Part shown: positions 1-64,000 of the stretch, piece by piece
Position numbering within the stretch: the stretch's first letter is position 1
Layout of the letters: the number at the start of each line of letters is the position of its first letter
NCBI GenBank assembly: GCA_964017185.1
Contig: OZ024875.1
Location: forward strand, 65,777,043 to 65,841,042
DNA: 64,000 nt
Reading direction: 5' to 3'
From: Rugalucina vietnamica
Taxonomy: Eukaryota > Mollusca > Bivalvia > Lucinida > Lucinidae
Made by a program: the position numbers and the translations under genes
Notes under the pieces: generated by a model
What the model was told of the DNA's origin: nothing
The model's input: the letters and a program-made list of their open reading frames with translations, nothing else
Databases searched by the model: none

Positions 1-355
1 TTACTACCTATGAAGTGACGGTGTTAGCCTTCAGTTAGATCATTGTCTGACCACCTGTTTAAACGTTTTTTTGAGAAAAATACCCTAGACAACACATTTC
101 TTATTCTTTAAATGCCACTGAACAGACTTCCTGTTTAAGATAATGGTTGAAGTAACGTGTGCTATGTAGGAATAAATACCAATTTCGAAGTTTGGCCAGC
201 GTCAAGTATAGGGTATGTATTTGTTTGAGTTTATACTAAGCTTTAAGCCCCCGAGGAGCTCCTGACATCATTTCGGGCTTGGGAGATAAGGTGTATCCAC
301 AGTCTGTATAATATTTCCTGAGGAAGATTATTAGTACGTACTTTACTTTGCGCTG
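1..355 (+). repeat. Dispersed block, copy 1 (matches 59043-59396)
   Basis: This block aligns nearly base for base with 59043-59396, with scattered substitutions and small indels. It is cut by the window start, so its left limit is unknown. It contains no convincing open reading frame. The second copy lies between the two LINE copies at 56-63 kb, so it may be part of a larger duplicated or mobile unit. Identity as a named element is unknown. Confidence 0.8.
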
Positions 356-2535
356 ATGTTACATGTATAAACAAATCCATATTAATATTTTTAATAATGA
401 TTATCACTTAAATTGCTTAAATTACACACTAATGCTAAAACAAGATTTATTCTGCGACACTTTTGATGTCTTGTGTTGACGTCGCGTTATTCTGTCGCTC
501 ATTATTGGATGCATCATGATAACAACATCAAATGATGTTCAGTATGAACCGCATTATATGACAACCCGTCTTCGGGGTTTCCGACAACGTCCGACACAAA
601 CCAGCCTATCCAGACACAGAAGAAAGCTAAGTATTACGAATCAAATAAGTAGAGGAATCGCACAACTTGCGTCTCTTGTGTCAGTTACTGCAAAGCTGAT
701 GCGCGTCTTTGTTATCGCACATGCGAAAATCCGACGCGGCTCAAATTGATCCCTGTAATATATCGTTTAATTATCTTTAGAACATTACTGCACGTGCCGC
801 AGAGAACGGGTTGTGGCGACCTCTTAGCAGTAGGTCCTAGCCCAGCTTGTAAAATGACAATGCTTTATCAATTCGTGTTCATAAATTCCACCTGTATGAT
901 TTCAATTATTTTCTTTTATATGACTCGAGGAATCATAATTAAGTCTCTTTAAGACACCAGATACCACAGTCTTGTACCAACGGCAAAAAAATAAAACTAA
1001 TGCTTCGGTGCATTATCTGCGCTTTAAGTAAATTTGACAATTTGATTTTTATAGTAAGGTAAAGTCCTAATAAATTATATAAAGATGCAATTTGCCTGAT
1101 CAAATTGTATTTCGTCTTATTTCTGCTTGTATCCTTTACAATGATAATGAACAGAAATTCAGCTAAACAATTCTTGATTAAATCTATCTGTATATATCTT
1201 TTAATAACACACAATGGCACTTACATGCCAATATTTCACGGGGATCACACATCAACGTTTTGTTATCGTTGCAAGATCATTGTTCATTTAATTTGTTTTA
1301 ATGTCATCTACGCGCGCCTCATGAGATATCATCTTTATCGCTTATGAATACAATACTCCTTAAACTGTTAAAATCCTACATAGGCAGGTGCGGATGATAA
1401 CGGACTAGGAAAAACAGGAATCAATCAGAATACCGTATCAATCCAATCAACGATTAATTTTTTGTATGAAATATTTGATGCTGGTTATTGCCTCTTCAAA
1501 GAATACATAGAGCTAAAAATACGATTAAATGCCCAAGAGATGTTTCATGTATAACGTGTGCAGCCTTAACCCTGTGCATCTACAAAATAGAGGGAGTGAT
1601 AGTGAGGCTTATGCGGTCATCACTTTATTTTTAAAAATCATACAAGCTCTATTTGTATTCAATTGTTTACGTATGACTATGGTTAGAAATGATGGCTTAT
1701 CAGAAATGGCTTATCAGAAATGATTTTTCTTCTGCAATCAAAAGCATGCATTCCTTTTTGGTTTGGGATATTTTATTTTATTTTATAAATTAAAACATAA
1801 CTTAATTACTTTAATGGAAGATATAGTCAGAATGATGTCAAGTATAACACATCTTAAGTAGAGTTTTAGATAATAAACTAATGAAAAATTTAGAAAGTGA
1901 AACTTGAATCTTGGAATCAAAATACCAAACTGTCAAGAAAAATACATTTACGGCACTAACTTTGGATTTCATCCATGTGTCAAATTGAAATCCAGCATCT
2001 AATTTTACCAAACATACCAATTTATTTTTCATAATGTAGTTTTTGTTACAGGCTTATTTCAGCGCAATACAACGATTAAATTTAAGCAGTTATTTACACG
2101 AATAATATTTCCACAGGGACTCTTTAACAAATCTAATAATATATGTAGTTTGTTCTTGTCTTTGGTTAGAATTCCCATAATTGAAATCATTCAAGTTATC
2201 CGAGGAGTTCATATTTCTCTTCAATTCTGTAATAAACTTGTGGATACTCTTTGATTTACGTGGCACGCGCAGTTAAAGAAGTTGAGAAGCTAAAACATCT
2301 TATTTTGTCTCGACTGACATTAGTACTGTCATGACAGATTAAACTTAAATCGAATCTACTTGGCACTAATGCTCTTCCGTAGTCACGTCTTGTCATAATC
2401 ATCGTGATTGACGAGTTAAATGTTTATCATCTGTAAAGAACAAAAAAAAATAAACTATTTGAGCCGCGGAAGAATTTGAGCTTCTGTTTGGTGCTACTTT
2501 AAATTAAGACCCTCCCTCAGTAAGCAATCTATTCA
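356..2535. other. Unassigned AT-rich DNA
   Basis: I see no recognisable gene, RNA or complete repeat here. Several open frames of 60-93 codons occur on both strands, but they overlap one another, have no domain-like composition and look like chance frames in AT-rich DNA. Confidence 0.5.
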
Positions 2536-3232
2536 GCAGTACAAGAAGCCAATGATCAGGAAAAGGCGCAATCAAAAATAATTTCCCACTCCAAAAACCG
2601 AAGTGGGAAAAAAAACTAAATTGACAATTAGATACTGTACTAAGAAAACATATTGTAAGCCGATTGAGAAGCTATTCCCCAATAGACGGCCACTCAGTTA
2701 CCTTAACCTAACTAAAACTAAAAACACAAGAATTCGCCACTAAGACATAAAACGATAAGAACCACAACAGAAGTATCGCCTTGGAACGATCAGTAATATA
2801 AAATTACTGGCGGGCTTAAACTAGTTTTGCATGTCAATAAAAAACTAAATTAACAATCAGGTACTTAGTCCATGAAAACATATCGTAAGCCGAATGAGCA
2901 GCTATTTTTCCAATTGGTGACCGCTCAATTACCTAAAAGAACCACCACAGAAGTATCGCCTTGGAACGATCAGTAATATAGAATAACTGGCGGGCTTAAA
3001 TCGATTTTACATGGCCATAACCTCACCTTCAGCTTCTGCAGTGGTTCATAACATTTAGTTAGTTCTTCGTTCCTCGTGTGAATCTCTAACTAGTATAGTC
3101 ACTGAATCACCAAGAACAAACAAATAAATCATGATAAACACCCTGACGAATTAAAAACGAGGACTCACAGATTGAGTAAGCTGCCCCGATGATGGAGATC
3201 CGTTGGCGCCGAATAACTTACTAACTCCGAAG
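2536..3232 (+). repeat. Repeat A copy, left part, with internal partial duplication
   Basis: Starts at the fixed terminus (GTACAAGAAG) and runs through the body to the CCGAATAACTTACTAACTCC segment. A second partial body (about 2838-2995) repeats the stretch ending in GGCGGGCTTAAA, so module 1 is partly duplicated in tandem. The copy is interrupted after 3232 by a separate insertion and resumes at 3646. Many substitutions relative to other copies suggest it is old. Confidence 0.8.
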
Positions 3233-3633
3233 TAGACGGAATATTTCCATCGGTATTCCGTTAGACCTCTCCATACCAGATATATGACGCAGATTAATAA
3301 AATATTCATGTTTTCTGTTGAAAATAATCACATACGTCTATAAATAGATAAGGGGAGACTACTGTAAAATATGAGACGAAAAAGTAGAAAATCGATTGCT
3401 ATTTGCAAATTTATTGAAATTCAGCAGGCTAACCAGATGTTTACTAAAAGATTTATGCATTTTCGAACAAAACATAACAAAATTTCTAACAATTATCACC
3501 AAATAAAGCAGCTATAAGCTTCTTACGAAATCCATAATCTGTTCGACCATAGTTTAAAGGCAACCTATGCTAAGCTGTCACGGGAGAGGAGCGAGGTCAC
3601 GAAGTGTATCGTAGTGCAGGTTAGCCAGCTGAT
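3233..3633. mobile_element. Unclassified 401-bp insertion with 12-bp target duplication
   Basis: Repeat A is split here. CTAACTCCGAAG occurs at 3221-3232 and again at 3634-3645, and removing the segment plus one copy restores continuity with intact repeat A copies such as those at 35.2 and 54.8 kb. No terminal inverted repeats, tRNA-like boxes or coding sequence were seen. A 12-bp duplication is typical of TPRT retroposition, but the family is not identified. Confidence 0.6.
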
Positions 3634-3889
3634 CTAACTCCGAAGCAAAGTTGGACCCCCGTGGGCCAAGCAACATACAAGAAGCTCCGGCCCTAACCAA
3701 CTAAACTGAATAGCTTTAAGTCGGGGCCATCATAGAGTCTGACGCCCGCTTCACCGGCGTGCAATTAAAGAAGGCAGCATAGTTATCAGCCATGATTGGG
3801 TTAAAACTAAGCATGCAGACTTTCGCATAACATTTAAGTTATAACATATACGTCTGTAAAGTGTAATGATTTTTTTCTGTACTGAACTT
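3634..3889 (+). repeat. Repeat A copy, distal part
   Basis: Continuation of the copy interrupted at 3233. It carries the distal module containing GGGGCCATCATAGAGTCTGA and ends at the TACTGAACTTT segment, matching the far end of the copies at 35.2 and 54.8 kb. Confidence 0.8.
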
Positions 3890-4690
3890 TCCTATAAGTT
3901 TCTTAAATTTGTAAACCAAGTCACCATAAAATTCTGGTTCCGAAAGGTCCTCACGTAAAAGCGTCTTTAATCCAACATTATATTTGGAAATCAATTCGTA
4001 GTGTCTATGATAAAATTTAGAAAATGTTTTTCGAAGTTTATGATACCGATAGCTACTAAGGCAGCTTAGTAGCGAGCTGCTCCCTCACCCCGGGTTTCCA
4101 CGCTGTTTGTTTAGATAGTTCGCATTTAATTTCAGGGACATATTTTCGATAATGATTGTGTCAGTCCCTGGTCATTGTTTACTTCTAATGCCTACTGTGC
4201 TCATATTTAATTTTAGCGTAATATTTGGCTCTTATCATTGCAGCTTTCTATTTTATCAAAACTTTGAATATTTGATGCTTATTCAAAGCAAAATTAAAAT
4301 AATATACTTTATGCCACCCAGTATTTGATTGTCTAGGATTTGGGGACAATTCAGTGAATGAATTCCTGTACAGTAATTATCTTGATTGATTAAAATTGTC
4401 ATCAATAGTATACTTTTCTTGTCCTGTTCTAAGTGATAAAGTTTTATTGCTTTTTAACATTAACTCATCCACTTTTATCATGTTTGGACATTTATATACA
4501 GTTGATAAACTGTGATAAAATGGATGCTAAATTCCATAAACATTCGAAACTGCTGAATGCATACAATATCTTCAAAGATATGGGAAATCCAAAAAATTTG
4601 ATTAATTTGTGAAATAAGATGTTATCTGTAACTTGGATGCATTCAACAGGTACGCATAAATTTTATATCATGGTTTATATCGATATAACT
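3890..4690. other. Unassigned AT-rich DNA
   Basis: No gene or repeat recognised. It contains a short inverted stretch around 4050-4082 (GCTACTAAGGCAGCTTAGTAGC) that could fold as a hairpin. Confidence 0.4.
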
Positions 4691-4727
4691 AATGAATAGC
4701 TACAAATGGGGGCCATCATAGAGTCTT
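4691..4727 (+). repeat. Repeat A short fragment
   Basis: About 37 bases matching only the distal module (AATGAATAGCT, then GGGGCCATCATAGAGTCT). An isolated internal fragment, probably the remains of a decayed or truncated copy. Confidence 0.55.
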
Positions 4728-4762
4728 CAAGTCATCTTCTAAACAATGTTCTAACTATTGCA

Positions 4763-4965
4763 CCCCGTGTAGGCATGTGTCTTTGATTTAGACTTGTGTA
4801 AAATTTTGAAATCGCAGTATATGTACGAGTATCTCGCTATCGTCGCCAGTTTATAAAGGGTACTTAATGAGGGCTTAGTTACCGAAATTGAGGAATATGA
4901 CCCGTACTACCTCTTTTGAAAGTTTTCACTGCTTCCAAAGGATCAAGCTTCTATATTTAATTCAT
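4763..4965 (+). repeat. Repeat B, diverged copy
   Basis: Aligns with the repeat B unit seen at 7866-8805 (opposite strand) and 38577-41172: the order of stall points TTTATAAAGGGT, ACCGAAATTG, ATATGACCC and CCAAAGGATCAA is preserved. It is more diverged than the other copies. Non-coding. Confidence 0.55.
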
Positions 4966-5031
4966 CATGCAAACATGTCCATATATTGACTACCCCTTTA
5001 ACCCAAATTTTATATAGAAAAATGGGGTGGA

Positions 5032-5185
5032 GGTTCTTTTTGTTTTATGTCTTGGTGTTTAAATTTTTTTGTGCTGTTGGCGCCTTATGTGTGTTTTCAT
5101 AGTTTTAGTTAAGTTAAGGTAACTGAGTGGCCACCTATTGGGAAAATAGCTGCTCATTCGGTTTACGATATATTTCCTGGTATAA
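5032..5185 (-). repeat. Repeat A, minus copy, first piece
   Basis: Reads in the inferred sense direction from GGTTCTTTTTGTTTTATGTC to TTCCTGGTATAA, then is interrupted by a plus-strand repeat A copy. It resumes at 5474. Confidence 0.85.
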
Positions 5186-5473
5186 AAAAGTACAAGTAGG
5201 CAGGAAAAGGCGCAATCAGAAAAAGACTCCCACTCCAAAAACCAAGGTGGGAAAAAACCAAACTAACAATCAGGTACTTATACCATGAAAACATTTCGTA
5301 AGCCGAATGAGCAGCTATTTTCCCAATAGGTGGCCACTCAGTTACCTTAACTTAACTAAAAATATGAAAACACACATAAGGCGCCAACAGCACAAAAATA
5401 TTTTAAACACCAAGACATAAAACAAAAAGAACCACCACAGAAGTATCGACTTGGAACGATCAGTAACACAAAG
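5186..5473 (+). repeat. Repeat A copy nested inside another repeat A
   Basis: A plus copy starting AAAAGTACAAGTAGG and ending AGTAACACAAAG. It is flanked by TATAA at 5181-5185 and 5474-5478. Removing the insertion and one TATAA rebuilds the host copy exactly (GGTATAAGTACCTG), so this is a clean self-insertion with a 5-bp target duplication. Its right end is truncated relative to longer copies, fixing the AAAAGTACAAG side as the constant terminus. Confidence 0.85.
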
Positions 5474-5580
5474 TATAAGTACCTGATTGTCAGTTTGTTT
5501 TTCCCCACCTCGGTTTTTGGAGTGGGAATCTTTTTTTGATTGCGCCTTTTCCTGATCTTTGCCTACTTATACCTTTTTAC
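5474..5580 (-). repeat. Repeat A, minus copy, second piece
   Basis: The remainder of the host copy interrupted at 5185. It ends with the fixed terminus CTTTGCCTACTTATACCTTT. It contains the conserved TTCCCAC/GTGGGAA hairpin. Confidence 0.85.
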
Positions 5581-6510
5581 AGGGGTATACGTATTTTTCT
5601 TTCTTTTAATCTCAAACATAGATTGGAGGCGGTTCTAACGTGTACCCACGATCTACAGTATGAGCAAAATTATTGAAAATATCGAAAATTTCCAACAAAA
5701 TTATCAATTTTTACAGCTGAAAAAAATTTCTATAAATTGCAAGGGCACGTTTTTGTAATGCACGCATCGTTTAATTACATTCTAAATGATGACCATTAGA
5801 TTGTTTGACTTATTTACAAATCTATTTCAAGATCACTTAGTCAAATTGCTCTGCGCTCTGAAAAAGCACAATTCACTTTATGTACATAGCTGTTCGTAGG
5901 AATAAATAATTTCGAGACATAATACATAAGAATATGAGAAGGTTAATTGCTTCGTCACTTTTTGTCATGTGTGGTCTCCTGGGAGGGGAAGCGTTTTCAG
6001 AAACAAACGGAATAACAAAGCAAATGTTTATCTACAAATTAAAAGTAATATTGAAAACAGAAATATCGACTGATGCTTTTCCTTAAAGGTTTCCGCAATC
6101 GACAGGCCCGTATGGGTTTTAATTCTGATTACATTCAGCAAATGTCAGTAGCTTCTGTTGTCATGGTTTAGCTTCAAGTATAATTTACAATTCTACTGTT
6201 GAGGCGAAAAACGCATATCGACTAATGTGGTATCTTTTTCAAAATTATATTTCGCTGCCTTGCTTTCTTAATTCCACTGTTCAAGTCTCTACCTATGTTT
6301 AAAGGTTGAACAACGGTTTGTCTCATTTCCTGTCAAAATACAAACAGAACACTCAAGACAGAGCTGTTTTAAAAGACGTTGAAAATCGAAGGAAGTCACA
6401 AAGGTTGACGACCCCGAAAAACCGCCGACACAGAGAGGATCATCGTAATGACAAGAAACAAATAATAAATAGAATAGCATTGATCCAGATTTACAATGCT
6501 AGATAATAAA
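5581..6510. other. Unassigned DNA; short repeats shared with 16.8, 41.8 and 54.2 kb
   Basis: The start (GGGGTATACG, then GGAGGCGGTTCTAACG at about 5583-5660) resembles stretches at 16.8 kb and 41.83 kb. A segment at about 5830-5895 (GATCACTTAGTCAAATTGCT) resembles 54195-54262. Two overlapping 63-66-codon frames at 6289-6506 lie on opposite strands and have no recognisable domain. Confidence 0.4.
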
Positions 6511-6801
6511 ACGGTACAAGTAGGTAACGATCAGCAAAAGGCACAACCAGAAAGAGATTCCCTCTCCAAAAACCAAGGTGAGAAAAATAAATCGACAATT
6601 ATGTACTTATACTTAGAAAACATATCGTAAGCCGAGTATAGCTATTTTCCAATAGGCGGTCACTCAGTTACCCGAACTAATAAGTACCGTATATGAAAAC
6701 GTACAAAAGGTTAAAACAGCACAAGAAACGACTCCAAAACATAGAACAAATAGAACCACAAGAGAAGTATCGCCTTGGAACGTTATGTTATATAAAACCG
6801 G
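6511..6801 (+). repeat. Repeat A copy
   Basis: Begins GGTACAAGTAGGTAACGATC and ends near ATAAAACCGG. Several substitutions and indels place it among the older copies. Confidence 0.8.
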
Positions 6802-6972
6802 TATTTATACGTTTTAAATGCATCTTTTAGGATGCTGTTTTCTCCGTCAGACTATCTAAGGTCTTCCTAAACGTGAAGGGAGGATTTCAATTCTGGGCCC
6901 ATGTGTCTAAATCAATGCCCCTCTGTCTTCTTAATGGAAGTATTATATGATAATTGTTGATGTTGCATATAT

Positions 6973-6993
6973 TAGGGGGCGGGGGGGGGGGGG
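6973..6993 (+). repeat. Poly(G) tract
   Basis: Nearly uninterrupted G run with a single C, ending in 13 G. A simple repeat that could be a G-quadruplex former or a length-variable site. Confidence 0.8.
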
Positions 6994-7015
6994 CGTAACA
7001 AACGTTGGAAGAACT

Positions 7016-7215
7016 TGTGGTCCAATCCCATTGCTTACATATTTATGTAGATGTGGCAATACAATATGTTTAAACTAAACCATTATATAGTGAAATCAAA
7101 CGCACAGATATACTCTGTGGTCCAATCCCATTGCTTACATATTTATGTAGATGTGGCAATACAATATATTTAAACTAAACCATTATATAGTGAAATCAAA
7201 CGCACAGATATACTC
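7016..7215 (+). repeat. Two tandem 100-bp units
   Basis: Two adjacent 100-bp copies starting TGTGGTCCAATCCC at 7016 and 7116. I see one substitution between them, so the duplication is recent. The next unit is cut off at TGTGT, where repeat A begins. Non-coding. Confidence 0.9.
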
Positions 7216-7503
7216 TGTGTTACTGGTCGTTCCAAGGCGATACTTCTGTAGTGGTTCTTTTTGTTTTATGTCTTGGTGTTTAAAATGTTTTTGTGTTGTT
7301 GGCGCCTTATGTGTGTTTTCATAGTTTTAGTTAAGGTAACTGAGTGGCCACCTATTGGGAAAATAGCTGCTCATTCGGCTTACGATATGTTTCATGGTAT
7401 AAGTACCTGATTGTTAGTTTGTTTTTTTCCCACCTCGGTTTTTGGAGTGGGAATCTTTTTCTGATTGCGCCTTTTCCTGATCTTTGCCAACTTGTACCTT
7501 TTC
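7216..7503 (-). repeat. Repeat A copy
   Basis: Reads in the inferred sense from TGTGTTACTGGTCGTTCC to the fixed terminus CCAACTTGTACCTTTTCC. The open frames at 7344-7845 run through it and into unrelated flank, so they are not genes. Confidence 0.85.
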
Positions 7504-7865
7504 CTAGTAAAAAATCCGGTAACAGTACTATGTTTCAACCACCCAACAGATAAACGAAAATTATATTTCATTTTTCGTCATTTTGAAATGTATAAAGTTC
7601 TTCGTTTGGACATGCTCAGTTTTAAACAAAGATGGTATATGGTAGATAGAGTACAAATGGGTGGGGGATCTGAAAGGTCAGTCCAGGCTAGTGGCGCGTC
7701 CATGTTGGCTTCCTTCGGATACAAGTGCAGTGTAAAAGCATCCGTGTTATGTATTTGTAAGTTTCTTACTTGGTATTTAGGGGTCATGGTGTCAATGCAG
7801 CGCCTCTGCAGCGTTCTCATTCTGCCCTATCCCCATCTGACATAATCTCTTAGAAGGACGAAAAC

Positions 7866-8805
7866 AAAATATAATTGTTAGATCCTTTGAAATCAGTAAA
7901 AAAAAAAAACATTGAAAGTGAAAAGGTGGGCCATATTGTACAATTTCGGGAAATGAACCTTCATCAGTGACCCTTTATAAAACTGGCAGCAAAAGCCAGA
8001 TATTATTGCTGCAATTTCAAGAATTTACACCAGTGTAGTCTTAATCAAAGACTCATATTCCCCAAAGGGCCAAATAATCAAAATACTGTTAAGAAGATGA
8101 TTCTTAACGTACAAAAATTTGAAATACTCCAAATATCCTCACTGATCCCAAAGGATCAAAAGAAAAATATAATCTGAACTATGGATGATGTACGGGGAGA
8201 CTTTTTAGGGCCGCCACACTGCACAACACCAGCTGCAGTAATAGCAAATAAAATATAATTGTTAGATCCTTTGAAATCAGTAAAAAAACATTGAAAGTGA
8301 AAAGGTGGGCCATATTGTACAATTTCGGGTAATGAACCTTCATCAGTGACCCTTTATAAAACTGGCAGCAAAAGCCAGATATTATTGCTGCAATTTCAAG
8401 AATTTACACCAGTGTAGTCTTAATCAAAGACTCATATTCCCAAAAGGGCCAAATAATCAAAATACTGTTAAGAAGATGATTCTTAACGTACAAAAATTTG
8501 AAATACTCCAAATATCCTCACTGATCCCAAAGGATCAAAAGAAAAATATAATCTGCACTATGGATGCTGTACGGGGAGACCTTTTAGGGCAGCCACACGG
8601 CACAACACCAGCTGCAGTAATAGCAAATAAAATATAATTGTTAGATCCTTTGAAATCAGTAACAAAACATTGAAAGTGAAAAGGTGGGCCATATTGTACA
8701 ATTTCGGGTAATGAACCTTCATCAGTGACCCTTTATAAAACTGGCAGCAAAAGCCAGATATTATTGCCGCAATTTCAAGAATTTACACCAGTGTAGTCTT
8801 AATAA
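7866..8805 (-). repeat. Repeat B tandem array, about 2.4 units of roughly 380 bp
   Basis: The start AAATATAATTGTTAGATCC recurs at 7867, 8251 and 8630, giving unit lengths of 384 and 379. Units are nearly identical. Each ends in a stretch with GGGGAGAC, GGGC and CACAACACCAGCTGCAGTAA. The same unit occurs in the opposite orientation at 38.6, 41.0 and 42.0 kb. Such tandem modules are typical of the core of pearl/Helentron-like non-autonomous elements, but no element ends were identified here. Confidence 0.85.
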
Positions 8806-8989
8806 TTTTACCTGTCTTTGTAATACAAATTTCAGGTTTGGTTTGGGAATAGAGTCCACAATGGTATAAGCATATTAAGCACAATGCAAAAATATGCAGA
8901 ATGCTAACAAGTTTTACAATTCTTACATCATTATGGGTCGTATTTTTAAAGAGGAGTCTATAGTCAATTTAAAATTGCTATGCACGTCA

Positions 8990-9340
8990 TTGATTCAGTT
9001 TGAAGCAAACTTCAGTTGCTCTGTCATGTCTAGTCTTGCTTAATACCAATGTTGAGAATTTCTGGCTATTAAATTGGTCCCGAGAGGCCTACGGGCATTT
9101 GGTTATTGCCAGGCATTTTCGTTCCCCAACAAAGATCTTTTTCACTTCCTGGATGGCGCGTGCAATATTGTGTACAGCCTAATTGCTTTTAATTTCAAAT
9201 GAGCGGAAATCTCAATAAACTCTTTATGAACGACCAAGAAACAAGACGCAATGTCAACATTATTACATTAGCTCATTGAATGCATTTAACACATGAGTTA
9301 TTTTGGCTTGATAATACCACAAGAAAAGGATCAGTTTTGT
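8990..9340 (+). repeat. Old dispersed repeat (related to 53220-53700)
   Basis: Patchy similarity to 53220-53700, strongest around 9198-9290 (TTCAAATGAGCG and TACATTAGCT stretches). The similarity is too decayed to define ends. A 60-codon frame at 9000-9182 shows no domain. Confidence 0.4.
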
Positions 9341-9375
9341 TATTGCTTTGGTCTTTAACTTTCCTTCCAATATAG

Positions 9376-9420
9376 AAAGGCACAAGTAGGCAACGATCAG
9401 GAAAAGGCCAATCGAAAAAT
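9376..9420 (+). repeat. Repeat A terminal fragment
   Basis: Only the fixed terminus is present (AGGCACAAGTAGGCAACGAT), about 45 bases, then unrelated sequence. This is a severely truncated copy, which fits truncation from the opposite end. Confidence 0.7.
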
Positions 9421-10636
9421 TCCTTTCGATATAGATTTACATTAACAGCTACTGGCCGGGGACAAATATTGGTTATTGTGTAGCCAACCGCAAATATTAG
9501 GCTGGTGCTTAACTTAAGTTGACCAGTTTAGATAAATTTGGGATTATTTGGTCCATTTGCTATTTGGATTTAGCATTTTAATTTCTCAAATAAACTCATT
9601 CCAAGACAGATAGCGATAATGGTATTTTCTTCTTAAGCAAAACACAGGAAATGCAAGACTGACATTTCTCCTATCTTTGGACGTCACAACGCCAACGGGC
9701 ATTGGTACAATATCATTTAACAGTCCTTTAAGTAGCACATTGCCTCCATATAACATTTCACCCGCCTTTACAGCGACAGTGAAGCGCAAAATATTTGCTG
9801 TAGAATTTAATATGAAAATAAACATATGTTGAAATCTAAGGAAAGATATTCTCTATACAGAGAAAAAGGCGTATTATTAATTAATAAAAGGCAAATTAAA
9901 AAGGGTAACAATACGAAACCCTAAAATTATTCAGCGGAAGCTAGCTCCTTATAGCCTCCCATGTACGTATCGCGTATCGTCAAATTTAGGGAAATAAATT
10001 TAGGCATCGATAACCATATGTTTTATTTTTCTTAACTTACTCTTTAATTCAAAGCTCAGCATCCTATTAACGTGTCATCAGCAGGTAAATTATGATATCG
10101 TGGTCGTGTTATATCATTGTATGATGTCAATAAAATCACCGTAAAGCTATGTGGATGTCGAAAACAATTACTATCATGTAGTAAATGGCGTCCGTTGCAG
10201 TTTGGAACTGTATCTTGTTGTCACGGCCATTTTTGTTTTCGAAAAAAAAAAAAAAAAAAAAAAACTATTCTAGCACATTTTGTCATTGAATTTAACAAGC
10301 TAGAATATACATAATTAGATAAGAGTCTAAACAGTTTTACATTTAAGTTGCACCCATGGAATAAATTCCGAAAATTGCGAATAATAATGAGATAAAAATC
10401 AGCATGCACAGTAGACCAGTATAAATTGTGTTATAGTAGTACATTTTGTGCTGCTTCTAGAAAAGACGTAGAAATAGAATTTTATTGTTTCAATATGATT
10501 CTTCCGAATGTTTAATCTATTTTACACGTTTCTGAGCAACAATTACAAAAGACTGATACCATACAAAAACCTAACTAAGTGAACTGTAACATATTGGATT
10601 GTCGCTGTTTCAATAAAACTTCCATTATTTCATTAG
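9421..10636. other. Unassigned AT-rich DNA with poly(A) tract
   Basis: No gene recognised. A run of about 22 A lies at 10242-10264. The 79-codon minus-strand frame at 9586-9825 has no recognisable domain and no neighbouring gene structure. Confidence 0.4.
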
Positions 10637-10750
10637 GAAAAGGGTAAAAGAAGGCAACGATCAGAAAAAGGCGCAATCGGAAAGAAATTCCCACTCCAAA
10701 AACCTAGGTGAAAAAAAACAACAAATAAACAATTAGGCACTAATACTTAG
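10637..10750 (+). repeat. Repeat A plus copy, first piece
   Basis: Starts AAAAGGGTAAAAGAAGGC, then follows the body to AATACTTAG, where a minus-strand repeat A copy interrupts it. It resumes at 11020. Confidence 0.7.
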
Positions 10751-11019
10751 ATGATGGTGAGGTTAGGGCCCTGTACCACCGGTTTAGGGCCCCCCCCACC
10801 CCTAGTAGTTTTATATTATTGATCGTTCCAAGGAAATGTACGCTTTCATAGTTGTATTTAATTTCGGGTAACCGAGTAGCCGCCGGCTCACTAGGCTTAC
10901 GATATGTTATCTAATTATAAGTACCTAATTGTCAATTTGGTTTTTTCCCACTTGGTTTGGGAAGTGGAAATTCCTTTATGATTGCGCCTTTTCCGGGTCA
11001 TTGCGTACTTGTACCTTTA
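10751..11019 (-). repeat. Repeat A minus copy nested in a plus copy
   Basis: Reads from GATGGTGAGGTTAGGGCC, through a degenerate ACCGGTTTAGGGCC region, to the fixed terminus GCGTACTTGTACCTTTA. It sits between two pieces of one plus copy, so it is a second self-insertion. The target duplication is not clear. Confidence 0.7.
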
Positions 11020-11182
11020 AAGAAGTATATCGTAAGCCGAGCGAGCCGCTATTTCCCTATAGCCGGCCACTAAGTTACCCGAACTTAACTAAAACTATGA
11101 AAACATACATAAGGTTCAAACAGTACTAAAATTAATTGTTCTACGACATAAGAACAACGCGCTCACTTATGGAATGATCATA
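11020..11182 (+). repeat. Repeat A plus copy, second piece
   Basis: Picks up at ATATCGTAAGCCGAGCGAG and continues to the degenerate GGAATGATCATATAG end. Highly diverged toward its right end. Confidence 0.65.
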
Positions 11183-12940
11183 TAGCAGCTCAAATCAACT
11201 GTGAAGAGGCCATTGTCTCGGATATCACTATATATATATTTTCTTTGGCAACGTGTCCAAGCTTCTTGCATTTTCCAGTGTTTGTATACCATGGTCTGAG
11301 CCAGATTCATTCAGAAATTTTCATTTTTTTTTATGAAATGAACTGTAAGCGGACAATGGTGATGGGATGACAATGAATTAGCAGCTACCTCTCTTATATA
11401 TCCCTTTCTAATTTATATATTCACTGCTCTTAACGGATCTCAATTTCAATTTTATTCTTTTCTTGCTCTTTCGGTTTGCGCTTAATTTTAAGTTCTGGTA
11501 ATACAAGCTCTAGATAATTGTGTATGTTTGACTTCTGGTACTCAATAACCCAATATATCTGAACATTTTTTACGCATTTCTTCATCTTGGTCAAATTTGT
11601 AAGACACGGAGTGTCATCTCTACTCTCTAAAAATACAACATTTCTGGTGCGGTTCTTGAACTAGTAGACACTGTCACATTTCAAAAGGTTGGTGTGACTA
11701 TTAGATCTGGCATTTGATTAAACACAAGGGCTTAAGCGACACCAAACACCTTTTGAGCAATTTAAAACTTCACCGTGGGTCACACAGCACGAAAATCACA
11801 TGCTCGATTGAAAAACAACTCTTGAGCATTAATAAGGCCCTCGCAGGAGTACCTTTTCCGGCAGTAGCATTCGGTGTTGGAGTGACGAAACTGTCCTCAG
11901 GCAAAGACGAGGCAAAACGGGTGATGAGAATAGTCTGCTAATTGGTAGTTACAATAAAGTGAACAGCGGGGATAATACACTTACGGAGACTGGCACAGTG
12001 ATTTGCTCTTTTGACAATTGATACCAACCTCCGCCGTGCATTCTTGATAAAAGAGAATTGCTAATGATGTTTGAAATGCAATTGTAACTGATTTAAGCCG
12101 TTTCTTTGGTGAAAGAAAGGGGTGTCATATTATTGTGTCGTAACTGAAGATGTCAAATCTCAAAACTCGTACTATTCTTATAGACTGACTAATTTCTTCA
12201 AAGAGCCAATTGCAAAAAGGGAACTTCCTTCTAAAGGGTGTGGTTCATGCACAGTTGATCCAGTCTATAGTCCACGACAATAATTCATAACTGACCGCTC
12301 TAATGCGGAAGTTTTGATGTAACTTGTTCTATTTATTAGATACGAATTTCAGTTTATAGACTAGTGATCAAATCTCGAATTTTGAGACCAGGGAGACGGC
12401 TTGTTAATGGATGAAGACAATGATATTCAGCTTGCCCAATATCTGGGAAACAGTGCTAGGCAGAGGTCAATGGTCATGGAGTAAAAAAGAGTAAAAATTC
12501 GTACTAATGTACCCTAAAATTGATGGTATGTTCAAAATAAAACCAGATTTTTGGTAGTTTTAATGAGTACCTGTGCTTGATTATATACTTGCCATATGGC
12601 AACAAATTAGTCAAAATTATAATCAAAGTACTAAAAGTACTGCAGTTGTGAACGGAAAATATTTGGGTAAAAGCAACATATAAAATTACTTTCAAATACT
12701 AATTCCTAATGTGATACACCTTACATAATTATGTTCAACACTCAAATATATAATTTATTTGTGGCTGTCCTCTTGGTCTACTGCACAAACACTACTTTGA
12801 ACTGTGAGCAGTTGCATGACAAAAACAATATTTTGTCTAGGAGTCAAGCAATGAAGCAAATCAATGTTGGTGTATGTTCAATCTGAACATTCAAGATATT
12901 ATGATATTGTGTTTTCAGCTACAGGAAATTGACAATAGTT
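11183..12940. other. Unassigned DNA; short inverted match to 32.04 kb
   Basis: No gene recognised. The stretch at about 11815-11895 (GAGCATTAATAAGGCCCTCG) is similar, in inverted orientation, to about 32041-32125, so a decayed dispersed repeat passes through the 75-codon frame at 11714-11941. That frame is therefore probably not a gene. Confidence 0.45.
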
Positions 12941-13985
12941 CATCATTTTACTCAGCTTGTTCGTAATGTCTGCATGAGTATGCCTATACTACATATTAAA
13001 AAGCATGAACAAAACTCTGACCCACACTAAATATAATGTATGTTACATTAATTGAAGTACCATTTGAAAATAACAGTTTTGAGTGATATCATTTACTTTT
13101 ACAGCTGCACTATGCATTTTTCCAAAGATATGAGATTTATTTCCATCAGCATGTTCAACTGACAGATAGAAAAAAAGTATTATGTATATATATATTGCCT
13201 TAAATGAAGTATTTAGTAGCCCTAGCCCCGATTTCTAATGCGAAATGTTCTATTGAAATGAACATGAAGTATATAAAATACGAGTACTTGCAACTGGTGG
13301 ATATGCAGATCATAGTTTCATACTTTCTTGCTTATTTTATCATGAACCGTGGCTCTGAAGGTCTGCAACCAAGTATCTAGAATCAAAGATTTCACTCCAG
13401 AATGTAACGTAAGTAACAAACATGTAGCGTACAAAGAAGTGCATTGTACATAGCAGGAATGCCGGTAGATGTAGGCCAAATGATGTATCCCATAGGAAAT
13501 TTCGCAAACATATTACGCTTAAAGGACAATTGAAGTTTCCTCCAATAAGCGATGGTTGCTCTGTGTACGTTTGAGCATTGGCCTGTTACAGTCTGTTACA
13601 TATGTTACCATAATATTGTTTCTAGCAAAAATAATGATATGCAGTTTGAGCTTCAGCAAAATAACATTTTTCATTATTTTATTCAACCTTCTCATATAGT
13701 CTGCATGCAACATGCCCATTCTAAACACTAAAGTTGCTTGGCCAATAATTTGAGTCCTACAGTGTATTTTTGTAACATATATTAAAATTACTCTTTCAAA
13801 ATAAGAATTGTGAGTACCATCTTTTTTTTTCAGTTGCACTATCCATTTTTGCAAATATATAAGATTTTTCCATTACCATGTCCAATTGACAGATTTTTAT
13901 AAATGTATATTTTATACTAAATGGGCTATTTAGCGACCCTGCCCCCAGTTTCACAAGCAAATATTGTATTGCAAATTATGCCAAA
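12941..13985 (+). repeat. Diverged direct duplication, about 730-bp period
   Basis: Segments around 12948-13260 and 13677-13985 align in order (GTCTGCATG, TGCACTAT.CATTTTT, CAACTGACAGAT, TTAG..ACCCT) with a period of about 730 bases. Heavy divergence indicates an old tandem duplication. The 111-codon minus-strand frame at 13519-13854 falls inside it and looks accidental. Confidence 0.5.
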
Positions 13986-15140
13986 CAAACCTAGAAATAT
14001 TATTCATTTCTGATAAATAATGTCTTTGGATCTCATAAATATTAATAAAAACTAAAGAAACCTCATAAAAATGCAGCAAAATAGGGGGTATAACTACAAA
14101 ATCAATGAACCTGGACTGTTAATAGACCTAGAATGCTGAAATTGGTATCAAATAAAAGCTAATGCAAAGGACTATTGCCCTCAGTCCTAGTTTATGAACA
14201 TTAATGACAACTTTAGAAATTGGAGAAATAAGAACAGATAAGCAGGTATTACCAAGAAAATGATAATGTATTTCAGCAAGCGAAAGTCTTAATGTGCTGA
14301 AAATGGCATCAAACGATTGCAACGGCTATTTTCTATCACCCTATAATAATAACAATTCATTTGATGAGTATTTATTAAATCTTAAATTTGATGTTGATTA
14401 TTAACCGTCGAAAAATTAAGGCTGTATCCATTATGATCCAGATGAATCTAGGCTACTGGAAGCCCTAGACAACTGAAATAGGCATTGACCGGTTGCCGGG
14501 ACAATGTTCTTTAACCATATTACAATGTTATGAATAAATTATATGAATGTTTGCTTCATGAATTTTAATAATAACATCAGGAATCAGTGAAACTTTGCAG
14601 AAATGTGAAGTGTGTACCAGCAAAATCACTTGTATCCCCACTGTCAATAGCTGTAGAAAGGTCCAAATGGCGTCAAATGTTAATATTGGATTACTATAAT
14701 AATGTATTATTGTCATGTCATCTATATGTACCACAAAGCATATGCGGATGCAACCAAGACACACACGTCTCTGTTGATGGACACCCTTAATTTTCTGTCA
14801 TTTACCATTTTTATCGAAGTTTTATGAATATCCATGGAACCGAATGTTTATCAGACCATTGGGTAATAGTGCATTGTTCAAGCAATTATTTGAGGCCACA
14901 TTCAGCACTCTAAAGTAATGAAGAGCCGGGCTATAAGTGATTTTGTTATTATATCTCTTCATTTTTCTTATTTTCTCTTATTTATGAAGTTTTTTACTAA
15001 CTTTCTTGACACATTTCAGATCAGAAGGGTTATTTATATATCAGGTTACACATTGTCATAGCAGTCATTTGATACCAGTTTCAGTATACTAGTGCTGTCA
15101 GTAATCTAGACATGTCATACAAGCCATTTTGTAGCTTTTT
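13986..15140. other. Unassigned AT-rich DNA, possibly degenerate short tandem repeats
   Basis: Phrases such as TGCTGAAATTGGTATCAAA recur in decayed form about every 150 bases (14130, 14288), suggesting a very old tandem array. No gene was recognised. Confidence 0.3.
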
Positions 15141-15186
15141 CTTGATCTTTGCCTTTTCCTGATCTTTGCCTACTTGTACCTTTTTA
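15141..15186 (-). repeat. Repeat A terminal fragment
   Basis: About 45 bases of the fixed terminus, with the short TGATCTTTGCC phrase present twice. No body follows. Confidence 0.7.
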
Positions 15187-15294
15187 TTTGTCATGATTCT
15201 CCTCCAGTTTTTAAAGATTTCATTAATATTCATGAAACTGAAAATAAATTTTATTCATTTATCAGACTAGAAGACAAAAGTGCATAGCCTAAAA

Positions 15295-15849
15295 AAAGGT
15301 ACAAGTAGGCAAAGATCAGGAAAAGGCGCAATCAGAAAAAGACTCCCACTCCAAAAACCAAGGTGGGAAAAAACCAAACTAACAATCAGGCACTTATACC
15401 ATGAAAACACTTCGTAAGCCGAATGAGCAGCTATTTTCCCAATAGGTGGCCACTCAGTTACCTTAACTTAACTAAAAATATGCAAACATACATAAGGCGC
15501 CAACAGCACAAAAATATTTTAAACACCAAGACATAAAACAAAACGAACCACCACAGAAGTATCGACTTGGAACGATCAGTAACACAAAGTTACTGGCGGG
15601 TTTAAATCGATTTTACACGGCCGTAACCTCACCCTCAGCTTCTGCAGTGGTTCATAACATTTAGTTAGTTCTTCGGTCCTCGTGGTGAATCTCTAACTAG
15701 TAAATGAATCATCAAGAACAAACAAATAAATCATGATAAACATCCTGATGAATCAAAAACCCCAGGACTCACAGATTCAGTAAGCTGCCCGACGATGGAG
15801 ATCCCTGGGCGCCAAATAACTTACTAACTCCGGAGCTAAAGAAAAACAT
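15295..15849 (+). repeat. Repeat A copy (modules 1, 2 and start of 3)
   Basis: Fixed terminus AAAGGTACAAGTAGG, then body, then the CTCACCCTCAGCTTCTGCAG module, ending at CGGAGCTAAAGAAAAAC. Longer than most copies. Confidence 0.9.
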
Positions 15850-15920
15850 CAGCATCATGATGCTTCCACTTCAAGGATTCTATGTCTATTTGCATGACAG
15901 AAACTAGTGATTATGTAAAG

Positions 15921-16229
15921 AGGTACAAGTAGGCAAAGATCAGGAAAAGGCGCTATCAGAAAAAGATTCCCACTCCAAAAACCAGGGTGGGAAAAAACCA
16001 AACTAACAATCAGGTACTTATACCATGAAAACATTTCGTAAGCCGAATGAGCAGCTATTTTCCCAATAGGTGAACACTCAGTTACCTTAACTTAACTAAA
16101 AATATGAAAACATACATAAGGCGCCAACAGCACAAAATTATTTTAAACACCAAGGCACAAAACAAAAAGAACCACCACAGAAGTATCGACTTGGAACGAT
16201 CAGTAACATAAAGTTACTGGCGGGTTTAA
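15921..16229 (+). repeat. Repeat A copy (module 1 only)
   Basis: Fixed terminus AGGTACAAGTAGGCAAAGAT to the TTACTGGCGGGTTTAA boundary, where similarity stops. Confidence 0.9.
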
Positions 16230-16404
16230 GTGGACTTCTTATTTTTCCGTGATTTTACCAAACTTTTCATAGTTTTTATATTAAATTAATGAGTATGCAC
16301 ATGAGATCCTCTTCTTATAGGCCCAAGGCATCTGTAAAATTGTCAAATGGTATCACTGCTGTAAAAACTATGTGCGACGATGATAGATTGGGCATGAAAG
16401 TAGT

Positions 16405-16514
16405 TTTAAACCCGCCAGTAATTTTAAAAAAAGTAGTTTTAAACCCGCCAGAAAGTAGTCGTAAAATCGATTTAAACCCGCCAGTAAGTTTATATTACTG
16501 ATCGTTCCAAGGCG
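16405..16514 (-). repeat. Repeat A boundary segment, three partial copies
   Basis: The phrase TTTAAACCCGCCAG occurs three times in about 80 bases before the ATTACTGATCGTTCCAAGG stretch. The junction between modules 1 and 2 of the minus strand has been locally amplified. Confidence 0.7.
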
Positions 16515-16517
16515 AAC

Positions 16518-16709
16518 CACCAAAGATCAGGAAAAGGTGCAATCAGAAAGAGATTCCCACTCCAAAAACCAAGGTGGAAAAAAATTAAAAGAACAATCAG
16601 GTACTTATACCATGAAACATATCGTAAGCCGAATGAGCAGCTATTTTCCCAATAGGTGGCCACTCAGTTACCTTAACTAAATTAAAAATATGAAAACATA
16701 CATAAGGCG
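16518..16709 (+). repeat. Repeat A copy, truncated at both ends
   Basis: Starts inside the fixed terminus at CAAAGATCAGG, abutting the inverted segment before it, and stops at ACATAAGGCG. The abutting opposite pieces form a potential foldback. Confidence 0.8.
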
Positions 16710-16827
16710 AAAACTTGCCCATACAGATATTTGTTTTCAAAACCGAAAATTGAAAATCTCATTGGAAAAAGAACCTTTTGACCTTTTAAACATTTTCGCT
16801 CAAATCATACATTGTGCATACACATTA

Positions 16828-16855
16828 GAACCGCCTTGACGAGGCGGTTCTAACG
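16828..16855. other. Perfect 10-bp stem hairpin
   Basis: AGAACCGCCT and AGGCGGTTCT are separated by 5 bases. Related sequence occurs near 5625 and 41900. Hairpins of this type mark the ends of Helitron/Helentron-like elements, but no matching partner end was located. Confidence 0.5.
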
Positions 16856-16859
16856 AGTA

Positions 16860-17690
16860 CCCACGATGTATGCTTTGGAGCAAAAATAATAATAAAAAAA
16901 ATGGTATAGCTCTACAAACCCATTTTTTTCTATATGAAAGTGGGGTTAAATGGGGGATACGTTTCATGGACATGTTTTCCTGATGAGAAGTGAAAAAAAA
17001 ATACATTGTCAGTCTATTTCTGACAACTTGAAAAAAAAAAAGCATAGATTCATCTCAATGTTGTACAGAATGCGTCGATATTACTGAGAAAATCATTATC
17101 AGAAAGTGACAAAAGGTCCTCCTTGATAATGATTTAATACCACCTCTTCTGTTTTGAGCTAGCCTTAATTGCTCCAAATGGATGTCATAATATCGCGGAA
17201 CAGTTATTATGAATGGGACAAATAGTCCCAATAGTGGCTCGTCTAGCAAATGATAAAGGCAACGCTGCTTTGGGCCTTACAAAAGCTCATATTAATCAAT
17301 TTGTGATGACAGCGATAAAGCAAGTGTTATGCGTATTTTATGAAGTGTGAAAATGAGTTGGTTATTTGGTCGTCTCACTAATCCACAGAGTAATATTGTT
17401 TCAGACTTTTTGTGGAATGGATCACTCATAAGGGACCTGTGTGGAATAGAGCATTTTATTTGCGACTTAAACAGCAATTTATCGTGGTTGTACGTGGGTA
17501 AATTGTTCACTGAAATACCATTACTCTGTCAAAAATATGACCGAAAGTAAATGCTTCTGTTGAAATACGCGATCGTCTTTATTGTTAAATGATACAAGAA
17601 AATCCCGGGGGCATACTTTATGGAAACGTATGATCAGACCTAAGAACAAGACTGACTGGTAGCACCTCAAAATTATCCGATGCTTGCCAA
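16860..17690. other. Unassigned DNA
   Basis: Short similarity to 41.9 kb (GGACATGTTTTCCTG) at about 16968. Frames of 64-81 codons on both strands overlap one another and have no recognisable domains. Confidence 0.35.
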
Positions 17691-17882
17691 ACATTTAGAT
17701 ATACTAGTCTTTGTATGGACTAATTTGCTGAAAGTTGCAAAATTTCAGTAATTCTTTTGGCTCCATGTTGCCAAATCTATAGGGTCACTGATGAGACTTC
17801 AATGGTCGAAACCGCGGTATGGCCCATCCACTTCTCATTAATGTGTTCACTGCTCTTAAAGGATCTCAGTTTTATTTTTATT
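17691..17882 (+). repeat. Repeat B, single partial unit
   Basis: Runs from ATACTAGTCTTTGTATGGAC to GGATCTCAGTTTTATTTTTA, the first half of a repeat B unit, followed by unrelated sequence. It shares ACCGCGGTATGGCCCATCC with the 38.6 kb copy. Confidence 0.8.
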
Positions 17883-18600
17883 TGTTAACTTTAAAATACA
17901 CAAAAGTTGTCAAAAACTCGCTTCAGCATTTTAATCATCCATGTATATCCTCAGTATGTATGTCGCATATTTGTAAAATACTTGTAAAATATTAAAAGGA
18001 TACATTACAAGCTGAAAGAGAAGTTGCTTTCACAAAGTAAGCACTACCTACCACCATTTAATATTAGCAATGAAATGAAAAGTAGCTCAGTTAAAATAAT
18101 GAAAATTGATCTAAAATATATTTCACTATTGCAATTTTTACATACACATCTTCAGCATGTCTTAACAAATCTGTAAAGGTTTAGAAGGGTACACGAAAAG
18201 TTCTAGGAGTTGGTTCACAGTTTAAGTATAGCTCTTGCTAAGGACCATGCAAAGGGTGATACATTCATGGTAACAGAATTGGTCAATTTGTGTGCCATAG
18301 TGTAGCACTTATGACCAAACGTTGATAGGTACAATATTTCTTTGATTGAATGTCAGTTACCATGGCAACCAACAATTTTCATTTTTAGCATTTTTCATCA
18401 TGAACGTGACTAAAATTCTGATTTTTCATCATTTTCATGAGCTAAAGCTTATTACCAAGGAAATCAAAATCAAGTTTTGATTTAAGTGAGTGATGAAGTC
18501 ATATCAGGTTAATAATATGATATATTAACAATGGCAAAAAGATTACCTTTGGCCCAAAAATAAGCTTTGAATGGGAGGGGGGTTACCTGAAATCCTGATT
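17883..18600. other. Unassigned DNA left of the 186-bp array
   Basis: No gene recognised. AT-rich, with occasional phrases resembling the neighbouring array. Confidence 0.35.
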
Positions 18601-19875
18601 TTAGCTAAATCCCGAAAATTGGACAATTTCAATGTATTTTTTCTCCCATGATGGACCTACTGTAGGACAATGGTGCCTTTTATTCAATAATATGAACCAT
18701 TTACTTAAACAAAAAACCAAGAAACCCGTGTGTTTTTCTTTCTTTGCTTGGAAAAATATTAAGGTAGCGATGACCATTTTCAAAATTTGTAAATTTACAG
18801 AAAATTTGCACATTTAAACATAATTTTTCTCTCATGATGGACCTAATGTAAGTCATTGATGCCTTTGAGTCAACTAAATCATGCCTTTGCTTGAATATGA
18901 TGGCAAGAAACTTGTTTGTTTTTCTTTCTTTACCTGAAAAAAATATTAAGGTAGCGGTAACCATTTTTCAAAACCTGTATGTTTGGTAAAATCCGCATTT
19001 TTCAACAGAACTTCTCTCTCATGATGGACCTACTATATGTAAATTATTCCTTTTATTGAATAAAATGATCCATATACTTGAATAAAAAAGCAAGAAACCC
19101 ATGTGTATTTTTGTCGGCCTGAAAAACTATTAAGGTTGCGGTTACCGTTTTCAAAATCTGTAAATTCGGAGAAAATCTGAACATTTCAACATATGTTTTC
19201 TTTCATGATGGACCTAATGTAAGTCAGTGATGTCTTTCATTCAAGTATATGATGCCTCTGCCTGAAAATGATGGCAAGAAACCTGTGTGTTTTTCTTGCT
19301 TTGCCTAAAAAAATATTAAGGTAGTGACAACCATTTTTCAAAATCTGAATATTTGGTAAAATCTGCATATTTCAACTTAACTTCTCTCTCATGATGGACC
19401 TACTGTATGTTAATTATACCTTTTATTCAATAAAATGATTCTTATGTTTGAATAAGAAGGCAAGAAACCCATGTGTTTTTCTTTTGTTGACCTGAAAAAC
19501 TATTAAGGTAACGGTTACCATTTTCAAAATCTGTAATTCAGAGAAAATCTGCACATTTCAACGTAAGTTTTCTCTCACGATGGACCTAATGCAAGTCAGT
19601 GATGTTTGTCATTCAACTAAATGATGCTGTTGTATAATTATGATGGCAAGAAGCCTGTGTGGTTTTCTTCTTTGCCTGAAAAAATATTAAGGTAGCGGTA
19701 TCCAGTTTTCAAAATCTGTATATTTGGTAAAATCCCCATATTTCAACATAACTTTTCACTCATTATGGAACTACTGTATGTTTATTATTCGTTGTATGCA
19801 CTAAAATGGTTCTTATACTTGAACGCTTGAACGAGAAGGCAAGACACTCATGTGTTTTTCTTTTGTTGGCCTGAA
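18601..19875 (+). repeat. Tandem array, about 186-bp monomers in alternating pairs
   Basis: CATGATGGACCT-type phrases recur at about 18647, 18833, 19020, 19204, 19390, 19576 and 19761, giving a 184-187-bp period. Alternate monomers read CCTACTGTA and CCTAATGTAAG, so the true unit is a dimer of about 372 bp, a higher-order repeat. Non-coding; overlapping frames of 61-87 codons are by-products. The array is split at 19876 and resumes at 21662. Confidence 0.85.
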
Positions 19876-19929
19876 TAAGAGCTGTCGCAGGACAGCGTAG
19901 CTCGCCTGACTTGTGCTTTGCCACTAAAC

Positions 19930-20388
19930 TTATCAAAATCTATGACCAATGACCTTGACCTCAAGGTCGCTCAGGTGGGTTGTGATGGTACAGCATAAAA
20001 TTTCAGACCAATATCCACAAACATGCAAAGTTTCAACTTGATCCATCGACATAGAGATATATAGATTTCAAATATCTAAGGCCATGACTTTGACCTCAAG
20101 TTCACCCAGGGTGAGTCATAATGGTACAGTATAAAACTTCAGACCAATATCTACCAACATGCAAAGTATCAACTTGATAAATGTATATGTTCAAGAGATA
20201 TAGACTTCTAAAAACTTTAACCGAAAACTTTAACAAAAAAAATTTAAGTCTGTGACCTTGACCTCAAGGTCACCAAGGGTGGGTAATGATGGTACTGCAT
20301 AAAACTTCAGACCAATATCTACCAACATGCAAAGTATCAACTTGATCCATCAACATGTTCAAGAGATATATACTTCTAAAAACTTTAA
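19930..20388 (+). repeat. Three diverged units around a TGACCTTGA/TCAAGGTCA palindrome
   Basis: Units centred near 19949, 20093 and 20254 share the order: palindrome, GTGATGGTAC, TTCAGACCAATATC, ACATGCAAAGT, TCAACTTGAT. The palindrome is intact at 20254 (TGACCTTGACCTCAAGGTCA) and degraded in the middle unit. Confidence 0.7.
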
Positions 20389-21400
20389 TGAAAAAGTCAC
20401 TAGAGCGCGAAATAAAGGTCAAGGTCACAACATCAAAGTGGGTGCAAAGTCGGGACATCGAGGAGAAGCCATATGCAAGGTTTGATGGTTGTAGGCTTTA
20501 TAGTTGATGAGATATTAAGGGTTGGCTTAAAAATGACAAAGTCACTGGAGCATGAAATATAGGTCAAGGTCAGTAGGTCAATGCGGGTGCCGAGTCGGGA
20601 CATCGAGGAGAAGCCATATGCAAGGTTTGATGGTAGTAGGCTTTATAATTGATGAGATATTAAGGGTTGGCTTCAAAAATGACAAAGTCACTAGAGCACG
20701 AAGTATAGGTCAAGGTCACTAGGTGAATGTGGGTGCCTAGTCGGGACATCAAGGAGAAGTCATATGCAAGGTTTGGTGATTGTAGGCTGTATAGTTGATG
20801 AGATATTAAGAGTTGGCTTCAAAAATGACAAAGTCACTAGAGCACGAAATATAGGTCAAGGGCACGAGATCAATGTGGGTGCCAAGTCGGAACATCGAGG
20901 AGAAGCCATATGCAAGGTTTGATGGTTGTAGGCTGTATAGTTGATGAGATATTAAGGACTGGCTTAAAAAATGACAAAGTCACTGGAGCATGAAATATAT
21001 GTCAAGGTCAGTAGGTCAATGTGGGTGCCGAGTCGGGACATCGAGGAGAAGCCATATGCAAGGTTTGATGGTTGTAGGCTTTATAGTTGATGAGATATTA
21101 AGGGTTGGCTTAAAAAATGACAAAGTCACTGGAGCATGAAATATAGGTCAAGGTCAGTAGGTCAATGTGGGTGCCGAGTCGGGACATCAAGGAGAAGCCA
21201 TATGCAAGGTTTGATGGTTGTAGGCTTTATAGTTGATGAGATATTAAGGGTTGGCTTAAAAATGACAAAGTCACTGGAGCATGAAATATAGGTCAAGGTC
21301 AGTAGGTCAATGTGGGTGCTGAGTCGGGACATCGAGGAGAAGTCATATGTAAGGTTTGACAGTTCTAGGCTTTACAGTTGATGAGAAACTAACACAGCAT
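20389..21400 (+). repeat. 146-bp tandem repeat, about seven units
   Basis: GACAAAGTCACT recurs at 20535, 20681, 20827, 20973, 21119 and 21264, a strict 145-146-bp period, with one earlier diverged unit. Units share GTCGGGACATCGAGGAGAAG and GTTGATGAGATATTAAG. Three units contain AGGTCAAGGTCAGTAGGTCA and the others one or two AGGTCA half-sites. Non-coding. Confidence 0.9.
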
Positions 21401-21661
21401 CTGAGCATTGTACAAACGTGTTCTAGATATTGACCTCTAGCCCCGCCCCCAGGCACGACCCCACGGGTCCCTTCACACTAAATCACAGAGGACCCTCATA
21501 TGCAGCAATGTTCCAAATATGAATGATTTCTGGTCAGTGACTATCAGGATATAGCAATTTTAAAAACTTTTACCGAAAGTGTGACGCGGACGTACACGTA
21601 AACGTAAACGGGTACGACCGATGTGACAACAATAGCTCTGTGCACTTCGTGCAGGCGAGCT

Positions 21662-21877
21662 AAAACTATTAAGGTAGTGGTTGCCATTTTCAAAGTCTGT
21701 AAATTCAGAAAAATCTGCACACTGCAACATATTTTTCTCTCCAGATGGACATATTAGTCAATGATGCCTTTCATTCAAGTAACTGATGCCATTGTCTGTA
21801 TATGATGACAAGAAACCTTAAAAAAAAGGTACCGCTACCTTAATATTATTTTCATGCAAAGAAAGAAAAACACACCT
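21662..21877 (+). repeat. 186-bp array, right remnant with inverted tail
   Basis: Resumes with ACTATTAAGGTAGTGG and one further monomer to about 21816. Then GGTACCGCTACCTTAATATT to 21877 is the reverse complement of the same monomer, so the array ends in a short inversion. Confidence 0.7.
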
Positions 21878-22455
21878 TAAATGAAAGTGTCTAGGTCATC
21901 ACAGGGTCACATTGTAGTACTCTAGTTTCTGAATGCTACATGGTAAGTTTCATTGAAATAAGTCCACAGATTCCTGAAAAGAAGTTTACAGGCTCCCATC
22001 TTGGTCACAACACCGGAATAATGGTCAAATACCTTGAATCCCCTGCCTATAATGCTTCATATAAAATTTGACTCTGCTTGGCCAAGAAATTTCAGCAAAG
22101 ATCTTTGAAAATTTGGATGATGGACAGACATTGCTGACAGAAACCAGATACATGCCTATCGTATATAAGTTCACCTGTAAAACTTCTGCTCAGATTTTTG
22201 TTTGTTTGAATTGAGGCTAAACACCCCAGTCAAAATGTTTGTCATGTAGAGACGGAGTCAAATTTTTCTGGGTATCAACCAGCATTCCTATCTGCTTTAA
22301 GCACAAAACAATGAAGTGTTTTGGTGTCCAACACACTACTACTAGGGCCAAATAGAAATAGCTGTGTGCTTAGGGTTTCAGTCTGGAAATTACTAGGTAG
22401 GTGTTGTTTTTTTTATACTTTCATTAATATGAACATGTGTATCATATGGTCTAAG
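21878..22455. other. Unassigned DNA
   Basis: No gene or defined repeat recognised. Phrases such as GTTTCATTGAAATAAGTCCAC are seen once only. Confidence 0.35.
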
Positions 22456-22813
22456 GAGGTACAAGTAGGCAAAGATCAGGAAAAGGCGCAATCAGAAAAA
22501 GATTCCCACTCCAAAAACCGAGGTGGGAAAAAACCAAACTAACAATCAGGTACTTATACCATGAAACATATCGTAAGCCGAATGAGCAGCTATTTTCCCA
22601 ATAGGTGGCCACTCAGTTACCTTAACTTAACTAAAAATATGAAAACATACTATAAGGCGCCAACAGCACAAAAAATTTTAAACACCAAGACATAAAACAA
22701 AAAGAACCACTACAGAAGTATCGACTTGGAACGATCAGTAACACAAAGTTACTGGCGGGCTTAAACCGGTTTTACAGGTACCTAACCTCACCCTCAGCTT
22801 CTGCAGTGGTTCA
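22456..22813 (+). repeat. Repeat A copy (modules 1 and part of 2)
   Basis: Begins AGGTACAAGTAGGCAAAGAT and stops after TTCTGCAGTGGTTCA. The 73-codon frame at 22321-22542 reads into the repeat from unique flank and is not supported. A copy with the same stop point occurs at 47922. Confidence 0.9.
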
Positions 22814-24256
22814 CTTCAGTGAATGTCCTTCTTTCTTTCTTTTTTTTTTTTTTGAAAAATGAAAAAAAAGTGTAGGTTCACAGATAAAGTTAATCTGGTA
22901 GGGTAGAGAAACCCTAAGCACAGCTATTTTTATTTTAGGCCTAGGCCATCAAGCTCTCCCATGAAAGATATAAACCAAAAATAAGATTTAAACCATAAAT
23001 ATAACAAATATTTATTTTTTTTTCTTTCTTTGTATGCAATTTCTTGTCAGGGTTCCACTATTAACCTGCTTCAGAATTTAATCCATGGCATCAACAAATT
23101 TCAAAAGCTCCTTTTATGCAAGAATAAGAAGGTTCAGAGATGTTTTGTTGTTTGTCCCATAATGTTCAAATTGTGAAATACAGTGATGTAACGAGGAGAA
23201 ACTGTTACATGTATGCTTTGGTCGTAGATAAATCAATCTTCTTCCTAACAAATCTATGGAATCAGATATAGTGAGGTCTATGATTTCACTTTAAGGTTAT
23301 CTCTGAGAACTGCATCAGTGCAATTAAATCTATCACTGCAAACTGGACCATTTCATCACAATCTTGTCTCATATTTTGCAGCACAACCCTTGTAAGCTAC
23401 CAGCATAGTGTTTTATTTCTTACATCAGCCTATTAAATGTGAACATCATATCATCCGCATCCATCCGCACACTTATATTTCCACAGTCTGTGTGTGAGAG
23501 TGGCCTATGTTAAATATTTGTATCACTTTATCTTTGCCCAATAATTTAATAGTGTTCACCTATTTATAAATACCATCTGATTACTAAACTGTTGGCAGAT
23601 TCAACTGTCAATGCAAAACAGTGGCTGGAGTCAAAGATTGAACGATGAGAAATTTAATTAATCCACCAGTAGTCTGGGATAGGGTAGCTGACTGCTGCAT
23701 AGTTGACTTGAATTTGAAAGTTGTCAATCTGTTTGTAGCCTTTAATCTGAAAAGAAACAGAGTCAGGCAAGGAATAAGTGACAAAGAATCAAATTATAAA
23801 CTGACAAAATATTGATTGATGTTCAGTTGATCTACCTCCAAATTAGTCAAAGATTTCAGAGTGAGACTTATAATGTAGGTAACTTCTTTTTCTTGTCTAC
23901 AGATGAAACTGTAATAATAGATACTAGTATAGCTGCAACTGTATTTTAGTTTCTATATTATTGTCAAACTTTGTCACGGCCTTGAAAATGGAAAACATGA
24001 TCATTTTGAAGTAAAATTTTATAGCACATTATGCTTTTAAAAGTAAAAGCAAAAACACAGAAAAATCTATTAAAAACATAAAACTTGTCTTGCTGAGTTG
24101 AAAAAATCTTGGATAAATTGTAGTACAACTGTTTGCAGGAAGACACTTTTTGTGGTAGATTTAGAAAAATGGAAGAGATCTTTTGGCCTTAAATGACCAT
24201 AAAAAGAACACTGACCAGTCAGAGAAACACAGACTTTTATTTACAGTTAATTACTG
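22814..24256. other. Unassigned AT-rich DNA
   Basis: No gene recognised. Short T-rich tracts near 22836 and 23008. The 60-codon minus frame at 23964-24146 has no domain. Confidence 0.35.
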
Positions 24257-24600
24257 TTTTTTTTTTTTTTTCAATTTTACCATATGACCTGGTGGCTTAA
24301 AAATGCTTGGGTGAAGTTGGGTCAGGATCAAAACTGAAGGATGGGTAGGGCTTCCTGAATGTCTTTTTTGAGATTAAACAATAATTTTCAGTCACATCAG
24401 CATGATCAGGGTGGCTACCTATTTCCTAGGTAAAAAAACAGTATTATGGAGAGTACATATGCCTTGCTCATGGACACAACACAGTGCCAGCAAGAATATA
24501 ATAATAATTATTATAATAATGATAAAGTAACCCCGGATCTAACCCCACAAACACTTGGACCATAGTCTGACATGCCATCCACTAGGCCACCATGCTCCTC
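24257..24600 (-). mobile_element. tRNA-derived SINE
   Basis: On the minus strand, TGGCCTAGTGG (24589-24579) matches the pol III A box and GGTTAGATCC (24544-24535) is close to the B box, with tRNA-like spacing of about 34 bases. It is followed by a body containing GTGTCCATGAGCAAGGC, a phrase typical of invertebrate SINE bodies. A run of 16 A on that strand (24272-24257) is a plausible 3' tail. The one-base B-box change (A for C) and the lack of a cloverleaf argue against a functional tRNA. The 3' limit is tentative. Confidence 0.65.
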
Positions 24601-25221
24601 ATTGATTTTTTTTGTACAGGCCTAATCTGTGATTTTTCAGAAGAAAAAAATCTACATTTATTTATTATATCCTTATGGTATTTAGGGCAAGGGTCTAAGG
24701 CCTTATGCACTTGTCATTTGTAACCATGGGCCCTAGCCCGAGGGAATAGCGTGGACTTTGACTTTTTGTCCAGCCAAACTCTGCTGTAAGCCCCACTGCT
24801 CTGTAAAAACCACTGCTGTTTTCCCCAGTAGCCTGCTATCCTTTCATTTCGCAGCCCTTTTCGCCTGTATAAAGCAAACCCCGGGTAATTCCACCCACTG
24901 CCATGGCAAAACTTTGGTCAAAGCTCCACTATTGCCACGGCTATCCCCCTCCCTCCCCTGTGGGTGGGGACCGTGGTTTTGTATGTCTAGTGCATTATAC
25001 ATACATTTTTCTTTGCTGGACAAAAAGCTTTTGCCTCTACATGGGAATGGGATAAGGTGGAAGGACAGGTGTCGGGATGATGCATCAGGCCAAATAACTA
25101 CTTAAAATTACCTTTTTGTCTGTAAAACCTGTTTGTCAAGGCACACACAATATAGTCATGTCCATGCAGAAGCAATTTTTACACACTAATTCAGTCTGGT
25201 ACAGCTATCTATCTATCTCCA
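24601..25221. other. Unassigned DNA with a small inverted repeat
   Basis: CTTTTTGTCCAGC at 24763-24775 recurs inverted at 25015-25027, so this could be a small foldback or MITE of about 265 bp, but no target duplication is clear. A 115-codon frame (24758-25105) spans it, is rich in C, P and L, has no recognisable domain and is probably accidental. A (TCTA)n stretch borders the LINE at 25221. Confidence 0.35.
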
Positions 25222-26019
25222 TATAATGGCCCACTTTCTACTGTTTATTTGAATGTCAAGGACGATAGTTTCTATGGGTAGGTCAAGTTCAAGGTCATGT
25301 CGCCTTCTTGCAGGTAAACTGGATCTCACATATGCTATGAGACCACCACCAGATGAATTTCTGTCATTCCGAAAAGTTTTGTAATTTGGAATGTTAAATA
25401 AATTAATATTGAAGGTGCTGTCTAACTTAGTTTCGGCAAAGAAGCACACATCTGTAAGTTTGTCATATAGTATGTCACTAATTTCTGCCAGTTTGTAACG
25501 CAAGCTGTTTATATTTAAGTATGACACAATGACATTGTTTTTGTGTTTATGCCTTACTTTCTTAAGTTCTGTAAAGGGGTCGAAATTCATTTCCTCGTCT
25601 CTGTCCCCGGAAACGCCCGAGATGTTGAGTTCTACAGAGCCTTCAAGTTGAGAAGTGTTTATGGATGAAGGGAGGTAACTCGAATTAAATGTTTGATTTA
25701 GGCTGAAGAAAGAATCACTGAACTGTGGAAGGAGGCAGGGTTCACAGAACCAGCTTTCCCAAGAGTTACCCAGTCGGAAGTATTCAGGTTTCGTCATGTT
25801 TACACATACACGATGTGACCATATATCGCAGCTTTCACACTGCAGTCCATGTTGGTTTGCTCTCACAGACTTTGAACAGGTCCCACAGGGAAATCTCACT
25901 GGGCCCGGATTTGTGGAGATATCACCACATAGTATCAGAATAGTGTGGAAACACAGTATATTTGATGGACATTTCACATATGGAGTCCTGAAACCATACG
26001 CTGATTTGTTTGCTTTCAT
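25213..26019 (-). CDS. LINE ORF, N-terminal half: NPGP motif, PHD finger, start of APE endonuclease
   Basis: Begins MKANKSAYGF at the TGATG overlap with the upstream small ORF. Residues 32-40 read GDISTNPGP after a hydrophobic stretch, resembling a 2A ribosome-skipping motif with S in place of the usual E. Residues 45-95 form a C4HC3 PHD-type finger (C45, C48, C61, C64, H69, C72, C92, C95). From about residue 165, the apurinic-type endonuclease starts (YLNINSLRYK; AETKLD with the metal-binding E). The protein is cut off at SRKWAII by the inversion; the last residues (WR) are flank. The remaining endonuclease and RT lie on the plus strand from 26264. Confidence 0.85.
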   Translation of the reverse strand: MKANKSAYGFRTPYVKCPSNILCFHTILILCGDISTNPGPVRFPCGTCSKSVRANQHGLQCESCDIWSHRVCVNMTKPEYFRLGNSWESWFCEPCLLPQFSDSFFSLNQTFNSSYLPSSINTSQLEGSVELNISGVSGDRDEEMNFDPFTELKKVRHKHKNNVIVSYLNINSLRYKLAEISDILYDKLTDVCFFAETKLDSTFNINLFNIPNYKTFRNDRNSSGGGLIAYVRSSLPARRRHDLELDLPIETIVLDIQINSRKWAIIWR

Positions 26020-26246
26020 CAGTTTGTTTGAATCAGCTGATCGGGGAATCCCCCTCGCTGTACGAAAACCGAAAGTCCATAGGTTTTGCTGTAATGGCTA
26101 TGCCCTTCCCAGTTTCGGCTCAGGATAAAATCAGATACGTTTAAAAGTTTATTTTGAGCTATAAAATAATTCTCTCTGGGATAAAATGTGGTTAAAATCG
26201 TCAGAAATATAAGTAAAATTGATGACAAAAAAATTTTAGCCGCCAT
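26019..26246 (-). CDS. LINE upstream small ORF with hydrophobic N-terminus
   Basis: A 75-codon frame starting ATGGCGGCTAAAAT. It begins MAAKIF followed by a run of about 14 hydrophobic residues (LSSILLIFLTILTTF) resembling a signal or membrane segment, then a polar region ending LIQTN. Its stop codon overlaps the next ORF's start in TGATG (26021-26017). A longer frame from 26282 exists only because of the inversion junction, so 26246 is the better start. No known domain. It is only one copy, so coding is not proven. Confidence 0.45.
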   Translation of the reverse strand: MAAKIFLSSILLIFLTILTTFYPRENYFIAQNKLLNVSDFILSRNWEGHSHYSKTYGLSVFVQRGGFPDQLIQTN

Positions 26247-26399
26247 GTTGCTATTGGCACGGTTATCGTCCTTGACATTCAAATAAACAGTAGAAAGTGG
26301 GCCATTATAGGGGCATATAGACCCCCATCAGTTAAGGATAGTATATTTACTGATATCCTTACAAAAGGACTTGATAAGATCTCAATACATTTTGACAAT

Positions 26400-28841
26400 A
26401 TGATACTCATAGGGGATCTTAATTATGACTGTCTGGATAAGACAAAATCTGAAACTCTGACTGATATATGTGATATATTTGATTTTAAAAATCTGATTAA
26501 GGACCCAACATGCTTTATGAAAAACTGTTCACCTTCCCTTGTGGATGTGGTCCTCACCAATAAATCACAATTTTGTTTTAACCCTATCAACTTTGGGTGT
26601 GGCATCAGTGACTGGCACAACATGATAGGTGTGCTGGTCAAGGGTGCTGCCCCCAAGGTTGAGAAACAAAAAATTAAATATAGAAGTTATAAAAATTTTG
26701 ATGAAAAGTGTTTCAACGATGACATCAGCCAGGTGCCATTTCATGTAGCTCATGTGTTTGAGGATGTTGATGACATCTACTGGGCACATGAGTGGCTCCT
26801 GAATGATGTCATAAATCAACATGCACCAATAAAAGAGAGAATTTCAAAACCCAAAAAACCAGCCTTTATAAATGGTGATCTGAGGCGAGCTGTCTTTAAG
26901 AAAAAAATGCTTTTCAACAAATATAAAAAATGCCCATCTGGTCTGAACTTGGATAATTACAGAAAACAAAGAAATGCAGTTACAAAATTGAAAAAACAGT
27001 CTATGAGGCATTACTTTTTTGAGCGTTGTTCTGGCGGCCCTAAATCTAAAGATTTCTGGCCCACTATCAAACCTTTTCTATCTAAGAAGGGGTCTGGTGG
27101 TGGATCAGAAATCATTCTTTCAGAAAATGATAAAATTATCTCGGATCAGAAGGAGGTGTGTAATGTTTTCAATTCATATTTTGTTAATGTGGCAAAGGAC
27201 ATAGGTAAGGACTGTACTCAGTATGACAGAGACTTCTCCACACATCCCAGCATTCAAAATATTCTTAAAAATGGTCATTTTGGTGATAAAAAATTCTCAT
27301 TTCGGCCCATTTCTGAAAATGAAACTAGAAAGATTTTCTCAAAGTTAAATGTCAAAAAGTCCACTGGTGTAGACAATATTTCAGCAAAACTTTTAAAGGC
27401 ATGTGCTCCAAGTCTCAGCCATGCTGTGTCCAGTCTTATAAATTTGTCATTTGCTAAGGGTATTTTTCCCAGTAGGCTTAAAAACGCACAAGTTATACCT
27501 TTGTATAAAAAGAAATATTCTTTAAACAAAGAAAATTATAGACCTGTTAGCATACTGCCCACTACCTCAAAAATCTTTGAAAGAGTCATACATGAGCAGT
27601 TATCTGAGTATCTAGATGATATGTTCAATCCTTTTTTAGCAGCCTTTAGAAAAGGCTATGGATGCCAAACTACCCTGCTACGCCTACTTGAAGACTGGCG
27701 GAGTGCCTTGGACAAACATGAGTATGTTGCTGCAATACTCATGGATTTGTCCAAGGCATTTGACTGTCTTCCTCATAACTTACTGTTGGCAAAACTTCAA
27801 GCATATGGAGTGTCTCAAGATGCAGTGAAACTTATTGAAAGTTATTTAAGTGACAGGAGTCAGCAGATTAGAATGGGATCTAACACTAGTGATTGGGAAA
27901 ACCTCACTAAGGGGGTCCCTCAGGGTTCTATATTAGGCCCCTTACTTTTTAATGTATTCATCAACGACATATTTTATATTGTTGAAAAATGTTCACTATA
28001 TAATTATGCAGATGATAACACCCTTGCTTATATTCACAAGAAAATAGAAATTCTGCATCAAGTGTTAGTCAAGGAAAGTCTTTCATTGATTCAGTGGTTT
28101 GAAAATAATCTCATGAAAGCAAATCCTGATAAGTTTCAGGCTATTTGTGTTGGTAAAAGAACTTTTGATGCTATTACATCATTTCAACTGGGTAACACTA
28201 AGATTACATGTGAGGACAAGGTTTCTCTGCTAGGTGTTACTTTAGATGTTCAATTGAATTTTAAGGACCATATATCTCAAATTTGTACTAAAGCATCTCA
28301 GCAGCTAGCTGTTCTTAAGCGCATAGGAAAGTTTTTAACTAAACAAGGCAAATTAATGATTTATAAATCTTTCATAATGTCAAATTTTAATCATTGTCCA
28401 ATAGTATGGCATTTTTGCAATCAGTCAAGTGCAAATAAGATGGAGAAGATCCAGGAGAGGGCCCTCAGATTCATCTGTGATGATTTTGAGTCTCCTCTGC
28501 CGGATCTTCTACAACAAAATGGAGTACTACCTCTGCATATCAGCAGAATGAAACTTATGGCTGGGGAAGTTTTTAAAATTGTTAACAACATAGCTCCATC
28601 CTATTTGCATGACTTGATAAGTCTTAAGTCCTCTCCCTATGATTTCAGATCTGAGAAGCAGGCACAGATCCCTCGTGTAAACAGTACCAGGTACGGCTTA
28701 AGGAGCTTCCGGTATGAGGCGGCCCGGATCTGGAACAGCCTCCCAAATGAGTTGAGATTGGCAGAATCTTATCCTCAGTTCCGGAGGCTGCTCCGGGCCT
28801 GGGACGGACTCAACTGTAAGTGTCCTTCTTGTTCTGCCTGA
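26400..28841 (+). CDS. LINE ORF, C-terminal part: APE endonuclease end and reverse transcriptase
   Basis: 813 codons from the first ATG; homology in the same frame extends upstream to 26264, overlapping the inverted half. Residues 2-9 contain the endonuclease GDLN motif, with SDWHN as the SDH-type motif further on. The RT follows: ILMDLSKAFD (motif A, catalytic D449), GVPQGSILGPLLF (motif B) and YADD at 536-539 (motif C), then a thumb and C-terminal region ending in CKCPSCSA. This part has no stops or frameshifts, so the insertion may be young, but the inversion separates it from its start and makes the locus non-autonomous. Confidence 0.92.
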   Translation: MILIGDLNYDCLDKTKSETLTDICDIFDFKNLIKDPTCFMKNCSPSLVDVVLTNKSQFCFNPINFGCGISDWHNMIGVLVKGAAPKVEKQKIKYRSYKNFDEKCFNDDISQVPFHVAHVFEDVDDIYWAHEWLLNDVINQHAPIKERISKPKKPAFINGDLRRAVFKKKMLFNKYKKCPSGLNLDNYRKQRNAVTKLKKQSMRHYFFERCSGGPKSKDFWPTIKPFLSKKGSGGGSEIILSENDKIISDQKEVCNVFNSYFVNVAKDIGKDCTQYDRDFSTHPSIQNILKNGHFGDKKFSFRPISENETRKIFSKLNVKKSTGVDNISAKLLKACAPSLSHAVSSLINLSFAKGIFPSRLKNAQVIPLYKKKYSLNKENYRPVSILPTTSKIFERVIHEQLSEYLDDMFNPFLAAFRKGYGCQTTLLRLLEDWRSALDKHEYVAAILMDLSKAFDCLPHNLLLAKLQAYGVSQDAVKLIESYLSDRSQQIRMGSNTSDWENLTKGVPQGSILGPLLFNVFINDIFYIVEKCSLYNYADDNTLAYIHKKIEILHQVLVKESLSLIQWFENNLMKANPDKFQAICVGKRTFDAITSFQLGNTKITCEDKVSLLGVTLDVQLNFKDHISQICTKASQQLAVLKRIGKFLTKQGKLMIYKSFIMSNFNHCPIVWHFCNQSSANKMEKIQERALRFICDDFESPLPDLLQQNGVLPLHISRMKLMAGEVFKIVNNIAPSYLHDLISLKSSPYDFRSEKQAQIPRVNSTRYGLRSFRYEAARIWNSLPNELRLAESYPQFRRLLRAWDGLNCKCPSCSA

Positions 28842-29466
28842 TTTCTTATTTTGAAAATTCTTTGTTCAGTTTTATTTTATTCTTTGTTCATTTTTTTACT
28901 TGTGTTATGTTCTTTCCATTTTCATTCAGTTATGTCAAAACCCTAAATTTTTATGTGTCATCTTCTTATTTTACAGGTTGCTGAGACCTGGGATGCTTTG
29001 TCCCACAGTTTCCTTTGATTAAATTTTTTAGATTTCTCCCTCCTCCCCTTTTTGGTCCTTGTCTGTAAGGAGCTACTGTGGGAGCCTACCCTTTGTGGTC
29101 TCCTTGCTGACCCCAAATTTAATTTTATTTTGACTTGCACCTATTTTAAGTTTTCGTTTTCGAGCAAAGGTAACCATTGGGATCCAGGCATCTTTGTCTC
29201 TATAAACACTTCAAATAACTATATGTGTTATTATTATATTAATTTTAAAAAATACAACAATTTGCTTGCCGTGATATAAAAGTACTTCCTATTATCTGTG
29301 ATTCATCTTGTAAATAATCGTGTTTATATACATGTGCATGCTGTGATATACTCTGTTACTTTTAATTATTTTACATATGTTTGTCGAAATAAAAGCCCTA
29401 CTGGGCTTATGTTGTAGTTAATCATATTCGACGTTAAATAAAGTTTCTATGTCTATGTCTATGTCT

Positions 29467-30737
29467 ACTGCCATACGCCCTCGCGGACATTCTAGTCAGC
29501 TTCCTGATATTGTTTGACTGTCTCTCCTGTAATGGTGTTTTCTTCCTCTTGACATCCGAGAACTACTGCTTGTGGCAATGTCTTTTATGCATCCTTGACA
29601 CTGTATATTTCATGCTGAGCATAATTATTTTACACAACTACATAATGTTTTCTTCATTTATGCATGCAAAAGTTACATTTGAACAGATAATGTACACATT
29701 TATCCTCAGTTTTGTCACTCTAATCCAAGGTTTACCATTATCACAATTTTTACGCCAAAAGTTGTCATTCAGCCTTGAACTTGGGGATCCTTCGTTATTG
29801 CGAAATGCAGAAAAATAAGTAAATTCTTTCTTCAAAAGTTATTGATTGGATTTCTATAAAATACTTAAAGTATTTAATTGTATATCTTCAGAATTTTGTA
29901 TGAACGGGATAAAATTAGAGAAAACGGTAAAATAAAATTATTGGTCATCATTATGCAGTGCTTACTCCCTTATTACTTAGATACAAATTGAGTTTCTTCC
30001 CTTGCTAATAACATTTTGCCAATTTACCATAAACTATCTAAAAAACACACGGGTTTGATTGCAGAAATGAAAAGCCAAGGTCTTTTGTATGCTTTTTAAC
30101 CAAAACCTGTGAATAAAACAGGTCCATCATGAGAGAAAACAACACTTCAAAATTTACAATGGAAGTCTATGGGAAAATCGCTCCAGAGGGTGTTTTTAAA
30201 ACTAGCTGCAACATTCATATTAAATACATTTTACCAGAAAAAAGGGTCATCTGCCTTGTTTTAGGACCAAATCTATTAGGAAAACTGAAAATTATTTATT
30301 TTTTTGACAGACGATGTATCACCATTTGCAGGTTTTGCATGGTTCTTAGCAAGAGCTGTACTTAAACACTTCCGACCATTTTTACATAAACAATGGTCGA
30401 AATTAAAGATGATGTTAATTTCACAAAAAAAACAACCCCTTTCACTCGAGCTTGTCGTTTCATCATTTAGGTCAGTCAAGTTTTTGTGTAAAATGTAACA
30501 TTATTATACTATTTTAGAACTGAAACAGTGTCCTAGGTGCCAAGTGTTCTACAAATCTATTCAGTATTAACTGTAGGTCACCTCTTCTGATAAAAAATAT
30601 TTGTTTATTTCAAAATTCTTTGCACAACATATTCAATGCATATTAAGAACACACACTTGAAATACGATAGGAACAAAAGCAATTTTTTATTAATTTTAGT
30701 AGTTACCTTTTGGTATCTTAATGGCCAAAATTTCACA
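29467..30737. other. Unassigned DNA with a decayed 186-bp-array fragment
   Basis: GGTCCATCATGAGAGAAAA near 30120-30140 and ACACGGGTTT near 30045 match the reverse complement of the 18.6-kb array monomer, so a decayed minus-strand fragment lies at about 30040-30145. Frames of 64-102 codons at 29510-30498 overlap on both strands and have no recognisable domain. Confidence 0.4.
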
Positions 30738-30739
30738 TA

Positions 30740-31089
30740 CCGTATTCGTTCTAATTAGCGCACATGCTCCAATAAGCACACACCCCGGACGTTTCCGAAA
30801 AGCACGTGCATAAGCGCACACTGCTCGAATGGTTTATTGGTATTTTATATCAATTCTACACATAAATACCGCATTAGACGCATTTATACTTAACCGTAAA
30901 TGGTCAAAAACTACTTTTCAACAGTTTTAACACTTCAATGACATCACCATTGATAGATTCGACATGGTTATTTCAACATTTTGGTGTCTTGTTTTCGTTC
31001 GTAGTGTGCGCTAATTAGAACGATTTTTTGTTACCTTTTAGCTATTTTGAAAACTTAAGCGCACTGTGCGCTAATTAGAACGAATACGG
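30740..31089. mobile_element. 350-bp MITE with 25-bp perfect terminal inverted repeats
   Basis: Both ends carry CCGTATTCGTTCTAATTAGC followed by GCACA, perfectly inverted over 25 bases. TA flanks each end (30738-30739, 31090-31091), consistent with a TA target duplication of Tc1/mariner type, though the TIR start is not the usual CAGT. A third copy of the TIR interior (TGTGCGCTAATTAGAACGA) lies at 31005-31023 in the same orientation as the right TIR. No transposase is encoded. Confidence 0.85.
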
Positions 31090-31150
31090 TAGTAATTATC
31101 AAAATTGGCTGATTATTATTATTTTTTGTAAATTTGTCAAAAATACGTAG

Positions 31151-31470
31151 ATAAAAGTAGGCAACAATCAGGAAATGGCGCAATCAGAAAGAAATTGCCA
31201 CTCCAAATACCGAGGTGGGAAAAGACTAAATTAACAATCAGGTATTTATACTACGAGAAACATATTGTAAGCCGAATGGGCAGTCATTTTCCAGATAGGT
31301 GGCCACTCAGTCACCCAAACCTAACTAAGGTGTTAACAGCACAAAATAATTCAGCACCAAGACATAAAACAAAAAGAACCACCACAGAAGTATCGTCTTG
31401 GAACGATCAGTAATATAAAATTACTGGAGGGCTTAAAATCAATTTTACATGGCTCAGCTTCTGCAAAGGC
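31151..31470 (+). repeat. Repeat A copy
   Basis: Begins inside the fixed terminus (AGTAGGCAACAATCAGG), continues through TTACTGGAGGGCTTAAA, then a shortened module 2 (CTCAGCTTCTGCA). An alternative distal segment follows from 31470. Confidence 0.85.
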
Positions 31471-31600
31471 TCTGATATACGCACATACAAACAAGCAATA
31501 AGGAAATCATTTTAAGATATATAAAATATAGGTACCAACGTATAACATGTATATATAACGGAAAGCATAGATGAGCCGAGATGGGCCATATCGCGATTAC
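31471..31600 (+). repeat. Alternative distal module of repeat A (shared with 48281-48370)
   Basis: AAGCAATAAGGAAATCATTT, ATAGGTACCAACG and ATAACGGAAAGCA match 48287-48365 in the same order and the same position after a repeat A body. This defines a second subfamily with a different far end. Confidence 0.55.
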
Positions 31601-31983
31601 GGCTAAGCACTCTGCATTAACGAACTGGCATTTGCATTCGATGGTGTAGATTTACTACACTATCAAATATAAATCTTTACTGATTTTCATAACCTCATAT
31701 AGCGGGAAAATTAATTTTATCTGCATAAATTGCTACTTAGATAAAATACCGTATTTTCCAGCAATGCCATTTTGCACGCTTAGACTATTAATGTAGCTGT
31801 TCTCCCGGAGGAGTCAAATTATCAAACAAATTGCGACAATACTGACAACAGATGCATCCTTCCATCTTTTGCATTAAATATTTATCTCGGTATCATACTT
31901 AAGTTATTGTATCATTGACCTGATGCGCATTTAGGGAGAGTCAATTAAGCACCATACATCACAGTCATTTTGTGATAGAAAAA
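31601..31983. other. Unassigned DNA
   Basis: No gene or repeat recognised. Confidence 0.35.
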
Positions 31984-32037
31984 GTCACAAGTAGGCAACG
32001 ATCAGGAAAAGGTGCAAACAGAAAAAGATTCCCACTC
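31984..32037 (+). repeat. Repeat A terminal fragment
   Basis: About 54 bases (ACAAGTAGGCAACGATCAGG to TTCCCACTCG), truncated inside the conserved hairpin. Confidence 0.75.
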
Positions 32038-32420
32038 GTCGCACCCAAAACTCAAATAACACCATCGACTTGGAATGCAAATGTCGGAAAAGGTACTTCC
32101 GCGAGAGCCTTATTAATGCTTAAGAGCTATCCATAAACAAATAAGTTATCTTACATGCTGAGTTTCTTAGCTATAGTGTTGAAAAAGGTTCCGGGTTTAC
32201 CTCATTCGTAATTGAAGAAAAGATTTGCTCTAACAATTGAGCATCACCGCCGCAACATATCGGACAGACCTAAAACACATAATTAAAGACTTAGTATCAA
32301 TATCATGGAGGTGTAAAGTGTCAAAGCTAACTAAATTAATACGGTTAAATGCAATTCGCACACTACACACCACAAAAAAGGCTTTGCACAACTTTTTTTC
32401 TATTTTCAGTGTGTTGACAT
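32038..32420. other. Unassigned DNA; inverted match to 11.8 kb
   Basis: About 32041-32125 is the inverted counterpart of 11815-11895, marking a decayed dispersed repeat. A 62-codon frame at 32237-32425 has no domain. Confidence 0.4.
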
Positions 32421-33132
32421 ATTAACCCAATTATGGTTGATAGCTACGCTGCCTTCTTTATTTGCACGCCGGTGGGTCGGGCGCCATACTCTATGATGGC
32501 CCCGACTTAAAGCTATTCATTTTAGTTGGTTGAGGCCGGAGCTTCTTGTCTGTTGCTTGGCCCACCGGGGTCCAACTGGTGTTTTTCTTTTGCTCCGGAG
32601 TTAGTAGGTTATTCGGCGCCCAGGGATCCCCATCGTCGGGCAGCTTACTCAATCTGTGAGTCCTGGTTTTTGATTCATCAGGATGTTTATCATGATTTAT
32701 TTGTTTGTTCTTGATGATTCATTGACTAGTTAGAGATTCACCACGAGGACCGAAGAACTAACTGAATGTTATGAACCACTGCAGAAGCTGAGGGTGAGGT
32801 TATGGCTATGTAAAACCGGTTTAAGCCCGCCAGTAACTTTGTGTTACTGATCGTTCCAAGGCGATACTTCTGTGGTGGTTCTTTTTGTTTTATGTCTTGG
32901 TGTTCAAATGTTTTTGTGCTGTTTACGCCTTATGTATATGTTCATATTTTTAGTTAAGTTAAGGTAACTGAGTGACCACCTATTGGGAAAATAGCTGCTC
33001 ATTCGGCTTACGATATGTTTCATGGTATAAGTACCTGATTGTTGGTTCGGTTTTTTCCCACTTTGGTTGTTGGTGTGGGAATCTTTTTTCTGATTGCGCC
33101 TTTTCCTGATCTTTGCCTACTTGTACCTTTTT
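32421..33132 (-). repeat. Repeat A copy, nearly full length
   Basis: In the inferred sense direction: starts ATTAACCCAATTATGGTTG, passes CGCCGGTGGGTCGGGCGCC, the module 2 segment ACCACTGCAGAAGCTGAGGG, and the CAGTAAC-TTTGT-GTTACTG hairpin, and ends with the fixed terminus TGCCTACTTGTACCTTTTT. Frames of about 60 codons inside (32526-32714) recur in other copies only because the repeat is conserved. Confidence 0.9.
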
Positions 33133-33349
33133 AACATTATTTTGAAAATGAGAAACATACAGTGTGTATTAACTGGATCAAACTGATTTCTTTTGATCAG
33201 TATACCAAAGCGATCTCATATCTTCATTAAACTAATGGAACGGTTTGTGGTTTACCAGGTACTACAGTACGTTTTATCTCATACAAATTTTAAATACAAA
33301 CGTTATGTAGTTACCAGAAATTGACACGATCATATCCTTGTTCCCTGTA

Positions 33350-33415
33350 TAAAGGGACGGGGAGATGTTTAAGGGACGCCACAGGCACAACACAAGCTGC
33401 AATGCTTATATATAA
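33350..33415 (-). repeat. Repeat B fragment
   Basis: GACGGGGAGATG, GACGCCACAGGCACAACAC and AGCTGCAATG follow the same order as the end of the 8.2-kb repeat B unit. About 65 diverged bases. Confidence 0.5.
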
Positions 33416-33889
33416 AATACCGTACTATATGTCCCACTAGACATGTAATGAGTTGAGTATTTCAAATGCCAAGGCGTTATATCTGACGAAGAGCAACACA
33501 CTGCCACACGTATTGAAAAGATGATAATTGAGGCATTGCCTTCCAATAGCAGAACCGTCAGAAAGACATCCTAACTAATGAAATAATGGATACGATTAGT
33601 GTCAAATCCAAATATTTATATGCTGTTGATTAGACGGAATAAAACTGATCACTTCGATATGTCACTATCTTAATGTCAAAATCAAAGTAATGCCGGGATT
33701 TCTTCCGCCTCACACGATAAAAGCACGTCCTTTTTCTTTTTTTGTTCGGTAAAATGTCTACTATTTTGCGTCATTTAAGGAGGAAGTCTACAGATAGTAT
33801 GATGATGAAGTACAGATCGTATCCCAATAAGACGCAAAACAAAATAAAATTTCAAACACATAAAATAGGATAGTTGATGGAATACCTAC
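33416..33889. other. Unassigned DNA
   Basis: No gene or repeat recognised. Confidence 0.35.
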
Positions 33890-33891
33890 TA

Positions 33892-34872
33892 CAGCTCCGT
33901 TTCATAAGTATAGTACATACCGATTTGTTTCATAAATAATGGCATAGCAGTGCCCGTACTTGAAGCTTGGCCAAATGTTATTGGGTGTTTGCAGATTTGA
34001 ACGGATTTCGTTATGTCAAACTTAATACATAAAACTATTTACTGATTGTAACATTTTAGATTTTAATCGATTGATGTGTCAATATTAACACATTAAAATG
34101 ACAAGCGAAATATCATAACCTCACGGAAACAAATATTAACTTTATCATTGGTTTCATACACTTCAGGAAAGTTATAACCAAAAACAGATTATATCGTTAA
34201 ATTGGCATATCACCCGGCACACTACACCTAACATAGTATTATATCTACTCTGTGTATATTCAAGTTTATTGAAGCTTGAAATATTGCACCCAAATAACCG
34301 TGGTACACCTAATTATACAATCAGTCAGCGTTTGATACATAATTACACATACAACAAATACCACTGCTCTAACAGTTGAATATAAATATTTGATCCAAAG
34401 AAAGCCGCTCGAAAAGGTACTGGGACACAAAATGGCGAAACGACAGTTCAAACAAGGCAAGGCAGTCTAGTAGGATGCATGATTTCAAGCTTCAATAACC
34501 TCGACTGTACACAGGGTAGACAAAATATTATGTAAGGTGTTGTCTCCTGGACACTCTGTCATTTTATTGAAATAATAAATTTTTACTTCAATCTGTCCTG
34601 TAATGTGGGAAAACAATGTTAACATTGATATTTGTGTCACAGAAATTATGTTATTTCGTTAATCGTATTGTATGTGTTATTATCTATATATAATTCAATC
34701 AAAATCTTAATTGTTACAATCAGTGAATAATTCTATGTATTAGGATTGACTTAGCGAAACCGTTCAAATCTGCAAACACCCAATAAAATTTGGCCAAGCT
34801 TCAAGTACGGGTACTGCTATGCCATTACTTATGAAACAAATCGGTATGTACTAAACTTATGAAACGGAGCTG
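33892..34872. mobile_element. 981-bp element with long (over 130 bp) terminal inverted repeats, TA target site
   Basis: Left end CAGCTCCGTTTCATAAGTAT and right end (reverse complement) CAGCTCCGTTTCATAAGTTT continue as an imperfect inverted repeat over roughly 140-200 bases, through GGCATAGCAGTNCCCGTACT and TTGGGTGTTTGCAGATTTG. TA flanks both ends (33890-33891, 34873-34874), as for Tc1/mariner superfamily insertions. A second inverted pair lies inside (about 34260-34285 and 34476-34500). The interior encodes no recognisable transposase, so it is non-autonomous. Confidence 0.85.
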
Positions 34873-34969
34873 TATACTGAACACCTTAAGTTTTAGGTAT
34901 AAATTTTAAACCAAATAATCTGCGGGATTAAAAGCTTTTATTCAGCACAATTCACCCTTCATGAGTTTT

Positions 34970-34970
<1 letters not shown>

Positions 34971-35022
<52 letters not shown>
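34971..35022 (+). repeat. Poly(A) tract, 52 bases
   Basis: An uninterrupted run of A. It could be the tail of an old retroposon or processed transcript, but the sequence to its left (34875-34970) shows no recognisable transcript. Confidence 0.9.
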
Positions 35023-35025
<3 letters not shown>

Positions 35026-35169
35026 CTCATTTTGGTTGATTTGGTTGCGTGACAAATTGATTAAGATGGCAACCCCAACACCCAAAAGAAGAAAAAAAAT
35101 CTGCAAACTGCAAACATGTTATACAATTTTGGACCGTTTTTGTCCACCACTGCTGCGTCAGAGTTGATA

Positions 35170-35976
35170 AAAAGGTACAAGTAGGCAAAGATCAGGAAAA
35201 GGCGCAATCAGAAAAAGACTCCCACTCCAAAAACCGAGGTGGGAAAAAACCAAACTAACAATCAGGTACTTATACCATGAAACATATCGTAAGCCGAATG
35301 AGCAGCTATTTTCCCAATAGGTGGCCACTCAGTTACCTTTACTTAATTAAAAATATGAAAACACACATAAGGCGCCAACAGCACAAAAAATGTGAAACAC
35401 CAAGACATAAAACAAAAAGAACCACCACAGAAGTATCGCCTTGGAACGATCAGTAACACAAAGTTACTGGCGGGCTTAAACCGGTTTTATATTTTATTTA
35501 CAGGATCCTAACCTCACCCTCAGCTTCTGCAGTGGTTCATAACATTTAGTTAGTTCTTCGGTCCTCGTGGTGAATCTCTTACTAGTCAATGAATCATCAA
35601 GAACAAAAAATAAATCATGATAAACATCCTGATGAATCAAAAACAAGGACTCATAGATTGAGTAAGCTGCCCGACGATGGAGATCCCTGGGCGCCGAATA
35701 ACCTACTAACTTCGGAGCAAAAGAAAAACACCAGTTGTACCCCGGTGGGCCAAGCAACAGACAAGAAGCTCCGGCCCCAACCAACTAAAATGAATAGCTT
35801 TAAGTCGGGGCCATCATAGAGTCTGACGCCCGACCCACCGGCGTGCAATTAAAGAAGGCAGCATAGTTATCAACCATGATTGGGTTAAAAACTAAGCATG
35901 CAGACTGTCGCATAACATTCAAGTTATAACCTATACGTCTGTAACGTGTTATGATTTTTTCTGAACTGAAAAGAAA
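35170..35976 (+). repeat. Repeat A copy, full length (three modules)
   Basis: Fixed terminus AAAGGTACAAGTAGG; module 1 with both hairpins; GGCGGGCTTAAACCGG boundary; module 2 (ACCTCACCCTCAGCTTCTGC to GATGAATCAAAAAC); module 3 (GACTCATAGATTGAG to CTGAACTGAAAAGAAAA). A few bases (TATTTTATTTACAGGA) are inserted near 35488. It is one of the two best reference copies in the window. Confidence 0.92.
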
Positions 35977-36327
35977 AGCCATACTTTTTGTTCAGTCTTG
36001 ACCGGTACAGGGCTTGAATAAATGGGGTTTTACGTTGAGGCAACTTAAAACTTTAAAAAGCATAAAGGAACCGTATTATCGACATTTTCGAATGAATATA
36101 TGAATCAAAATAACCCACATCAAGCGAAAACATTCATAAGCTCAATACGTACGTCGGTTGTTTGTCTTCATTCAATCGTTTTATATACTTAAGGAATAAT
36201 AATAATACGCAACAGACACTTTGGGTTATTGTAGAATGGCTTTGTTTTGCAACTCTGTGGTGTAACTGCTCTTATTATATGAAAGCACCACCTAAACATC
36301 AAATTGCAGCAGGGAAAGCCACCATGT
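35977..36327. other. Unassigned DNA
   Basis: No gene or repeat recognised. Confidence 0.3.
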
Positions 36328-36463
36328 GGTTTACGTATGCTTGATATGTTTTCATGGTATAAGTGGCTCATTGTTTGTTAAGTTTTTTTCCGACCTCGGT
36401 TTTTGTAGTGGGAATCTATTTCTGATTGTGCCTATTCCTGATCGTTGCCTACGTTTACCTTTT
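36328..36463 (-). repeat. Repeat A copy, truncated
   Basis: From GTGGTTTACGTATGCTTGAT to the fixed terminus TGCCTACGTTTACCTTTTG. Diverged. Confidence 0.75.
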
Positions 36464-37433
36464 GATGGCGTGCGAATAACCTCACATACTGGAAACAAGA
36501 TCAGTTAAAGTCAAATTTAAACGAAAACCAATTTTATTGTTTCCAAAACTGTTAAAACGCATTGCGTATGTAACCACTGACATGTTGGTAGCATTTGGTC
36601 GAGATTTGGGACGTTTAATGTCACCAACGCCATATCAAAAACAAACGCTAGATGTCCCGTTTCTACAGTACACATGACGTCTTTGTTGCTTAATAAGCGT
36701 GTCGTGTTTACTCTCGGTCTGCTAGATACCGTATAAGCACCAAAGACGCAGATGGTTTAATCTAAATGACGTTAATTGTTTATCATTGATTATTGTGCAC
36801 ATTTACATTTCGTTAACCAGTGGGATGACACCCAAGTATGCAATGTCTCCTATCTTTATCGAAGATGATCAAATTAACATCAGATTACTAGGTATTGATA
36901 ATATTTGACATCTTGACCTTCGCCCCAACGTTTACGTCACAGTTTGCTTTGTTTATGTTTTTGACGTTTTAGGGTTAATTTATCAATATTATGACGTTTT
37001 CTCATTTTATCATATTAAACAAGCAGTCTGCAAAACATTTCTAGCAGAGATTTTAATAAAACGTTGAATAAATACGTTATGGTTGAATTTTTATGTGTTA
37101 CGTATTTTAATTCGTTAAGTATATACCGCATTTTATATGGAAATCCAGAAAAAAGCAACACCTCATATTAATTATACATAGCGATGTGGGTGGGATGGTG
37201 AAGAAGCACTTTTTTCACTTTGTCAGCCATTAGCGACAATAATGTCAGATCTGATATCCCTGATTATGTGTTTCTTTGCAAGTAAAATAATAAAACAGTT
37301 CATTGGATTCGCCGATTGAGCCATTTTGTCGTTTTGGATCTTTTACGTAGTTTCGATTGGCTATGCTCATCTCTTGGTTTGAATCAGTCTACAGGACAGT
37401 CTACCTGATATTGGCAATAAAATTATAATCTTT
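36464..37433. other. Unassigned AT-rich DNA
   Basis: No gene or repeat recognised. Several ACGT-containing phrases but no structured motif. Confidence 0.3.
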
Positions 37434-37668
37434 GTTTTATGTTTTGAAGTCGATTTTTCGTGCTGTTTGAACCTTATGCACGGTTTCATAGTTTAAGTAA
37501 AGTTTGGGTAACTGAGTGACCGCCTTTTGGGAAATAGCTGCTCACTCGCCTTACGATATGTATTCTAAGTACCTAATTGTCATTTTTTATTTTTCCCGCC
37601 TCGGTTTTTGGAGTGGGAATTACTTTCTGATTGCACCATTACCTGATCAATGCCTACTTGTAGCTTTC
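37434..37668 (-). repeat. Repeat A copy
   Basis: TTTTATGTTTTGAAGTCGAT through GGGTAACTGAGTGACCGCC to ATGCCTACTTGTAGCTTT. Diverged subfamily with CCTAATTGTCA. The 113-codon frame at 37516-37857 crosses from repeat to unique DNA and is unsupported. Confidence 0.8.
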
Positions 37669-38550
37669 TGTAGTTTTCACTTCCTATGTATCTACAGCCC
37701 TCATGTTGTTTCCAAGAGCTCTCTATACTGTAATAGTAAAAGTGCTAACAATAATAGAATTTTAAAGCCTTTCTTCTACCACCCGTTCCATCCTCGAAAA
37801 AAGCCATTTCGTATCTTCAATAAATCCCGCATCATAGATGTTGGTCTCTTTATGTAATTCACTAGAATTTTACACGGATCCGGTTTGCCATCGAGTACCA
37901 ACGATACATATGATGATTATTAATTGCAATTTAGGCCACCTATCAAGTGTCTTGTGTGACCGAGGTCTCTAAGGAATGATCCATTTTAATCACATATTGC
38001 AACTCTATCACCCCGAGACATCCTCAATGCTCATATAACTGACTTGATTTTCACAGTTTTTAGATTACGCCTAACATGGCTTTTAGATATAATTATCACG
38101 AATTGATTCATTCGGAATGTGACGGACCATGAAAGGTATTGTTTTAAGAAGTGAAAGATGAAACCCATAGGAGACTACTAGACCCATTCATTTGCACTGA
38201 TCCAATATGTTCAACAATTAATTTGTCCGTTAAGATACCAATGGTAATCACAATATTGACATATTAATCAGGGAAGATCAGACTTGTGTGCATTTTGGTC
38301 CCTGAAACCTTTTGGGCACGGGAAGAACACGAACACAACTACATCACCTAACATGATATGAAAAATAACTCGCAAAATGCTTAAATAATAAATTGCTTTA
38401 GCACAATGATCAGACCATTACACCTGCCCCCTCATATAAAAGGGTTTAAATTATTGCGAACAGCTCACAAGCTACATTTTTGACATAAACAAAACCAAGC
38501 CTTATTGAGTTGAGATGTTATTATTTTATTCCAAGACTTTTGAATAAAAT
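37669..38550. other. Unassigned DNA
   Basis: No gene or repeat recognised. Confidence 0.3.
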
Positions 38551-38577
38551 AATGGGGCCAATATACTTGGCCCCATT
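38551..38577. other. Perfect 11-bp stem hairpin beside a repeat B array
   Basis: AATGGGGCCAA and TTGGCCCCATT are separated by TATAC. The right arm (ACTTGGCCCCATTTAG) also begins the second repeat B unit at 40968, so the palindrome sits at the array edge. This resembles the terminal hairpin of Helentron/pearl-type elements. Confidence 0.75.
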
Positions 38578-38770
38578 TAGATAATACTAGTCTTTGTATC
38601 GACTACCCTGTTGAAAGTTGCAAATTTTCAGTAATTCTCTTTGGCTCCATGTTGCCAAATCTAAAGGGTCACTGACGACACTTCAATAGTCGAAACCGCG
38701 GTATGGCCCATCCCCTTTCTTATTAATGTGTTCACTGCTCTTAAAGGATCTCAGTTTTAATTTTTATTTG
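38577..38770 (+). repeat. Repeat B unit 1, left half (interrupted by LINE)
   Basis: ATAATACTAGTCTTTGTATC to TTTTAATTTTTATTTG. Continues at 40799 after the LINE insertion. Confidence 0.9.
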
Positions 38771-38992
38771 ATACAAGATACAAGATACAATATCTTTATT
38801 AGAAAATCCTTAAAGGACATCATAAATTGAAAGAACAAGAGATAATGAAAAAACAAACAAACAAAAACAATGATGAACAGCAAAATAACAATACAGAAGA
38901 CTAGAATAATAAAAGTACATTTTGTAATCCATGGGAGACAACCACAGTCCATTCAACTATAATCATAATAATAACATGACTATAAGGCAACA

Positions 38993-40483
38993 TTATGATC
39001 TAAGGGAAAAGCACACCGTTATGAAGCAGGCAATATCTTTACATATGACAGGGTCTTCATTACTCAAAAGCCAGTTAAATTTAGACATATAAGTCTGAGA
39101 AACAATGTTCTTATTACTATTCAAATGTTTAGTAATCTGAGCCCTTTGAGAAACATACTTGGGACATGTCATTAAAAAGTGACCCTCGTCTTCCACTGCA
39201 TTCAGTGAGCATTGTGTGCAAAGTCTCTCTGCGATGGGTGTCTTTGGGATAGTATATCTACCATACTCGATGCGTAATTTATGACTACTTGTTCTAAAGC
39301 GAGCCAAATTGCTACAATCAGAGGAATTTGAAACATGTTTAAGATATTTTTCAAACTCAAATATTGATTTAAATTCCCTGTATGTCCTTAACTTATCACT
39401 TTTATGCAGTTCTAACCCCCAATATCTGACAAATGTTGACTGCAAACACTTTTTAAGATCATTTAAGTGCCTTTTAGTCATAGCTAGTGGATTATTGAAA
39501 AATGTTAAAAGGTTACACTCCTTTAAAATCATATAAACACAATTCAACCAACAATCTTTTTTCTTTTGAAACATGACATAATTATCTTGTAATGCATCCT
39601 TAAGTAATTGATCTGTTTCAGATTCTTTACTAAGGCGTAACCAGTATTTGACTATAGCCAATACAGTATCTATGTACAGGGGATACCGACCAAGCTCACC
39701 ATACACAGCAATATTGGTTGTCTTTTTACCGACCCCTAGTACATATTTACACATATGAACATTTAGTTTTTCTAAAGGTGAATTAACATACATATCTTTT
39801 AAAGTTTTCTCTTTGGATCTGCATAATCTATTACTATTGAAAGTGCCAACAAATTCTGCTCCATACATTAAAACCGGCTTTACTGTGTGATCGAACAAGA
39901 ATAAAAATTGGTCAACAGAACATTTGGCATTCTTAAAAAGGCTAGTTAATTTAAAAAATGCCTTTTGACCCCTATGGTATAAATCATTTAAAGCTCTAGT
40001 AAATGAGCCATTTAAGCTAAAGATTATACCTCAATATTTATATTCTCTAACACACTCTAACCGCATGTTGTTAAGGGTAAAGGATAAATCAAAAAGTTTA
40101 CTTGATTTACTAAATACCATGACCTTAGATTTATTATAATTAATATCCAGACCCCAAGTAGAGCAAAAATTACCAACAGCATCAAGGCAGTTCTGCAGAC
40201 CTGATGCTGACTCAGATAAAATAACAAGATCATCAGCATACAATAAGCAGTTAATTCTATGTTCACCTAATAAACATGGCATACATGCATCATCAAAACA
40301 ATGAGTCAGGTCATTGACAAATATATTGAAAAGGTTTGGACTGAGGTTATCTCCCTGAAAAACACCAAGCTGAGACGGAAATGCTTCCGTTGAACCACGA
40401 GAATTACATATAACTTGAAGACCAATTTGAGAGTACATGGCCTTCAAAACTGACAAGAATTTACCTCCTAGCCCACAAGACAA
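38993..40483 (-). pseudogene. LINE reverse transcriptase, C-terminal part with internal stop
   Basis: One frame from 40483 to 38993 with a single TGA at about 40033-40031 where EYKY.GIIFS should read through. Before the stop: GVFQGDNLSPNLFNIFVNDL (motif B) and LLYADDLVIL (motif C, YADD). After it: the thumb region with PVLMYGAEFVG and VYGELGRYPL, and a zinc-binding CTQC...DEGHFLMTCP motif near the C-terminus. It is one of the two or more lesions that inactivate this copy; the 301- and 150-codon open pieces are parts of one protein. Confidence 0.9.
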
Positions 40484-40488
40484 AAGCT

Positions 40489-40791
40489 TTATAATAATGC
40501 AGGGTGCAATACACTGTCAAAGGCTTTCTTTAGGTCAATAAAGCATACATAGAGCATTTTGGAGTTGTGCAAATACTTGTTTATCAATGTTTTCAGTTTA
40601 AAGATATGATCACTAGTACGGGAGCCATGTCGAAAACCTATTTGCTCTTTGCATATAATTCTATTTTCGGTTAGGAACCTTGTTAATCTTTTATTCATAA
40701 GGCGATTAAATAACTTTGCCAGGCAGCTTGTTATAGCAATGCCTCTATAATTACAAGGGTCATGAGCATTTCCGGATTTATATATAGGCAA
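40489..40791 (-). pseudogene. LINE reverse transcriptase, N-terminal palm fragment
   Basis: Contains CNYRGIAI, GFRHGSRTSDHIF and YVCFIDLKKAFDSV, which is RT motif A with the catalytic D. The frame ends at a stop near 40489. A small indel around 40487 shifts the reading to the next frame, where the RT continues as KLLSCGLGGKF. The 5' part of the ORF, including any endonuclease, is absent because of truncation. Confidence 0.88.
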
Positions 40792-40798
40792 ATATTTG

Positions 40799-41172
40799 CT
40801 ATTACTGCAGCTGGTGTTGTGCCGTGTGGCGGCCCTAAAAAGTCTCCCCGTACATCATTCATAGTGCAGGCTATATTTTCTTTTTGTTCCTTTGAGATCA
40901 GCGAGGATATTCAGAACTCTAGAAATTTATTATCGGTTAAGATTCATTTTCTAACCAAGGTTTAATATACTTGGCCCCATTTAGATAATACTAGTCTTTG
41001 TATCGACTACCCTGTTGAAAGTTGCAAATTTTCAGTTATTCTCTTTGGCTCCATGTTGCCAAATCTAAAGGGTCACTGACGAGACTTCAATAGTCGAAAC
41101 CGCGGTATGGCCAATCCCCTTTCTTATTTATGTGTTCACTGCTCTTAAAGGATCTCAGTTTTAATTTTTATT
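40799..41172 (+). repeat. Repeat B unit 1 right half and unit 2
   Basis: CTATTACTGCAGCTGGTGTT resumes unit 1 after the LINE and ends near 40966. Unit 2 then starts with TAATATACTTGGCCCC and runs to TTTTAATTTTTATTTATTG, truncated at the same point where the LINE inserted into unit 1. Confidence 0.9.
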
Positions 41173-42002
41173 TATTGTGAGAGGCAGAAGGAATTCCGTC
41201 ACCACATTGACGTAGATAAGTTTAATAATGACAATTTCAAGTGATCAGTTTTACTAATGGTCTTATCAATAAAAATAAATACTGAATATGACGCTAAATT
41301 GTTTCCCCATTTCTCATTAAGAGGGTGTTTTGCAGTCTCTACTTTCTCGATTGTCTAATCGTGTCTGTAAAGGTTCCAGAAATATGTTTCATAAAAGATT
41401 TTGCGATTTTAAATTTAAATTAATGTTTCAAAGACTTATAATTAGTGAATCTAACGATTGTACCTACATGGACATATAATATCATAGAGAGCAAACTGTT
41501 GCTTTAATTTGTAGAGGTGATTAAACTAAAAAGGTTTTAAGGGTTTACATTTCAATGGCGCGAACGTCAAAAGGTCTTATTTCTCAAAGGAACTTTAACA
41601 AAGCCTCTATGTTAGTTCCACGGAAGCAATCAAGGTTCAGTTATCGTCTTTTGAAGTCACCTGAGCGTTGATTGCTATTAATTAATTACCGGTATTGTAA
41701 TTTACCAGAGAATGAGCTGTTCTAGCTAATGTACCTTTGAAATCAATATGCAAATGTAATGATTTATAAAACGCATATTCCGGGTTGCGTATGTCTCTGC
41801 CGTTTTCTAGTAAGACGTTACCTGGATACAGGGGTATACCTTTTTTTCTTTTTTTTTTTCAATTGAAAACATAGATTGTGGTTGCTCGTTAGAACCGCCT
41901 TGCTGAGGACATGGGCATGTTTTCCTGGTGATAAGCTAAATTATTCATAAGTGGAAGGTATATAAAATTAAACAAATATGTCGATCCTATACAGTATGTA
42001 TA
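41173..42002. other. Unassigned AT-rich DNA
   Basis: No gene recognised. The stretch at about 41826-41935 (GGGGTATACC, then GAACCGCCTTGCTGAGGACA) is similar to 5.58-5.66 kb and 16.8-16.98 kb, a small dispersed repeat. Confidence 0.35.
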
Positions 42003-42575
42003 AACGTTCAGCCCCGTTTGGATATTACTAGTCTTTCTATCGACTACGCTGTTGTCAAATCAATCTAAATTGTCATTCACGAGGCTTAAGTAACCGAAAC
42101 CATAATATGACCCATACTCTTTCTCATTAATATGTTCACTGCTCTTAAAGGATCTCAGTTTCAATATTTATTTGCTATTCTGCAGCTGGTGTTATGCCGT
42201 GTGACGGCCATGTCTTCCTGTATATCCTCCATAGTTCAGACAATATTTTCCTTTAGGTCCTCTGGATCTATGGGGATATTTTGAGTAATGAGAAAATTAT
42301 TATCGGTTAAGATACATTTTTCTATTCAACATTTAATATATACAAGTCTTTGTATCAACCACCCAGTTGAAAGATATAAAATATGTAAAAATACAGTTAT
42401 TCTCCATGGTTCAATGCTGTCAAATTTAAAAGGTCACTCACTGACAAGGCCTAAGAAACCATTGTATGGCCCATAGTCTTTCTCGTTAATACGTTCACTG
42501 CTCTTAAAGGATCTTAGTTTCAATTTTTATTTGCTTTTACTGCAGCTGGTGGTGTGTCATGTGGCGGACCTAAAA
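42003..42575 (+). repeat. Repeat B tandem array, two diverged units
   Basis: Starts GCCCCGTTTGGATATTACTA; unit 1 crosses CTGCAGCTGGTGTTATGCC and reaches about 42335; unit 2 begins ACAAGTCTTTGTATCAACC and ends CATGTGGCGGACC. Both contain the TTTATTTGC site that is occupied by a LINE at 38.77 kb. Confidence 0.8.
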
Positions 42576-42818
42576 CATCTACCCGTGCTTCTATCCAAAT
42601 CACTTACAAGCAGAAATGATACAAAATTTAAGTAAAGTAATACATGTTATATGAATACAGCATTTACGTTCGTAGTTTAAATTATTCTTGTGCAGTGAAA
42701 TGGCCCATGAGTCATACGACAGTCTATCATATTCCTAGAGCATGATTCTTTCTTAAGTGAATTATTCTTACGTGTAACAATATTTGCTATGAATTCGCTA
42801 AAAGACTTGCAGAATGCC

Positions 42819-42819
<1 letters not shown>
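42576..42819. other. Unassigned DNA
   Basis: No gene or repeat recognised. Confidence 0.3.

Positions 42820-42861
<42 letters not shown>
42820..42861 (+). repeat. Poly(T) tract, 42 bases
   Basis: An uninterrupted T run, possibly a minus-strand poly(A) tail. The flanks show no recognisable retroposon body. Confidence 0.9.
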
Positions 42862-43867
42862 CAAGAGATAATTAAAGGTGGACACATTTGCTTGTCATGA
42901 AACCTGATTCCAAGTATTTCTATCAGATTCATAAGTTAAAAGTAAACAAACTTGATGACCGGAAAAATAGTTTTCTTCGATAGAAGCACTAGCATTTTGT
43001 TCAAATCCTTTGTGTTCTTTTGATCAGTTTTAGATTCGACATGATTCAAATTTCCAGGGGCAGACTTGAAACAATGATCCATTTTATCAAAGGTTTTAAT
43101 TTGCAGAGAGAGTATGCGCTCACGTGCTTGCTTGTGGTTAGCAGACAGAACGATGTTTTTACTGTGCGGGATAACATTTGTGTAAAAATATATCACAAAG
43201 TATACAAATAAAGTCATATACCATTCACGGGTGTAGTATTGTTGTGTTTTGTTCTGATAGTTGTTTAACATGTATGTTAATTTTAGATACATTGTATGTT
43301 CACAGGTGTGTGGATATTCTTCTTTATATCGGTTGAAGAGCAATCATTATGGAAACATCTCCGTTTGCACAAAGTATTTTACAGTTTAACTGATTTTAAG
43401 AGAATTTTTGCATTTATTTCACTCGTTCTTCATAAACTGTGCATTTTGAGTATCCTCATCGAGTTGATGAGAACAGACGCCCACATTATATGATTTTATG
43501 GACAAAAAATAAAAATCGATAATTTTATACCCACCCCTGATTTCCCTCATTTTTTACTATATGTAAGGCGCAAATCTGGGGTTGCTTTCATACGGAGATG
43601 TTTCCGTGATGATTATAATTTTGTGCAATGGTCAGTAAATAGAATGTTTTCAATTAGTTTTAACGGAAAGCGACACGATTCTTAGAAACAATTAGAAGAC
43701 GAAATATATAAAGAGGTTGACCTTCATGTCGTAAATCTAAGAAATTTAACCAAGCAATAAAACTGATATAATTTCAATAGTTCTTGATATCTTTCAACAA
43801 AGGTCGATCAGCACCCATAAGTTATGTTTGACCTAGAAAATGTGTTTATGAAACACTATTCCCCCAA
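42862..43867. other. Unassigned DNA
   Basis: A 135-codon minus-strand frame (42936-43343) is the longest in this stretch. It is rich in aromatic and basic residues, has no recognisable domain and is overlapped by plus-strand frames. I do not call a gene. Confidence 0.35.
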
Positions 43868-44896
43868 CTGGTAAGTCACTTTCAAGATGTAAAAATGTCC
43901 AAAAAATGACTAAGTTCAAATTGTAAAAATAAGTGACAAAATTAATCTGAGGAGTATATCCCAACCACATGCATATCTTAAAAGCATGATCACAATGTCT
44001 GCAAAGTTTCAAAAGTATCGGTATTAAATTGTAGGAGGAGTTGCGCACACAAGGTACCCTCTATTCATTGACTAAAATGCCCGAAAAAATGACTAAGTTC
44101 AAATTGTAAAAAATAATAATAATAAAAAATTCCAAGGATTATATCCAAACCACATGCATATCTTCAGACCATGCCCATAACACATGTAAAGTTTTAAATG
44201 AATTGGCATGAAACTGTAGGAGGAGTTGCGCACACAAGGTACCCACTGCCCATTTACTTCCATTGTAAAAATGCCCGAATAATGGCTAACTTCAAATTGC
44301 GAAAAAAGTAACAAAAATAATCTGATGATTATATCCAAACCACATGCATATCTTCAAAGCATGGTCACAACATCTGTAAAGTTTCAAGAGAATCGGAATA
44401 AAACTGTAGGAGGAGTTGCGCTAACAAGGTACCCACTATCTATTCACTTTCATTGTAAAAATGTCCGAATAATGGCTAACTTCAAATTGCGAAAAAAGTG
44501 ACACAAATAATCTGATGATTATATCCAAACCATGTGCATATCTTCAAAGCATGGTCACAACATCTGTAAAGTTTCAAGAGAATCGGAATAAAACTGTAGG
44601 AGGAGTTGCGCACACACGGTACCCACTATCTATTCACTTTATCAAGAATTAAGAAGGGAAATAACTCTCACAGAATGGGCCCTTAGCCCCTTGAATTTAC
44701 CTGAAAGAAAAAATACGAGTCCTCTTAATTTTCATAGACAAACTACTTACCAAATTTCAAGATCCTAGCTCTAACGGTTCCTGACCGAGTGCTAAGCGTT
44801 ACTCACGCATCACAGACTGACTGCACACCACTGGACTGGACGGACAGACCCAAACCAATATGCACCCTCAACTTCTTCCGAAGTTGGGGGCATAGA
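43868..44896 (+). mobile_element. Tandem-core element with terminal hairpin (pearl/Helentron-like candidate)
   Basis: Four units of about 185-190 bp contain GTAGGAGGAGTTGCGC (ending near 44045, 44230, 44420 and 44610). They are followed by a non-repeated tail and a terminal hairpin CAACTTC-TTCC-GAAGTTG (44869-44886), then GGGGGCATA. The tail and hairpin layout parallels the element at 19.9-21.7 kb, although the sequence differs. No protein is encoded. The left end is not defined. Confidence 0.55.
43880..44640 (+). repeat. Tandem repeat, about 188-bp units, four copies
   Basis: Each unit has the order TTCAAATTG, TCTGATGATTATATCC, AACCACATGCATATCTT, AAAGTTTC and GTAGGAGGAGTTGCG. The last two units are nearly identical and the first is the most diverged, suggesting growth from the right. 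Confidence 0.9.
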
Positions 44897-45000
44897 AATT
44901 CACATTTAGTTAAGGAGATCGCAAAGGACACTATAGATCGGTTATCATGCTGCTCTCCAGTGTGAATAAATATTAGCCGTTACCTTAATAAACTTGTAAA

Positions 45001-45304
45001 AAGGTACAAGTAGGCAATCATCAGGAAATGGCACACTCAGAAAGAAATTCCCACTCCATAAACCGAGGGTTGGGAAAAAACTAAAATTATACTTAGGTAT
45101 TTATGCTTAAAAAACATATCATAAGACGAGTGAGCAGCTATTCCCCAATAGGCAGCCACTCAGCCACCCGAATTGAACTTAAATATAAAAACGTGCATAA
45201 GGCCCAAACAGCACAAAAATTCGACTCCAAAACACTAAACAATTATAACCATAACAGAAACATCGCCCTGGAGCGATCAGTAATAAAACCACTGGCGGCT
45301 TAAG
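45001..45304 (+). repeat. Repeat A copy (older subfamily)
   Basis: AAGGTACAAGTAGGCAATCA to ACTGGCGGCTTAAGCC. Shares the CTCCAAAACAC variant of the body with 48741-49050. Confidence 0.85.
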
Positions 45305-45477
45305 CCACATTTAATGGTTAAACATATTTTGAATGTCATGACATTATAATCTTGGGTAAAAATCACATAAAATGGAGGCAACGTCCCGACATGACCATTA
45401 CTGTTGACTATGACATAAACCACCAATTCAAACAAACAAACAAGCAAACAAAGTAATTTGCAAACTAACAAACAAAT
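45305..45477. other. Spacer between inverted repeat A copies
   Basis: About 170 bases with no recognised feature. The flanking copies are in opposite orientation and could fold on each other. Confidence 0.4.
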
Positions 45478-45814
45478 AAACCACTGCAGAAGATGAGGGT
45501 GAGGTTAGGGCCCTGTAAAACCGGTTTAACCTGTATTTTTTATTACTGATCGTTCCAATGCGATACTCTTGTTGTGGCTCTGTTTGTTTTATGTTTGGAT
45601 TTGATTTTTTGAACCTTATGTACTTTTTCATAGTTTTAGTTTAGTTCGGGTAACTGAGTGGCCGCCTATTGGGAAATAGCTGCTCACTCGGCTTACGATA
45701 TGCTCTATAAGTATAAGTACCTAATTGTCGATTTAATTTTTCCCACCTCGGTTTTTGGAGTGGGAATTTCATTCTGATTGCGCATTTTCCTCATCGATGC
45801 ATACTTGTACCTTG
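45478..45814 (-). repeat. Repeat A copy, inverted relative to 45001-45304
   Basis: Reads ACCACTGCAGAAGATGAGGG, the CCCTGTAAAACCGGTTTAA boundary, the body, then the fixed terminus GCATACTTGTACCTTG. Confidence 0.85.
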
Positions 45815-46656
45815 TTAAAACTTGTCGACCTTCTGCATAACAGTGTTTATTGAAGCTATGTAATGATTCAATACTTTATGTGTATATCATGTTTTAACTT
45901 TTAAGCTTTGTGCAGTATCCTTTCTAGAAAATTACATTTGCGTCTAACCTTTTTTCGGGGCCACTATGACCTGAAAATCTCCCACTGATGAGAAAATCTA
46001 AAATGTGAGGCTTACAACATAAACCATTATTTTTGATTGTCTAAAAGAATTGCAGGTTTATTTTATGTATTTAGGTATTTCTAATTTCCATGGTCTAGCT
46101 GCATTTAAAGGTAAGCACTTAATGAAATTGGTATAGTATATATACAAGAATACTCTACCAAATCCATACCGTTCACAGCGTGAGACAGTCACTCATGTAT
46201 AATGTAGCCTATTGGATTTGCAACTGTATCATTTGTTTGCAGAAGTGTTTAAGCTATCCTGTTCCATATAGCAGAGTCATAATGCAGAATCCAATTACAG
46301 CCTATTAGATAAAAACGATGATAATGTTCGACCTGGAATAATTTACAGGCAGGAATCAAATGTAAATGAACCCGTACGTGACAAGTGTCTCAGGTTTCTT
46401 CAGAAAAAAAATGCTGCGTTTTTGAGAACAACGAAAAGTCAAATAATTCAATTATTATTTATCGATTTCATTGTTTTGGGCATCAGCCCAAAACAGTATA
46501 GTGGTCAGGTTGTAATGGATCTATTTGCGTAGTTTTCGTGCCACGAGGTGTGCCTAAAATGCGCACTTCATGCTCTTGTTTAAAAATCCTGCCTTAAACG
46601 GTGACAAAATCTTAACTTTTACTAGTGTTTAGAGGCGGTAGCCTGCATAAGTTATG
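45815..46656. other. Unassigned DNA; short repeat shared with 49.9 kb
   Basis: About 46236-46320 (GTTTGCAGAAGTGTTTAAGC, GAGTCATAATG, AGAATCCAATTACA) matches 49914-50000, a dispersed repeat of about 85 bp. No gene recognised. Confidence 0.45.
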
Positions 46657-46755
46657 GTCAACTAGTACTTTCAACCAACTCGTTCCTGGTCAACTCGTAC
46701 TTTTTTCAGTGGTCAACTCGTACTGTCGTCAACTTGTACCTCAAGTCAACTCTGT
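46657..46755 (+). repeat. Cluster of GTCAACTCGTAC-like motifs
   Basis: GTCAACTAGTAC (46657), GTCAACTCGTAC (46689, 46712), GTCAACTTGTAC (46728) and GTCAACTCTG (46745) occur at irregular spacing of 32, 23, 16 and 17 bases. This is a degenerate minisatellite or a clustered site. Confidence 0.7.
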
Positions 46756-47044
46756 TATTAGTCAAATATTATCATCTATTTAATGTAAACACTAACTTTG
46801 AGGACATTTTTTCTCTGTATTTGGCATAAAAGCGGAGATTTTCTATCAATTACTCTATCTTTTGCAAATTAACAAGTCTTCGATTGTACAAAGGCCTTTT
46901 GACCAATACGTGTGAATACCATTTAAAGTTTCATAAGAAATCAATCAGTTTATCATTTTCTTTTGCCTATGTAAAGTGGTTTTTGTTCACATCCTGTCAG
47001 CTCCAAGACTTCCGTTTCTTTAGAAGATTTTTGAAATATTTTGC
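46756..47044. other. Unassigned DNA left of a LINE fragment
   Basis: No gene recognised. The N-terminal half of the open frame starting at 46884 is not LINE-like and is probably flank. Confidence 0.4.
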
Positions 47045-47318
47045 TGTATGTAATGGTCATTTGATCATGCTGTACAAGATCACATATGATCTTGTAGCAA
47101 TCCCTCTAACTGACTATCTCACACCAAATCGCAGGCAGTCCAAATTCATCCACCCGCTGGCATACAGACAAATCAGCACTTCTACCAATTACTGCAAGTA
47201 TAGCTTTTTCCCAAGAACTGTAGTACATTGGAACGCTTTACCCATCAGTATTGTCATGCTCCCCACAGTGGCACAGTTCAGTCATGCTGTTTGCCAGGTG
47301 GTGCATGTGTCTCCCTAA
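46884..47318 (+). pseudogene. C-terminal tail of a LINE reverse-transcriptase ORF
   Basis: Residues from about 62 of this 144-codon frame (MLYKITYDLVAIP, DYLTPNRR, HPLAYRQI, YSFFPRTVVHWNALP) are the characteristic C-terminal region of jockey/CR1-group LINE ORF2 proteins, common in cnidarians and molluscs. Residues 1-60 are unrelated flank. No catalytic motifs remain, so this is a dead fragment. It is a different family from the LINEs at 25 and 56 kb. Confidence 0.85.
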
Positions 47319-47496
47319 TCACCAGATTCTGTTTTTTATCTTTTAAACTATACTAACACTCTTCTTTCACTGTACAAACTCATTTCACCCACTTCACTTT
47401 TCTTTTATTTCAGCTAACCCCCTTTAGCACTTGGTATACCGGAATTCCTTCTGAAGTCCTCTGATGAGGTTAAGAAGTAGTGGAAGATAGATAGAT
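47045..47496 (+). mobile_element. LINE 3' fragment, strongly 5' truncated
   Basis: Only the last part of the RT ORF and the 3' UTR remain. The UTR ends in GATA-type repeats (AGATAGATAGATC, 47484-47496), a non-poly(A) tail typical of several LINE clades. The 5' boundary is set where protein similarity begins, so it is approximate. Confidence 0.8.
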
Positions 47497-47921
47497 CATT
47501 TGACATAGGTCAATAAAACAAAAGTATTTTTTTCCTTTGCAAGGAAACACCATACGGAATGGCTTTCATTGATCATGTAGTTTCAAACAAAAAAGATGTT
47601 TGAATATCATGGAAATGTATATGTATATAGCCCCTAGCAGCTACATACAACCACCCCATTAGGCCAATTTATTTCCTCATCATAAAACTACTGTCCATTT
47701 GTATCTACTTGACATAAACCAGACTAACCCAAAACTTGGCTTCTTCAAGAAGCCAACTTGTCTAGCTATGGGCTAAGCTTACGTTCATACATCGGTAGAC
47801 AACGATGCATGAGGAGCAACACATTTGTTATGTTAAGGTCCATAATTCCAGATACATGTTAGGGAAAACGTGACAGAGCTATATTTGCGGCGAAAAGCAC
47901 GGCCCGTCGTCAACAGTTTTG
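47497..47921. other. Unassigned DNA with a Helitron-like hairpin at 47736
   Basis: TTGGCTTCTT-C-AAGAAGCCAA (about 47736-47757) is a 10-bp stem followed within a few bases by CTAG, like a Helitron 3' terminus (hairpin then CTRR). The following base is C, not the expected T, so the call is weak. Confidence 0.35.
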
Positions 47922-48280
47922 AAAAGGTACAAGTAGGCAAAGATCAGGAAAAGGCGCAATCAGAAAGAGATTCCCACTCCAAAAAACCGAGGTGGGAAAA
48001 ACCAAACTATCAATCAAGCACTTATACCATGAAACATATCGTAAGCCGAATGAGCAGCTTTTTTCCCAATAGGTGGCCACTCAGTTACCTTAACTTAATT
48101 AAAAATATGAAAACATACATAAGGCGCCAACAGCACAAAAAATTTTAAACACCAAGACATAAAACAAAAAGAACCACCACAGAAGTATTGCCTTGAAACG
48201 ATCAGTAACACAAAGTTACTGGCGGGCTTAAACCGGTTTTACAGGTACCTAACCTCACCCTCAGCTTCTGTAGTGGTTCA
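47922..48280 (+). repeat. Repeat A copy (modules 1 and part of 2)
   Basis: AAAAGGTACAAGTAGGCAAA through both hairpins to TCTGTAGTGGTTCA, the same stop as the copy at 22456. The alternative distal module follows. Confidence 0.9.
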
Positions 48281-48480
48281 GTGATAAACAAGAAATAAGA
48301 AATCATATTAAGAAAATACTAAACATAGATACCAACGTTTAACATGAATAACGGAAAGCAGAGCGAGCATCTATTGAAGGTATTAGGTGGTCACGGTGCT
48401 AGCTTGGACAGAACAAGTAAATGCAGAGGGCTAAGTGAACAGCCATTATATTCGGGTGGTCACAAAGCCATGCAACATGA
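48281..48480 (+). repeat. Alternative distal module of repeat A and unclassified segment
   Basis: 48287-48365 matches 31485-31575 (AAATCAT, ATACCAACGT, ATAACGGAAAGCA). The remainder (GGTGGTCACGGTGCTAGC...) is unassigned. Confidence 0.5.
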
Positions 48481-48726
48481 AACTCGTAATTGGAATAACT
48501 TTGATAAGTGTGAACCAGAACAGCAGTACCGCCTTGGTACGGTCAGTTATAAAATAACTGGGGGGGCTTAAACCGGTTTTACAGGATCCTAACCTCACCC
48601 TCAGCTTCTGCAGTGGTTCATAACATTTAGTAAGTTCTTCGGTCCTCGTGGTGAATCTCTAACTAGTCAATGAATCATCAAGAACAAACAAATAAATCAT
48701 GATAAACATCCTGATGAATCAAAAAC
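48481..48726 (+). repeat. Repeat A, diverged module 1 end plus module 2
   Basis: A divergent copy of the AGTATCGCCTTGGAACGATC region (here AGTACCGCCTTGGTACGGTC) leads to GGGGGGCTTAAACCGG and a well-conserved module 2 ending GATGAATCAAAAAC. The mix of diverged and conserved parts suggests a recombinant. Confidence 0.65.
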
Positions 48727-48740
48727 ATGACAGTTATTTT

Positions 48741-49050
48741 ACAAAGGTACAAGTAAGCAATGATCAGGAAATGGTGCATTCAGAAAGAAATTCCCACTCC
48801 ATAAGCCGAGGGGTGGAAAAAAACTAAAAATGACACTTAGGTAGTAATACAAGGAAAACATATCGTAAGCCGAGTGAGCAGCTATTCCCCAATAGGCGGC
48901 CACTCAGTTACCTGAAATGCACTTAAATATGAAAACGTACATAAGGCTCAAACAGCACAAAAATTCGACTCCAAAACACAAACCATCAATCAACACAACA
49001 GAAGTATCGCATTGGAACGATCAGTAATATAAAATTACTGGGGGGCTTAA
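48741..49050 (+). repeat. Repeat A copy (older subfamily)
   Basis: AAGGTACAAGTAAGCAATGA to ATTACTGGGGGGCTTAAA, directly followed by another copy in the same orientation. Confidence 0.85.
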
Positions 49051-49276
49051 AAAGATACAAGTAGGCAAAGATCAGGAAAAGGCGCAATCAGAAAAAGATT
49101 CCCACTCCAAAAACCGAGGTGGGAAAAAAACAAACTAACAACCAGGTACTTATACCATGAAACATATCGTAAGCCGAATGAGCAGCTATTTTCCCAATAG
49201 AAACCGGTTTTTACAGGGCCCTAACCTCACCCTTATCTTCCGAAGTGGTTCACAACATTTAGTTAGTTGTTCGGCT
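49051..49276 (+). repeat. Repeat A copy with internal deletion
   Basis: Starts with the fixed terminus directly after the previous copy, is intact to TATTTTCCCAATAG (49200), then jumps to AAACCGGTTTTTACAGGG and module 2 (CTAACCTCACCC). About 170 bases of body are missing at the join. Confidence 0.8.
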
Positions 49277-50177
49277 ATTCTTCATCCTCTGCTGATTTGC
49301 GAAAACAAATCGCCAGTTAGTGGTGGCAAATATATGCCCTAAGTACTGGTAACTTGACCTTTTATATCGTGGGTAGGATAACTAATAGTATCAAACATGA
49401 CCTTAGCTGGTGAACAAACAACGGAACACAATTAAAATACTTTTATAGAATATGTTCATGTACGTGAACACGTGTATAAACATGACGAGTTTTGTATACA
49501 GTCAGACAAAAGTTAAGCATCGCTTAAATATTTTCCAGAAATAAACAATGAAAATTTGAGAACATAATTATTTTCTTGTGATATCTGTGGTATTCGGTAC
49601 ATGGATGATAATTTAAAGCGAACCCTCATTCAATTGATCTTAAAGTTAATTATCTGTCCCATTCTGAAAAGCGAAAAAAATATAGATAAAGGAACGTAAT
49701 ATTATATTGTTTCGGTACCAATAATGAATGTTTTGTTGAAAGTATTGTACATTTTTATGTGTGTTCTTAAATGTGCATATCGGAGAACCACATGTTTTAT
49801 CGCGCCGCGGCATGCATCTGATACATTGTAATTAAAAGAATATCAGCCAATTCAGAAATCCAAATGCTACTCGCGAGCATAACATGTAACTTATTAAACA
49901 TGAAATGTATGCTCTGTTTGCGGAAGTGTTTTAGTATTCCGGTTCCATTTAGCGGAGTCATAATGTCAGAATCCAATTACATCCTATCAGATAGAATCCA
50001 TTTAATGTGTTTGACTTCGGAAGCGATTAAAGAGTGGAACTCAATGAAAGTGCAATCGACTGTAACACAAGTGTCATGTTACCTGCGAGATAAAAATGAT
50101 AATACTCATGCGACAAAGCAAGGCAATCAGTTAGAAGAAAAGATACGAGCAAACTGCACAGTTTTAAATGATTATAA
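49277..50177. other. Unassigned DNA; short repeat shared with 46.2 kb
   Basis: 49914-50000 matches 46236-46320. The 139-codon frame at 49864-50283 runs through this repeat and into repeat A, so it is not a gene. Confidence 0.45.
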
Positions 50178-50303
50178 TGAGTACAAGAAGGCAATGATCA
50201 GGAAGAGTCTCAATCAGAAAGGAATTTCCTCTCTAAAACCTAAGTGGGAAAAAACTAAATGGACAATTAGATATTTGTACTAAAACACATTGTAAGCCGA
50301 ATG
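50178..50303 (+). repeat. Repeat A copy, truncated
   Basis: GAGTACAAGAAGGCAATGAT to TTGTAAGCCGAATG, cut by the next copy in tandem. Confidence 0.8.
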
Positions 50304-50789
50304 AAAAGGTACAAAAAGGCAACGATCAGGAACAGGCGCAATCAGAAAAAGATTCCTATTCCAAAAACCGATGTGGGAAAAAACTAAATTAACAAGCAGG
50401 TACTTATACCATGAAAAAAACATCGTAAGCCGAATGAACAGCTATTTTCCCAATAGGTGGACACCCAGTAATCTAAACTTAACTAGAAATATGATAACAT
50501 ACATAAGGCGCCAACAGCTCTCAATATTTAAACACCAAGACATAAAACAATAAGAACCACCACAGAAGTATCGCCTTAGAACGATCAGTAATATTAAATT
50601 ACTGGCGGGCTTAAACTAGTTTAACATGGTCATAACCTCACCCTCAGCTTCTGCTGTGGTTCAAAACATATAGTTAGTTGTTCGGTCCTCGTGGTTAATC
50701 TATAATCTGTCAATGGACCATCAAGCACAAACAAATACATCATGATAACCACCACGTTGAATCAAACACGACGACTCACAGATTCAGTA
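50304..50789 (+). repeat. Repeat A copy (modules 1 and 2)
   Basis: AAAAGGTACAAAAAGGCAAC to ACTCACAGATTCAGTAA, cut by the next copy in the same orientation. Confidence 0.88.
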
Positions 50790-51367
50790 AAAAAGGCACA
50801 AGTAGGCAAAGATCAGGAAAAGGCGCAATCAGAAAAATATTCCCAATCCAAAAACCGAGGTGGGAAAAAAAACAAACTAACAATCAGGTACTTATACCAT
50901 GAAGCATATCGTAAGCCGAATGAGCAGCCATTTTCCCAATAGGTGGCCACTCAGTTACCTTAACTTTACTAAAACTATGAAAACACACATAAGGCGCCAA
51001 CAGCACAAAAAAAATAAATTAAACACCAAGACCCAAAACAAAAAGAACCACCACAGATGTATCTCCTTGGAACGATCAGTAACACAAAGTTACTGGCGGG
51101 CTTAAACCGGTTTTACTGGCGCCTAACCTCACCCTCAGCTTCTGCAGTGGTTCATAACATTTAGTTAGTTCTTCGGTCCTCGTGGTGAATCTCTAACTAG
51201 TCAATGAATCATCAAGAACAAACAAATAAATCATGATTAACATCCTGATGAATCAAAAACGATGGAGATCCATCCCTAGGCGCCGAATAACTTAATGAAA
51301 ATCCTGAGCAAAAGAGAAGCACCAGTTGAACTCTGGTGGGCCAAGCAGCAGACAAGAAGCCCCGGCC
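50790..51367 (+). repeat. Repeat A copy (modules 1, 2 and part of 3)
   Basis: AAAGGCACAAGTAGGCAAAG to GACAAGAAGCCCCGGCC. The segment between modules 2 and 3 is shortened (AAAACGATGGAGATCC). Third in a head-to-tail series from 50178. Confidence 0.9.
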
Positions 51368-52103
51368 GTTTTCAAAATATATTGCCTCTACCTACTATGG
51401 CAAGACCTTTGCGAGGCAGATCTACTATTATCCTTACTTGTCTTTATTGTACTCCATACTTACTTATAGTTAAAGCTATCCAAAGGTTTTCTCTGAAAGT
51501 TCTGGTCAACTAGCTCTTCATACGTATAGCTACATTTTTATGTGATGAATCGTATTTTGCATTCTCTTTCGCACCTTGTATCTCAGTAGATTGTTACAAT
51601 CCCTGGACTTACGACTTTTGCATAAGCATCGCTCCAATGACCTGCACACAGTTCAGCCAGTCAATGTGGGTAGAAAGCAGGAACAAAAAGAATATCGCAT
51701 TTGTGTCATTTACCATTAATTTGGTCTTGATGTATCAATACAAATTTTAGTATGTGTTGTACAAAATTATCGTTAAAACCGGGAGTAGAAATGTAACCCT
51801 GCATGTAATTATGGGTGCAGAAAAGAACTTTCGCTATAGATAATGAGTTGGCAATGCCCTGCCTAGAATCTAATGTAAATTTAAGCATGTATGAATGAAT
51901 CTTTTCATAAGTGGACAGAGGGTATCGTCTACATTAATATCCTACCAATAATGCGGCTTCAACACGAGTTTGACACGTGCTTTTTATTCGAACATTGATA
52001 TCTTCTGACATTTTAGGAACTTTGCTTCTAAAATGACAAAACAAGATTTAATTTAACCACCGATCATTTCTTGCATATTGAAATGTTGTTTAAGTCACAT
52101 CAG
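51368..52103. other. Unassigned DNA
   Basis: No gene or repeat recognised. Frames of 60-72 codons only. Confidence 0.3.
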
Positions 52104-52965
52104 AAGGTACAAGTAGGCAAAGATCAGGAAAAGGCGCAATCAGAAAAAGATTCCCACTCCAAAAACCGAGGTGGGAAAAAACCAAACAAACAATCAGGTA
52201 CTTATACCATGAAACATATCGTAAGCCGAATAAGCAGCTATTTTCCCAATAGGTGGCCACTCAGATACCTTAACTTAACTAAAATATGAAAACATACATA
52301 AGGCGCCAACAGCACAAAAAAAAATAAATTAAACACCAAGACATAAAACAAAAAAAACCACCACAGAAGTATCGACTTGGAACGACCAGTAACACAAAGT
52401 TACTGGCGGGCTTAAACCGGTTTTACAGGTACCTAACCTCACCCTCAGCTTCTGCAGTGGTTCATAACATTTAGTTAGTTCTTCGGTCCTCGTGGTGAAT
52501 CTCTAACTAGTCAATGAATCATCAAGAACAAGCAAATAAATCATGATAAACATCCTGATGAATCAAAAACCAGGACTCACAGATTGAGTAAGCTGCCCGA
52601 CGATGGAGATCCCTGGGCGCCGAATAACCTACTAACTCCGGAGGAAAAGAAAAACACCAGTTGGACCCCGTTGGGCCAAGCAACAGACAAGAAGCTCAGG
52701 CCCCAACCAACTACAATGCATAGCTTTAAGTCGGCGCCATCATAGAGTCTGACGCCCGACCCACCGGCGTGCAATTAAAGAAGGTACAAGAAGGCAAAGA
52801 TCAGGAAAAGGCGCAATCAGAAAAAGATTTCCACTCCAAGTTATCAACCATAGTTATCAACCATGGTTGGGTTAAAATCTAAGCATGCAGGCTGTCGCAT
52901 AACATTCAACTTATAACCTGTACGTCTGTGACGTGTTATGATTTTTCTGAACTGAAAAGAAAAAT
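52104..52965 (+). repeat. Repeat A copy, full length, carrying a 60-bp self-fragment
   Basis: Has all three modules. At 52781, where other copies read AAAGAAGGCAGCATAG, this copy switches to the fixed terminus (AAGGTACAAGAAGGCAAAGA), follows it for about 60 bases, then returns to module 3 with GTTATCAACCAT present twice. Ends CTGAACTGAAAAGAAAA. Confidence 0.9.
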
Positions 52966-53219
52966 CTATAGGAAGGGAATCTATATTTCGGACCTTTAGA
53001 AACAATTTTGCGAATTCTAGAATCCGAAATTATTTTTAAATTTCCAGTAACTATATGTCCAGCTGTTTACCAAAACAACTTTATTGCGGCTAATCCACTT
53101 GATTTGCTTACTCTGTTTCTCATCTAAAATCGCACCATAAAATTTAGTTACATCTAAACGTGTCAATTTTGTATAACTGTAACGAAAATCAATGAAAAAT
53201 ATGAATTTTCATTTTTCTT
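52966..53219. other. Unassigned DNA
   Basis: No gene or repeat recognised. Confidence 0.3.
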
Positions 53220-54262
53220 GAAGCTACTGATTATTACTTCTAATGCACATGCATCTTTACGCATACTAACTAATGTGGACAACGCATGGGGTTGTCATTG
53301 TAATTTCATCATTCATTTGACCAACCTCAACACGATACTTTATGTGAAGAAACAGTCATTATCATTTTTTATTCTCATTACAACCGTTATTCTAATGGGT
53401 TTGATTTCTAGAATGTTTACCTTAGCAGGCCTCTTGGGATACGACATATTATTTTATTCAAAGAAATCAAAGCACTCTTCTTGGTTCTTCAGTGACGCGT
53501 GTTGAATTGCTCACGTAATGGGGAGATGTTCAATTCAAATGAGCGCAAATATCAATAATTGTATGGAAACAACTAAGAAAGGAAAAACTATGTAAACATG
53601 ATTACATTAGCTTATTGTATACATTTTCCACCCGATGTATCTTATTGGAAGAGATTAATATGTTCCTGGAACTATGAAAAGCAACACTAAATGTAAAGAA
53701 TGGAATGTTATTTTTTAAATACTGACTAACCAAAATTTTCTGACTGGCCCAACAGAAAGTTTCTGACTAGACGTGAGATTAGTTTTTCAGGAAAAGGGTC
53801 AAGTAAGAGTCGAGTAAGAATAGTCTACCTTTACTGAAAGTTAAAACCAGTAGCCAGGCTAGATAGACTGGTTGTTTTTACTGTTCTTTGATAATTGTTT
53901 TCTTCATTGACACCTTTCTTCTACGTCTTTTTGCAAAACATGAACATTATTTAATTCACACAAAGGTTTAAAGACAAATTTTGCATTGCATAACACCCTA
54001 ATGACCTTCGGCAGACAACTGATAAGGTGTCTCGGGTTATACAGGAAGGAAACACTGAAAGGGAAAATAAAATTAATACCAGTGATGTTAGTGCCGTTGA
54101 TGAAACGTTTTCTGCTAGGGATGTTCGCGGACAATATTTGTCGGGACATTATCCTGTAAGAGGTTTGCAGTTCTAGTGGAATATCATACTGAGCAATTAT
54201 ATGATCACTTAGCCAAATTGCTATGAGAGCTGAAAAGCACAGCACTCTTTTGTGTCAATATT
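53220..54262 (+). repeat. Old dispersed repeats (related to 8990-9340 and 5830-5895)
   Basis: 53490-53660 resembles 9150-9310 and 54195-54262 resembles 5830-5895. The longest frames (95 codons at 53218, 113 codons minus at 53904-54245) have no recognisable domain. The second frame overlaps the dispersed repeat, so it may be a remnant of a mobile-element protein, but I cannot identify it. Confidence 0.4.
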
Positions 54263-54765
54263 TTATGTTGTAAATAAACGAACAAACGTGTTCATTGATA
54301 GTGATATTATAAGGCGAAATGCCCTATCACATTCAAATATAGATGGTACTCTTGGGATGCAAACCACTTTTACAAACAGAAAGGATAATTGAGAAAATGT
54401 TTGTTTAGAAATTAAATTCCAGACCACGGATCAAAGCAAGCTTTGATATACTTCCAATATACGAAACGCACTACTTTATTTCCTTGTACATGTTAGATAA
54501 TCATCAAACATTTTTCATAAATTGTGTTGCTAAAAAACTGCCCAAAGTTCTTTCCACAACCCTATTTGCCACACAGAATCAAAATCTATGCCAAAATCAA
54601 TAAATTAAACCTTTTCTTGGCTTTTACAATATCTGCCAATGCGTGCAATGCAAACAGATGATGCATCGTGGAGCAAGCAGCTAGAAACCCCGCATGAACC
54701 GTGCTTCAAGTTACCTATTTAAACGGGGGTTGAGAATGGAGGTGAACAATTAACCAAGGTAGCTT
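54263..54765. other. Unassigned DNA; possible LINE scrap
   Basis: On the minus strand about 54520-54690 has codon-like content (GCAGTTTTTTAGCAACAC, TTTTGGCATAGATTTTGA) reminiscent of RT motif A context, but it is too short and degraded to call. Confidence 0.25.
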
Positions 54766-54777
54766 AAATTGTAATGA

Positions 54778-55570
54778 AAAAGTACAAGTAGGCAAAGATC
54801 AGGAAAAGGCGCAATCAGAAGAAGATTCCCACTCCAAAAACCGAGGTGGGAAAAAAACCAAACCAACAGTCAGGTACTTATACCATGAAAACATATCGTA
54901 AGCCGAATGAGCAGCTATTTTCCCAATAGGTGGCCACTCAGTTACCTAAACTTAACTAAAAATATGAAAACATACATAAGGCGCCAACAGCACAAAAATT
55001 TTAAACACCAAGACATAAAACAAAAAGAACCACCACAGAAGTATTGCCTTGGAACGACCAGTAACACAAAGTTACTGGCGGGCTTAAACCGGTTTTACAT
55101 GGCCATAACCTCACCCTCAACTTCTGCAGTGGTTCAAAACATTTAGTTAGTTCTTCGGTCCTCGTTGTGAATCTCTAACTAGTCAATGAATCATCAAGAA
55201 CAAACAAATAAATCACGATAAACATCCTGATGAATAAAAAACCAGGACTCACAGATTGAGTAAGCTGCCCGACGATGGAGATCCCTGGGCGCCGAATAAC
55301 CTACTAACTCCGGAGCAAAAGAAAAACAACAGTTGGACCCCGGTGTGCCAAGCAACAGACAAGAAGCTCCGGTCCCAGCCAACTAAAATTAATAGTTTAA
55401 GTCGGGGCCATCATAGAGTCTGACGCCCGACCCACCGGCGTGCAATTAAAGAAGGCAACGTAGCTATCAACCATGATGGGGTTAAAAACTAAGCATGCAG
55501 ACTGTCGCATAACATTCAAGTTATAACCTATACGTCTGTAACGTGTTATGTTTTTTCTGAACTGAAAAGA
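54778..55570 (+). repeat. Repeat A copy, full length, with probable 12-bp target duplication
   Basis: AAAAGTACAAGTAGGC to CTGAACTGAAAAGA, about 793 bases with all three modules. AAATTGTAATGA (54766-54777) and AAATTGTTATGA (55571-55582) flank it, differing at one base. This is the best single definition of the full unit. Variable-length direct repeats (12 here, 5 at 5.2 kb) fit LINE-mediated retroposition rather than a cut-and-paste transposon. Confidence 0.88.
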
Positions 55571-55582
55571 AAATTGTTATGA

Positions 55583-56233
55583 GTAGTTTTCTTGTCATTT
55601 CGAGTTATCTTTGTTACGTAGTTCCGAACCTACCAATTACAAGCCCGGTGGACAAGCCGTTTGCTTAATATGTTATAAACCTTGGACTTTTAAAACTAAG
55701 CGTATGCTGGATGCTAACCAAATGGCTACGTTGGGAAGGTGCTAGTCATCCTGCTCTTCATACATGTTTTTAAATTTCTTTGTTGCCTTTAGTTGTTGTA
55801 TCTTTCCCAATGTTTGATTAGGTTTGGATTATGACTTTAATTGGATCAATTCCTGGTCTTTCTATCCTAACATTACATGTGATTTGCATATGTTTATCGA
55901 AACATCCACTATTCCGTTACTGGTCTTTGAAACTGACTTTCTTATTACGCAAAAAGGAGAACTCTGAAGGTGTTACTCTGAAACACTCGGTAATGACAAA
56001 AGATAAGAAAATTTATTTTAAGACGGCATGACAGAACATAACAATAATCATAAGCTCTAATGAGCTTTCGGCCGTCTAAAAGGGCTACATAATCTATTGA
56101 CGGCGGTAATACCACATCCATTATGTCTTTAAATATTGACAGACAGTTGTGTTCAAATGTTGAAGTATAAGTCAACTTAAAATCATAGCTGCATTTTGAA
56201 TTGACTATATTGACAGTTTCATTTTATAATGTG
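55583..56233. other. Unassigned DNA
   Basis: No gene or repeat recognised. Frames of 66-76 codons on opposite strands overlap. Confidence 0.3.
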
Positions 56234-56556
56234 TCAGGTCAGTTTAACTGCTACTGTAACATGTAAACAGTACTACCTGTTGTCATGCGGTGCAGATGGG
56301 GCTCGTTAGCCTTGGAAGGCAACTCATCTAGGAGTTAAGCTAGTTCTCTACACAAAAATCTAGCTGGGCAGGGGGAACTCATTAGTCTTGGTTGACAGTC
56401 CTCCTAGGAGTTTACAGGTCTCTAAACAAAACCTAAGAAAGGGTAGATGGAGCTCTTCAGCTGTGGCCAGCAATTCATCTAGGAGAAGGCAACTCCAAAA
56501 TCAAACCTGTGTGTCTGGATATGCCTAGTCCAGATATGCAAAGACTGTTTCGGTAG

Positions 56557-56739
56557 ATGGAGCGGAAGAAATCACCTGATTCAATGGTTCAGAAAGCGAT
56601 ACAGCAACATGTTGTGGAACATGCAGAGCGTGACAAGGCACTAAAGATGTTACGGTCACCCACTGCATCCAAACCCAACTCCAGACGTCTTGACCTGTGT
56701 CTTGCCTCTGGGCGCAGCTGGGCGAGGACTAGAGAGTGA
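56557..56739 (+). CDS. LINE small ORF upstream of ORF2, copy 1
   Basis: 60 codons beginning MERKKSPDSMVQKAIQQH, basic and hydrophilic, ending SWARTRE. The equivalent frame in copy 2 (59763-59936) is 57 residues: a 9-nt in-frame difference and several substitutions keep the frame and the same stop. Frame preservation hints at coding or a 5' leader ORF, but two copies are weak evidence. No domain recognised. Confidence 0.4.
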   Translation: MERKKSPDSMVQKAIQQHVVEHAERDKALKMLRSPTASKPNSRRLDLCLASGRSWARTRE

Positions 56740-56831
56740 GGTTGACGTTGCGCACCTCTTCCTCACTATAATCCAATTTCATAGCGCATGTCATCTTATT
56801 TCTCAACACACAAGCACTTGCATACACAACA

Positions 56832-56975
56832 CTTTTGCGGATAGAAAGGACATGAAGAAATTTCATGATGCACTGAAAACCATTTATGGTCCAAAGAGTT
56901 CTGGAGCCACCACATTGCTAAGTGCAGATGGAAACACTCTTCTAACAGATAAAGAAGCTATCTTGGAAAAGTATC
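56832..56975 (+). pseudogene. LINE ORF2 linker, copy 1 (out of frame with the RT)
   Basis: Encodes ADRKDMKKFHDALKTIYG through TDKEAILE, identical to the linker between endonuclease and RT in copy 2. The frame then breaks at the 7-nt insertion. It follows directly on the deletion junction, so its upstream reading (from 56690) is not native. Confidence 0.75.
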
Positions 56976-58853
56976 TTGGAAACAGAACACTTCAATAGTG
57001 TGCTTAATCGACCATCAAGCATCAATGAGGATGCAATCGACAGACTTCCACAGATAGAGTGCAATGTTCTGTTAGATGAATTTCCTACCGTTACGGAAAC
57101 AAGAAAAGCAGTTCAACAACTATCATCTGGCAAAGCCCCAGGTGCAGATGCAATTCCTGCCGAAGTTTACAAGGCTGGGGGGCTACCCATGGCAGAGAAA
57201 CTGACAGAGTTGTTTCACTGTATGTGGAGAAAGGAGGCTATCCCTAAAGAATTTAAGGATGCATCCATAATCCACCTATACAAGCGGAAAGGAAATCCTC
57301 AAGTCTGTGACAATCACAGAGGCATCTCCCTCCTATCAATTGCTGGGAAGATACTTGCAAAAATTCTGTTGAATCGTCTGAATGTTCATCTTGATCAGAC
57401 GGGACTTATCCCAGAAAGTCAATGTGGATTCAGAAAAGACAGAGGGACAATAGACATGATCTTCACAGCAAGACAGCTTCAGGAGAAATGCCAAGAACAG
57501 AATGTAGATCTATACATGACGTTTGTTGACCTCACCAAAGCTTTTGACACTGTTAGTCGTGATGGACTCTGGAAAATCATGGCCAAGTTTGGCTGTCCAC
57601 CCAGATTCATAGCAATGGTGCGGCAGTTTCATGATGGCATGCAGGCACGTGTGCAAAATGATGGAGAGTTCTCTGAACCATTTGAAGTAACAAATGGGGT
57701 CAAACAAGGCTGTGTTCTGGCACCAACACTGTTCAGCATGATGTTTTCTGCCATGCTTATGGATGCTTTTCAGGACAGTGACACTGGTTTTCCAATCAGG
57801 TACCGTTTTGATGGCAACATATTCAACCTCAGAAGGTTGCAAGCCAAAACTAAGGTCCAGACTGATGTGCTAGATGAGCTCCTCTATGCAGATGATATGG
57901 ATAAGAATGCCAGCACAGAGGCAAAAATGCAAAGAGCCATGGATCAAGTCTCACAGTCATGTGATAACTATGATCTCACAATCAGCACAAAAAAGACAGA
58001 GGTTGTACACCAACCAGCGCCCGGAAAGCCATATAATGAACCAACCATCACTGTGAATGGGCAAAAACTGAAAGTTGTTGACAAGTTCACCTACCTGGGA
58101 AGCACTCTCTCCAGAGCAGTGCATATTGATGATGAGATCACTGCTAGAATTGCAAAGGCTAGTGTGGCATTCGGACGACTCCGTGCAAATGTCTGGGAGC
58201 GAAATGGAATCAAGCTTGACACCAAGCTGAAAGTCTACAAGGCTGTGGTACTGCCAACCCTCTTGTATGCATGTGAGACCTGGACAGTATACCAACGCCA
58301 TGCAAAGAGACTTAACCATTTCCACTTAAGCTGTTTGAGAAAGTTGTTAAAAATCAAGTGGCAGGACAAGATTCCAGACACAGAGGTCCTGACGAAAGCA
58401 GGGATGCAAAGCATGCATACAGTCTTAAAGCTAGCACAGCTTAGATGGACTGGCCATGTTATAAGAATGCCTGATGCGCGACTTCCAAAGAAAGTTTTCT
58501 ATGGAGAACTACAGGAGGGAAAGCGCTCTCAAGGTGGCCAGAAGAAACGCTACAAAGACACCCTCAAAGCCTCTCTGAAGGATTTCGAAATACCAGTGGG
58601 GTCCTGGGAACAGACTGCACAGGAGCGATCAAAGTGGCGAGGTCTCATCAACAAAGGGGCAGCTCTTTATGAAAAGAAGAGAATCTGTGAAGCTGAAAGA
58701 AAGCGAAGAGAGCGCAAAGCCAAAACAAATGTGCCACCATCAGACTCTATGACATTGATTTGCTCTACTTGCAACCGACAGTTTAGAGCCAGAATTGGCC
58801 TAGTCAGCCATCAAAGAACTCACCAACACACATCAGCACTATTCAAGAAATAA
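56976..58853 (+). CDS. LINE ORF2, copy 1: reverse transcriptase with C-terminal zinc finger
   Basis: 625 codons, open throughout. SSGKAPGADAIPAEVYK opens the RT; FVDLTKAFDT (D185) is motif A; GVKQGCVLAPTLF is motif B; LLYADDMDKN (YADD at 304-307) is motif C. The thumb/C-terminal region has LLYACETWTV and RWTGHVIRMPD. The C-terminus carries a C2H2-type finger, C596-x2-C599-x12-H612-x3-H616. The true ORF2 start is upstream: METEHF is created by the frameshift, since copy 2 reads WAEHFNSVLNR in frame from the endonuclease. So this is an intact RT in a disabled element. Confidence 0.9.
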   Translation: METEHFNSVLNRPSSINEDAIDRLPQIECNVLLDEFPTVTETRKAVQQLSSGKAPGADAIPAEVYKAGGLPMAEKLTELFHCMWRKEAIPKEFKDASIIHLYKRKGNPQVCDNHRGISLLSIAGKILAKILLNRLNVHLDQTGLIPESQCGFRKDRGTIDMIFTARQLQEKCQEQNVDLYMTFVDLTKAFDTVSRDGLWKIMAKFGCPPRFIAMVRQFHDGMQARVQNDGEFSEPFEVTNGVKQGCVLAPTLFSMMFSAMLMDAFQDSDTGFPIRYRFDGNIFNLRRLQAKTKVQTDVLDELLYADDMDKNASTEAKMQRAMDQVSQSCDNYDLTISTKKTEVVHQPAPGKPYNEPTITVNGQKLKVVDKFTYLGSTLSRAVHIDDEITARIAKASVAFGRLRANVWERNGIKLDTKLKVYKAVVLPTLLYACETWTVYQRHAKRLNHFHLSCLRKLLKIKWQDKIPDTEVLTKAGMQSMHTVLKLAQLRWTGHVIRMPDARLPKKVFYGELQEGKRSQGGQKKRYKDTLKASLKDFEIPVGSWEQTAQERSKWRGLINKGAALYEKKRICEAERKRRERKAKTNVPPSDSMTLICSTCNRQFRARIGLVSHQRTHQHTSALFKK

Positions 58854-58893
58854 TGATGGTCTTTCTCATTAGTGAGAGACGAACTATCATTTA

Positions 58894-59042
58894 AAAAGTA
58901 ATATACAGCTGTTCCACGATGACTTTATGGCTAATAACATGTTTTATAAGTGCCGCGATAGTTCCTTTATCCGATTTAGTTTACACTTTGCGTTTTCTTT
59001 GAATGCTAATTTCAGCTTCATGCTGTTGAAAGTATGCGGTAA
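58894..59042. other. Unassigned spacer
   Basis: About 150 bases between LINE copy 1 and the dispersed block. It may be part of the block, whose copy at the window start is cut off before this point. Confidence 0.4.
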
Positions 59043-59396
59043 TTACTACCTATGAAGTGACGGTTTTAGCCCTTAGTTAGATCATTGTCTGACCACCTGT
59101 TTAAACGTTTTTAGAGAAAAAATACCCAAGACAACACCTTTCTTATTCTTTAAATGACATCGCACAGACTTCCTGTTTAAGATTATGGTTGAAGTAACGT
59201 GTGCTATGTAGAAATAAATACCAATTTCGAAGTTTGGCCAGCGTCAAGTACAGGGTATGTATTTGTTTGGGTTTATACTAAGCTTTAAGCCCCCAAGGAG
59301 CTTCTGACGTGATTTCGGGCTTGGGAGATAAGGTGTATCCACAATCTGTTAAATATTTCCTGAGAAAGATTATTAGTACTAACTGTACTTTGCGTT
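59043..59396 (+). repeat. Dispersed block, copy 2 (matches 1-355)
   Basis: Same content and order as 1-355, for example GAAGTTTGGCCAGCGTCAAG and TTCGGGCTTGGGAGATAAGG. Here it ends where LINE copy 2 begins, whereas at the window start it runs into unrelated DNA after about 355, so the LINE probably inserted at or near its edge. Confidence 0.85.
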
Positions 59397-59762
59397 GGTC
59401 AGGTCAGTTTTACTGCTACTGTAACATGTAATCATCAGGTTAGGTCAGTTTAACTGCTACTGTAACATGTAATCAGTACTACCTGTTGTCATGCGGTGCA
59501 GATGGGGCTCATTAGCCTTGGAAGGCAACTCATCTAGGAGTTAAGCTAGTTCTCTACACAAAAATCTAGCTGGGCAGGGGGAACTCATTAGTCTTGGTTG
59601 AAAGTCCTCCTAGGAGTTTACAGGTCTCTAAACAAAACCTAAGAAAGGGTAGATGGAGCTCTTCAGCTGTGGCCAGCAATTCATCTAGGAGAAGGAAACT
59701 CCAAAATCAAACCTGTGTGTCTGGATATGCCTAGTCCAGATATGCAAAGACTGTTTCGGTAG

Positions 59763-59936
59763 ATGGAGCGGATGAAATCAACGGTTCAGAAAGCGATACA
59801 GCAACATGTTGTGGAACATGCAGAGCGTGACAAGGCACTAAAGATGTTACGGTCATCCACTGGATCCAAACCCAACTCCAGACGTCTTGACCTGTGTCTT
59901 GCCTCTGGGCGCAGCTGGGCGAGGACTAGAGAGTGA
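59763..59936 (+). CDS. LINE small ORF upstream of ORF2, copy 2
   Basis: 57 residues starting MERMKSTVQKAIQQH and ending SWARTRE. Counterpart of 56557-56739 with the same stop codon. A frame-preserving 9-nt gap and substitutions (for example PTAS to STGS) distinguish the copies. No known domain; possibly a leader peptide or degenerate ORF1. Confidence 0.4.
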   Translation: MERMKSTVQKAIQQHVVEHAERDKALKMLRSSTGSKPNSRRLDLCLASGRSWARTRE

Positions 59937-60279
59937 GGTTGACGTTGTGCACCTCTTCCTCACTATAATCCAATTTCATAGCGCATGTCATTTTATTTCT
60001 CAACACACAAGCACTTGCATACACAACAATTTCATCACACTTGCACCCACATACCTACAAAGTCCTGTGGCGATGGGCGAGTGGCGAAGCAGCAGGTGTA
60101 GGACACACTGGGAGCTGTAGTTGCAGACCTGCACACAGGCGGCTCAGTTCTAATGGTCGTTTTCTGTGAGGAGAAGCAGTAAGCAGAATTCGGCAGTCGG
60201 CTGAGCGACTGAGCAGACCTATTTAGGACCGCACTGCTCACCCCCGTAGTATGGGGAAGGGGTTAGAAAAAGTGCCCTA

Positions 60280-62370
60280 AACAATTGCCTGCTTCAAACC
60301 CCCTGGCTGGTTAACCGCGATCAGCGGGGATCCCCTTTAGCGGTCGAAATACAACGGATTGGCGCATGGAATGTGCGTACTTCAATGGACAATGCTGGGT
60401 CAGATAGACCACAGCGTAGAACGGCCCTTGTGGGCAGAGAACTTGGGAGGTATGATATACAGATAGCTGCATTGAGTGAGACTCGGTTCGCAGATGTTGG
60501 GGAGATCAAAGAAGTTGGTGCTGGATACACCTTCTTCTGGAGTGGTCGCAAAAGTGAAGAGAGGCGTGAAGCAGGAGTTGGCTTTGCCATCAAAACAGAA
60601 CTTGTTGGTAAGCTGTCAGGATTGCCAAAAGGCATTAATGACCGTCTAATGACATTGAGACTTCCTCTGTCAGGCAATAAACATGCAACTATTGTCAGTG
60701 CTTATGCACCCACAATGACCAATCCAGATGAGGTCAAGGACAAGTTCTATGATGACCTAGACAATGTTATTTCTGCAACATCCCGCACAGACAAGCTTAT
60801 CCTTCTTGGCGACTTTAATGCCAGAGTGGGTACAGACCACCAGACCTGGGAAGGAGTTATAGGTCCAGAAGGGGTTGGAAAGTGCAACAGCAATGGTCTC
60901 TTGCTTCTCAGGAAGTGTGCTGAACATGACCTTCTAATCACCAACACAGTCTTTCGTCTACCTAATAGGAACAAAACATCCTGGATGCATCCCCGTTCCA
61001 AACACTGGCATCTCATAGACTATGTCATAGTGCGGAGAACAGACAGGCAGGATGTTAAAGTGACAAAGACTATGTGTGGTGCAGACTGCTGGACAGATCA
61101 TAGACTGGTTGTCAGCAAACTCAACCTAAGAATACAGCCTGCGAGGCGACCTCAAGGCAAGAAAGCTCCTAAGAGACTGGATGTCTCAAAGCTGAATAAA
61201 GACAGCATGAGACAAGATTTCTTAACAGACATTTGCAACCAACTGGATGCAATGAATCTCAGTTCAGAGGACCCCGAAGAAAACTGGACAGTCTTCCATA
61301 AAACAGTTCTTTCTTCAGCTGCAAGCACCTTAGGCCATCCATCTCGCAAACATCAAGACTGGTTTGATGAGAATGATGACGAAATTCAGAGGCTTCTTGA
61401 AGAAAAGCACCGATTGCACAAGGCACATCAAGATGATACTAGCTCAGTATCAAAGAAAGCAGCCTACAGCAACATTTGTAAGACAGTCCAGACCAAGCTT
61501 AGGGACATGCAAGATTCCTGGCTGAGGAAGAAAACAGAAGAAATTCAGTCTTTTGCGGATAGAAAGGACATGAAGAAATTTCATGATGCACTGAAAACCA
61601 TTTATGGTCCAAAGAGTTCTGGAGCCACCACATTGCTCAGTGCAGATGGAAACACTCTTCTCACAGATAAAGAAGCTATCTTGGAAAGGTGGGCAGAACA
61701 CTTCAATAGTGTGCTTAATCGACCATCAAGCATCAATGAGGATGCAATCGACAGACTTCCACAGATAGAGTGCAATGTTCTGTTAGATGAATTTCCTACC
61801 GTTACGGAAACAAGAAAAGCAGTTCAACAACTATCATCTGGCAAAGCCCCAGGTGCAGATGCAATTCCTGCCGAAGTTTACAAGGCTGGGGGGCTACCCA
61901 TGGCAGAGAAACTGACAGAGTTGTTTCACTGTATGTGGAGAAAGGAGGCTATCCCACAAGAATTTAAGGATGCATCCATAATCCACCTATACAAGCGGAA
62001 AGGAAATCCTCAAGTCTGTGACAATCACAGAGGCATCTCCCTCCTATCAATTGCTGGGAAGATACTTGCAAAAATTCTGTTGAATCGTCTGAATGTTCAT
62101 CTTGATCAGACGGGACTTATCCCAGAAAGTCAATGTGGATTCAGAAAAGACAGAGGGACAATAGACATGATCTTCACAGCAAGACAGCTTCAGGAGAAAT
62201 GCCAAGAACAGAATGTAGATCTATACATGACGTTTGTTGACCTCATCAAAGCTTTTGACACTGTTAGTCGTGATGGACTCTGGAAAATCATGGCCAAGTT
62301 TGGCTGTCCACCCAGATTCATAGCAATGGTGCGGCAGTTTCCTGATGGCATGCAGGCGTGTGCAAAATGA
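60280..62370 (+). pseudogene. LINE ORF2, copy 2, part 1: APE endonuclease and first half of RT
   Basis: The frame is open from 60280. The endonuclease begins at about 60352 with QRIGAWNVRTS, upstream of the first in-frame ATG (60385), so initiation must use a non-ATG codon, an upstream frame or splicing. Counting from 60373, motifs are LSETRF (E36), LLGDFNARVG (D147, N149) and TDHRLVV (D242, H243, the SDH-type motif). The linker ADRKDMKKFH leads to the RT: SGKAPGADAIPAEVYK and FVDLIKAFDT (motif A, D623). The reading ends at a stop just after the 2-nt deletion near 62357. Confidence 0.9.
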
Positions 62371-63445
62371 TGGAGAGTTCTCTGAACCATTTGAAGTAAC
62401 AAATGGGGTCAAACAAGGCTGTGTTCTGGCACCAACACTGTTCAGCATGATGTTTTCTGCCATGCTTATGGATGCTTTTCAGGACAGTGACACTGGTTTT
62501 CCAATCAGGTACCGTTTTGATGGCAACATATTCAACCTCAGAAGGTTGCAAGCCAAAACTAAGGTCCAGACTGATGTGCTAGATGAGCTCTTCTATGCAG
62601 ATGATATGGATAAGAATGCCAGCACAGAGGCAAAAATGCAAAGAGCCATGGATCAAGTCTCACAGTCATGTGATAACTATGATCTCACAATCAGCACAAA
62701 AAAGACAGAGGTTGTACACCAACCAGCGCCCGGAAAGCCATATAATGAACCAACCATCACTGTGAATAGGCAAAAACTGAAAATTATTGACAAGTTCACC
62801 TACCTGGGAAGCACTCTCTCCAGAGCAGTGCATATTGATGATGAGATCACTGCCAGAATTGCAAAGGCTAGTTTGGCATTCGGACGACTCCGTGCAAATG
62901 TCTGGGAGCGAAATGGAATCAAGCTTGACACCAAGCTGAAAGTCTACAAGGCTGTGGTACTGCCAACCCTCTTGTATGCATGTGAGACCTGGACAGTATA
63001 CCAACGCCATGCAAAGAGACTTAACCATTTCCACTTAAGCTGTTTGAGAAAGTTGTTAAAAATCAAGTGGCAGGACAAGATTCCAGACACAGAGGTCCTG
63101 ACGAAAGCAGGGATGCAAAGCATGCATACAGTCTTAAAGCTAGCACAGCTAAGATGGACTGGCCATGTTATAAGAATGCCTGATGCGCGACTTCCAAAGA
63201 AAGTTTTCTATGGAGAACTACAGGAGGGAAAGCGCTCTCAAGGTGGCCAGAAGAAACGCTACAAAGACACCCTCAAAGCCTCTCTGAAGGATTTCGAAAT
63301 ACCAATGGGGTCCTGGGAACAGACTGCACAGGAGCGATCAAAATGGCGAGGTCTCATCAACAAAGGAGCAGCTCTTTATGAAAAGAAGAGAATCTGTGAA
63401 GCTGAAAGAAAGCGAAGAGAGCGCAAAGCCAATGTCACGGACTGA
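62345..63445 (+). pseudogene. LINE ORF2, copy 2, part 2: second half of RT
   Basis: Continuation in the shifted frame: GVKQGCVLAPTLF (motif B), LFYADDMDKN (YADD at 84-87 of this piece; copy 1 has LLYADD), the LLYACETWTV region and the basic C-terminal tail ERKRRERKA. It then reads NVTD and stops inside the LTR-like sequence, so the C2H2 finger of copy 1 is missing. The two halves together would be one protein in an intact element. Confidence 0.9.
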
Positions 63446-63753
63446 CTCTACTAAATATAAAGTCAGAGGATACAATGGCTTGTTGTGCCCAACAAATCAT
63501 GTATCGAATGACCAAGGGTATACGCTTCCTGCTATGAATGACCAGCAAATCTATGGGAGGGTTCAATTAAACAGAATTTTCAAATTATGATGATTTATTT
63601 ATAATGATGTTTAAAGTGAGAAGCAAAGAAGGAGAAAAAAAGATAGAAAGAGATTACAAAAAGAAATTACTGAGAAAAGAAAAAAAAAATACGTCCTTTG
63701 TTCATCAATGTCCCACACACTTTCCCATTGGCATCTCCGGGTATACTGTCACA
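63433..63753 (-). mobile_element. Candidate 3' LTR of a Ty3/Gypsy element
   Basis: Read on the minus strand, the segment starts TGTGACAGTATACC and ends CCGTGACA, that is TG...CA ends about 321 bases apart, with an AATAAA signal inside (near 63594). It lies directly downstream of a Gypsy pol fragment on the same strand and abuts LINE copy 2 at AAGCCAA. No second LTR or primer-binding site is in the window, so the call rests on position and end sequence. Confidence 0.5.
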
Positions 63754-64000
63754 CGTTCGTCTCACTAGTACACTCCACACCAGTGCTAAACATTCCTTTT
63801 CTACAACTGCATAAGCCTTTTCGCTTGGCTTTAATTTCCTGCTGGCATATGCTACTGGAATCTTTTTACCATTTTCTTCTTGTAGAAGAACTGCTCCTAA
63901 ACCTACATCTGACGCATCCACTTGAAGCGTAAAAGCTTGTGAAACATCTGCCATTTTTAAAATGGGTTGGTTTACTAAAGCCTTACGGAGTTGATTGAAT
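63754..64000 (-). pseudogene. Ty3/Gypsy pol fragment, RT-RNase H region (partial at window edge)
   Basis: On the minus strand from the window edge: FNQLRKALVNQPIL is the RT-RNase H connection, then FTLQVDASDVGLGAVLLQ (RNase H with the catalytic D of VDASD), PVAYASRKL and EKECLALVW. Similarity stops about 63765 and runs straight into the candidate LTR, so the rest of RNase H and the integrase are missing: an internally deleted copy. The frame stays open to 63667 by chance. Confidence 0.88.

Follow-up and report, generated by a model that had tools for sequence, protein, structure and literature searches.

Structure of the LINE and its relatives in the genome

The window, the whole stretch of 64,000 nucleotides that was analysed (G000:C7:65777043-65841042), contains at 25222-29467 one LINE, which is divided into two pieces lying on opposite strands (Table 1). 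The inverted 5' part, about a quarter of the element, ends at 26267 instead of 26263 if the TATC common to both parts is counted with it, and the 3' end of the LINE is at either 29465 or 29467, since the TA preceding CTGCC may belong to the tail or to the target.

Table 1. Coordinates of the LINE, its target and its junctions in the window
Feature	Position	Strand	Description
Inverted 5' part of LINE	25222..26263	-	Element 1-1043, reaching the 5' terminus; 5' region, 2A-like motif, PHD finger, start of endonuclease
Direct 3' part of LINE	26264..29467	+	Element 998 to tail; rest of endonuclease, RT, 3' UTR
46-bp segment, inverted copy	25222..25267	-	With private base A
46-bp segment, direct copy	26264..26309	+	With the same private base A
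Tail, (TCTATG)3TCTA	29446..29467	+	Final TA is tail or possibly target
Left half of target, (ATCT)3 CCATATA	25207..25225		End of high-copy repeat fragment; last four bases common with LINE
Right half of target, CTGCCATACGCCCTCGCGGACATTCTAGT	29468..29496		Core of the same high-copy repeat
CAGCT, left copy	25202..25206		5-bp duplication of older repeat fragment
CAGCT, right copy	29497..29501		5-bp duplication of older repeat fragment
Inner-junction microhomology, TATC	26264..26267		5' terminus and element 998-1001
Outer-junction microhomology, TATA	25222..25225		Common to target and element; putative second priming site

Uninverted copies with about 99% identity are present in the same genome (1.09 Gb), and the LINE in the window is young. 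Alignment with one of these copies, L026, bore out an earlier note on this DNA, which had placed the 5' portion on the minus strand and the remainder on the plus strand: 25219-26263 matched element 1-1046 on the minus strand and 26264-29466 matched element 998-4196 on the plus strand, each with 99.0% identity. The stretches 25214-25267 and 26264-26317 form an inverted repeat of 54 nt with 94% identity. Its inner 46 nt are exact, as the same note had stated, and correspond to element 998-1043, a segment common to both parts.

In L026 and in a second uninverted, full-length copy, L028, 1,190 aa are encoded in one frame. In the window the inversion splits this frame into two stop-to-stop frames, one of 294 aa and one of 871 aa, the latter in the direct 3' part. 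The L026 frame matched the Pfam families for PHD, APE-type endonuclease and RT; the endonuclease scored 24.7 bits against a cutoff of 24.5, and the PHD finger fell just below its cutoff of 24 in L026 (23.8) and above it in the window (26.2). The domain layout proposed earlier was upheld: the minus part has the PHD finger and the start of the endonuclease, the latter with a match below the Pfam cutoff, and the RT lies in the plus part.

The 46-bp segment also bears on the source of the two parts. Both of its copies in the window have an A at a position where all seven other copies that cover it (L024-L029, identical with L002-L007 and counted once, and L055) have a C. This shared private base makes two insertions from different donors unlikely. 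The two parts thus derive from the same donor; a single RNA molecule was probably the template, although the sequence would look alike with two RNAs from that donor.

Three copies with different flanks, L026, L028 and L055, all start with GATAACCGTGCC (GATAACC), and therefore the inverted part in the window reaches the 5' terminus of the element. It follows that the TATC at 26264-26267 can be assigned to either part. Nothing is missing or extra between the 5' terminus and element 998, which confirms that the 5' end of the element abuts the 3' portion, as had been proposed. Two of the copies have peculiarities of their own: the first 29 bases of L028 are present twice in tandem, and L055 has an internal deletion from element 1106 to 2971.

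The window was alone in having its parts on opposite strands among 51 places listed for the family; the count applies to these places and should not be read as a rate. The places were clustered from the best 40 of 606, all 12 of 12, and the best 40 of 96, 40 of 189 and 40 of 248 candidates. Eight of them are known from the 3' UTR query alone, which does not cover upstream sequence, and two (C4:5309146 and C4:5318843) are possibly one split copy. Relatives at 69-74% identity, one place at 83%, the row for the window's own 46-bp overlap and small internal inverted-repeat rows were excluded. No further inverted copy was seen by eye among the best 133 of 3120 and 39 of 21960 candidates. The earlier note had also asked for the same junction in other copies; every one of the 12 candidate places for the 5' part was scored, and the window was the sole place where it lay opposite to the 3' part. 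A segmental duplication of an inverted copy was rejected on this count, and also because no other scored place carried either flank query in full (best 40 of 2434 candidates for one and best 40 of 254 for the other).

The target site and the junctions

The flanks of the LINE are a multicopy repeat. The target before insertion was reconstructed from other copies of the repeat (paralogs) rather than from an unoccupied allele at this site. Fifteen paralogous loci were fetched and 13 were compared with the site; the other two, L022 and L023, match the flanks only partially. Twelve of the 13 are contiguous across the site, with GGTACAGCT joined directly to TCCTG and no insertion, although one base is altered within CAGCT in L014 and L019 and one just before it in L013. 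The remaining paralog, L020, has a few other bases at the site. Between these flanks the window contains, in addition to the LINE, ATCTATCTATCTCCATATA to the left of the element and CTGCCATACGCCCTCGCGGACATTCTAGT to its right.

The additional sequence belongs to a high-copy repeat. A 24-mer from its core (29472-29495) was found at 1,410 places with at most three mismatches, compared with 0 for the control. Upstream of the core, an ATCT-type repeat was present in eight of the 11 loci inspected and a TTTC-type repeat in two; on the opposite side the points of divergence differed among the same 11 loci. The fragment is probably the tail end of a 5'-truncated retroposon. The target string ATCTCCATATACTGCCATACGCCCTCGCGG is intact at three places in the genome. 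Together with the contiguous paralogs and the two halves of the repeat in the window, this indicates that the short repeat fragment inserted first, with the CAGCT duplication, and that the LINE later entered it within CTCCATATACTGCC.

Both junctions carry a 4-bp microhomology. For the TATC at the inner junction, at least four common bases occur at 0.41% of element positions, and for the TATA at the outer junction the corresponding figure for this target is 1.8%. The agreement between the target end and the element continues past the TATA: 6 of the last 8 bases agree (0.79% of positions), 7 of the last 10 (0.48%) and 9 of the last 12, which is reached at 0.12% of positions. With the target end taken as a primer on the RNA, one of the mismatches is, by eye, a G-T wobble. 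Given the 9 matches in 12 bases, the pairing may extend beyond the stagger.

What remains of the target on the left, CTCCATATA, overlaps what remains on the right, TACTGCC, by no more than two bases; the duplication made by the LINE itself is therefore TA at most. The target-site duplication that the earlier note had proposed to look for around 25221 and 29467 thus comes to 0-2 bp. A 15-bp duplication, derived from a 15-bp overlap of the flank alignments in the paralogs, was considered and discarded: the right flank agrees only roughly, and the exact common word is CAGCT, which is a property of the older repeat fragment.

Elsewhere in the family, duplications were scored in 19 of 20 copies besides the window; L035, which has no tail, was dropped, and the tails of L027 and L037 were delimited too short in the scoring. 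The longest was 6 bp. The mean longest common word in the 19 copies was 2.11, compared with 1.61 for shuffled pairings, and 4.7% of the shuffles reached 2.11. Duplications of at least 4 bp were present in three of the 19 copies, with 1.4 expected. On these figures, which show a slight excess of short matches, the family leaves short duplications or none; complete absence is not claimed.

Probable twin priming and the competing explanations

Twin priming, in which both ends of the cut DNA prime synthesis on the element's RNA, is the mechanism by which Ostertag and Kazazian reportedly explained, in 2001, the 5' inversions of mammalian L1. The LINE in the window is best explained as a single retrotransposition event resolved in this way, to which we assign a probability of roughly 0.87. 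The order of the parts is as twin priming predicts: flank, element 1043 to 1 inverted, and element 998 to tail direct. The same reading had been offered before, and it gains support from this arrangement, from the microhomologies, from the paralogous empty sites and from the private base. The basis is the assembled sequence of one genome, from one individual.

In the proposed mechanism, the LINE would have opened a site within CTCCATATACTGCC inside the older repeat fragment. Synthesis of cDNA 1 would then have started from the bottom strand on the (UCUAUG)n tail and continued to element 998. The end of the top strand, ...CTCCATATA-3', would have annealed in the LINE RNA beside position 1043, with 4 nt perfectly paired and more imperfectly, and would have served as the primer for cDNA 2, copied as far as the 5' end of the RNA. 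The ends of the two cDNAs may then have paired via TATC/GATA, followed by fill-in. The expected outcome is an inverted 5' part, a direct 3' part, 46 bp copied twice and almost no target-site duplication. We infer the order of these steps, the use of a single RNA molecule and the opening of the strands beyond the stagger.

Several points count against twin priming: it is represented by one event only, with no second inverted copy among the 51 listed places; the duplication is at most 2 bp, unlike that of most inverted L1 copies, and ZfL2-1, a LINE discussed below, gave no inversions; and the target string is a reconstruction from other repeat copies. Moreover, the 46-bp overlap requires either that cDNA 1 was extended past the second priming site or that a second RNA was used. 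Two RNA molecules from one donor locus, a sub-variant of the same explanation, would make the overlap easy, as neither cDNA would block the other, and the private base indicates one donor, not one molecule. However, two RNAs would be needed at one site and nothing in the sequence demands that, so this version is regarded as very improbable.

An inversion that followed a normal full-length insertion would yield the same order of parts. It supposes two breaks, one of them staggered by 46 nt and filled in, and a flip of the 5' part, and it accounts equally for the inverted 46-bp duplication and for the private base in both copies. It would, however, need a break exactly at the first base of the element, with no flank carried along, and it gives no reason to expect that the target end would pair with the element at the outer junction; we consider it unlikely, though a little less so than the use of two RNAs. 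Least probable of all is that the two parts represent independent insertions or an error in joining the assembly. The other places within the 51 clusters that have the 5' part sit in same-strand copies, the private base and the flanks fit a single event, and neither form of this explanation predicts that microhomology should occur at the target and precisely at the 5' terminus.

Comparison with other LINEs and the overhang question

Among the marks of twin priming in L1, excerpts of PMC2912911 describe microhomologies both at the ends and where the inversion joins; about 70% of 5'-inverted copies have 2-5 bp at the 5' junction, and only 28 of 605 have none. Judged by these excerpts and those of PMC4245944, the LINE in the window resembles mammalian L1 in its inverted 5' part and direct 3' part, in the microhomology at both junctions and in a short element segment that is duplicated at the inversion. 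It differs from L1 in that the inverted part extends to the 5' terminus of the element, in having PHD and endonuclease in one frame and in its TCTATG tail. The target-site duplication of at most 2 bp also differs from that of inverted L1 inserts, which is mostly 10-20 bp (excerpts of PMC4245944).

In the papers cited here, 5' inversion is associated with L1 and with overhangs of 10-20 bp. ZfL2-1, a zebrafish LINE with 5-bp duplications, gave no 5' inversions in cultured cells, and its authors suggested that an overhang of about 5 nt does not suffice for the pairing that second priming needs (excerpts of PMC4245944). One 5'-inverted insert of zebrafish Nimb-2_DR is, however, recorded there, which gives 5' inversion a precedent beyond L1. 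In their excerpts, PMC5389967 and PMC2718515 only cite twin priming, and none of the relevant terms occurs in PMC2881922. No case of twin priming in an invertebrate or CR1-type LINE was found among the papers listed by the literature searches, and absence from print is not claimed.

At this locus, whose target can be read from paralogs, the junctions bear the marks of twin priming and the duplication does not exceed 2 bp. If a near-blunt cut was followed by twin priming, the top strand would therefore have been opened well past the stagger, by about 12 nt here as judged from the 9 of 12 agreement and the one wobble. In this one case, either more of the top strand was single-stranded than the stagger gives, or the quality of pairing outweighs the length of the overhang. 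A tentative generalization, to which we give somewhat less than even odds, is that near-blunt cutting does not keep a LINE family from twin priming, and that pairing between target and RNA decides the matter and not overhang length. If true, it contradicts the idea that short overhangs prevent 5' inversion. The question becomes testable by counting inverted copies in genomes with many LINEs that leave short duplications.

As to its affinities, the family resembles the LINEs of the CR1/L2 group, including ZfL2-1, as far as the excerpts describe them, in its short repeat tail and in combining RT with an endonuclease of the APE type (no RNase H family was matched in L026 in Pfam at E up to 0.1). 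Target-site duplications, which in that group are short and peak at 3-5 bp (excerpts of PMC4245944), may be a further point of likeness. The 3' hairpin of the UnaL2 type, for which Rfam has a model from L2 elements, was not found at E up to 1; the sole match in the Rfam search was a chance one to KCNQ1OT1_1, far under the gathering score. Unlike ZfL2-1 as described in those excerpts, the family in the window has one fused frame of 1,190 aa with a 2A-like motif.

A 2A-like motif in the LINE reading frame

The motif GDISTNPGP lay between a hydrophobic stretch and the PHD finger, in that order. We take it to be similar to the 2A ribosome-skipping motif, the consensus of which usually has E at the position of the S; since it resembles a sequence of this kind, two proteins might, judging from the sequence, be produced from the single LINE frame through this candidate 2A-like element.

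Positions of the features in the window
Feature	Position	Strand	Other occurrences
High-copy repeat core, CATACGCCCTCGCGGACATTCTAG	29472-29495 and 25207-25225		genome-wide matches
GDISTNPGP motif	within 25222-26097	minus	L026 and L028 (uninverted full-length copies)

Repeats at the target site

The CATACGCCCTCGCGGACATTCTAG core was found at 1,410 genomic places with three or fewer mismatches, compared with 0 for the control, and a tetranucleotide repeat adjoined it in most of the loci examined. Two copies of the flanking repeat, L017 and L018 (C8:53139000-53149000), were near each other in opposite orientation, shared an extra insert and had equal match scores, an arrangement resembling that of a recent inverted duplication.

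Other rearranged copies of the LINE

In L028, the first 29 bases were present as a tandem pair at the 5' end. The copy L055, taken with C11:26785253-26786460, had an intact 5' end and lacked element positions 1107-2970, with T or TT microhomology at the deletion junction. Another copy, L056 (C10:25881400-25883400), was split by an insert with the ends AGGGATGTCA and TGACATCCCT that looks like a DNA transposon; approximately 9-10 bp of the LINE was duplicated, with one copy on each side.
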